IMG/VR virus record: IMGVR_UViG_3300021170_000051
Coordinates: 1-34,344 of that record
Length of the DNA: 34,344 nt
Reading direction: 5' to 3' (one strand)
DNA from: a virus
The notes under the pieces: model-generated
Told to the model about the DNA's origin: nothing
The model's input: only the letters and a program-made list of their open reading frames with translations
Database searches by the model: none
Made by a program: the position numbers and the translations under genes
Part shown: piece after piece, positions 1-34,344 of the stretch
Layout: every line of letters starts with the position of its first letter
How positions within the stretch are numbered: position 1 is the first letter of the stretch

Positions 1-343
1 ACCCCCCTCCCATACCACCCCCACTGACATCCCCGCCACCAGAGCCCCCGCCCATGGTAGAGGGCGCTGCCATGGGAGCCCCCATTGGGTCAGAACCGAC
101 TCCCCCACGAAGACCGCCAATATCTGATGTCTGAGGATCGAATCCGGCTGGTGATGCGGATGGAGCGGAGAACGATGGTGCAGAGACAGCGCCGCCTCCT
201 GCCGCCATAGCCGATGGCGGGGCGCCGAACGTCGGTCCCGCTGACGTGGCCGGAGGGGAGAACGAGAACGACGATGGATCGGCGACTCCGGTCGGCGAGT
301 TAAACGACGTGGCGCCGCCGACATCGCCCGATTGATCGCTCAT
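1..343 (-). CDS. Low-complexity Gly/Pro/Ser/Ala-rich phage protein (3' part outside window)
   Basis: About 114 codons are visible before the window edge cuts the gene. The start ATG overlaps the stop of the upstream gene in an ATGA junction at 340-343. The visible part has no recognisable domain: it begins MSDQSGD and then becomes rich in Ser, Pro, Phe, Gly and Ala, ending in Gly-rich clusters. It follows another Gly/Ala-rich protein and two GNAT-like proteins in the leftward virion operon, so a virion or internal (ejected) protein is a reasonable guess. Function is not known. Confidence 0.7.
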   Translation of the reverse strand, partial: MSDQSGDVGGATSFNSPTGVADPSSFSFSPPATSAGPTFGAPPSAMAAGGGAVSAPSFSAPSASPAGFDPQTSDIGGLRGGVGSDPMGAPMAAPSTMGGGSGGGDVSGGGMGGG

Positions 344-771
344 GTTAACTCCAGCATATACGAAGGCGAAACGGGTAGAGCGCCAAACGGTTCGGCAATG
401 GGGCCAAAGTCCGTCCCGTTGATAGCGGCCCAATACACCCTCGAAGCGCCCATCTCCTTCGACCATTCTATCACAATGGCCGTCATCGTCCGTAGTTCCT
501 TTATGGCATTACCTAACGAAGCCACGATGAGAAAGTGACCCGTCTTGAACGATGGCCTATAGGGCGCGGACTGTACCCATGCTACTATCCAAGCTCTATC
601 GCCCCGTAAGAGAAGGTGGTTTGGGCTATTCATGAGTACTTTAATCCACTCCTCCGCCGTCTCGACATCGTAAGTACCGTCTTGGTAGCATTTCTCCCCC
701 ACCTTATGCAGCCATGCCGTATCCTCTACCGTTACTCGACGAATCGGGAAGAACTGCCCATTCAGGTGCAT
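340..771 (-). CDS. GNAT-like acetyltransferase-fold protein
   Basis: 143 aa. The N-terminus (FPIRRVTVEDTAWL) has the beta-strand plus Asp-rich helix pattern typical of GNAT N-acyltransferases. A central hydrophobic strand (HFLIVASLG) and a helix rich in Met/Ile (MTAIVIEW) fit the same fold, but no clear acetyl-CoA pyrophosphate loop (Q/RxxGxG/A) is visible, so catalysis is uncertain. It overlaps the upstream gene by one base (TAATG) and the downstream gene by four. A second GNAT-like gene lies two genes upstream (2047-2514). Similar proteins occur in phage late operons, where their substrate is generally unknown. Confidence 0.5.
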   Translation of the reverse strand: MHLNGQFFPIRRVTVEDTAWLHKVGEKCYQDGTYDVETAEEWIKVLMNSPNHLLLRGDRAWIVAWVQSAPYRPSFKTGHFLIVASLGNAIKELRTMTAIVIEWSKEMGASRVYWAAINGTDFGPIAEPFGALPVSPSYMLELT

Positions 772-2045
772 TAAACGATGCCTCTCGCCTTCAATTGCCT
801 GATGACGTTCTGAAACTGCTCTGGAGGCAATCCGCTGCTCATAAGGGCCGAAAACACACCCTGATCCGAGATTCCCGCCGACGCCATGGCCTCTTGGACC
901 GCTGTTGAGCGTTGCGCTGCCTGTTGATCCGCCTGTTGTATGGCTCTTTGCTCCATGGGAGAGCCAGAAATGCCTGAATTGGCGAACTGAGCGCGAATCG
1001 CGTTGTCCTGGCTCCTTTGAAAGTCATCCGAAGCGCTCTGAAACGCCCCTGTAGGCACCGCGGCGGGCGTTGTGGCTGGTTGAGAGGCCGCGATCTGTGA
1101 TGCTGGCTGAGCGCCCCCTATCGGAGGCTCAACGGAAGGCGTTGTTCCTGCCGTAAGTGATGGTCCCGTTCCTGCCATGGACCTCGGTTGCGCTGGATTG
1201 ACTAGCGAATCGACGGAAGCCGCAAGGTGAGCGGCAGAGGAAAGATCCTGGGCGCCCTGCGCTATCTGAGAAAGGGGCGGAGCGCCTCCAATGGGCGCCT
1301 GCGCGCCTGTACCGAGCGCTGGAGCGCCGGGCGTAGTCGCTGTTCCAGTAGCACCGCCGCCAATTGTCTGTGACGTTGACGGATCGGTGCCGAGCGAGGC
1401 GCCTGGACCGCTCCCGCCACTTGTGGCCGGGGCGGCGCCCGTTCCGCTGATGCCCGTAGTGGGATTGAATCCCGTAGAGGTGCCGCTCGCTGCGCCGGCC
1501 GCTCCACCCTCAACGGGTCCGGTAAGGCCGATCGTTCCGCCAGCCTCTAAACCAGAGGCGCCACCAACCGAAGCATTACCGGCCTCCGTAGCGAAGGTGT
1601 CGCTGGTTGTTGCGCCGGCCCCCACACCCGACAGAGAGCCTCCAGCCGCTCCGCCCACCAATCCACCAGTTATTCCACCGATCTGCGCTCCCTGGGCTCC
1701 GCCAAGATCGTGCCCGGCCGCTGTGCCAGCCGCCAAACCCGCTTCGCCGAAAAGAGAGTTTCCCCCAGTCGCCACCCCGATAACGGCGGTAGCCGCGGGA
1801 ATGATGATGTCGCTGACCGGATCGATTCGGTTGGTAGATTGACCGAATCCAGTCAAAACATCGTTCCTTATCCAAGGATCAAGGCCACCAGCGGGGTTAA
1901 GATTAACTCCAGACCCCTTCGGCCCACGTACTCGGTTCATCGCCTCCATGACTGACGGATCGCTAAGGGAGATGCCCGGTGGCAATTGCCCTGTAGCGTG
2001 ATAGAACACTGCCACATCGTTCGCTTGGCGGGTGTCGAGTTCCAC
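771..2045 (-). CDS. Gly/Ala-rich probable internal virion protein
   Basis: 424 aa from a GTG start. I chose GTG at 2045 because a strong Shine-Dalgarno (GAGGAGG), lying in the last codons of the upstream gene, is six bases before it; an in-frame TTG at 2060 would overlap that signal. The first 95 residues are globular; a glycine-zipper-like segment (about residues 90-150, with GGLVGGAAGG and similar) could insert in or associate with membranes. A long Gly/Thr/Ala/Pro-rich region follows, and a Gln/Ala-rich helical tail (about 345-424) ends it. Large low-complexity proteins with glycine zippers at the end of podovirus-type late operons are often ejected or internal virion proteins; this role is inferred. 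Confidence 0.65.
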   Translation of the reverse strand: MELDTRQANDVAVFYHATGQLPPGISLSDPSVMEAMNRVRGPKGSGVNLNPAGGLDPWIRNDVLTGFGQSTNRIDPVSDIIIPAATAVIGVATGGNSLFGEAGLAAGTAAGHDLGGAQGAQIGGITGGLVGGAAGGSLSGVGAGATTSDTFATEAGNASVGGASGLEAGGTIGLTGPVEGGAAGAASGTSTGFNPTTGISGTGAAPATSGGSGPGASLGTDPSTSQTIGGGATGTATTPGAPALGTGAQAPIGGAPPLSQIAQGAQDLSSAAHLAASVDSLVNPAQPRSMAGTGPSLTAGTTPSVEPPIGGAQPASQIAASQPATTPAAVPTGAFQSASDDFQRSQDNAIRAQFANSGISGSPMEQRAIQQADQQAAQRSTAVQEAMASAGISDQGVFSALMSSGLPPEQFQNVIRQLKARGIV

Positions 2046-2046
2046 G

Positions 2047-2514
2047 TTACGCCTCCTCAAACGAAAGAACGTAGATCGTCTTCTTTCGGCACGGCGTCTT
2101 GAACGATTGCAACGCCGGCTGAACGTTCGTGCTCATGCCAACGTCCGTGTCCAAGCCAAATATACACTCTCTCGCTCGGATTTGCTGCGACCATTCCTTC
2201 ACGTACTTGTAGAGTAATACCTGCTCCTCCATCGTGGCGTTGTCGCTCGAACGAACGAACTTCTCGACGATGATCGGCTCCGGCTCAAGGATATCGCTCG
2301 CCGAATGCCACATGCCAACGACGTTCGCTGTACGTATGAAGAGCGTCCGCCTGTCACCAATGGCGGACTTGAACCAATAGCTGATGCCGTCCGTATGGAG
2401 GCGCGGCCACCGCTTCTGCAAAGCAGGAAGCAACCACGGACAGATCGTGTCTAGGTCGCTGTCAGTTATGCGCCATACGAGCGGCGTTATGGGACGTTTG
2501 TTAGCCTCTGCCAT
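2047..2514 (-). CDS. GNAT-like acetyltransferase-fold protein
   Basis: 155 aa from ATG 2514, preceded by AGGA about nine bases upstream; an earlier in-frame ATG at 2547 lacks such a signal. The N-terminus (WRITDSDLDTICPWL) resembles the first strand and helix of GNAT proteins, followed by strands such as RRTLFIRTANVVGMWH. The C-terminal region contains a Cys and ends EEA; its last codons hold the Shine-Dalgarno of the next gene, so translation of the two is probably coupled. It parallels the GNAT-like gene at 340-771 in size and layout. Catalytic activity cannot be shown from the sequence. Confidence 0.5.
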   Translation of the reverse strand: MAEANKRPITPLVWRITDSDLDTICPWLLPALQKRWPRLHTDGISYWFKSAIGDRRTLFIRTANVVGMWHSASDILEPEPIIVEKFVRSSDNATMEEQVLLYKYVKEWSQQIRARECIFGLDTDVGMSTNVQPALQSFKTPCRKKTIYVLSFEEA

Positions 2515-2822
2515 TGAAAGTGTTCCTGAAAATGAAGCTGCAACCATGACTCGAAGTTATTAACGTCTTTGACGTTGAGACTCGACAGGTCGTTCCCCGC
2601 AACGCCGAGAACGCCGTTGATCTCGTTATGGCTTTGTTGGTGCCGAATGAGGAAATTATTCATGTCGGCTTCGGAGATTGGATCAAGGATGTAGCGATTG
2701 ACATTGGCATTGCCCTGGGCACGCAGGACGGCCACGACGAGATCGTGATGATTAGCGTTTGGAAACGAAAAGGACGAAAGTTGCGTCATGTCCTTGGGGC
2801 GGTTGAGTAGATCGGCGATCAT
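2487..2822 (-). CDS. Conserved-looking phage protein of unknown function
   Basis: 111 aa. The start is placed at ATG 2822, which forms an ATGA overlap with the stop of the upstream gene (2819-2822), the junction used throughout this operon; a TTG at 2837 is possible. Visible features are an Asn/His-rich segment (FPNANHHDLVVAVLR), an acidic-polar middle and an aromatic, His-rich C-terminus (SWLQLHFQEHFQW). No known motif was recognised. It sits between a GNAT-like protein and a radical SAM enzyme module in the late operon. Confidence 0.65.
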   Translation of the reverse strand: MIADLLNRPKDMTQLSSFSFPNANHHDLVVAVLRAQGNANVNRYILDPISEADMNNFLIRHQQSHNEINGVLGVAGNDLSSLNVKDVNNFESWLQLHFQEHFQWQRLTNVP

Positions 2823-3325
2823 GAGAAAACGTTCCAATTCCCATGATCGGCCACAAGCGACTCGGCGAAGCAGTCGATTTTGAAGTCCTTCCTCCCTCCA
2901 TCAAGACGCGCAAGCTGGTTTTTGGCCGCGTTCCTTTGACCATTGACGCTATGCGTCAGCTTTAGGAGCTTGTCCTGCTCATCGCCTCCCGCCCGAGCTT
3001 TCGATTCGTTCTCCCATATGAACCTGTTCGTGAGCATGATCATCGCTATCGCATGAATGTCGCTCGCCGTCACCCGCTGACCACGCGCGAACAACTCCGC
3101 CAGGATCACGTCAATGTCGTGCTCTATTAGAGCACGTTCAGCGATGTACTCTTCACGATGTTCTGGAATGAAGATGGCCTTCAATTGAACGATGGTGAGG
3201 CGATCCACAAGATCAGAGATCGTCGGTAAGTAACGTCGCGCGTTACGTCCGATATGCACGTCATTTGAACGGTCTCTACCGAGAACAAGGTCCTGTCCGT
3301 CAGACATGGAAAGGTGTTCAGGCAT
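2819..3325 (-). CDS. Hypothetical protein with DLVDRL/IVQLK helix motif
   Basis: 168 aa. ATG 3325 has GGAGA seven bases upstream and overlaps the radical SAM stop by eight bases. The segment LPTISDLVDRLTIVQLKAIF followed by charged helices resembles a small helical protein type (ISDLIDRLSIV.LK) that I associate with phages and carbohydrate loci; its biochemical role is not established. The middle holds a second helix pair (residues about 60-110), and the C-terminus is basic then hydrophobic. It immediately follows the radical SAM gene, so it may act with it; this is only positional. Confidence 0.55.
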   Translation of the reverse strand: MPEHLSMSDGQDLVLGRDRSNDVHIGRNARRYLPTISDLVDRLTIVQLKAIFIPEHREEYIAERALIEHDIDVILAELFARGQRVTASDIHAIAMIMLTNRFIWENESKARAGGDEQDKLLKLTHSVNGQRNAAKNQLARLDGGRKDFKIDCFAESLVADHGNWNVFS

Positions 3326-4769
3326 CCGCTGTCTCCAGAAGTTTGCGCTTCAATCGGAATTTCGTCATGTCGCGTACGTGAGCGAGCGTTTCCGCTCCGA
3401 ACTTACGTTCAATCATGCTAAGATACGATGGATCGGTGAAGTACGTCACGAACGCATCGTCGCGGAAGCGAAGAACGGTCGCCGCGTCTACGTGCTCAGT
3501 GTCGAGCGGGCGAGTGTCGGCATTGTGCTGGCTGTAGCCCGACCATGTGGCGGGGAGAACGGCGCCGCCCTTCAGTGCATCGTCGTAGAGCTTGCTTCCG
3601 GGGTAGGCCATGGCTGAATAGAAGTTGGCGAACTCTGTGTTGCATTCGAGTGCGAGGTCAAGGGTTGCCTGCATAGAGGACATATCGTCATCCGGGAGGC
3701 CAAAGATATAATTTCCGATGACGTTGATGCCGGCAGATTGGATCGACCGAACCACACCAACAATATCCTCAGTCCTAAGAGCTTTCTCAGTCCCATCCCG
3801 AACATGTTTGCTCCCGCTCTCTATCCCCAACGCCAACCAACGTATGCCTGCCTTCTTAAACATCGCCAGCGTATGTGGTTTCACCGTATCGACGCGAGCG
3901 TACGCCCATATGTTCAGTTCATCGCCGAATCCGCTCTCGATTAGCTCGTTGCAGATCGCCGTATAGTGACGCTCGTTCAAAACGAACATCTCATCAACGA
4001 TCTTGAACGTCTTCACGCCGTATTGGCTATAGAGCATGCCGATTTCGTCTACTACGTCCGTGGGCGAACGCATGCGATAGCGATTGGATTGGAACGGAGC
4101 ATTAATGCAACAGAACGAGCACTTGTAGGGGCATCCGAGTGACGTATAGATGCTGGCGTACGGTTGGCGCTTCGATAAATCACCGAAACACTGCCAATTG
4201 TGCGCGCGGTAGCGCTCCATGGGGAGCAAATCCCATGCGTTGCCGTGGAGTTCGTTAACGTCAAGGAGCGGGGCGGACGGATTTACGTTGTAGATGCCCC
4301 AAACGAGCCCCGGAATCGACGGCAACGGCTTTTCTTCCAACAATCCAACGATTGTCGCCGGTCCCTCTCCGTTACATGCGTAATCGATCGCCTCTTCACG
4401 CAACGTACGCTCTGGTAACGCCGCAACGTGACCACCAACCATGATGATCGGAACGTCCGAACGTGCTTTGATGGCTTTCGCCGAGGCGCCAGCGCCTACC
4501 ATCTGCTGTGTCGATGCGCTTGGTTGATGCCCATACGATGCTATACAAACGAGACGCGGAGCGTATGTATCAACGACTGAAGCGATACGTTCGGGCGAAA
4601 GGTGGAGCGCCTCCGCATCTATGATGCGGACGGAGTACCCGCGATCACGAACGTAACCGGCGATGAGACGGCACCAAAGAGGGGGCTCAATTGCAATGAG
4701 ATTGTCGGCGATGTCAGTTCCGTACACGCCATGGGCGGCGGAAGGATTGATGATGACGAGATCGATCAT
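3318..4769 (-). CDS. Radical SAM enzyme with N-terminal B12-binding-like domain
   Basis: 483 aa. The radical SAM cluster motif CxxxCxxC is present as CPYKCSFC at C213, C217 and C220, so the protein should bind a 4Fe-4S cluster and cleave S-adenosylmethionine. Residues 1-150 have the Rossmann-like layout of the cobalamin-binding domain found in class B (BchE-like) radical SAM enzymes (LVIINPS, VGGHVAALPE, CNGEGPATI), but the DxHxxG cobalamin ligand motif is not evident. Further radical SAM elements are VDEMF (about 270), LGIESGS (about 310) and GNYIFGLPDD (about 350). The neighbours are an HNH endonuclease (ATGA overlap) and a double glycosyltransferase. The substrate is unknown; methylation or rearrangement of a sugar or lipid is possible. 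Confidence 0.9.
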   Translation of the reverse strand: MIDLVIINPSAAHGVYGTDIADNLIAIEPPLWCRLIAGYVRDRGYSVRIIDAEALHLSPERIASVVDTYAPRLVCIASYGHQPSASTQQMVGAGASAKAIKARSDVPIIMVGGHVAALPERTLREEAIDYACNGEGPATIVGLLEEKPLPSIPGLVWGIYNVNPSAPLLDVNELHGNAWDLLPMERYRAHNWQCFGDLSKRQPYASIYTSLGCPYKCSFCCINAPFQSNRYRMRSPTDVVDEIGMLYSQYGVKTFKIVDEMFVLNERHYTAICNELIESGFGDELNIWAYARVDTVKPHTLAMFKKAGIRWLALGIESGSKHVRDGTEKALRTEDIVGVVRSIQSAGINVIGNYIFGLPDDDMSSMQATLDLALECNTEFANFYSAMAYPGSKLYDDALKGGAVLPATWSGYSQHNADTRPLDTEHVDAATVLRFRDDAFVTYFTDPSYLSMIERKFGAETLAHVRDMTKFRLKRKLLETADA

Positions 4770-5257
4770 GACGAGAGGAGCGCTTCCATGAGAAGCGCCT
4801 TACGACGTTTGGTTATGCGCGGTTTAGGCGTTGTAACGCCTCGGCGTTTGTTGGTTGATATGCGATTGCACTCACGGCACTTACGCCATCCCTTCTTTTC
4901 AATGTACGTATTCTCGAAATTGTATTCGTGACCTTGAGGGCAGTGAGTGGCCTCTATGTGCTTTCTAACGATAGTCTCACCACGACGCAGGTTCTCACGC
5001 CGCGTGACTGGCTCTAGATGATCGGGATTCACACAGCACCGCACACGACAGAGATGGTCAAGTTCCAATCCTTCGGGAATCTCTCCCTTGTGTATGACGT
5101 AAGAGATTCGGTGTGCCAATTTAGGTCGGCTATCGACCGTTAGTCTTCCGTATCCATCGGTGCTGATGGTGCTCGTCCACAACCAGCAGCCACTATTCGG
5201 TTCCGGCGAGACGTATCGCCAAAATCTCTCCTCAACAGTTCCTTTTGCTCCTGGCAT
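4766..5257 (-). CDS. HNH endonuclease (HNH_3 type)
   Basis: 163 aa. The motif LELDHLCRVRCCVNPDHLEPV (residues about 64-84) contains the catalytic His, zinc-coordinating-type Cys pair and NP-H-LE signature of HNH_3 homing-type endonucleases. N-terminal GCWLW and DGYGR motifs, which precede the nuclease core in this family, are present, and a CPQGHEY/CRECN zinc-binding tail follows. The C-terminus is basic. It lies between a glycosyltransferase and the radical SAM gene with an ATGA overlap, consistent with a free-standing homing endonuclease inserted into the operon. It may nick or cut DNA of related phages lacking the gene. Confidence 0.88.
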   Translation of the reverse strand: MPGAKGTVEERFWRYVSPEPNSGCWLWTSTISTDGYGRLTVDSRPKLAHRISYVIHKGEIPEGLELDHLCRVRCCVNPDHLEPVTRRENLRRGETIVRKHIEATHCPQGHEYNFENTYIEKKGWRKCRECNRISTNKRRGVTTPKPRITKRRKALLMEALLSS

Positions 5258-5259
5258 GA

Positions 5260-6654
5260 TTAATCGGCGGCCTCCTGAACGACTTGTTTAGGACCACCAT
5301 CTTTAGCAAATGAGCCACGAAAGGTAAACGATCCGGTGTGACTCAACTCGATTTCTGGAGCCATGAACAATTTTCCGCCTATCGATCGCCATCGGTAGCA
5401 GAAGCTGAAGTCTTCACTTGCGTACCTTCTGTGATGGACGATCGGATTAAATAAAGCCCACTCTTCCTCTCCCGTGATCCCAACATACGTCAATTCAGGA
5501 TATGCTTTCACCATCTTGTCAGCACAGACTCTCGTTATGAGAGCGAACGCAAAGCCGATCTCGCTCACCTCCATCGTTCCTGATTCTACGTCGTAAACAA
5601 GTGGCAGCGGATCGCCAGCGTCGTTAGCCCAATTAGCCGCGAAACTCAAAGGCAGCCTCTTCTTAGGCCCCGCTCCAGCGACAAAATCTTTCTTCGCTGC
5701 AAAGAGGCGCACGACTTCCTGTGGACCGAATCCCATATCGGTGTCTACCCAAAGGCAGTGTGTGCACTTGGAACGATAGAAAGCAGAGAATAGTTTAGCA
5801 CGAGCTAAACACACGTCTGCCGTGTGGCGCTCTTCAGCCAATTCACAATGCACCCCTTGTTGCTCCAACATTTTCATCGTTTGGAACAGCCCCACCATAT
5901 ACGATGACTCATAGCGACCATCATGCGCTGGCGACGCAATCATCAGGCGTACACCGCTGAAGTCCGGTTTTAGGAGCCTAACGCCGCTCTTCTCCTGAAG
6001 AGCGCGTACCTTCTTTACACAATCGTCCTTTTCGTACGCCACCCACTCCTTGAAACGCGCCTCGTCGTGCTGCCACAAGAGGCTGTTCTTGTCCATCGTC
6101 GGGCCGATGACGCCCTGGAGAGCTTCGTGAAGGTGTTTCACCATCACGTCCATGCGTACTTCCCAACACCCCGTCTCTCTGCCGAGCGTTTCAAAGAGAT
6201 CGTCGTGGAAGATATGGCGTAGACGGTCGGGAAACAGGTATCCAACCGCTCTCAACAAGTCGCCCGAGAAGCACACAGCCCCGTGCATACGATTGGGAGC
6301 CTGCCAACCATCGTTCGATGACACGAAGTTCCATCCACGCAACGATCCTATGAGTTGCGTGTCCCAATTAGGCGTACATGGAACGTGATCGTCGGCGAGC
6401 AGGCCAACCCACTTCATGTCCTTGATACGCGACCACACGGCGCGGATGGACTCTCCGTACGTCGTCGCGTCTACACGTAAGAACGACCATCCATCTAGGA
6501 GATGCTGAGCAATGGAGTCGTAATCGGACGTGTCGCTCTTGTTTAGGATGATGAGACCGGGGGTGGATGTCCCGATCTCACGGGCGGAACGGAGGAAGCG
6601 TTTGAGATTGTCGGGACGACCGCGTGTCGGGAGGAGCCAAATACCGTCGTTCAT
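5260..6654 (-). CDS. Double-domain GT-A glycosyltransferase
   Basis: 464 aa with two glycosyltransferase-like halves. The N-terminal half (1-225) starts WLLPTRGRPDNLKRFL, typical of GT2-like enzymes, with ADDH (88-91) as a candidate metal/nucleotide site and HDD at 150-152. The C-terminal half (about 235-464) starts VRLMIASPAHDGRY and carries a clear DxD in LWVDTDMGF (D304, D306), then AGAGPKKRLP and SEDFSFCYRW. Both halves look intact, so the protein may transfer two sugars or use one half for acceptor binding. It starts after the secreted beta-helix-like gene and is followed by HNH and radical SAM genes. Confidence 0.8.
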   Translation of the reverse strand: MNDGIWLLPTRGRPDNLKRFLRSAREIGTSTPGLIILNKSDTSDYDSIAQHLLDGWSFLRVDATTYGESIRAVWSRIKDMKWVGLLADDHVPCTPNWDTQLIGSLRGWNFVSSNDGWQAPNRMHGAVCFSGDLLRAVGYLFPDRLRHIFHDDLFETLGRETGCWEVRMDVMVKHLHEALQGVIGPTMDKNSLLWQHDEARFKEWVAYEKDDCVKKVRALQEKSGVRLLKPDFSGVRLMIASPAHDGRYESSYMVGLFQTMKMLEQQGVHCELAEERHTADVCLARAKLFSAFYRSKCTHCLWVDTDMGFGPQEVVRLFAAKKDFVAGAGPKKRLPLSFAANWANDAGDPLPLVYDVESGTMEVSEIGFAFALITRVCADKMVKAYPELTYVGITGEEEWALFNPIVHHRRYASEDFSFCYRWRSIGGKLFMAPEIELSHTGSFTFRGSFAKDGGPKQVVQEAAD

Positions 6655-6655
6655 G

Positions 6656-7636
6656 TCAGTTGGCCGATTGCACAGCTACAAAACTGCCTGGAGATGTCCC
6701 CGGTATCCACGGAGGGTTAAGGCTGGTGTTTCCGGGGTGGAACGTGTCGATCTGGCCTCCCGTCCTGATGAAGAACTTGGGGCCTTGAAAGAACGGCATG
6801 CTGAAGTTGCTGAATGGAATTGCTGCTTGGACGATGGCATTATTCTGAGCGCACTCAAAGCCCAGTGACCACCCCGTCTCGACGAGGATGCTCCAGAGGT
6901 TATTTTCGCCGTTGCCGTTCCACAGGATCTCGCCGCCCATCTCGCCTGCCAGCATCACGCATTGAGCATAGCCGTGGAACTCGTAATAGCCGCTCCCGGT
7001 GATCCCAAAAGGATCGGCGAGGCCGGGCGGCTGGAATATCACCAGACCAAGACCCGCCGTCACATGATTCATCGGCAAGATGCCTGATCCAGCGGGCGCC
7101 GACTGCGGAGACAGAAAGCTGATGTTGCCGATGAGGTCTATTTCACCGCCTTGACCGGATGTAAGGTCGCCCTGCCCACAGCAATTCCCGGCGTTCTCAA
7201 GCGCCAAACCACCTAGCGTCATCATGCAATTTGTCGCGTCTACGGCGTCACTACCCGTCGCAATGACAATTGCATTGGCGATGGTCCCAGGCGAGGCCGT
7301 TGAACCAGTCGCCATAGGTTGGCCGATTACCTCGACCTGTCGAGCGTTTACCTGACCCAACAACTGGCCGGAGCACACCATCTGATCTGTGTGTGGAGAC
7401 CCAACGTATTCGATCATGATCGGGGTACCGTTAGACAAATCGTAATTTTGCCGAAGCGTCTGCCATATATGAGTGAATGTGGCACACGGCGCGGACTGCG
7501 AGCAGGAACCGTTGTCGCTACCTCCTGATGCGGCCTTATAAAAGATCGTCGGAGAGGTGAGAAAAGTGCGCTGAGCCATGACGTTGCTACAAAACACCAA
7601 CATCATAGCCAAAACTGATGGTATAATCTTCACCAT
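6656..7636 (-). CDS. Protein with Sec signal peptide and beta-helix-like repeats
   Basis: 326 aa. The first 21 residues form a textbook signal peptide: a Lys at position 3, a hydrophobic core (SVLAMMLVFC) and a VMA-Q cleavage-like site. The mature part begins with a segment (GGSDNGSCSQSAPCATF) very like the entry motif of pectate-lyase-type right-handed beta-helix proteins, and Cys pairs suggest disulfides. Phage structural proteins assemble in the cytoplasm, so a signal peptide here is unusual. It may be an exported host-surface protein, or a tailspike-like protein with a membrane-active N-terminus. It lies between the fibre-like gene and the double glycosyltransferase. Confidence 0.7.
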   Translation of the reverse strand: MVKIIPSVLAMMLVFCSNVMAQRTFLTSPTIFYKAASGGSDNGSCSQSAPCATFTHIWQTLRQNYDLSNGTPIMIEYVGSPHTDQMVCSGQLLGQVNARQVEVIGQPMATGSTASPGTIANAIVIATGSDAVDATNCMMTLGGLALENAGNCCGQGDLTSGQGGEIDLIGNISFLSPQSAPAGSGILPMNHVTAGLGLVIFQPPGLADPFGITGSGYYEFHGYAQCVMLAGEMGGEILWNGNGENNLWSILVETGWSLGFECAQNNAIVQAAIPFSNFSMPFFQGPKFFIRTGGQIDTFHPGNTSLNPPWIPGTSPGSFVAVQSAN

Positions 7637-7656
7637 GTTGAAAACATTCCCTTTTC

Positions 7657-8499
7657 CTATCGAGCCCTACGAGCTTGCATTGCACCAAACCCGCTCGCGG
7701 TGTTAGTGGTGAAGGATGACTGTACCACCAAAAACACTTGACTGCTACTAGCGGTCACTGAAAATCGTACCGGACCTAGAGGAGCGATAGCCATTGGATT
7801 GGCATTGGCGAACCCTGTGAAACTGTTGAAGGGGAATGACGTAGAAAACGGAGGCACTTGATTCAGTGTGTTTGATACATTGTTGATGCTGGCTACCACG
7901 GCATTTAGCACTGTCGCTGCGTTACCCGTGAAATATGGGCTAGCCCAAACATCCCAATCTCCAGATGTCAAAGAAATAGATGTTATGTTCGCCGCGCTTA
8001 CGTTGGTAAGCGCGATTGCCGATCCCTGAACGACTATAGAAGACAAATACTCACCGACGTTTCCAGTATTGGCACTGTCGTTCGTCGCTGTCCCCGGTAT
8101 CTGACCAACAGGGTAATTCGGCCCCCCGATGATCACCCATCCTCCGACGCTAGAATTGAGCGCCGAGTTGAACATTACGACATATTGACGCGCCGCGACG
8201 ATCGACCCGTTCCCTACCTGTGTCACTCCATCAGCGAAGTAGACGTTCAACGCCGCCAGCGATCCAACCTGAAGAGTGACATTGCCAGTGGATGAATTAA
8301 CAGCAACGAAGCTGAATTGGATGAGGTTCGCATACGCTGAAATTAGCGTCGTGTTCGCCAGTGGGCTGAGCGTGATGACGTTCGTTCCAGATGCCGTACA
8401 AGGCACGATACCCTGCGCCCCAAGGTCGGCGATCGAATCGTCCAAAAAACTCATTTGGGGATTTGTGATGCCCGCATAGGGCGTGTGACGAATCGCCAT
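7657..8499 (-). CDS. Putative tail or head fibre protein
   Basis: 280 aa, rich in Ser, Thr, Asn, Val and Gly with alternating hydrophobic residues, as in beta-structured fibres. The signature NDSANTGNVGEYLSS followed by INITSISLTSGDWDVW-like text (ISLTSGDWDVWASPYF) is typical of a widespread phage fibre/adhesin C-terminal domain. The N-terminus (MAIRHTPYAG) is short and polar and may attach to the virion. Start ATG 8499 overlaps the HNH stop by one base (TAATG). Its position downstream of the tail stabilisation protein fits a receptor-binding or decoration role. Confidence 0.7.
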   Translation of the reverse strand: MAIRHTPYAGITNPQMSFLDDSIADLGAQGIVPCTASGTNVITLSPLANTTLISAYANLIQFSFVAVNSSTGNVTLQVGSLAALNVYFADGVTQVGNGSIVAARQYVVMFNSALNSSVGGWVIIGGPNYPVGQIPGTATNDSANTGNVGEYLSSIVVQGSAIALTNVSAANITSISLTSGDWDVWASPYFTGNAATVLNAVVASINNVSNTLNQVPPFSTSFPFNSFTGFANANPMAIAPLGPVRFSVTASSSQVFLVVQSSFTTNTASGFGAMQARRAR

Positions 8500-9218
8500 T
8501 ATTTGTTCGGCCTGTTTTTCACAGCCGCCTCCATGAGCATGTATAGGTCTTCTATGGAGCCATCACTTTTAGCTCGGTTCAGACCAAAAAGAAGGAAGTG
8601 GCAGTTGTCTTTGGTGTAACCCTTGCTGTTATCAACCCGATCGATACTGGCTGAAAACATTGATGGACCGCTCCTTCGGCCTCTCTCTGGCGGAAGAAGG
8701 AGGAATGGAATACCCGTCATTTCACAATTTCCTGTCCATCGTTCCTTTGCCCACTCAATAGTGAGATCGAACGCAAGGCCATTGGCCTTAGCTCGACCCT
8801 TAGCACTCAAAATCATTCCATAGAACGGCGTATCAAAGAACCGTCTTGTGACGGCAGCATGGACTCTATCGGGATGATTGGCATTATAAGTCTTGGAAAA
8901 ACGCCGTTTCTTTTCCACAAACTGTGGGTCTTGCATCCTTCTTGCGTGGTAAGATCGTTTCAAACATTTATCGCTGCAATATTTCGCATTGCTACGGCGA
9001 TAAAATGTTGCCCTGCATCCCACACAAACCTGCGCCTTTGGTCTTACCTTAAGAGCCAATTGTTTAGCCATGAAGTGCGGCGTTGAGCGAATCCGCATAT
9101 AATGCGCTCGTTTCATGCACCGATCGCTACAAAACAGTCCGTCTCGACGCGGCACAAATGGTGATCCGCACTCTGCGCAGTTATTAGTGCCGCCGATGGC
9201 GATGTTTGCCTTGCTCAT
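8499..9218 (-). CDS. HNH homing-type endonuclease with two zinc fingers
   Basis: 239 aa from ATG 9218. Two treble-clef-like zinc fingers open the protein (CAECGSPF..FCSDRC and CVGCRATF..YCSDKC), then a basic linker with NANHPDRV, and a C-terminal nuclease core SIDRVDNSKGYTKDNCHFL with a final N-AK motif, typical of HNH-type endonucleases of phages. An open frame extends upstream to 9782 but there it only shadows the tail gene. A promoter with a perfect -10 box directly precedes the ATG. The gene sits between the tail stabilisation and fibre genes, as expected for a mobile free-standing endonuclease. Confidence 0.88.
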   Translation of the reverse strand: MSKANIAIGGTNNCAECGSPFVPRRDGLFCSDRCMKRAHYMRIRSTPHFMAKQLALKVRPKAQVCVGCRATFYRRSNAKYCSDKCLKRSYHARRMQDPQFVEKKRRFSKTYNANHPDRVHAAVTRRFFDTPFYGMILSAKGRAKANGLAFDLTIEWAKERWTGNCEMTGIPFLLLPPERGRRSGPSMFSASIDRVDNSKGYTKDNCHFLLFGLNRAKSDGSIEDLYMLMEAAVKNRPNK

Positions 9219-9224
9219 GCCGAT

Positions 9225-9254
9225 ATTATAACACGATTCCATCTCCGCTACCAA
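9225..9254 (-). promoter_or_regulatory. Sigma70-like promoter for the HNH gene
   Basis: On the minus strand, TTGGTA (9254-9249; four of six match TTGACA) is followed by an 18-bp spacer and a perfect TATAAT (9230-9225). The expected start point lies about six bases further on, at or next to the ATG at 9218. No Shine-Dalgarno is visible, so the mRNA would be leaderless. The -35 overlaps the stop codon of the upstream tail gene. Confidence 0.6.
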
Positions 9255-11341
9255 TTCGTTGCTGTCTGTTGAGCCAATAGTGTCATGGAGATGAGCGTTA
9301 CGTCCGTAGCAGTTGTCTGCACGCCCAATCCCATGATTACGCCAGAAGCGTTGATCGTCGTCGGCGCGAGCGCGCCCGTTCCCGTCGCCTGCCATGTCAC
9401 CGGGAGTCCTCCCGTAGCCGTCCAATTCGCCACAACGCCACCCGTTGCCGTCCATGTCGCTCCAAACACGTTCGTTAGCGTTATAGGAGAAGAAGAATTG
9501 TTCTCCGTATCTATGGTGACGGTGAACGTCGATTGGTTGTTGTCGTTGGACTTGAATAATCCAAAGAGCGTCATTGAGTTCTTCGTCAGCATGTACGTAG
9601 GTGTGTCCCACAGCTTCGACTGAAGAACCTTGTTGATCGCATTGGATGGCGTTTGGAATAGCGGATAGATCGAATGTCCGTCCGTTCCGTACGCCGTGAG
9701 TGAGGAATTGATCTCCTGACTCGCAATCTGCGTGAGCGTCGTGCTCGGTTGGGCGGTGAACCACTTCGATCCGTCCCAACACATGAGTTGGTTGGCTTGT
9801 TTCTGAGTGAATGGATCGATAATGGGTAAGAGCAGGGCGTAAACGTGAATACCGAAGATGATCGTCACGGCAGCGCTTGGTACGATGCCGGCAATAGTGG
9901 GTGGATTGCCAACGGCAGGAACAGTCGTATATATGCCGTCAAGGGGCGACGAAACTTTCTGCACCGCCCCTCCATAGAGCGCGTGAATGCCGAACGTATT
10001 CGCCATGACGATGGAACGAGAGTATACTTGAGCACTATTAGGCCACGGAGAGCCGATCTGCGGGTCAACGTTCAGATTCGAGAACGTCGTGATACCCGCC
10101 GACACCTGAATGCCTGAGATATAGTTTATCGACGAGTCACCAACGAGATAAAGGAACCCGTTAGACTGTTTGAGCGCGTGATATCCGACTCTCAGAAACG
10201 AATCCGTCGAAACGAACGTTCCCGCCGCGTCGATAACGCTGAAATCCGTAGGAGACCCAGGCGCAGAGAACACAACGAGTGACTTCGGAGGCGGAGTCGA
10301 TGGTGCTGAGCCGTTTGCTATCCAAACGCGCGACTGAAACGTCTCAATCGCCGTTCCTTGGATGCCAAACGGCATGATCGCCACCGTCGCTTGGGCAACG
10401 GGGTTGTTGACATCGGTGATGTAAACCGTGGGAGGGTCTTGGTAGAGTTGTCCAGGCGTAACGGTCGTAACCGACGAGATTGCCCCACCAGTGGAAGCCG
10501 CTACCGCGGTTGCCGTCGCTCCAATACCCCCGCCGCCAAGAAGCTGGACCTTAACCGCACCAGTATATCCCGATCCACCCGTTACGACCGCGATCGCTCC
10601 CACACCGTTGGTGCTGTTCAACACAGCCGTAGCCACGGCGGTCGCCGCCGTTCCGATTCCGCCGCCAGTGAACGCAAGCGCCACGATGTCGGACGAGTCG
10701 AACCCCGTCCCCGCACCCGTGACGGTGATCGACGAAACCTGCCCTCCCGATGTAACGGTGGAAGTGAACGTCGGTCCCGATCCCTGTCCGCCAAATGCCG
10801 TTATCGTCGGAGATGACGTGTAGCCGTTACCTCCGTTCGTTATCGTGACGAACGGACCAATGGTGCCTGATTGGTAGAAAACCGTGCCATCCCATATGAA
10901 ATATCCGTTAGTCTGTGGGGCGCATATGAGAATGAATTGAGACCCCCACTGAGACATGCCAATCTGATTGGTGGGATTGGCAATCGTACCTGCCCCCGCC
11001 ATGGAGGTGGTAACTTTGGTAGATGTATTGATCTGTGTAATGCTGCCATTGTTGTTGAATGAAACGCAAATCGGCTTGTCGGCAATGTTGCCGAAGTAAA
11101 ACGCCGACACGGACGCACCAGAGTTGGCGGTGAAGATGGGAGCCCCAACGTCGTATAATGTACGGATGTTGTCGGGGCCGAGCGGCATCCAATTGAAACA
11201 CCAAGAGGTCTCCGTGTCGGTGATCGCCGGACGGCTGGCCTTAGTGTTGAGTCCGGTGAACCCATGAAAGACGAGCGGGTTCATGTTCTCGGGTAGACCG
11301 AGAACTTTCGGTGGCGCCGCCACGTTCTGAAGGTCGCCCAT
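9248..11341 (-). CDS. Tail/packaged-DNA stabilisation-like structural protein
   Basis: 697 aa from ATG 11341 (TGATG overlap with the connector stop); a GTG directly upstream at 11344 is an alternative. The N-terminus (NPLVFHGFTGLNTKASRP, then ETSWCFNWMP, RTLYDV) and the middle (VWIANGS, LVVFSAPGSPTDFSV, RSIVMANTFGIHAL) match the layout of P22 gp10-like or other beta-propeller tail hub proteins that plug the portal. A Gly-Tyr repeat module (residues about 165-311) interrupts this layout. The C-terminus repeats TWTATGG/WTATGG/TWQATG units. It follows the connector gene, supporting a neck or tail role. Confidence 0.7.
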   Translation of the reverse strand: MGDLQNVAAPPKVLGLPENMNPLVFHGFTGLNTKASRPAITDTETSWCFNWMPLGPDNIRTLYDVGAPIFTANSGASVSAFYFGNIADKPICVSFNNNGSITQINTSTKVTTSMAGAGTIANPTNQIGMSQWGSQFILICAPQTNGYFIWDGTVFYQSGTIGPFVTITNGGNGYTSSPTITAFGGQGSGPTFTSTVTSGGQVSSITVTGAGTGFDSSDIVALAFTGGGIGTAATAVATAVLNSTNGVGAIAVVTGGSGYTGAVKVQLLGGGGIGATATAVAASTGGAISSVTTVTPGQLYQDPPTVYITDVNNPVAQATVAIMPFGIQGTAIETFQSRVWIANGSAPSTPPPKSLVVFSAPGSPTDFSVIDAAGTFVSTDSFLRVGYHALKQSNGFLYLVGDSSINYISGIQVSAGITTFSNLNVDPQIGSPWPNSAQVYSRSIVMANTFGIHALYGGAVQKVSSPLDGIYTTVPAVGNPPTIAGIVPSAAVTIIFGIHVYALLLPIIDPFTQKQANQLMCWDGSKWFTAQPSTTLTQIASQEINSSLTAYGTDGHSIYPLFQTPSNAINKVLQSKLWDTPTYMLTKNSMTLFGLFKSNDNNQSTFTVTIDTENNSSSPITLTNVFGATWTATGGVVANWTATGGLPVTWQATGTGALAPTTINASGVIMGLGVQTTATDVTLISMTLLAQQTATNW
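10409..10849 (-). repeat. Gly-Tyr beta-repeat module inside the tail protein
   Basis: Four degenerate units occur in tandem: VTITNGGNGYTSSPTITAF, ITVTGAGTGFDSSDIV, IAVVTGGSGYTGAVKVQL and VTPGQLYQDPPTVYITD, separated by GxGIGAxATAV linkers. The consensus is hydrophobic-beta, x-GxGY/F-T-x-x-P-x-V. The same unit is found in the next two upstream genes (connector and decoration-like protein), so it behaves as a portable surface module. Confidence 0.75.
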
Positions 11342-12279
11342 CACGCTCGACCATAGAAATTCGTTGTCCCACGGGGATTACTTACCTGTCTTGCACGCTT
11401 CATGAACTTCTCAAACTCTTGCCACATACGATCAGCGTCCGTGAACCGCTGCTTTCCGCTGAAGGCGTAGTACGCCGCCAAAAACGGGACACAATCAGTC
11501 CAAGGATATGGCAGGGCTTCAGTGTCGGTATCCACCGCCAACGCATTAGGAAGGCACATGCAGTCCCACTCCATCTGGTACTGCTGATTCGGCAGCGGAT
11601 ACAGGTAGACCGATCCGCTCGCTCCCTGTCCGAATTGCGTGAACACGACGGGGACATCCAGGTATCCCGCCGTGTAGTTACGCACATACGCTTGGTAGCG
11701 AGAGAACGACAGACGTATCGTCGTGTAACGGAACGTCGCGAAGATGAGCGAGATCGAATTGACGCTCATGATCGACGAGATGCCCGATCCGCTGGTCGCC
11801 ACCATGGGATTGACGGCGGAGAACGGATACACTTCCTGCTGAAGCGTCGTGACGTTTATGCCGCTGACGTTCGCAATCGCCTTGGCGCCCGTGCCGGCGC
11901 CCGACGTGATCGTTACGGTCGGTTGGAAGTATCCGGCGCCGGCGTTTTGGATCGTGATCGACGTGACCGTCGTTCCCGTGAGGTTCGCCGAGGCCGTTGC
12001 CTGTAGCCCACCAGGATTATTTGCAAGCCCCGAGAGACTGTCGGGAGGAGTAATCGTTACCGTAGGCGCGGAGGTATAGCCCGTACCCGAAACCGTGACG
12101 GTAATTGAATTTATGGAGCCATTGATGGGCGGAAGTACCCGGACGCACTGACCCTCCGCGGCAATCTGTGACCTCGCCGTGTTGATGTATGTCGTGAGCG
12201 TAGCAGTGGGGTATAATGCGCCCCCACTGCCCGTCCCCAACAGATTTTGGAGCGCAACTAGGTAAGCGTTGAGCGCGAT
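11341..12279 (-). CDS. Head-tail connector/adaptor-like protein (start codon problem)
   Basis: About 312 aa if begun at ATC 12279. The C-terminal half (SVYLYPLPNQQYQMEWDCMC, then LPYPWTDCVPFLAAYY and a Trp/Glu/Arg helix) resembles phage connector or tail-adaptor proteins; the N-terminus (ALNAYLVALQNLL, TTYINTARSQIAAEG) fits too. Two Gly-Tyr repeats (about residues 58-135) are inserted between these. No ATG, GTG or TTG occurs in frame before TTG 12240, yet coding-like sequence continues upstream to the TAA of the preceding gene. ATC 12279 has GGGAGG five bases before it. Alternatively, removing one G from the GGG at about 12290 would join ATG 12292 to this frame. Confidence 0.7.
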   Translation of the reverse strand: MALNAYLVALQNLLGTGSGGALYPTATLTTYINTARSQIAAEGQCVRVLPPINGSINSITVTVSGTGYTSAPTVTITPPDSLSGLANNPGGLQATASANLTGTTVTSITIQNAGAGYFQPTVTITSGAGTGAKAIANVSGINVTTLQQEVYPFSAVNPMVATSGSGISSIMSVNSISLIFATFRYTTIRLSFSRYQAYVRNYTAGYLDVPVVFTQFGQGASGSVYLYPLPNQQYQMEWDCMCLPNALAVDTDTEALPYPWTDCVPFLAAYYAFSGKQRFTDADRMWQEFEKFMKRARQVSNPRGTTNFYGRA

Positions 12280-12297
12280 TGCCGCCTCCCATTGGGA

Positions 12298-13512
12298 TTA
12301 GAGCGGCTGGACGTAGACCGTATCCGTGATGCCGCCCATCGTGAGCGCCAACGTCGGGTTCACCACGACGCCCATGCCCGTGCCCGAGCTTTGCAGAGGA
12401 CCGGGGAGAACAAACGCCGTGGGCGCCGCCGTGAAGAAGCCAGGATCGATGATGGCACTTCCAACCGTGCCCGTGACGTTATTGCCAAGGATGGCGACGC
12501 CCGAACCCGAACCAATCGTGCCGGCAATCTGCGCCTGACGCGGGATCAATAGACCGGACTGAACGATGTTATTCGCTAGCAACGTTACGCCCGTGCCCGA
12601 GGTCTGCGAGAAGAGCGAGCCGCCAAACGTCGAGATGCCAATAGCGCCACTAAAGCCCGATCCAGGAGTCGTAACCGTGATGTTCTGGATGCTCTGCGCG
12701 AGGATCGCCGTGGCCAAGGCGCCCGAGCCGGCAAAGCCCGTGGCCGCCGCGATGGTGAGCGCGGGAGCGACGTTCTGAGGCTGCGTTCCTTCGTTCGTCA
12801 TCAAGATCGCCGTGACGTTACCAGCGAAGGACAGGGACGCGGTGAGAACGGCGTTCTTCGTCGCAACCGTGCTCGTCAAGCTGTTGAAGTTCGTGTCGCT
12901 CGCCTGCGGGATGACATACACTGCGGGAACCGCCGTATAGCCGGCGCCAGGGTTGACGATCGTAATCGTCGTAATCGTTCCACCCGAGATCGTGCAAGTC
13001 GCCGTGGCGGGGACGCCAGGAGCGGGAGGAACGGCGATATTCAGGATCGGCGGGACGGTGTAGCCCGAACCCGACCCCGCGGCGGCGGGAACGATCGTCG
13101 AAAGAGCGCCGCCAGTGAGCGCAATCCACGTCGAGCCCTGACCGCCCGCCACCGTAACGGTCGGCGCGGCGGTGTAACCCGTGCCCGAGTTCGTAACGAC
13201 GGCGCCAATCGGGAAACCAGTGGGATTGATGACACGGTAGTTCTGGCCGTCGCTCTCAACCGTAACCGCCTCGTTCACCATCTGCGTGGTATACGGGAAC
13301 CATGTCGTCGTAACCGGGTCGAAGACCTGAATCTGCGAAACGATGCCGGGCGAAACGAGGAACCGGCCGGCAGGGAGCGTGAAGTCCTCACCGGCCGAGA
13401 GCGAAACGCGGTTCGTGCCAATCAGGTCGGGGAGGAACCCACCCGCGATGATCGGAAAGAGCGCCTGCGGAACCGGGAGGTTGACGCCAACTGCGCCGAT
13501 GATGGTGGCCAT
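12298..13512 (-). CDS. Decoration-like virion protein with Gly-Tyr repeats
   Basis: 404 aa, start ATG 13512 overlapping the capsid stop (TAATG). The N-terminal 100 residues (MATIIGAVGVNLPVPQALFP, LPAGRFLVSPG) resemble capsid decoration or head fibre base proteins. After that come Gly-Tyr repeats around residues 104-121, 145-160, 185-201 and a weaker one near 280-292, with Ala/Gly/Thr-rich beta segments to the end. Its place directly downstream of the major capsid gene, and its high Ala/Gly/Val content, fit a protein that coats the capsid. It is read in the same frame as the following connector gene. Confidence 0.65.
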   Translation of the reverse strand: MATIIGAVGVNLPVPQALFPIIAGGFLPDLIGTNRVSLSAGEDFTLPAGRFLVSPGIVSQIQVFDPVTTTWFPYTTQMVNEAVTVESDGQNYRVINPTGFPIGAVVTNSGTGYTAAPTVTVAGGQGSTWIALTGGALSTIVPAAAGSGSGYTVPPILNIAVPPAPGVPATATCTISGGTITTITIVNPGAGYTAVPAVYVIPQASDTNFNSLTSTVATKNAVLTASLSFAGNVTAILMTNEGTQPQNVAPALTIAAATGFAGSGALATAILAQSIQNITVTTPGSGFSGAIGISTFGGSLFSQTSGTGVTLLANNIVQSGLLIPRQAQIAGTIGSGSGVAILGNNVTGTVGSAIIDPGFFTAAPTAFVLPGPLQSSGTGMGVVVNPTLALTMGGITDTVYVQPL

Positions 13513-14558
13513 TAGAAAGCTCCCGTCGTGATACCGTTGATTACGGCGTTAGCCAACGGCTTGCTCGTCACAAGCTGCATGCCGAGAATCATCACGCCCA
13601 CCTGGGCGATCTGCATCAGTGGAATTGCGCTATAGAAGCCGCTGAAAGCGAACGGAGCATCTTCAGAAATGTACCAACTTGTGTACTTCGAGTTAACCGC
13701 GAAGACGCTGCCCTTTGGGCAGAAGTGATCCATGAAGATCGGAATGCCAGCGATGATGATGTTCGGGAACGCCGAACGGATCGGCGTGTCCATGCTGTAC
13801 TCCTTGCCAGGATCGACGAACACCGTCTCAATCGGCGTGTTACCGCTGTTCGTGGCGATGAAGTTGCTGTTCAACGTCGCGAAATCGCTCGGCGACATGA
13901 CGACGTAATCAGGCGCTTCACCACCGGCAAGGTCCGTAATCTGGATCAAGAACTGCGCTGCCGATTGGCGCGTTGAGAACGCTGTGGCGTTCGTGTAAAC
14001 CTGCCCCTGCCAGAAGGAGTTCGACGCCACGTTGCGGTTGATACCGCCGTACGTCGCGACGGTCGTTCCGTTGTCAAACCCGTCAATGAACGACGACGGC
14101 ATGAGAGGGTTGTTCGTGTTGTTCGTGAACGTCGCCGATCCCAATTGCTGCATGGTCACGGCGTACACATCGTTCATGCGAACGTCGAGGATCGGAACGA
14201 CGGCTTCCGTGGACTGAAGCAACGCCTCACCAAGCACCAACGGAACTGGAACGGTGAAGTACGCGGTGTTGAACGCCGCGTTCTGAACGCCGGGGATGAC
14301 CTGCGGCTTGTTGAACGAGCCCGAGTAACCCGTCCATGCGCCCTGAACCATGGACGCGCCCTGAACGGGGAACGTGATCTGGTTGAGACCGCCAGCAGAG
14401 CGTTGGGCGTTGCCCATCAAGAGCATCAGCGTTGGCGTACTGAAATAGAGTTGGCATGTGACCTTGGGAACGAATGCGCGACGAGTCAGCGCGTTAAGCT
14501 CCGCGAAGGACGCCGTAGATGCTCCAGGTACAACACCAGTTCCGCCGAGTACAGCCAT
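13512..14558 (-). CDS. Major capsid protein (probable HK97 fold)
   Basis: 348 aa, preceded by GAGGAG seven bases from ATG 14558, one of the strongest ribosome binding sites here, as expected for a highly expressed gene. It follows the scaffold gene. HK97-type elements include an N-terminal helical arm (FAELNALTRRAF), a beta-rich E-loop-like region (LNQITFPVQGASM), a long spine-like helix with VYAVTMQQL, a P-domain-like DYVVMSPSDFATL, and C-terminal IPIFMDHFCPKG followed by a strand-rich end. The exact family is not assigned by motif, but position and size are strong support. Confidence 0.85.
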   Translation of the reverse strand: MAVLGGTGVVPGASTASFAELNALTRRAFVPKVTCQLYFSTPTLMLLMGNAQRSAGGLNQITFPVQGASMVQGAWTGYSGSFNKPQVIPGVQNAAFNTAYFTVPVPLVLGEALLQSTEAVVPILDVRMNDVYAVTMQQLGSATFTNNTNNPLMPSSFIDGFDNGTTVATYGGINRNVASNSFWQGQVYTNATAFSTRQSAAQFLIQITDLAGGEAPDYVVMSPSDFATLNSNFIATNSGNTPIETVFVDPGKEYSMDTPIRSAFPNIIIAGIPIFMDHFCPKGSVFAVNSKYTSWYISEDAPFAFSGFYSAIPLMQIAQVGVMILGMQLVTSKPLANAVINGITTGAF

Positions 14559-14593
14559 TTACTTTCTCCTCGATCCCTTACGGCGCCCGTACA

Positions 14594-15229
14594 TCACACC
14601 CTCGCGCGGCGGTTCGGACGAATCTCGGCGTAGAATTTGTTGATCTCGCTGTTCGTAACGTCGTTGATCGCCTTCTGAGCGCCAGCGGCAGGGCGCGGCC
14701 TCAGTGCGGCAATCCAAGGATTGCCTTCGGGTGGGCTGAAGAGGGCGGAGCCACGCCCATAGTCGCCAGGGACGAACGGCGCTGCGTTGTCGCTCTTGTT
14801 CTCACGCTCGAAGAACGCCTCGGCCGCTTCGTAGTCAGCGAGACCCCGCTCTTGCATCACCTTCTCGACGCCCTTGATTCCGTCGTCGTTGTAGCCGAGC
14901 TTCCGAAGGAGGGCGCGACCGCTTTCGATCCGTCCATCCACCTCGGCGTTGCGTTTGCGCTCGTCGCTCGCCTTCGCATCGTCGGCGAGTTGCTTCTTCA
15001 GGTCATCAAGCTCTTTCTGCGTGCTGTTGAGCTTATCGAGGAAGGGCTTGGCAGCGTCGATCTCGGGGATGACGAGATCGGGATTGGCTTCCTTCATAAG
15101 CTCAAGTACGCGGCCCCGTGTCTTGGGGTTGCTGCCGAGCTTGTCGAGAAGCGCCTTGGAGGGAGCGAACGAATCCCGCTCCGCTTTCAGCCTCCGATAT
15201 TCGCCATCTTCAACTTCGATAAGCGCCAT
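14594..15229 (-). CDS. Capsid scaffolding protein
   Basis: 211 aa, strongly charged and alpha-helical: a coiled-coil (about residues 60-100, KPFLDKLNSTQKELDDLKKQ and following) and a C-terminal Arg-rich tail (RPNRRARV) suitable for binding capsid protein. Lys, Glu, Asp and Ala dominate and there is no Cys. The start ATG 15229 overlaps the preceding stop (TAATG) and has GAGGAAG upstream. It lies immediately before the major capsid gene, the usual scaffold position. Confidence 0.8.
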   Translation of the reverse strand: MALIEVEDGEYRRLKAERDSFAPSKALLDKLGSNPKTRGRVLELMKEANPDLVIPEIDAAKPFLDKLNSTQKELDDLKKQLADDAKASDERKRNAEVDGRIESGRALLRKLGYNDDGIKGVEKVMQERGLADYEAAEAFFERENKSDNAAPFVPGDYGRGSALFSPPEGNPWIAALRPRPAAGAQKAINDVTNSEINKFYAEIRPNRRARV

Positions 15230-15405
15230 TACTTCCTCACATGATCGATGTCGTACGCAGGGTCACGGGGGCGCGGACCGCGCCCGCTCCATGGTCCCTT
15301 CGCAAGATACTTCTGGTGAATGTCGCGATCGTCGCACTCATGCGAGGCCATCTTGTGTTGGAAGATGGCGTTCGTATTGGAACGATCTTGCGGTGCGTTC
15401 GCCAT
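15229..15405 (-). CDS. Small basic/acidic phage protein (58 aa)
   Basis: 58 aa (starts MANAPQDRSN, ends DIDHVRK). Start and stop are both shared with neighbours in TAATG junctions (15405 and 15229), so it is part of a tightly coupled head-gene series. Its last codons supply the Shine-Dalgarno for the scaffold gene. No domain is recognised; it is hydrophilic with a Pro/Arg-rich patch (GPWSGRGPRPRDP). Confidence 0.75.
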   Translation of the reverse strand: MANAPQDRSNTNAIFQHKMASHECDDRDIHQKYLAKGPWSGRGPRPRDPAYDIDHVRK

Positions 15406-15569
15406 TACTTACCGATATGGACAATCGCATAGCTGTTTTTGCGATGCGCGCCGCTAATGTGCGACTTGCGAGCGCCGATGTCTTCCTTGTGGAAGTCGAT
15501 ACGCTCAACTTTCGGATCGCTCTCGGGGATGGACTTGCGTCCCTCTTGGAAGATGTCTGCCTTCGCCAT
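15405..15569 (-). CDS. Small hydrophilic phage protein (54 aa)
   Basis: 54 aa (starts MAKADIFQEG, ends AIVHIGK), rich in Lys, Asp, His and Ile. The stop overlaps the ATG of the next small gene. The frame is open with good codon use and no competing frame. Function is unknown; small proteins between portal-region and scaffold genes are common in phages. Confidence 0.75.
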   Translation of the reverse strand: MAKADIFQEGRKSIPESDPKVERIDFHKEDIGARKSHISGAHRKNSYAIVHIGK

Positions 15570-15581
15570 GCGTGTACTCCG

Positions 15582-15998
15582 TTATGCCGCTGCGGGCGGC
15601 GCGGGTTGTGGGGCGCCACCGCCACCGGGAGAGCCACCACCGCCCATCGCGCGTAGGCGGGCGATCTCGGGTTGCTCCTGCTTCTGTTGCATCATCATTT
15701 GCTGCAACGACGATTGCTCGACTCCAGGGGACGTGGAGCCGGGCGGAACGTGCTTGGTCAGAGCGGTGATCGCCTTCATGATGTCTTTGCCCGGCTCCGT
15801 ACCCGAGCCGATCAGGGGCAGCGATTTCTCAAGAAGGCGTACCGCCCACTGCACCTGGGCGAGCGCCGCCGCCTGTAAGCCCTTGTTCATCGTCGGCATG
15901 GTCATGCCACCGGCCCCGCCTGCCGGGGGAGTGCCGGGGGGGCTTTGAGAACCTACAGGGGGAGTCGGCGACGCCGCGCCAGGGGCAGGGCTTTGCAT
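15582..15998 (-). CDS. Pro/Gly/Gln-rich head-region protein
   Basis: 138 aa. A Pro/Gly/Ser-rich N-terminus (1-35) is followed by an amphipathic helical core (residues about 36-85, LQAAALAQVQWAVRLLEKSL), then a Met/Gln-rich stretch (LQQMMMQQKQEQPEI) and a Gly/Pro-rich tail. It precedes the scaffold and capsid genes and starts two bases beyond the stop of the leader peptide (TAG-TTA-ATG), suggesting translational coupling. Proteins of this composition in phage head operons are usually annotated only as hypothetical head proteins. Confidence 0.7.
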   Translation of the reverse strand: MQSPAPGAASPTPPVGSQSPPGTPPAGGAGGMTMPTMNKGLQAAALAQVQWAVRLLEKSLPLIGSGTEPGKDIMKAITALTKHVPPGSTSPGVEQSSLQQMMMQQKQEQPEIARLRAMGGGGSPGGGGAPQPAPPAAA

Positions 15999-16001
15999 TA
16001 A

Positions 16002-16034
16002 CTACTTCCGGCGACGCTTGTGGCGACGTGCCAT
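16002..16034 (-). CDS. 10-residue Arg/Lys leader peptide MARRHKRRRK
   Basis: ATG at 16034 follows GAGGAGA at a good distance and opens a frame of ten codons ending in TAG at 16002-16004. Seven of the ten residues are Arg or Lys. It is the first reading frame of the leftward head operon and ends three bases before the ATG of the next gene. It could be a translational enhancer or attenuator for the operon, or a small basic peptide in its own right. Confidence 0.55.
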   Translation of the reverse strand: MARRHKRRRK

Positions 16035-16053
16035 GATGCTCTCTCCTCGAAAC

Positions 16054-16083
16054 GGCTCCCCGAGAGAACATCACCAGGGAGCC
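16054..16083 (-). promoter_or_regulatory. Hairpin in the 5' leader of the head operon
   Basis: A perfect 7-bp inverted repeat, GGCTCCC (16054-16060) and GGGAGCC (16077-16083), surrounds a 16-base loop. It lies just upstream of the Shine-Dalgarno of the leader peptide. No U-run follows, so it does not look like a terminator; RNA stability or translation control is more likely. Confidence 0.5.
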
Positions 16084-16122
16084 TCTGTTGGCGGAACGTC
16101 ACCAACGCCGCAGTAATTCACA

Positions 16123-16136
16123 CACTACGGGTAGTG
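16123..16136. promoter_or_regulatory. Palindromic operator candidate in divergent region
   Basis: CACTAC-GG-GTAGTG is a perfect 14-bp palindrome lying between the leftward head operon and the rightward HTH/dioxygenase operon. The neighbouring small HTH protein (16201-16386) could be its ligand. Clear -35/-10 boxes were not found on either strand here. Confidence 0.4.
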
Positions 16137-16200
16137 ATTCCTCTTGCACAATCAGTTCAAATGCGCCATCGTTAGCCAAACGACGCCAACGCCAAGTGGA

Positions 16201-16386
16201 ATGTCCCTGTTAAATGAATTGTGGACGACGAAAGAATGCGCCGAAGCAATAGGTCACGGCGCGAGAACTTTAGTACGTTGGAGGAATCAACGAAGGGGAC
16301 CGCCATTCATCCGAATTGAGGGCCGCGTTTACTACAATCGTTCAGACATTTACCAATGGATGTCTCATCTAGGCGCTAAGAGGTAA
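16201..16386 (+). CDS. Excisionase/MerR-type HTH DNA-binding protein
   Basis: 61 aa from ATG 16201; the frame is open further upstream from a TTG at 16144 but that part lacks a ribosome site and looks non-coding. The sequence LWTTKECAEAIGHGARTLVRWR, followed by GPPFIRIEGRVYYNRSDIYQWM, matches the helix-turn-helix and wing of HTH_17/excisionase-type proteins. It is first in the rightward carbohydrate operon, where it may regulate the divergent promoters or act on DNA architecture. It could also be a remnant of an integration module, though no integrase is seen here. Confidence 0.75.
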   Translation: MSLLNELWTTKECAEAIGHGARTLVRWRNQRRGPPFIRIEGRVYYNRSDIYQWMSHLGAKR

Positions 16387-16387
16387 G

Positions 16388-17161
16388 ATGATCTCCATAG
16401 AACAACTTCAATCGTGGTTCCCCGACGCCATCAAGTCTCTCTATTGGCACGGTATCGCTGAACTTCCGTGGCGCATGGAAGAACAACACGTCGCCGCGTT
16501 CGTCGATCACTTGAAGGCACGTCCCGTTTACCCAGGGCACGTCATCGTCCATGGCGATCGTAAGCCACGTTCGTTTGAAGAGGGGCGCTCGCTTGAGACG
16601 TGCTGCTACGAGATGGAGTCGGTCGTCACGGCGCCCTATTTCTTTGAATGGGCGCTGGCGCTTACGGACATCGCGGGGTTCTACCTCGGGGAGTTCCCTC
16701 GGATGTACTCCTGCAACGCCTTCTGGACGCGACCGGGATCGTCAGAGGACAACCCACACATTCAGGTGTGGCACCGTGACAGGGACGACCGTAAGTTCGT
16801 GGCGCTGTTCATGTACGGAACGGACGTTCTCGAAGACGAAGATGGCCCACACCACTTCGCCACGCAATCACACAGATTCAACGACGGACAGAATAGGGCG
16901 CCCACGGCGAAAGAGCCCGTGGCGAGGGTGTTTGGGCCGGCTGGAACGATGTTCTTGGCCGCCGCCAGCGGGCTCCACCATGGGCCGAAACCCCAGTCGC
17001 ATGAGCGCCTATTGGCATGGGCGCGGTGGTGCGTGTCAAAAGAGCCACACTCATACAAGTTCGATCAGCTACGCCCAGTGCCGGCGAGCAAGCTCGCGAT
17101 CCCGCGTCCGCTCGACCGTCACGTTGAGAGCACGGCGATGGTCGTGGATTGGAACGCATGA
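16388..17161 (+). CDS. PhyH-like 2-oxoglutarate/Fe(II) dioxygenase
   Basis: 257 aa; AGAGG lies shortly before ATG 16388. The iron-binding facial triad is visible: H129-x-D131 in QVWHRDRDD and a distal His in SGLHHGPKP (197/198), with R207 as candidate 2-oxoglutarate anchor. GPHHFATQSH (about 153-162) corresponds to the GP..PGSH segment of phytanoyl-CoA dioxygenase-like enzymes. It should hydroxylate a small molecule, a sugar or a lipid with O2 and 2-oxoglutarate. The neighbouring glycosyltransferases suggest a sugar or glycan substrate, which is inference. Confidence 0.82.
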   Translation: MISIEQLQSWFPDAIKSLYWHGIAELPWRMEEQHVAAFVDHLKARPVYPGHVIVHGDRKPRSFEEGRSLETCCYEMESVVTAPYFFEWALALTDIAGFYLGEFPRMYSCNAFWTRPGSSEDNPHIQVWHRDRDDRKFVALFMYGTDVLEDEDGPHHFATQSHRFNDGQNRAPTAKEPVARVFGPAGTMFLAAASGLHHGPKPQSHERLLAWARWCVSKEPHSYKFDQLRPVPASKLAIPRPLDRHVESTAMVVDWNA

Positions 17162-17331
17162 GCGAGCCAGTCAAAGAAATGGCTATCAGGCTCCTTGAGG
17201 ATAACCGCAAGGGCAAACCATGCACCACCAGCGACGGCAGGCCAACAAGGCGAGAAAGCTTCGATGAACTTCCATATGTCCTGCGTTGGGGATGGCTACA
17301 AGCGGCCAAGAAAGTCCTAAAGACCCAATGA
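17158..17331 (+). CDS. Small protein of unknown function (57 aa)
   Basis: 57 aa (starts MSEPVKEMAI, ends KKVLKTQ). It begins in an ATGA overlap with the dioxygenase and ends in an ATGA overlap with the hydrolase gene. The composition is basic with a Trp pair (LRWGWLQAAKK) near the C-terminus. The pattern DGRPTRRESFDELP is reminiscent of small phage proteins, but no family can be named. Confidence 0.7.
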   Translation: MSEPVKEMAIRLLEDNRKGKPCTTSDGRPTRRESFDELPYVLRWGWLQAAKKVLKTQ

Positions 17332-17942
17332 ACTACGAAGAACACCTCTTCGACACGCCGCTATGCGTCGTTGCGTTCGCCTCCGATGGAGGGCGTTCGA
17401 TCATACCGGACGTTCCCGATTACGAGTTCGGCAACTACCTCGCAACGCTCGGATGTTCGTACGTTCTCATGCGCGATACGCCCGATCGTTGGTACACACA
17501 GGGCATTGAAGGCATAGGAGATAGTTGGGCAGTAGCTAAATACATCTACGACCTGCGCCAAACTTACGACAAGGTAATGACGACGGGCGTTTCGTTCGGG
17601 GCGTACGGAGCGTTGATGTACGGTGCGATGGCGCCCGCCGACGAAATCGTGGCGATCTCTCCATTAACGGCGATTGGGGCGGCAGCGGAGGCGGAGCTAG
17701 AACCTAAGTGGCATCATCGCATAAAGTCGGACAAAAGTCTCGACCTGAAGCCACTGTTCTCCATGGATGGGCACGTTACGAACGTCAAGATTTTCGTAAG
17801 CGATGGTGAGGGAGCGGAGTTGGACCTATGGATGGCGGAGCGGTTGGGGATCAATCCCGTCACCATGATACGCGGTCATAGCCACGGTGGCTTGGCAAGG
17901 TGGATGAGGGATAACGGGTTCTTTGAGGAACTCTTTCGTTGA
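17328..17942 (+). CDS. Alpha/beta hydrolase-fold protein
   Basis: 204 aa from ATG 17328 (ATGA overlap). The nucleophile elbow is GVSFG with Ser89, followed by AYGALMYG; an acid candidate is Asp159 in IFVSDGEG, and the catalytic His is in RGHSHGG (184/186). These are the elements of a complete serine hydrolase triad in a short fold without a large lid. Hydrolases of this type in polysaccharide loci are often esterases that remove or transfer acyl groups. It is followed by a TTGA overlap to the half-length glycosyltransferase. Confidence 0.75.
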   Translation: MNYEEHLFDTPLCVVAFASDGGRSIIPDVPDYEFGNYLATLGCSYVLMRDTPDRWYTQGIEGIGDSWAVAKYIYDLRQTYDKVMTTGVSFGAYGALMYGAMAPADEIVAISPLTAIGAAAEAELEPKWHHRIKSDKSLDLKPLFSMDGHVTNVKIFVSDGEGAELDLWMAERLGINPVTMIRGHSHGGLARWMRDNGFFEELFR

Positions 17943-18352
17943 GGATCTTGTGGGTGGCGCCGAAAAACATCCACACCGAATCGGTCATCAGCGGCCTCAT
18001 GTCGCTCGGCACGCACGAAGTCATCGTCCATTGGATGGGGCACAACGGCCCCGTTGACCGCGGCGCTCTCGACGCCGCCGATCATCACCGTCCCGACATC
18101 ATCATCTATACGGGCGAGAACGGCGGTTGCCTCATGGTTACGACCGCAACACTCCGACGCCTGCGTACGTACGCCCCGACCGTCTTCATGTGCCACGATG
18201 CGTCCGACAGGACGTGGACGACGTTCCTTGACGACTTCATACGAAACGACGTGTTCTCAACGATGGTGTCGATCGACGGCAATCCGTCATGGAACCATCG
18301 TCCACAAGACATCACCGCGCTTACGCCCCATGACCCGAGGTTCTACGAATGA
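17939..18352 (+). CDS. Half-length CgeB-like glycosyltransferase (N-terminal domain only)
   Basis: 137 aa from TTG 17939, overlapping the hydrolase stop (TTGA). It aligns with the first half of the glycosyltransferase at 21198-22121: RILWVAP/KVLWLSP, GPVDRGALD/LPVDRGMLD, TLRRLRTYAPTVFMC/TFRRLRDTAPTVHLC and LTPHDPRFYE/FHPVDPRPYA. It ends exactly where the C-terminal domain would begin, so it lacks the nucleotide-sugar half and cannot be a full enzyme alone. It may be a subunit or a relict of gene duplication. Confidence 0.75.
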   Translation: MRILWVAPKNIHTESVISGLMSLGTHEVIVHWMGHNGPVDRGALDAADHHRPDIIIYTGENGGCLMVTTATLRRLRTYAPTVFMCHDASDRTWTTFLDDFIRNDVFSTMVSIDGNPSWNHRPQDITALTPHDPRFYE

Positions 18353-19413
18353 ACAAGCCCAATATTTTAGTCCTGACAACTAGTACCTCAAATACAGCGG
18401 CCTTCATCGGCTCTCTCCAATGCCTCGATCTTTATAACGTCAGCCCCCTTCCATACGATAGGAAATGGCACGAACAAGCGGGCATGGCGATCCAACAGAA
18501 CCCCGACTTTCTCAAGGCGCTACAGAACCGCCAAGCGCACATTCCCCGCGAGCGTTGCGCCATGGACGATCAAATGCTCATGGAAGCGAAGATCGGCAAG
18601 CCTGACGCCATCGTTTACATTTCCGCTTGGCAGGAAGATTACGTACCGCTCAATGAGACGCTTGGAGAACTCAACTCCATCGCCCCGCTCATCCACTTCC
18701 TCTGCGACGGAGCGGACTTCCCCTGGTGGCCTCAACTCAAGGAGTTTGAGCGACGCGGAACGTTCTCTCTCACCGTGAATATCGACGGCTCCCACTATTG
18801 GCCTGGGGGCAAAGACTGGCCTGATGTAGGAGTCACGGCCAGAGAGCCGGATGGCTCAGAAACTTTGCTCCCCAAAATCTCCAACGCCATGACGTTACTA
18901 ACGCCCGTTGACGTAAGCAAGTTCCCCCATACCGGGGTTGCGTACACCGAACGTCCATACGCCATCGGTTACGGAGGAAACAACGGCGGTCATATGCGGT
19001 CGGTCATCGTTCAGCGTATGCAGCGTGTGCCAGGGTTTGCCTTCAAGCAGCGCGACGTAAACCCGGAGACCTACCAAGGATATGCGGACTTCCTCTCCCA
19101 TTGTCGAGTGAGCGTGAACGTCCCATTCACGGGAACCGGATTGCATCGTCACGTTAAGGGGCGAGTGTTGGAAACGGGCTTCGCGGGAGCGTGTCTGTTG
19201 GAGTGGGAGAACGAAGCGACGCGAGCGTGGTTTTCTCCTCGCAACGAATTTTTCGAATATAACACGATTGACGGCTGCGCGGATATCGCCGAATGGCTTT
19301 CCAACCATCCACGGATCGCCGAGGAAACGGCGCGAGCGTTGAACGAACGTGTCGTGCGCGATCATCATCCGTGCGTGTTTTGGTCGAAAGTCCTAGGAGC
19401 GGTGATGAAATGA
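18349..19413 (+). CDS. CgeB-like glycosyltransferase (GT-B)
   Basis: 354 aa, ATGA overlaps at both ends. The N-terminal Rossmann-like domain (1-190) includes PDAIVYISAW and PLIHFLCDGADFPWW; the C-terminal domain has the family hallmark KGRVLETGFAGACLLEWEN (about residues 265-283) and EFFEY (about 301), as in Glyco_trans_1_2/CgeB proteins. It is closely related to the genes at 19679 and 21198. It probably transfers a sugar to a glycan or surface polymer; donor and acceptor are not predictable. Confidence 0.8.
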   Translation: MNKPNILVLTTSTSNTAAFIGSLQCLDLYNVSPLPYDRKWHEQAGMAIQQNPDFLKALQNRQAHIPRERCAMDDQMLMEAKIGKPDAIVYISAWQEDYVPLNETLGELNSIAPLIHFLCDGADFPWWPQLKEFERRGTFSLTVNIDGSHYWPGGKDWPDVGVTAREPDGSETLLPKISNAMTLLTPVDVSKFPHTGVAYTERPYAIGYGGNNGGHMRSVIVQRMQRVPGFAFKQRDVNPETYQGYADFLSHCRVSVNVPFTGTGLHRHVKGRVLETGFAGACLLEWENEATRAWFSPRNEFFEYNTIDGCADIAEWLSNHPRIAEETARALNERVVRDHHPCVFWSKVLGAVMK

Positions 19414-19682
19414 GCGAATGGCAACCGATCGACACGGCACCAACGGATGGTCGTAGATTTTTGGTCTTTGCCACGGGGGAATGTTCAATTGGTCCAGCGA
19501 AGAATAAATTCTCTGGCGTGTTCGTAGCTTGGTATTCCCAGCCGTCGATCATCGGCTCAACTCGTGACGAAAGATTGGCCGCCATAGAAAAGACATTGCC
19601 GCCATACTTAAGCATAGATTGCGGCTCGTTTTCCAAAGCGGAAGCCAAACATTGGATGCCATTTCCAGACCCTCCGAGATGA
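19410..19682 (+). CDS. DUF551-like small phage protein
   Basis: 90 aa from ATG 19410 (ATGA overlap at each end). The start WQPIDTAPTDGRRFLVF and the ending WMPFPDPPR match the DUF551-type phage proteins that open with WxPIxTAPKDG and close with WMPLPEPP. Function is unknown. It is lodged between two related glycosyltransferase genes. Confidence 0.78.
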   Translation: MSEWQPIDTAPTDGRRFLVFATGECSIGPAKNKFSGVFVAWYSQPSIIGSTRDERLAAIEKTLPPYLSIDCGSFSKAEAKHWMPFPDPPR

Positions 19683-20587
19683 GCGTCCTATGGTGGGCTT
19701 TCTCACTTTGTACCGCTACCCCGTGGCATAGGTCGCTGCCTAATGCCAAATTTTTCTACTACTACGATAAGGTATCTCACCCGCCAGGACTCCTTCCGAT
19801 TCCACCCGATCGCGCCATGCTTGACATCGCTGCAAAAGAACGTCCCGATCTTATGCTCTTCGATGGGATCGCCGATGGCGCTAGAATGCCCCAGCCATCA
19901 ACGCTACGGGCGTTACGTTCTATCGCCCCGCTCGTTCTCTTGTCTGGAGACCTTAGCGATCCGCCGTGGTGGCCATATCTTGAGACGTTCAAAGACGAGC
20001 GTTGCTTTGACGTAATGGTGAATTTTGATGGGAATCCATCGTGGCCTAAGCCGGAACGCTCACTCGACCTACTCACACCCATCGCGCACGAGTTCTACCC
20101 CATGCCGCTGAAGCCGCTTGCTCAACGTATCATCCAATTCGGATTCGCGGGCGGGTGTGCTTCGCCATCCCGATGGGAGATCATCGGGTATCTCGTCGAT
20201 CACGCCGGCCTGAAGATAATGCCACGAGATGAAACCTACGGTTCGTACGGGCGTTTCGCTCGCTACATGATGGAATGCCAGTTGACGGTGAATGTCCCAA
20301 TTTCAGGTTCCGATAATTCTCGTCAGTGCAAGGGGCGTGTGTTGGAGGCAGGATTAGCGGGAACGTGCCTATTGGAACACGAAAGCTCCGCCGCGCAGTT
20401 TTGGTTTGAAGCGGGGCGTGATTACGTCGTGTACCGTACGCGGGAGGAAGCGGCGGAGTTGTCGCGTGAGTTATTGGCGGACGTGCCTAGGATGGAAGCC
20501 ATCGCACAGCGCCTGCAACGGAAGGTGCGGGAGAACCATTCGCCAGCCATCTTTTGGCAGCGTATTTTCGAGGCGGTCGGCAAATGA
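19679..20587 (+). CDS. CgeB-like glycosyltransferase (GT-B)
   Basis: 302 aa from ATG 19679, four-base overlap with the DUF551-like gene. The N-terminal domain has PDLMLFDGIADG and PLVLLSGDLSDPPWW; the C-terminal domain has KGRVLEAGLAGTCLLEHES and RDYVVYRTREEAAEL, the most conserved block of the family. Compared with the gene at 18349 it has a shorter N-terminus. Tandem arrangement of three full paralogues suggests duplication followed by change of specificity. The first strand is MSVLWWAF. Confidence 0.8.
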   Translation: MSVLWWAFSLCTATPWHRSLPNAKFFYYYDKVSHPPGLLPIPPDRAMLDIAAKERPDLMLFDGIADGARMPQPSTLRALRSIAPLVLLSGDLSDPPWWPYLETFKDERCFDVMVNFDGNPSWPKPERSLDLLTPIAHEFYPMPLKPLAQRIIQFGFAGGCASPSRWEIIGYLVDHAGLKIMPRDETYGSYGRFARYMMECQLTVNVPISGSDNSRQCKGRVLEAGLAGTCLLEHESSAAQFWFEAGRDYVVYRTREEAAELSRELLADVPRMEAIAQRLQRKVRENHSPAIFWQRIFEAVGK

Positions 20588-21201
20588 GAAAGAACGAAGC
20601 TAAAGAGAGGGCCTACCTCCTTGGTCTAAAGCAATACGTAACACCCGACAAGCCATGCTGTCGCGGTCACACCTCTCCGCGAAGAGTAGATACCGGAGCT
20701 TGCATTGAATGTCTGCGCCATCACATGGCTAAATATTACCAAAAAAACCGCGAGGCAAGGCTTAAATATCAGCGCGACAATCTCCATAGGACACAGGAAC
20801 TCATCAGGAAGCGCCGAGAAATTAACCCCGACAAATACAAGCAACAAGCACTTGCATATTCTCGGAAAAGAATGACACGTCCAGAAGTCAAGGTCAGCAA
20901 CAGAGTCAGAGTGCAGATGCACAAATTACTGAGGGGAGGAAAGGGTGGTCGGCGATGGGAGGAATTGGTAGGATATAGTAAAGAGATGCTCAAGGTTCAT
21001 TTAGAGAAACAATTCACTAAAGGCATGTGTTGGGAAAACATGGGAGAGTGGCACATAGATCACATAGTACCGCTTTCTTCCTTCAACTTTTCAACACCTG
21101 AAGACCCTGACTTCAGGCGCGCTTGGGCTTTGACTAATCTTCGCCCACTATGGGCTTCGGAGAACATAGCAAAGCACGCGAGAAGGACGCTCCTTCTATG
21201 A
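20584..21201 (+). CDS. HNH endonuclease
   Basis: 205 aa from ATG 20584. An N-terminal CxxGH...CxxC zinc-binding region (CCRGHTSP, CIECLRHH) is followed by a long basic coiled region with YQKNREARLKYQRDN repeats and then the nuclease core WHIDHIVPLSSFNF, ending with LTNLRPLWASENIAKH. This is the signature of phage HNH homing endonucleases. It splits the glycosyltransferase array with ATGA overlaps on both sides, so it has replaced junctions cleanly. It is more A-rich than its neighbours, suggesting recent arrival. Confidence 0.88.
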   Translation: MRKNEAKERAYLLGLKQYVTPDKPCCRGHTSPRRVDTGACIECLRHHMAKYYQKNREARLKYQRDNLHRTQELIRKRREINPDKYKQQALAYSRKRMTRPEVKVSNRVRVQMHKLLRGGKGGRRWEELVGYSKEMLKVHLEKQFTKGMCWENMGEWHIDHIVPLSSFNFSTPEDPDFRRAWALTNLRPLWASENIAKHARRTLLL

Positions 21202-22121
21202 AAGTGCTTTGGCTTTCACCTTCGGATATGTTGACGTACTGGATCATTGGCTCGATTGATTGCCTGAATGATCATGATGTGCATATATGCCGATATGACC
21301 GCATCGGACTCCCCGTCGATCGGGGCATGCTTGACTTCGCTGACCGGGTTAAGCCGGATGTGATTTTGTACGTCAGTCAGGCCGATGGACCGTTCGTAGC
21401 CGAACCATCAACATTCCGGCGTCTGCGAGACACCGCACCAACAGTGCATCTCTGCTTTGATGCCGGGGATATCGGATTTGAACGGCTGCTCAATACGTAC
21501 AAAGAGAAACAATGCTTTGATGTAACGGTGGCGTGCGACGGGTGCAACATGGGGCCTGTGGATCTTGTGCTATTTCATCCGGTTGACCCGCGACCGTACG
21601 CCGAACCTCTACAGCGAGACATCGCGCTAGGAACTTGTGGTGGGTTCCCGTATGGCTTACGAAAAGATGTGTCTGAGCATTTGGTACGAAAGAGCGGTTT
21701 GATTATTAAACCTCGCGAGGAGTGGTACAATTCATATCCTCGATTTGCGGACTTTTTGAAGCGGTGTCGTATCGTCCTCGATTGCGCTCTCAGCGCTGGA
21801 GGGCACGACGGTAAGGGGCCGTACACCCGTACGCTGAAGACCCGCGCCATAGAGACCGGACTGGCGGGGGCCTGTCTCCTTGAGCTTCGTGGATGCGCGC
21901 TTAGTAAATACGCCGTGGAAGATCGCGATTACGTGACATACGAGACGAAAGAGGAGGCCGAGGACAAAGTATCCGATCTCATGCGTGATTGGGATCGTGC
22001 GGCGGCGATTGCCGCTCGCTTTCATACGCTCGTTACCACGCGATTGTCCCCACGAGTCTTCTGGCATGAAATATGGACCTACTTACGGGCACATTCACTA
22101 TTGTCCGAGTACCAATCGTAA
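21198..22121 (+). CDS. CgeB-like glycosyltransferase (GT-B)
   Basis: 307 aa from ATG 21198. The N-terminal domain is closely similar to the half-length protein at 17939 (GLPVDRGMLDFADRVKPDVILY; TFRRLRDTAPTV). The C-terminal domain contains KTRAIETGLAGACLLELRG and RDYVTYETKEEAEDKV. It is the last gene of the rightward block and its 3' end overlaps the convergent epimerase gene by 43 bases. No terminator hairpin is seen. Confidence 0.8.
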   Translation: MKVLWLSPSDMLTYWIIGSIDCLNDHDVHICRYDRIGLPVDRGMLDFADRVKPDVILYVSQADGPFVAEPSTFRRLRDTAPTVHLCFDAGDIGFERLLNTYKEKQCFDVTVACDGCNMGPVDLVLFHPVDPRPYAEPLQRDIALGTCGGFPYGLRKDVSEHLVRKSGLIIKPREEWYNSYPRFADFLKRCRIVLDCALSAGGHDGKGPYTRTLKTRAIETGLAGACLLELRGCALSKYAVEDRDYVTYETKEEAEDKVSDLMRDWDRAAAIAARFHTLVTTRLSPRVFWHEIWTYLRAHSLLSEYQS

Positions 22122-22999
22122 GTCTCTTTCAACCCCCTGGCAAGGCTGTACTCTGGCATGAAACCGAGCGCACGTAGTCTCGCCATGTCGTATTGGCGAT
22201 GCTTCTGCCCTACGGGTTTCGACGTATCCCACTCAACGACATCATGCTTTGAATGGATGCCTAGAGTTTCCGCCGCTTGGCGGATCGTATAAGAGTCGCC
22301 CGTCGAGAGGTTAATCGCCCCCTCGCCGCTCTCCATCATCATTACGAGACCGCGTACAGCGTCCTTCACGTAGAGGAAGTCCCTCGTAGCCGAGCCATCA
22401 CCCCATATGCTCACGGGCGTTCCATCACGTTTCGCTTCGTAGAACTTCCGTACGAGTGACGGAATGACGTGTCCATGCTCAATGTCGAAACGATCGTGGG
22501 CACCGTATAGGTTCGTGCTGATGGCGCAGGCGTAGCTGATGCCGTAGTCGTTCTTATAGCATTCAAGCTGAGCAAGCATGTGGCGCTTGGCATTTCCGTA
22601 TCCGTACTCCGATGAATGCGGCTGGCCTTCCCATAGATCGGACTCGCTATAGTGCTCGCTCTTCTTGTCGGGATACATCGCCACAGTACCCATGGCGACG
22701 ATCTTACGAACGGACACTTCTCGACAGGCGTCAATGACGTTCATATTTATGGTTGTGTTTCGGACGAACGAGTACGACTGAGCCTTCATGTTACCGGCGA
22801 TGCCACGAACGTACGCCGCCATGTGGAAGACGTACGTCGGCTTGATTTGAGCGAACGCCGCTTTCGTGTAGTACGGTGACATGAGATCGACGTTCGATAT
22901 GCAAACGTCTGTGTATCCCGCCTCCGTGAGATGGTTGAGGAGATGCTTCCCCACCATCCCTCTTCCACCCGTTATGAGGATGCGATCCGTTTTCTCCAT
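22079..22999 (-). CDS. NAD-dependent epimerase, GDP-L-fucose synthase-like
   Basis: 306 aa, ATG 22999 with GGGAG upstream. Rossmann motif TGGRGMVGKH (10-19), a substrate Ser/Thr region VAMGTVAMYP, YxxxK as YGYGNAK, and NLYGAHDRF..HVIPSLVRKFYEAK with WGDGSATRDFLYVKDA are all characteristic of the extended SDR GDP-fucose synthase group. It should epimerise and/or reduce a nucleotide-activated 4-keto sugar. No GDP-mannose dehydratase is in the window, so the precursor would come from the host or elsewhere in the genome. It converges on the glycosyltransferase block. Confidence 0.85.
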   Translation of the reverse strand: MEKTDRILITGGRGMVGKHLLNHLTEAGYTDVCISNVDLMSPYYTKAAFAQIKPTYVFHMAAYVRGIAGNMKAQSYSFVRNTTINMNVIDACREVSVRKIVAMGTVAMYPDKKSEHYSESDLWEGQPHSSEYGYGNAKRHMLAQLECYKNDYGISYACAISTNLYGAHDRFDIEHGHVIPSLVRKFYEAKRDGTPVSIWGDGSATRDFLYVKDAVRGLVMMMESGEGAINLSTGDSYTIRQAAETLGIHSKHDVVEWDTSKPVGQKHRQYDMARLRALGFMPEYSLARGLKETYDWYSDNSECARK

Positions 23000-23014
23000 A
23001 TCTTCACTCCCACT

Positions 23015-23054
23015 CTATGCGCAACCTATGCGCAACCATCCCCTCTATGCGCAA
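23015..23054. repeat. Three copies of CTATGCGCAA
   Basis: The 10-mer occurs at 23015-23024, 23026-23035 and 23045-23054, each with the palindromic core TGCGCA. They occupy the whole gap between the KTSC-like gene and the epimerase gene, just before the epimerase ribosome binding site. Starts are 11 and 19 bp apart. They could be operators or a regulatory element for the epimerase gene. Confidence 0.7.
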
Positions 23055-23513
23055 TCACTGCCTCCCAAACTTCCCGTAGACGTACGTTCCAACGAACGAA
23101 TCGGGCGATGATGCCGCCGTCAGCGACTCCGCTACGTCACCGCCGACTCCAACGAACGTATCCGATCCGCCCCCAACGTACGATAGCGTCATGACCTGTG
23201 AACGGGCATTGTAACTCACGAACCGTAGCGTTGACGATCGTAAAACTGAACGCACCCAATCGTACGTAAGGGGTGGTTGAAAGATGTCCGGTACAGTGAA
23301 TGGTGGTGGTGGAGCGGTGACGGGAGGCGGTGGCGGTGGAACGAACGGGGCGGGGAGAGCGCCGGAACCGGGCCAATATTGGACTTGAAAGTAGCTTTTC
23401 GACCAAAAATTGCCCCAATACGGCTTCGAATGCGCTGGAGTCGGAACGAGTCCGGTCTTCGGCCAGAATTTTCGCTGCCAGAATGAGTTTGGCCAAAAAC
23501 TCGCCGCAAACAT
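23055..23513 (-). CDS. Virion-associated protein with FW repeats and KTSC-like domain
   Basis: 152 aa. Residues 1-50 carry repeated aromatic units (FWPNSFWQRKFWP, YWGNFWSKSYFQVQYWP), then a polyproline linker (VPPPPPPV, PPPPF), and finally a segment (about 85-150) with SVLRSSTLRFVSYNARSQVMTL... and S-DSFVGTYVYGKF, the pattern of the KTSC domain. The three parts suggest an adaptor displaying a small C-terminal domain. It is the last of three surface-type genes after the portal. Confidence 0.6.
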   Translation of the reverse strand: MFAASFWPNSFWQRKFWPKTGLVPTPAHSKPYWGNFWSKSYFQVQYWPGSGALPAPFVPPPPPPVTAPPPPFTVPDIFQPPLTYDWVRSVLRSSTLRFVSYNARSQVMTLSYVGGGSDTFVGVGGDVAESLTAASSPDSFVGTYVYGKFGRQ

Positions 23514-23516
23514 CGG

Positions 23517-24194
23517 TTAACTCAGCACTACTGCGGTGCGGTTCCCCGAACTATCGCAGCTAGCCGTTAGCCGCGTCGTCCCCGCCGCGCTGATCGCCGA
23601 TATAGTGAACGTACTCGTCAACGCTCCCACCGTTACGCCCGCGCTCGCCGCCGCCGTATAGCGCAACGCCTGACGTGGCGTAACGTTCGTCTCAATGCCG
23701 CTCACATTGTCCCAAACGGCGTTTGCAATGGCCGTCTCTTCGCCCGACGTGAGGCTATACCCCGTCTTATCGTTGTTTGTTCCGACCGTCACTGTTCCCG
23801 TGACCGTAACTGATGGCGTACCGCTTACCTGTGTCTGAATGAGTCCGCCAATTAGTGTGGCGGGAGTAGAACCGCCGATCGTCACGACGTTGACGCCAAG
23901 TTGATTGAACGATGTGAACGTAAGCGTGATCGGAACAATGATGGTGTTCGCTGAACTGCTGTTGCCGCCAATCCAGACCGTATTGAATTGCGTCTCTGCG
24001 GATGTGAGGGCGAGGACGTAAGCGCCCCTGAGACCGGCGCCGCTCGGCTCCACAATGCTATTCGTCGGCGCCGCTACCGTTCCATCCTTGATGAGCCTCA
24101 ACGTAATGTTGGCGGTGTCTCCGACGACGTACGCACCCGTTGTCGTGTTGTACGACATGACGACCGCTTGCGTAGAGACGCCTTGGCTCGACAT
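23517..24194 (-). CDS. Putative virion surface/fibre protein
   Basis: 225 aa, rich in Thr, Val, Ser and Gly in beta-strand patterns. DKTGYSLTSGEETAIANAVWDNVSG (about residues 140-165) matches a helical linker often found in phage tail fibre and head fibre proteins; the first 120 residues look like an immunoglobulin-like domain (GDTANITLRLIKDG). It follows the gene at 24196-24882 by one base. Function as a fibre or decoration protein is inferred. Confidence 0.6.
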   Translation of the reverse strand: MSSQGVSTQAVVMSYNTTTGAYVVGDTANITLRLIKDGTVAAPTNSIVEPSGAGLRGAYVLALTSAETQFNTVWIGGNSSSANTIIVPITLTFTSFNQLGVNVVTIGGSTPATLIGGLIQTQVSGTPSVTVTGTVTVGTNNDKTGYSLTSGEETAIANAVWDNVSGIETNVTPRQALRYTAAASAGVTVGALTSTFTISAISAAGTTRLTASCDSSGNRTAVVLS

Positions 24195-24195
24195 A

Positions 24196-24882
24196 TCACC
24201 CGACTCCTAACTGGAAGGGCGGATATGGTTTTGTGGTACTCCCCGTGGTCTTCAAGGCAACGATTGCCGTCGCCGTAAAGTCCGCGAGGCTTAGCGTCCA
24301 TGTGGCAGAGTAAGTGGTTGCAGTGGTTACGGCTCGGTCAGAAAGATCGAGGACATTGTTATTTCCGCCGCTGGTAATTACTGAAAGCCGATTTGTGAAC
24401 GCCGCGTCGTCAGTAACGGTCAGGTTTGCGCCGCTGTTACCCGTCTGAATGACGCCAAGCAATATGTCATTTGCAATTGTCGTAGTGGCGGCTTGGGTGG
24501 CCATCAACGCCGCCGCGCCTTGGTCAGTGGATGGAGAGACATCTACGGCAGAGGCGCTGACAATTAAACTATATTCAGCGATCATCCACCTGACTGTTGA
24601 CGATGCAGAAAAAGTCACGGTTACAGTCGGCGTTCCCGAAAGTGTGTTCGGTCGCACAGCGACATATAGCCTATCACCACCTAGAGAATCGTTTTGATTG
24701 ACTACCGGCGCCGCCCAATTACCAGCATTCGTGTCGTCGGCAATCGACGTAAAATTATCCGTGGAACTTCCGTATCTAACTATGGTAACTAGACAATTAC
24801 CAGCGGCTACAGGATTGGTGAATTTAAGTGTGGTACTAGACACGCTTCCCGCATCGGCGGTCTTTCCCTGAACGAAACTCAT
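24196..24882 (-). CDS. Putative beta-sandwich virion protein
   Basis: 228 aa. The pattern VAAGNCLVTIVRYGSS, then ADDTNAGNW and RLYVAVRPN, followed by TVTVTFSASS and MIAEYSLIV, is a recurring phage beta-sandwich domain related to carbohydrate-binding or adhesin folds. Start ATG 24882 overlaps the portal stop (ATGA). The C-terminus ends in a Pro/Tyr-rich tail. It is probably exposed on the virion. Confidence 0.6.
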   Translation of the reverse strand: MSFVQGKTADAGSVSSTTLKFTNPVAAGNCLVTIVRYGSSTDNFTSIADDTNAGNWAAPVVNQNDSLGGDRLYVAVRPNTLSGTPTVTVTFSASSTVRWMIAEYSLIVSASAVDVSPSTDQGAAALMATQAATTTIANDILLGVIQTGNSGANLTVTDDAAFTNRLSVITSGGNNNVLDLSDRAVTTATTYSATWTLSLADFTATAIVALKTTGSTTKPYPPFQLGVG

Positions 24883-26564
24883 TTCTTCTTTCCACCGCCC
24901 ATGAGCGCCTTGGCGATCTCGGGATGCTGGATGATCTCCTCCTTCATCTTCTCCTGTTGCTCCGCCTTCTTCTTCTGCATATCGGCGTAGCGGACCTTCA
25001 AGATGTCTCTCATGGGAACGGAGAGGAGATCCAACAGCGACTCACCGTCGATTACGCCCAGCTTGGCGAGGAACTCCGCAATCTGCTTGTGGTCCTCTTC
25101 GTAGATCGGGGACGACGAATGGCTGTCAACAAGGACGCGGTAATCCTCTGGTATCTGAGCCAGAAGGAACCCCTTGCCGTCCTTCGTCCAGTATTCCGTG
25201 TCGTCCTTCGCTCGTAACGCCTCAACGACCTTGTGCGCTAGATCGGCGCACTGACGCTCAACGAGCAACGCTCGGTCCCTGAGTCGCGGACTCGCCGTCT
25301 TCAGAAGCGTCTCGGCGTGGTTTCCCGCCCTGACCCCAGGCTCTCCTTGGCCTGAGAGGATGTTCTGAAACCCTGAGACCTCATCGATCATCTTCAGGAT
25401 TTCGTGGATATCTTGGAACGCTTCTTTCGGAAGCTCCGGGGTTAAGTCCTCAACCTTGGCACCCGACTCCAAGTTGATATACCCCGCCGTTCTGAACTGA
25501 TCGTACGCTTCGTCCGTGATTCCACTTCCACCAGAGAACGCAAGGAGACGGTCGTACTGAAGGGACATAAGGCGCTTGATGTCTTCGAGTCTGTCTCTGA
25601 GTAGATGCTGGAGTTTCAGCATGTCCGACAACTCAGAGCGTCCAAAGAAGTACCCGCTCATGCCGTTCGGACGCACGACTCCGTATGGAATCTCTTCGGG
25701 GACGAACATATTCTTGGCTTTAAAACGCGGAGCGATTACAATATCAGGTTCCGCTATCTGAATCGTCGTCCAATCCTCCGTTTCATCATCACGAACCCAC
25801 AGTTCATGAACGCAGATGAGGTCTTGCGCCACTTCAGGCGCCATGATGGCGCCCATGGGGTTCGCTTGGACTTGAGCAAGTCCTCCGGGTTGTGTGGTGA
25901 ATGGCGGATCGGTCTGAACGATGGGCGGAGAGCCGGCGAGAAGTACCTGATGGAAGAAATTCTCCGTCTCTTCACCCCCACTGCGCTTCTTGGCGTACGA
26001 AACCGCTTTCTTGAAGAGCTTCTCGGCGTCGGGAAGGTGGCTGATGCGCCTCCACATATCGTGTGGGGTGACTAGATTCGTCTCAACCATCGCCTCCTGT
26101 TCGTTGAGATCGGTCTTGCCCTCCCGATACACCCCGAATTGCCAGGGCATGACGAGCTTACAGGTGATGCCGTCGTGAGTGTTGATGACCTTCAGGATAC
26201 AGCACCCGTAGGTGAGGGCGAGATCCACCCCCTCACCAAACGCCATGTCGATATCCCGACGCTCAAACTCTCTCGTTAACACTCTCGCCGCGACTTCCGC
26301 CTGATCCAGAATGTTCTTTTCGTAATTGTGCGTGAAATCCATGTGAAATCGGAGGTCGTTCGGCGAGAAGAGGTAGGACGCCAAGCGGTCAATATGGTGT
26401 CCGAGTCGGTTGAGGATCGCCATTGAACCATCAGGCGATCCCGAGAAGCGCCACGTACGGTACGTCCGTGCCAACGCCGCTCTCGCGGACGCCGACGAAC
26501 GACACTTTTCGATAATGTCCATCGCCCATGGGGCGAGCGTCTTCATGTCGCGAGGGACGCGCAT
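24879..26564 (-). CDS. Portal protein
   Basis: 561 aa from ATG 26564 (TGA-TA-ATG with the preceding gene); a GTG at 26576 is an alternative. Size, position after the terminase and the presence of a long helical C-terminal half (EIIQHPEIAKALMGGGKKK end) fit a phage portal. Typical features are an N-terminal helical region (NRLGHHIDRLASYLF), ALTYGCCILKV and a central QHLLRDRLEDIKRLMSLQYDR, followed by VSGFQNILSGQGEPGVRAGN like portals of podovirus/siphovirus types. It forms the dodecameric DNA channel and docks the terminase. Confidence 0.87.
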   Translation of the reverse strand: MRVPRDMKTLAPWAMDIIEKCRSSASARAALARTYRTWRFSGSPDGSMAILNRLGHHIDRLASYLFSPNDLRFHMDFTHNYEKNILDQAEVAARVLTREFERRDIDMAFGEGVDLALTYGCCILKVINTHDGITCKLVMPWQFGVYREGKTDLNEQEAMVETNLVTPHDMWRRISHLPDAEKLFKKAVSYAKKRSGGEETENFFHQVLLAGSPPIVQTDPPFTTQPGGLAQVQANPMGAIMAPEVAQDLICVHELWVRDDETEDWTTIQIAEPDIVIAPRFKAKNMFVPEEIPYGVVRPNGMSGYFFGRSELSDMLKLQHLLRDRLEDIKRLMSLQYDRLLAFSGGSGITDEAYDQFRTAGYINLESGAKVEDLTPELPKEAFQDIHEILKMIDEVSGFQNILSGQGEPGVRAGNHAETLLKTASPRLRDRALLVERQCADLAHKVVEALRAKDDTEYWTKDGKGFLLAQIPEDYRVLVDSHSSSPIYEEDHKQIAEFLAKLGVIDGESLLDLLSVPMRDILKVRYADMQKKKAEQQEKMKEEIIQHPEIAKALMGGGKKK

Positions 26565-26566
26565 TA

Positions 26567-27091
26567 TCAGCCCCACTTACCTCCCGCCCGTATAGGGGGC
26601 GGGGCGCCATTAGCCTGCTGTATGGCGCTTAAAACGTTGGCGCCGGTCGAATGCCTCTCGGGGCCACTCTTCGCGTAGGCGAGCGCCTCAGGCGTTGATA
26701 TGCCCATCTGAGGCTGCCAATGGCTTACCTCGGATTGGCCCATGGCATGTGATAGTTGCTGAACTTGCTGTTGGTAGTCTTTGGACGGCTGTGGCGCCAT
26801 GGCGGCAACGTCGCCCTCACGGAGGTTGTCCTTGAGGTTCGTGATTTTCATGGACGGGTCGCCCGTCATTTCGGCGCGTATCTCGCCTGAGCGCTCTAGC
26901 TGGCGATACGTCAGATCAACCGCCTTGCCCTTATGTGTGCCGATGGAAACGAGCGGCGGCATGATGAGCGGCTCGCCCATGTAAGCCCCACAGCCAGGGC
27001 AATAATCTGGAGCGGGCTCCTCGCGGTTCAGATGAAGAAAACTGAACTCATGAGCACATTCGCAGCATCGGTACGTGCGTGTTACTGGCAA
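26567..27091 (-). CDS. Zinc-ribbon phage protein
   Basis: 174 aa. The only usable start upstream of the zinc ribbon is TTG 27091, since a TAG lies three codons before it. Residues 8-35 form a zinc ribbon (CCECAHEF..YCPGCGAY). The rest is mostly helical, Gln-rich (PSKDYQQQVQQLSHAMG) and ends in Pro/Gly-rich tail. It sits between terminase and portal, a place where small head-assembly or packaging factors occur. Specific function is unknown. Confidence 0.7.
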   Translation of the reverse strand: MPVTRTYRCCECAHEFSFLHLNREEPAPDYCPGCGAYMGEPLIMPPLVSIGTHKGKAVDLTYRQLERSGEIRAEMTGDPSMKITNLKDNLREGDVAAMAPQPSKDYQQQVQQLSHAMGQSEVSHWQPQMGISTPEALAYAKSGPERHSTGANVLSAIQQANGAPPPIRAGGKWG

Positions 27092-27111
27092 TAAATGCTA
27101 TGCTCGCAGTC

Positions 27112-28989
27112 TCACCAATTCCATCGCCCTTGGCGTTTGGCTAAACGTGTCGCACGTATTCTATCGTTTCTCGATCGATTAAAGAAGTCCCCAATCACGC
27201 CCTCTTGCCATATCTTGTTCAGGTCGTATATAGTGAACTCCTTGCGCTTCGCTTCTATCTCTTTCGTTCGCCCTTGAGAAGTGAGCGCTCTCCTTTCTCC
27301 ATCCTCCCATGCGCGCACAGCAAGCGCAAGCGCCATTACTCGGTCGTATTTGGACGATCCCTCCCCTTTAATCGAATCACCATCACGGACGACTTTCTGC
27401 ATCTCTCTAAGGCACTCCGTAGACTTGATTATTACCTGACCTGTGTTGAAGAGTGCCTTCAGGCGCTCGAAGATTTGCACCTTGCGCTTCGTCGTCGTCT
27501 CCCAATGGAACGCCGATGGGTTCTTGTTAAGCGAGTCCTCTTTCGACCATACGTACTCACGGACGTTACGGAAGATCGACGTGAGGTTCTTCTCTTCCGC
27601 CGCCTCTCGGAGATACCCCATGCCGATGAGATTCTTCAGCGACTTGATCTCGTTCCACACGGCATGACCGGGGCCGTTCAATTCGAGGAGGAAGCGACAG
27701 TTGGCGTACGCTCCACATAGATGCGTGATCGCCCATGCGAACTGGCTTGTGTCAGGTTCCACAGAACAGAACTCCGCCACCTGTTCGACTCCATCAGCGT
27801 AGCAGCGAAGGACTTGAGCGACGCTATTGAACGAATCCTCAGATGAACCGTACGCTGGATCGCAACCAATGACGTAGACGCCCTGGGGATCTGGTTCATC
27901 CCAAATCTTGAGCCACGCATGTCGAGAGTGACGCGCTGGCTCAATGATGGTGGCGGTGAACTCCTGCGTCATAAAATAGTTGAAGCCGTTTACTTTGAGT
28001 GGAGACGCCTTCTTGCGTGCCTCCGTCAGCTTGTCGGCGGGGAAGAACTGCGAGCCAGAAAGAAGAAAGGCGTCGCTCTCCGTCCACGGCAACTCCTGAG
28101 TCAGGATGTCTTGCCCCGCGTGCTCTCGCCCATCAGCTTCTTTGTTCGGATCGTATTCGTGGCGATACCACGCCAACTGTTCTATACTGACGCTGTGCCC
28201 GTAGAGACGGTACACCTCGTCGATCTTCTTCTGCTCATCCTCCGTTACCTCCGCCGTTCCGTAGCGCTCGAATAACGGCGTTCCTTTCTCGATAGCGTAA
28301 ATCTCCTTCGCCCACCACCCGATGAAGATCGCCTTCTTCGTCAGGTCGTCAGCCTTAGCCTCCTCCCACAGATCGTAGAAAATATTGAAGCCGCGCGCCG
28401 TGCTTTCCCAAATGAAAAGCCGATCGGGGTATTGCTGAGCGAGCGAGCGTTGGTAAGAGCGCAACCCCTCGATGTCAGCCCACGACGAACATTCCGTATT
28501 GGCAGAGCAGTTGATGCCGCGGGAGCGGCCGAGGCCGCCTGACCCTTTGGACTTCTTGATGCCAGCAACGAAGTACGAAATACGCGACCCGTTCTCCAGA
28601 TCGAGTTGGTTGCGGTTGTGACCGGAGGTTGGAATGCGGTGGCTGTCAGGAAGACGCGCGAGGAGAAGTTCGATTTCCTTACGAGCGTCCTCTTTATTCG
28701 ACTCCGTGTCGTAGACCAAAGCTACACGAAGGCCACGGTGCATGAACGCCCAAAAGACAATCAACACACGGCATACTGTAGAAATTCCTAATTGTCTTGC
28801 TTTAAGGATCGTGAAATCGTGGATGTCGTTCTCTAGACCTTCAAAGACGCCGCGGAGAAACCGCTTCTGAGCGTCGTAGAGAACGAGGCGCGACTCGCCC
28901 GTCTCCTTGGAATCGATCCACACATGCTTCAAGAAGTCGTTGAAAGCCTCCTTGAAGACCGCCGTTCGCTTAGCGTTCCATCCCGCCAC
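27112..28989 (-). CDS. terL: Terminase large subunit
   Basis: 625 aa from GTG 28989, the first canonical start; coding-like sequence (ESLKQLVAGW) may reach slightly further up, but only to an in-frame TGA. The ATPase P-loop variant is LKARQLGIST (62-71), typical of phage terminases, and ESTARGF (about 196) corresponds to the coupling motif. The nuclease domain has YVIGCDPAYG (about 390) with its metal-binding Asp, and later acidic residues (ELNGPG, KYDRVMALALA). It packages DNA at the portal. No small terminase subunit was recognised with confidence; one of the upstream small HTH proteins could fill this role. Confidence 0.95.
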   Translation of the reverse strand: MAGWNAKRTAVFKEAFNDFLKHVWIDSKETGESRLVLYDAQKRFLRGVFEGLENDIHDFTILKARQLGISTVCRVLIVFWAFMHRGLRVALVYDTESNKEDARKEIELLLARLPDSHRIPTSGHNRNQLDLENGSRISYFVAGIKKSKGSGGLGRSRGINCSANTECSSWADIEGLRSYQRSLAQQYPDRLFIWESTARGFNIFYDLWEEAKADDLTKKAIFIGWWAKEIYAIEKGTPLFERYGTAEVTEDEQKKIDEVYRLYGHSVSIEQLAWYRHEYDPNKEADGREHAGQDILTQELPWTESDAFLLSGSQFFPADKLTEARKKASPLKVNGFNYFMTQEFTATIIEPARHSRHAWLKIWDEPDPQGVYVIGCDPAYGSSEDSFNSVAQVLRCYADGVEQVAEFCSVEPDTSQFAWAITHLCGAYANCRFLLELNGPGHAVWNEIKSLKNLIGMGYLREAAEEKNLTSIFRNVREYVWSKEDSLNKNPSAFHWETTTKRKVQIFERLKALFNTGQVIIKSTECLREMQKVVRDGDSIKGEGSSKYDRVMALALAVRAWEDGERRALTSQGRTKEIEAKRKEFTIYDLNKIWQEGVIGDFFNRSRNDRIRATRLAKRQGRWNW

Positions 28990-29017
28990 TAATTGCTTAA
29001 GGCTCTCAGTCTGCGGC

Positions 29018-29164
29018 TCATCGCGTCAACGGAAAGTCGTGGCTGTGGCTGCCAATGGGCGACAACGTTACGTCAATAAGACGTACGATCAACTCACAGC
29101 ACGCCAAGCAACGGGCGCGAGCGTCCTCCATCTTCGGCTCACGGTTCGCCGCGCTCCAATCCAT
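29018..29164 (-). CDS. Small Cys-containing protein before the terminase
   Basis: 48 aa starting MDWSAANREPK, with a Cys cluster (RCLACCELIVRLIDV). Codon choice and composition look genuinely coding, unlike the Arg/Trp-rich end of the overlapping frame. It overlaps the preceding gene by 76 bases, which is out of character for this phage, so a frameshift joining the two is possible. No ribosome binding site is obvious. Confidence 0.45.
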   Translation of the reverse strand: MDWSAANREPKMEDARARCLACCELIVRLIDVTLSPIGSHSHDFPLTR

Positions 29165-29322
29165 ACGTGGCGGCGGCTAGACGACATCCACACGTACGGG
29201 GCGAGAGCCCATGCACGATCACGTAACGAATGTCGGTAGTCCAAGTCCCAATCGACAACGAGCGTTGGGGCGATCTGTCGAATCGACGACACGGGGAATT
29301 GGATTACCTCTTCGTCGCTCAT
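29089..29322 (-). CDS. Small hypothetical protein, possibly frameshifted
   Basis: 77 aa from ATG 29322, with the usual ATGA overlap with the upstream gene. The first 45 residues (MSDEEVIQFPVSSIRQ, PTLVVDWDLDY) look like normal protein, but the last 30 are unusually rich in Arg and Trp while another frame (29018-29164) takes over as the better coding frame. Function is unknown. Confidence 0.5.
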   Translation of the reverse strand: MSDEEVIQFPVSSIRQIAPTLVVDWDLDYRHSLRDRAWALAPYVWMSSSRRHVWIGARRTVSRRWRTLAPVAWRAVS

Positions 29323-29558
29323 CGCATTCCCGTCCGTACGCCACCGTAGCCGCTCGCCTCGACCGACCCCGATATTTTGTCGGTCAAGTATTTGAAGAAC
29401 GACTTCTGATCGCTCTGCGTACCGAGCGTTACGAACTCTATGGGCTCGCCTTCCGGCGATACAATCACGGCGAAGCCGCTTATCGTTTGATCGTTAAGCG
29501 CTTTCATCAGCGCTACGTTGCGCTCCAAGATGGCGATGATCTTCTCAGGCTTTATCAT
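29319..29558 (-). CDS. Small hypothetical protein (79 aa)
   Basis: 79 aa from ATG 29558, overlapping the upstream zinc/HTH gene by 14 bases; an open frame reaches further up to 29732 but shadows that gene. The sequence (MIKPEKIIAILERN, then GFAVIVSPEGEPIEFV and a Lys/Phe helix) is an alpha/beta small domain ending in a Gly-rich tail. It resembles the neighbour at 29838-30098 only in general type. Function is unknown. Confidence 0.7.
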   Translation of the reverse strand: MIKPEKIIAILERNVALMKALNDQTISGFAVIVSPEGEPIEFVTLGTQSDQKSFFKYLTDKISGSVEASGYGGVRTGMR

Positions 29559-29838
29559 TGACCGCCCCCTCTTGGCGCACGAAACGCCCATGTTCATTCC
29601 GACGTAATGGTTGCTTCCGCGATCCGCCGCGGGGGCGCAACTTAACGCCCATCTGGTTGAGGTGCAGATGGGCGTTGGTGTATGTGACCCCCATTTTGGC
29701 GGCGATTTGTCGGCAGGACAGTTTCCCGACATCGTACAGATGTATAGCCAGCTTTTTATCGAATGGCTTGCGTTTTCTAACGTATGTGCGTGGCGGTTCT
29801 TTATAGCCGCATTTCGGGCATTCGTGGCGCCAACTCAT
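29545..29838 (-). CDS. Zinc-ribbon plus helix-turn-helix protein
   Basis: 97 aa from ATG 29838, one base overlap with the upstream stop (TGATG). The N-terminus is a one-sided zinc knuckle (CPKCGYKEP), followed by an HTH (IHLYDVGKLSCRQIAAKMGV then TNAHLHLNQMGV) similar to resolvase or sigma-type recognition helices. The C-terminus is strongly basic. It may be a transcription regulator or the DNA-recognition (small) subunit of the terminase, as it lies in the cluster just before terL; the latter is speculative. Confidence 0.65.
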   Translation of the reverse strand: MSWRHECPKCGYKEPPRTYVRKRKPFDKKLAIHLYDVGKLSCRQIAAKMGVTYTNAHLHLNQMGVKLRPRGGSRKQPLRRNEHGRFVRQEGAVNDKA

Positions 29839-30098
29839 CACTTCTCTTCCCTGAGATAGTCGTTGATCCACGCATGAATTGCTATATGCAAACGCCCCAT
29901 AGCGTCGGGGAAGTTCATACAACCACTTCGTTTCGATGACCACGTTTCGTCAAGATTACGAGTCACAACCATGACAGCCGATATGCTGCCAGCCTCCGCC
30001 TTGAGCAAAGCTTCTTTCAGTTCCTTAACGATGTCCTGTTGGATTTCCTCAGAAATCGCAGGCTTGGCAACAACGCCTATGGGCGTAACGGCTCTCAT
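29838..30098 (-). CDS. Small conserved-type phage protein
   Basis: 86 aa (MRAVTPIGVVAKP start). An amphipathic helix (QQDIVKELKEALLKAEAG) precedes a beta strand (ISAVMVVTRN) and a final helix that ends IHAWINDYLREEK. This helix-strand-W-helix layout is familiar from uncharacterised phage and prophage proteins that sit among DNA-metabolism genes. It shares an ATGA junction with the preceding gene. Confidence 0.7.
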   Translation of the reverse strand: MRAVTPIGVVAKPAISEEIQQDIVKELKEALLKAEAGSISAVMVVTRNLDETWSSKRSGCMNFPDAMGRLHIAIHAWINDYLREEK

Positions 30099-30436
30099 TG
30101 GCGCTTCATGGGGAGAGGCGTCGGAACGCTATGCCCTAGCGCGTTACGTACGATGGGCGTTAGTTTGTCGGCCAAGACATTCGCCTGCTCTTGAGTGTCA
30201 CACGGCGAGAGGAGAATCTGTACCGCCCACTTGCCAGCATGAACGTGCGTGTCGGGGAACTGACCTGTGTTCGTCTCAATGTCTACCTGGACGATAGACC
30301 ACTTGAGGTAGTCCTGAAACCCCTTGCCGAACCCCTTCAGCACGCCAGCGCGCTCCGTGAGCACATTGCCAGTGGCGTTGTCGATCGTTGTTCTGGACTT
30401 CTCCAGATACGCGGTGACTTTTGGCTTCTTCTTCAT
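30095..30436 (-). CDS. Hypothetical phage protein (113 aa)
   Basis: 113 aa between two ATGA junctions. The N-terminus is basic (MKKKPKVTAYLEKS), the middle carries KGFGKGFQDYLKWSIVQV and a His-containing turn (DTHVHAGKW), followed by a helix-rich end. No family was recognised. It is transcribed with the nucleotidyltransferase-like gene upstream. Confidence 0.7.
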   Translation of the reverse strand: MKKKPKVTAYLEKSRTTIDNATGNVLTERAGVLKGFGKGFQDYLKWSIVQVDIETNTGQFPDTHVHAGKWAVQILLSPCDTQEQANVLADKLTPIVRNALGHSVPTPLPMKRQ

Positions 30437-31032
30437 GCCGCCTCCAACATGCTCTCCAAGAACGCTTCCGCGTCGTCGTCCGATTCTATATCATAGAACA
30501 CGCCGCAGTTCAGCACCATACGCTCCCGCGTCGCTTCCGCCAGAGAACCGCGTCGATTTCTCTTCAAGAGGCTATCAAGATAAGCAAACGACATGAGATA
30601 GTGGCACGCATTCTGATACTTCGGGTTCCCTAACTTACGGGCGTAGAGTACACTAACGCCCATACGTTCACCATGGAACTTCACGAACTCACGGAGATCA
30701 GCGTTGCATAACGTGTCGTCATTTACAATAAGGACGTTATCGCTCTTCAGCTTGTCTCGCGCATGGAAGAGAGCGCCCAACGCTCCATCCTGTTTCGGCT
30801 CAACCGACACGACAATCTCAATCCCATCGGCAGGGCGATCCATCTGCCACGCAAGTATCTTCTCCGAGAGGTATCCAGCGCACATGACGATACGACGTAC
30901 ACCGTATATCTTCAGTCTGGAGATGAGCCACTCAATGTACGGACGCCCGTTGATCAACGTGAGAACGCGCGGCGTTTCGTTACGTGTGCGAGCGCCGCAG
31001 AGAACGGCTACGTCGATCGTCGAGAGCGTCAT
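30433..31032 (-). CDS. Nucleotidyltransferase-like protein (sugar-1-phosphate type), degenerate
   Basis: 199 aa from ATG 31032 (ATGA overlap). The fold pattern is that of sugar-phosphate nucleotidyltransferases: VAVLCGARTRNETPRVLTLINGRPYIEWL matches the start of the GlmU/RfbA group, then YGVRRIVMCAGYLSEKI and NVLIVNDDTLCNADL with the metal-binding Asp region. The hallmark GGxGTRL is altered to CGARTR, which may change or abolish nucleotide binding. It could supply the activated sugar for the epimerase and glycosyltransferases of this phage. It lies far from that block, in the early-type cluster. Confidence 0.7.
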   Translation of the reverse strand: MTLSTIDVAVLCGARTRNETPRVLTLINGRPYIEWLISRLKIYGVRRIVMCAGYLSEKILAWQMDRPADGIEIVVSVEPKQDGALGALFHARDKLKSDNVLIVNDDTLCNADLREFVKFHGERMGVSVLYARKLGNPKYQNACHYLMSFAYLDSLLKRNRRGSLAEATRERMVLNCGVFYDIESDDDAEAFLESMLEAA

Positions 31033-31493
31033 GCGGCATCCTCTTTCTCGTCCTCCAACGGAACGATCTTCAGACAATACCCTAACGCATTCAAGACGGC
31101 CTCGATGTTGTGTATTCGAGGGTTCATCTTATCCCAGTGGTGAATGGTTGACGCCTCAACCCCTGACCTCTTACCTAACTGGCGGAAAGTCACATTATCG
31201 GAGTTCATGCGTCGGAATATGAAACGGACGAACGGGTGACAGTGTTTGGGGATATCAAGCTGAAACCTTCTACCCATGAGCGGCGGGCGGCAGCCTAGTC
31301 CCAACTTCTTGCGCGCCTTGATGGAGCGAAGAGACTCCACCTTCACTCCGTATCGTTCGGCGATCTGTTTCCCAAACCACCTGGGACTGTTCCACATCTC
31401 CCTGAGATTCGCCAAATCCTCATTCGTCCACCATCGCCCACACGCCCTGACGACGGGCGCGTCTCCTAGAGCGGAGATTCGCTCCGTCCTCAA
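31029..31493 (-). CDS. GcrA-like/XRE-type dual HTH regulator
   Basis: 154 aa from TTG 31493, chosen for its TTGA overlap with the upstream stop. The N-terminal part (WWTNEDLANLREMWNS, WFGKQIAERYGVKVESLRSIKARKKLGL) resembles GcrA-type/Myb-like DNA-binding domains; the C-terminal part (TFRQLGKRSGVEASTIHHWDKM, then LEAVLNALGYCLKIVP-like ending) is an XRE/Cro-type HTH. The fusion suggests a regulator with two DNA contacts. A long open frame upstream (to 31721) is not supported because another gene occupies it. Confidence 0.7.
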   Translation of the reverse strand: MRTERISALGDAPVVRACGRWWTNEDLANLREMWNSPRWFGKQIAERYGVKVESLRSIKARKKLGLGCRPPLMGRRFQLDIPKHCHPFVRFIFRRMNSDNVTFRQLGKRSGVEASTIHHWDKMNPRIHNIEAVLNALGYCLKIVPLEDEKEDAA

Positions 31494-31816
31494 CGCATGG
31501 CCTTTCTCGGGAACGAGCCGGCAGGCCACGTTCGTGTCGTACGCTCCGTCGTGTACGTTCCCGACATGGGACGCATGCCAGCGGCGTGATCCGTGGCGTG
31601 CGGATCGGCGTTCTGCATTAGGACTTTCAGAAGAGGGTTGGCGGCATATAGGTCCGCAATCGCATTGCGACGAACGTGCATCTCGCTGATGATCGCCTGA
31701 CGCTCCCAAAAGAGCGCCCAAAACGCTCGGCGCTCCGCTTGCGTTCCGCCACCCTTGTATGCGTCCGATCCGCCATAATCAGCGGATTGCACGAACGTAC
31801 ACTCGCTTAGTTTCAT
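31490..31816 (-). CDS. Hypothetical phage protein (108 aa)
   Basis: 108 aa from ATG 31816 (ATGA overlap). The N-terminal third is polar with Tyr/Gly (FVQSADYGGSDAYKGGG), the middle is helical (RRAFWALFWERQAIISEMHVRR), and the end is basic. No motif was recognised. Its coding frame is confirmed by overlaps at both ends. Confidence 0.7.
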   Translation of the reverse strand: MKLSECTFVQSADYGGSDAYKGGGTQAERRAFWALFWERQAIISEMHVRRNAIADLYAANPLLKVLMQNADPHATDHAAGMRPMSGTYTTERTTRTWPAGSFPRKAMR

Positions 31817-32019
31817 TGGTGTCCAGCCCCGCTGCTGTCCGCTGGCGTGGCGCCAAACGAAGCTGGCGTGAACGAGCCGGGCGAACTACCAACGCCCACG
31901 ATGAAATCACAGAAACGTTGCGCCGTTGCCATAACATCATCAAGTGAGCCGTTGTTGCGGTAGTGAAACTCCATCGCCTGAACGACCGCCCACCTACGGG
32001 TCTCAGCGTCGATCGTCAC
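31813..32019 (-). CDS. Small hypothetical protein (68 aa)
   Basis: 68 aa from GTG 32019; AAGGGA lies eight bases upstream and the GTGA overlaps the previous stop. The first half (DAETRRWAVVQAMEFHYRNNGSLDDVMATAQRF) is helical, the second half Ser/Pro/Gly-rich. Unknown function. Confidence 0.7.
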   Translation of the reverse strand: MTIDAETRRWAVVQAMEFHYRNNGSLDDVMATAQRFCDFIVGVGSSPGSFTPASFGATPADSSGAGHQ

Positions 32020-32075
32020 GAATGCGGTCCCTTCAAGTCATACCGACGCTGCGTTTTCGTGACCTTCGGCGTCAA
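32016..32075 (-). CDS. Tiny basic protein (19 aa)
   Basis: A 19-codon frame begins at TTG 32075 with AGGGG at the right distance and ends TGA at 32016, overlapping both neighbours (TTGA and GTGA). It reads TPKVTKTQRRYDLKGPHS after the start. The double overlap makes it more likely than a chance frame, but expression is unproven. Confidence 0.45.
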   Translation of the reverse strand: MTPKVTKTQRRYDLKGPHS

Positions 32076-32128
32076 CGACGCCCCTGCTTCGGAGGCTTGA
32101 CCGAATGTTTTTTCATTTTCTTTGGCAT
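32072..32128 (-). CDS. Tiny Lys/Arg-rich protein (18 aa)
   Basis: ATG 32128 follows a strong AAAGGAG and opens 18 codons (MPKKMKKHSVKPPKQGRR) to TGA 32072. It is the first reading frame after the pentamer array, at the start of a downstream series of coupled genes. Eight of its residues are Lys or Arg. Confidence 0.5.
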   Translation of the reverse strand: MPKKMKKHSVKPPKQGRR

Positions 32129-32156
32129 TTACGTTCTCCTTTCGCTAATAAAGAAA

Positions 32157-32291
32157 AAGCCACACCATACCTAACCCCTCCTGACCCGACCGGGCCGGAA
32201 CTTACCCCACCGTGCCTGACCGCTCCTAACCACGCCTCACCGCGTCACGCCGTACCGCTCCCTGACATGACCGACCTCACCGCACCTAAAC
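32157..32291 (-). repeat. 27-unit pentamer-phased array (GGNNN on minus strand)
   Basis: On the plus strand the bases from 32157 to 32291 divide into 27 consecutive 5-mers that all end in C; 22 of the 27 end in CC and 14 in ACC (for example ATACC, TAACC, TGACC, GTACC, TCACC). The middle bases vary, so it is not a simple tandem repeat. Two units span about one DNA turn. It begins in the stop codon region of the GcrA-like gene and stops just before the Shine-Dalgarno of the tiny basic gene. The sequence is transcribed as GGNNN repeats. A 5-base period excludes protein coding. Confidence 0.9.
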
Positions 32292-32534
32292 TCCTTTCGT
32301 AAACGAGCGCCGTCGCGATTGAACGGCGCGCTGTCTCATTCCGGGTCCATCACCATAAACACATTTCGGGCGGGGCGGAAGCCCGATTCGGCGAGCCTTG
32401 CCGATCACCTGATTCTTCGTCAGGTGCATCGTCGTGCCGATCTTCGCTGCCGACAACCCACTGGCCCACAACTTCGCAAGCTTACGCTCCTCTTCCTCCG
32501 TCCATACGTGGTCTCCGTTGAAACGTTCGCTCAT
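32286..32534 (-). CDS. GcrA-like small DNA-binding protein
   Basis: 82 aa from ATG 32534 (ATGA overlap). The sequence WTEEEERKLAKLWASGLSAAKIGTTM, then NQVIGKARRIGLPPRP matches the GcrA cell-cycle regulator N-terminal domain, a Myb/SANT-like fold known from alphaproteobacteria and their phages. The C-terminus is basic. It precedes the pentamer array and may bind it; this is a hypothesis. Confidence 0.78.
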   Translation of the reverse strand: MSERFNGDHVWTEEEERKLAKLWASGLSAAKIGTTMHLTKNQVIGKARRIGLPPRPKCVYGDGPGMRQRAVQSRRRSFTKGV

Positions 32535-32818
32535 GTCGTGACGCCCTCCCGCTTCTCACGTAACGCCTTACGCTTGCGTCCGCCTCTCATGGACGACGCC
32601 TTCGCCGTTCTCCGCTCATCGCAATACACACACTGCCCCTTTGGGGCGTACGAACGTCCGTCGCGCTTCGCTACGGGCGTACAGAATGACGCCGCCTCCG
32701 TCCACCCCAAACGAAAGAGACGAAAGCAAAGAACGTTGTACGGAATGCCTAAACGTCGAGCCACGTCAATGAGCGGCTCGCGTTTGCCAAAGTATTCCGT
32801 GAAACGCTTAATGTTCAT
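32531..32818 (-). CDS. Small HTH-like basic protein with CxxC
   Basis: 95 aa. The N-terminal half (YFGKREPLIDVARRLGIPYNVLCFRLFRLGWTEAASF) looks like a helix-turn-helix of phage regulator type; a CVYCDERR motif in the C-terminal half may bind zinc with another Cys, and the tail is very basic (GGRKRKALREKREG). It is followed by the GcrA-like gene with an ATGA overlap. A role in DNA binding is inferred. Confidence 0.65.
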   Translation of the reverse strand: MNIKRFTEYFGKREPLIDVARRLGIPYNVLCFRLFRLGWTEAASFCTPVAKRDGRSYAPKGQCVYCDERRTAKASSMRGGRKRKALREKREGVTT

Positions 32819-32827
32819 GTGAGTCGC

Positions 32828-33376
32828 TTAGGAAGGAGGCTGGCAGGAGCGCTTGTGGCGCTCGATTGCCGAGTCTCTCGCCCGCTCCAAGTCTACGCCC
32901 TCCATCCGCGAGTACGGATCAATGAGCGTTTTATATATAAACGCATCGCTCGCGTCCCGCTCTTGCTCGGCTTTCTCGGTGCTGATATTTTTGACGCGCA
33001 CAATTCCAGAAACAGGATCTTCGAACGCATCAAAGCCAGCGTTCCGCACGGCGTCGAGCAATTCTTTATGGTTCCCTGTGGCCTGGGTGATGGCGGCGGC
33101 GCATTGAATGAACTTCGCGGAATCCCGCAGGTACGGTTCGGGATGCGTAGTACGAGTGGCCATCTCGCGTTGGTCCGCCGCTTTCTCGTTCAGCCAGCGC
33201 GCCAGCTCTGCCGGTGTCGGGGTGTCAGGCATGGTCGGTGCAGGCTTAGATTTGCCGGTTCCTTGACAATCCGGGCATTGCTCGCTCCAAAAGTCGCTAC
33301 GCTCCCCATGGTACATACGCTCGCAGTGAACATTTCCAGTTCCGCTACACCGCTTACATTGCGCGAGGTCAGCCAT
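32828..33376 (-). CDS. DnaJ-like zinc-finger hypothetical protein
   Basis: 182 aa. An N-terminal CxxCxGxG repeat (CKRCSGTGNVHC and CPDCQGTGKS) is the zinc-binding motif of DnaJ-type Cys-rich domains. The rest is helical: ELARWLNEKAADQREM and EKAEQERDASDAFIYK. In many phages such proteins lie among replication or early genes with unknown function. The start ATG 33376 overlaps the upstream stop by eight bases. Confidence 0.75.
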   Translation of the reverse strand: MADLAQCKRCSGTGNVHCERMYHGERSDFWSEQCPDCQGTGKSKPAPTMPDTPTPAELARWLNEKAADQREMATRTTHPEPYLRDSAKFIQCAAAITQATGNHKELLDAVRNAGFDAFEDPVSGIVRVKNISTEKAEQERDASDAFIYKTLIDPYSRMEGVDLERARDSAIERHKRSCQPPS

Positions 33377-33620
33377 GCTCTACTCCTCCGTCACTCCGAT
33401 AGGGCGGAAGAAACGTCATAATGCGGCCAAACCCACGATGGTAAATGGCGTACATGGGACTCCCAAACAAAACGACCTTGTGTAACTCCGTCCCGCGACG
33501 ATCCGCTAACGGTTGACCAACACGACACATCTCGTGTAATCGGGCGAGATCGCCGTCCGTCAGGCGTACCTGATAACGAGACAACGCACGTTTACAGGCG
33601 TGAGCGCACAATCGTGTCAT
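33369..33620 (-). CDS. Hypothetical small phage protein (83 aa)
   Basis: 83 aa. The pattern RYQVRLTDGDLARLHEMC followed by HKVVLFGSPMYAIYHRGFGRIMTFLPP resembles small phage and toxin-like proteins that end in a strand (hhxhYxxxxxxIxTFLP). This is a family resemblance only. It overlaps the preceding gene by 29 bases and the next by eight. Confidence 0.55.
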   Translation of the reverse strand: MTRLCAHACKRALSRYQVRLTDGDLARLHEMCRVGQPLADRRGTELHKVVLFGSPMYAIYHRGFGRIMTFLPPYRSDGGVEHG

Positions 33621-33822
33621 TGGTTGATATGCCTATCTTTAACGGACCCTCTCGGCGGGAGCCGATGATGTAGACGTGCCGCCCAGAGCTTTCGTCCGCA
33701 GAACCATCCTCACCCACGCCGATAAGCTCAGACCCGTCAGGTCCGCCTCCGCCTGGAACGCCCGCCGCTCCAGGTCCGTCACCCGTATTTTCAATGTCTG
33801 TGGCCTCATCTGTCCCACGCAC
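33592..33822 (-). CDS. Truncated GIY-YIG (T5orf172-like) protein
   Basis: 76 aa from GTG 33822 with GGAGAG upstream. A Gly/Asp-rich N-terminus precedes the segment HVYIIGSRREGPLKIGIST (about 48-66), which matches the start of T5orf172-type GIY-YIG domains (VYII...KIGIS). The rest of the domain, with its catalytic Arg and Glu, is absent, since a stop follows ten codons later. It is probably a decayed or non-catalytic remnant. Confidence 0.5.
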   Translation of the reverse strand: MRGTDEATDIENTGDGPGAAGVPGGGGPDGSELIGVGEDGSADESSGRHVYIIGSRREGPLKIGISTNDTIVRSRL

Positions 33823-33965
33823 GACCTACACTCTCCGTGAAAATCGCTACTGTGTAGCCCATACGTGGCTACAACGCAAGCGGAATCGTACGAGCGGACG
33901 AACGATCGTCAGCGGGAGTAATGACTGCGGCGTAATGTCGCGACTCGTGCGCGGATTCTTTTGGG

Positions 33966-33993
33966 GCGGGTGATGGGGTGCCGCCCCACCCGC
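33966..33993. other. Very stable nested GC hairpin
   Basis: GCGGGT (33966-33971) pairs with ACCCGC (33988-33993), and inside it GGGG (33975-33978) pairs with CCCC (33984-33987). An alternative is GGGGCGG (33963-33969) with CCGCCCC (33981-33987). Neither strand has a T-run behind the stem, so it is not an intrinsic terminator. Confidence 0.55.
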
Positions 33994-34142
33994 AGCGCGC
34001 ACCGTCCCATCAGCCATTCCAACACACAACGAACGAGCGTTCGCTCTACGCCATGACGACATGCGCGTAAGGGCCATTATGGGAAATCGCTCGCTAAGCC
34101 ATTGATATCATTCATGTGCGGCGTTGGGCGATCGTCATGGCG

Positions 34143-34174
34143 TGACGCTCGACACAATATGTTGTGTCGCGTCA
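34143..34174. promoter_or_regulatory. 13-bp inverted repeat, operator candidate
   Basis: TGACGC-TC-GACACAA (34143-34157) mirrors TTGTGTC-GCGTCA (34162-34174) across a TATG centre with a two-base bulge in the left arm. It lies in the divergent intergenic region and could bind a dimeric repressor. The encoded regulators at 31029 or 32286 are candidate ligands. Confidence 0.45.
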
Positions 34175-34254
34175 ACGATTCACAGGATGCCTCTAGGACG
34201 CTCTACGGACGTCCGTGGCGAGCAAAAACGCGGGCGCTACCAGGGAGCGGGCGA

Positions 34255-34344
34255 ATGAACGGACGCTGTGGAGCACAAGCGCATGCCCGTGGTAGGTTCT
34301 CAACCATGCCATACGACATAGCGCCGTCCGTCCTTTCGGACAAC
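34255..34344 (+). CDS. Start of a rightward gene (partial)
   Basis: ATG 34255 follows AGGGAG seven bases upstream and is open for 30 codons to the window end (MNGRCGAQAHARGRF..., then MPYDIAPSVLSDN). A second possible start is the ATG at about 34306. The frame is opposite to the neighbouring cluster. Too short to identify. Confidence 0.4.
   Translation, partial: MNGRCGAQAHARGRFSTMPYDIAPSVLSDN

What the first reader, a model, noticed from the sequence alone, without database searches (positions are those of the whole stretch)
32157..32291. 27 consecutive pentamers with invariant C at position 5 (NNNCC/GGNNN array)
Seen directly: every fifth base from 32161 to 32291 is C (27 of 27), 22 units end in CC and 14 in ACC, while the other positions vary. 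The period of five is half a helical turn, so CC pairs alternate between opposite faces of the DNA. The array fills one of the few real gaps in a cluster otherwise made of overlapping genes, sits upstream of a strong ribosome site, and follows a GcrA-like gene. It is not coding (period 5) and not a conventional tandem repeat. It might be a binding array for a phage protein, a GGNNN RNA leader, or a replication or recombination element.
Basis: seen in the sequence. Interest (0 to 1): 0.85.

Follow-up and report, generated by a model that had tools for sequence, protein, structure and literature searches.

The report
Phage guide-RNA repeat array (VIPR)
The odd run of 27 five-base units is almost certainly the guide part of a recently described phage RNA-guided weapon (VIPR), in which two variable bases in every five spell out a DNA target, although the protein partner was not found in the sequenced part of this phage.

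Summary
In detail: 27/27 C at period 5, with no slip (0 of 220,000 shuffles reach it). Read on the minus (sense) strand, the units are GGYNN. Scanning IMG/VR for the phase alone recovered about 47 other viral contigs with true 5-nt, non-codon-periodic arrays. Of those, 43 encode one protein family (phrog_4652), against 0 of 50 control contigs. Conversely, 70 of 77 loci fetched only by that protein carry arrays; 142 of 145 arrays near the gene are G-rich on its sense strand. The family folds as a Cas7/Csm3 RAMP and matches the solved SUSP1 Vipr protein. A 2026 preprint (PMC13142463) describes exactly this: VIPR, whose vrRNAs (GGY/NN repeats) guide Vipr to DNA through NN pairing with a one-base skip. 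I checked the skip rule independently on 367 natural guides: 20 distinct guides hit at skip 1, against 2-3 at other skips. So the window array is a vrRNA-type guide array, not a protein-binding DNA array. Unusual here: no vipr was detectable in the window or in a 63.6-kb sister contig (possibly incomplete); the run has 27 units, against 9-16 reported per vrRNA; no target was found. Kind: known since April 2026; this is a new, possibly orphan, member.

The parts
32157..32291 (-). vrRNA-type guide repeat region, 27 units in one phase. Read 5'->3' from 32291, 20 of 27 units are GGY-NN; the first unit (GTTTA) overlaps the preceding stop codon. NN series: TA GC GA CG AT AG GC AC GT GC GA GT TA GC CA AC GG AA CC CC CG CA GG TA AT GT TT
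   Evidence: as RNA it folds less well than 193 of 200 shuffles
32134..32158 (-). Possible 3' tail: 9-bp hairpin UUUUUCUUU-AUUAGCG-AAAGGAGAA directly after the repeats; it also covers the ribosome site of the next ORF
   Evidence: -11.1 kcal/mol for 59 nt, z -1.46: weak on its own. Not homologous to any tail known to me; the inference is positional
32286..32534 (-). GcrA-like DNA-binding protein gene (82 aa) directly upstream of the array; candidate accessory (vap-like) gene
   Evidence: Pfam GcrA E 7.1e-11. The vap role is inference from position and DNA-binding domain only
32018..32128 (-). Small ORF directly downstream of the array (MPKKMKKHSVKPPKQG..., 37 aa in sister contig L001; frameshifted in the window by one missing base)

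Best explanation
The array is the repeat region of a VIPR guide RNA (vrRNA), transcribed leftward with the surrounding operon. A Vipr-type RAMP protein would coat it, one subunit per GGY-NN unit. The GGY triplets hold the protein, and the exposed NN pairs read double-stranded DNA as NNxNNx..., skipping one base that usually falls on a codon wobble position. Binding would silence a gene of a competing phage, prophage or satellite. Shown here: the array, its strand, the family-wide link of such arrays to a RAMP protein, and the one-base skip across related phages. Inferred: that this particular array is transcribed and loaded. Not found: the vipr gene and the target of this phage. The likeliest reason for the missing vipr is that it lies in the part of the genome beyond the contig ends.
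For: GGYNN phase and sense strand. Free bases near-random over 1,923 units of GGY arrays while the triplet is kept. True 5-nt, not 15-nt, periodicity. phrog_4652 protein in 43 of 47 other array records (10/10, 33/37) against 0 of 50 controls. Arrays in 70 of 77 loci found only by that protein, against 1 of 68 terminase loci. 142 of 145 arrays near the gene are G-rich on its sense strand. The family matches PDB 36pp SUSP1 Vipr, E 6.5e-23, and its model matches Csm3/Cas7 RAMPs, E 2.8e-7. The preprint describes GGY/NN vrRNAs and the one-base skip. Own test of the skip rule: 20 distinct guides at skip 1 against 2, 3 and 3 at skips 0, 2 and 3, and 6 for reversed guides. The array RNA is less structured than shuffles, as a guide should be.
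Against: No vipr in the window or in the 63.6-kb sister contig by family model, profile, hhalign of 201 ORFs or motif search. 27 units in one run against 9-16 repeats per vrRNA in the preprint, although 94 of 282 GGY runs in my set also have 20 or more units. 7 of 27 units depart from GGY. No target found. The 3' hairpin is weak statistically.
Confidence: 0.85

Rival explanations
1. Orphan vrRNA: the phage truly lacks vipr, and its RNA either hijacks a Vipr made by a resident prophage or co-infecting phage, or acts as a decoy that ties up an enemy Vipr.
For: No vipr detectable in 63.6 kb. Four other array records also lack one: L018, L063, L107 (64 kb) and L114. The preprint reports vrRNAs aimed at other VIPR systems, and I see guides aimed at vipr genes.
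Against: Contig completeness is unknown (classed linear, no end repeats); both assemblies stop at nearly the same place close to the array, as if at an assembly break.
Confidence: 0.2
2. Binding array for a DNA-binding protein (for example the GcrA-like or other HTH proteins), with protomers on alternating faces of the helix.
For: Array sits next to a GcrA-like gene; CGC-type arrays lie beside a wHTH-like gene in 12 of 12 loci.
Against: The partner shared by all array types is a RAMP, an RNA-binding fold. Array orientation relative to the gene is fixed, which DNA binding does not need. GcrA-like homologues L002-L004 have no array.
Confidence: 0.04
3. Expanded and decayed pentanucleotide microsatellite, or a repetitive coding gene.
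For: Pure pentamer microsatellites of GCCNN type exist in many bacterial genomes.
Against: Decay would hit all five positions equally; here the triplet is kept and the two others are near-random. Tandem Repeats Finder finds no repeat. No 15-nt periodicity.
Confidence: 0.02
4. R-loop or G-quadruplex element (GG tracts with 3-nt loops on the non-template strand).
For: GG every five bases on the sense strand.
Against: Arrays with CGC, GAC or CAC triplets have no GG tracts, yet have the same partner protein and layout.
Confidence: 0.02

Closest known systems
VIPR systems: Vipr RAMP protein plus vrRNA (preprint, bioRxiv 10.64898/2026.04.26.720920, PMC13142463)
   Same: Tandem GGY/NN pentamers with fixed triplet and free dinucleotide, sense-strand RNA in a phage intergenic gap, next to a DNA-binding gene; related phages have the Vipr protein and obey the one-base skip
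   Different: No vipr detected in this phage's available sequence; 27 units in one uninterrupted run against 9-16 per vrRNA; 7 of 27 units depart from GGY; tail and target unknown
CRISPR class 1 effectors (Cas7/Csm3 RAMP backbone on crRNA)
   Same: The partner family of such arrays has the RAMP fold; one subunit per fixed RNA step, with kinked-out positions (from the preprint and general knowledge)
   Different: No repeat-spacer array, no contiguous spacer, no cas genes; step of 5 rather than 6 nt
TRAP binding sites (GAG/UAG triplets with 2-3-nt spacers; own knowledge)
   Same: Triplet plus 2-nt spacing in RNA
   Different: 11 repeats bound by a ring protein; the spacers carry no target information; the partner here is a RAMP
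Pentapeptide-repeat protein genes
   Same: C at every fifth base; about 70 of 120 loci in the pattern scan were of this kind
   Different: 15-nt codon periodicity and low unit diversity, both absent here

Membership tests
VIPR / vrRNA | Tandem GGY/NN (YNNGG) repeats with hypervariable NN | tested here: met
   20 of 27 units GGY, first G of the unit 27 of 27, NN all different in kind
VIPR / vrRNA | 9-16 repeats per vrRNA | tested here: inconclusive
   27 units in one phase; could be one long guide or overlapping guides (the preprint mentions staggered arrays). 94 of 282 GGY runs in the related loci have 20 or more units
VIPR / vrRNA | vipr gene (RAMP) in the same genome | tested here: inconclusive
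   Not found in window or 63.6-kb sister contig; record not shown to be complete
VIPR / vrRNA | Conserved structured 3' tail | tested here: inconclusive
   A 9-bp hairpin follows directly but no homologue to compare it with
VIPR / vrRNA | Expressed as small RNA and bound by Vipr | not testable with these tools
   Needs RNA sequencing and pull-down
VIPR / vrRNA | NN series matches a DNA target with one-base skip | tested here: inconclusive
   No target for this guide; the rule holds for other guides in the data set
VIPR / vrRNA | Accessory vap gene nearby | tested here: inconclusive
   GcrA-like DNA-binding gene adjacent; no homology to a described vap was tested
CRISPR array | Identical repeats of about 25-40 nt separated by unique spacers | tested here: not met
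   No such repeat at the interval
Pentapeptide-repeat or other coding repeat | 15-nt periodicity in an open frame | tested here: not met
   Lag-15 identity 0.50 against 0.52 for other lags
Simple tandem repeat / microsatellite | Near-identical copies | tested here: not met
Rfam RNA families | Covariance-model match | tested here: not met
   Only a chance-level hit, E 1.9

The most novel reading that the evidence does not exclude
An orphan vrRNA: a phage that carries only a long guide array and borrows, or soaks up, the Vipr protein of a competitor or resident prophage, a VIPR counterpart of solo CRISPR mini-arrays or RNA anti-CRISPRs. Four other array contigs without detectable vipr (L018, L063, L107, L114) might belong to the same class.
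Probability: 0.2. Interest if true: 0.75.

Novelty: new member of a known kind. Interest (0 to 1): 0.55.

Why it matters
It shows that VIPR guides can be recognised from phase alone in raw sequence, without the protein. It ties them to the named family phrog_4652 and lists further, phage-specific triplets (CGC, GAC, CAC). It supports the one-base-skip code independently: guides of three phages converge on a helicase motif of rival VIPR phages, and others hit rival vipr genes. If this phage really lacks vipr, it points to RNA-only players in VIPR conflicts.

Tried and rejected
Coding repeat: no 15-nt periodicity. Microsatellite: and unit diversity. TRAP-like site, R-loop, G-quadruplex and Ig-switch analogies: dropped once CGC-, GAC- and CAC-type arrays proved to share the same RAMP partner. 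wHTH protein as sole partner (12 of 12 loci): its records also encode phrog_4652, so it is probably accessory. DGR-type adenine mutagenesis as the source of NN diversity: considered, not tested. Rfam: nothing relevant. First literature searches with 'pentanucleotide' and 'pentamer' found nothing; the PDB name 'Vipr' pointed to the paper. Decoding the guide as codons looks protein-like, but this is vacuous because no NN pair by itself forces a stop; tblastn of both decoded peptides found nothing. Target searches of viral contigs, of 385 genomes of one class (a Rhizobium's class, chosen because GcrA suggested Alphaproteobacteria; host not established) and of all held loci found nothing beyond chance. 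Terminase relatives have no homologous interval for an aligned phase test; only L266 has arrays, with a different triplet. GANTC is not depleted in this phage (243 seen, 239 expected), so no support from there for an adaptation to a GcrA/CcrM host.

Full report
Observation. The best other period-5 run in the window is 12, and neither 20,000 first-order simulations nor 200,000 letter shuffles reached the observed value. Position 3 is a purine in 24 of 27 units, so the unit is NNRCC, or GGYNN on the minus strand. All genes around it lie on the minus strand; the array begins on the stop codon of a GcrA-like gene and ends just before the ribosome site of the next small ORF.

Generality. About 70 are genes for pentapeptide-repeat-like proteins, which show 15-nt periodicity. 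About 47 are true pentamer arrays in which lag-15 identity equals lag-5 identity. Across the GGY arrays the two free bases are close to random: all 16 dinucleotides occur at 3-10% (1,923 units). The fixed triplet differs between phages: GGC/GGY, CGC, GAC, CAC on the sense strand. Arrays usually fill an intergenic gap and are often divided by short, phage-specific spacers, some with hairpins (L122, L008, L062).

Partner protein. Loci fetched only because they encode a relative of the protein next to the L027 array (phrog_4652) carry arrays in 70 of 77 cases; loci fetched by terminase carry them in 1 of 68. Of 145 arrays near the gene, 142 are G-rich on its sense strand. Conversely, phrog_4652 is present in 43 of 47 other array-bearing records, including those of CGC, GAC and CAC type, and in 0 of 50 control records from the same scan. 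The named phage DSL-LC04 (OR003939.1) was reached through the protein and also has the array beside it.

Identity. A 32-member profile of the family matches one PDB sequence, 36pp 'SUSP1 Vipr protein', at E 6.5e-23. The AlphaFold2 model (pLDDT 87.9) matches Csm3/Cas7-type RAMPs of CRISPR effectors at E 2.8e-7. Preprint PMC13142463 (April 2026, version 2 June 2026) reports VIPR: mostly phage-encoded Vipr RAMPs with vrRNAs made of 9-16 YNNGG repeats and a structured tail. These bind double-stranded DNA through the NN pairs with a one-base skip, mostly at codon wobble positions, and repress competing phages and prophages.

Independent test of the code. From 367 natural guides in the fetched loci, searched against 3.6 Mb with arrays masked, 20 distinct guides had a strong match at skip 1, against 2, 3 and 3 at skips 0, 2 and 3, and 6 for reversed guides at skip 1 (first version). 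Some hits in both sets are low-complexity. The best ones are sensible: guides of L345, L387 and L341 all read the helicase segment NVNVLTTGFDAP of related VIPR phages, in frame with the skip at the wobble base; a guide of L108 reads the vipr motif KKTDNIETYVY in antisense; a guide of L318 reads the end of a vipr gene.

The window itself. The window and IMG/VR contig 3300050821_007791 (63.6 kb) are the same phage, differing by one 1-bp gap over the aligned sequence checked. Neither has a detectable vipr by family model, by profile, by hhalign of 201 ORFs or by motif. Both contigs stop within 24 bases of each other about 1.8 kb beyond the start of the GcrA-like gene, and both are classed linear, so the missing gene may lie beyond the break. 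The array RNA folds less well than 193 of 200 shuffles and is followed by a 9-bp hairpin that also covers the next ribosome site. No target was found: scans of viral contigs, of held loci and of 385 genomes of one class were empty or at chance level.

Judgement. The thing works like a vrRNA and very probably is one. Membership of a complete VIPR system is not proven, because vipr, tail and target are open. It is a member of a kind first described a few months ago. Its own point of interest is the apparent absence of vipr and the 27-unit uninterrupted length.

Noticed in passing
window 32018-32128 (-), near 32080: One base (C) is missing relative to sister contig L001; in L001 a 37-aa ORF (MPKKMKKHSVKPPKQGPSLTPKVTKTQRRYDLKGPHS) runs into the next gene's start, in the window it is frameshifted. 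Probably an assembly or sequencing error in one of the two.
   Followed up: partly
L027, L122, L008, L314 and L315-L391: Protein family phrog_4652 ('unknown function') is the Vipr family and can be annotated as such.
   Followed up: yes
L062, L105, L116, L030, L089, L013 and L392-L403: A 170-180-aa wHTH-like protein with no Pfam/PHROG assignment sits between CGC-type (or GAC-type) arrays in VIPR loci; likely an accessory (vap) gene.
   Followed up: partly
L122 4530-4590 and 4780-4840; L008 4042-4184, 4345-4382, 4470-4507: Spacers between array blocks contain hairpins whose stems change on both sides between copies, as expected of vrRNA tails. Seen by eye, not tested statistically.
   Followed up: no
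L172 3495-3695 (Alphaproteobacteria MAG), L130, L139, L175, L135, L230, L235: Degenerate GGCNN arrays also occur in bacterial genome contigs of several phyla; L172 has blocks separated by a repeated TCGAAGTCC-like motif. Whether these are prophages was not checked.
   Followed up: no
Genome-contig hits (e.g. L137, L163, L187, L217, L222): Pure pentanucleotide microsatellites (CTTGC, GGCTT, CAAGG, CACGC) lie in intergenic regions of many bacteria.
   Followed up: no
window phage, joined 63.6-kb sister record: GAATTC is absent (11 expected) and CTAG is depleted (61 against 239 expected), while GATC is over-represented (390 against 239).
   Followed up: no
window 3318-4769 (-) and 17286-22999: A radical SAM protein with B12-binding domain, and by eye a run of glycosyltransferase- and sugar-epimerase-like genes, within the structural region of the phage.
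   Followed up: no
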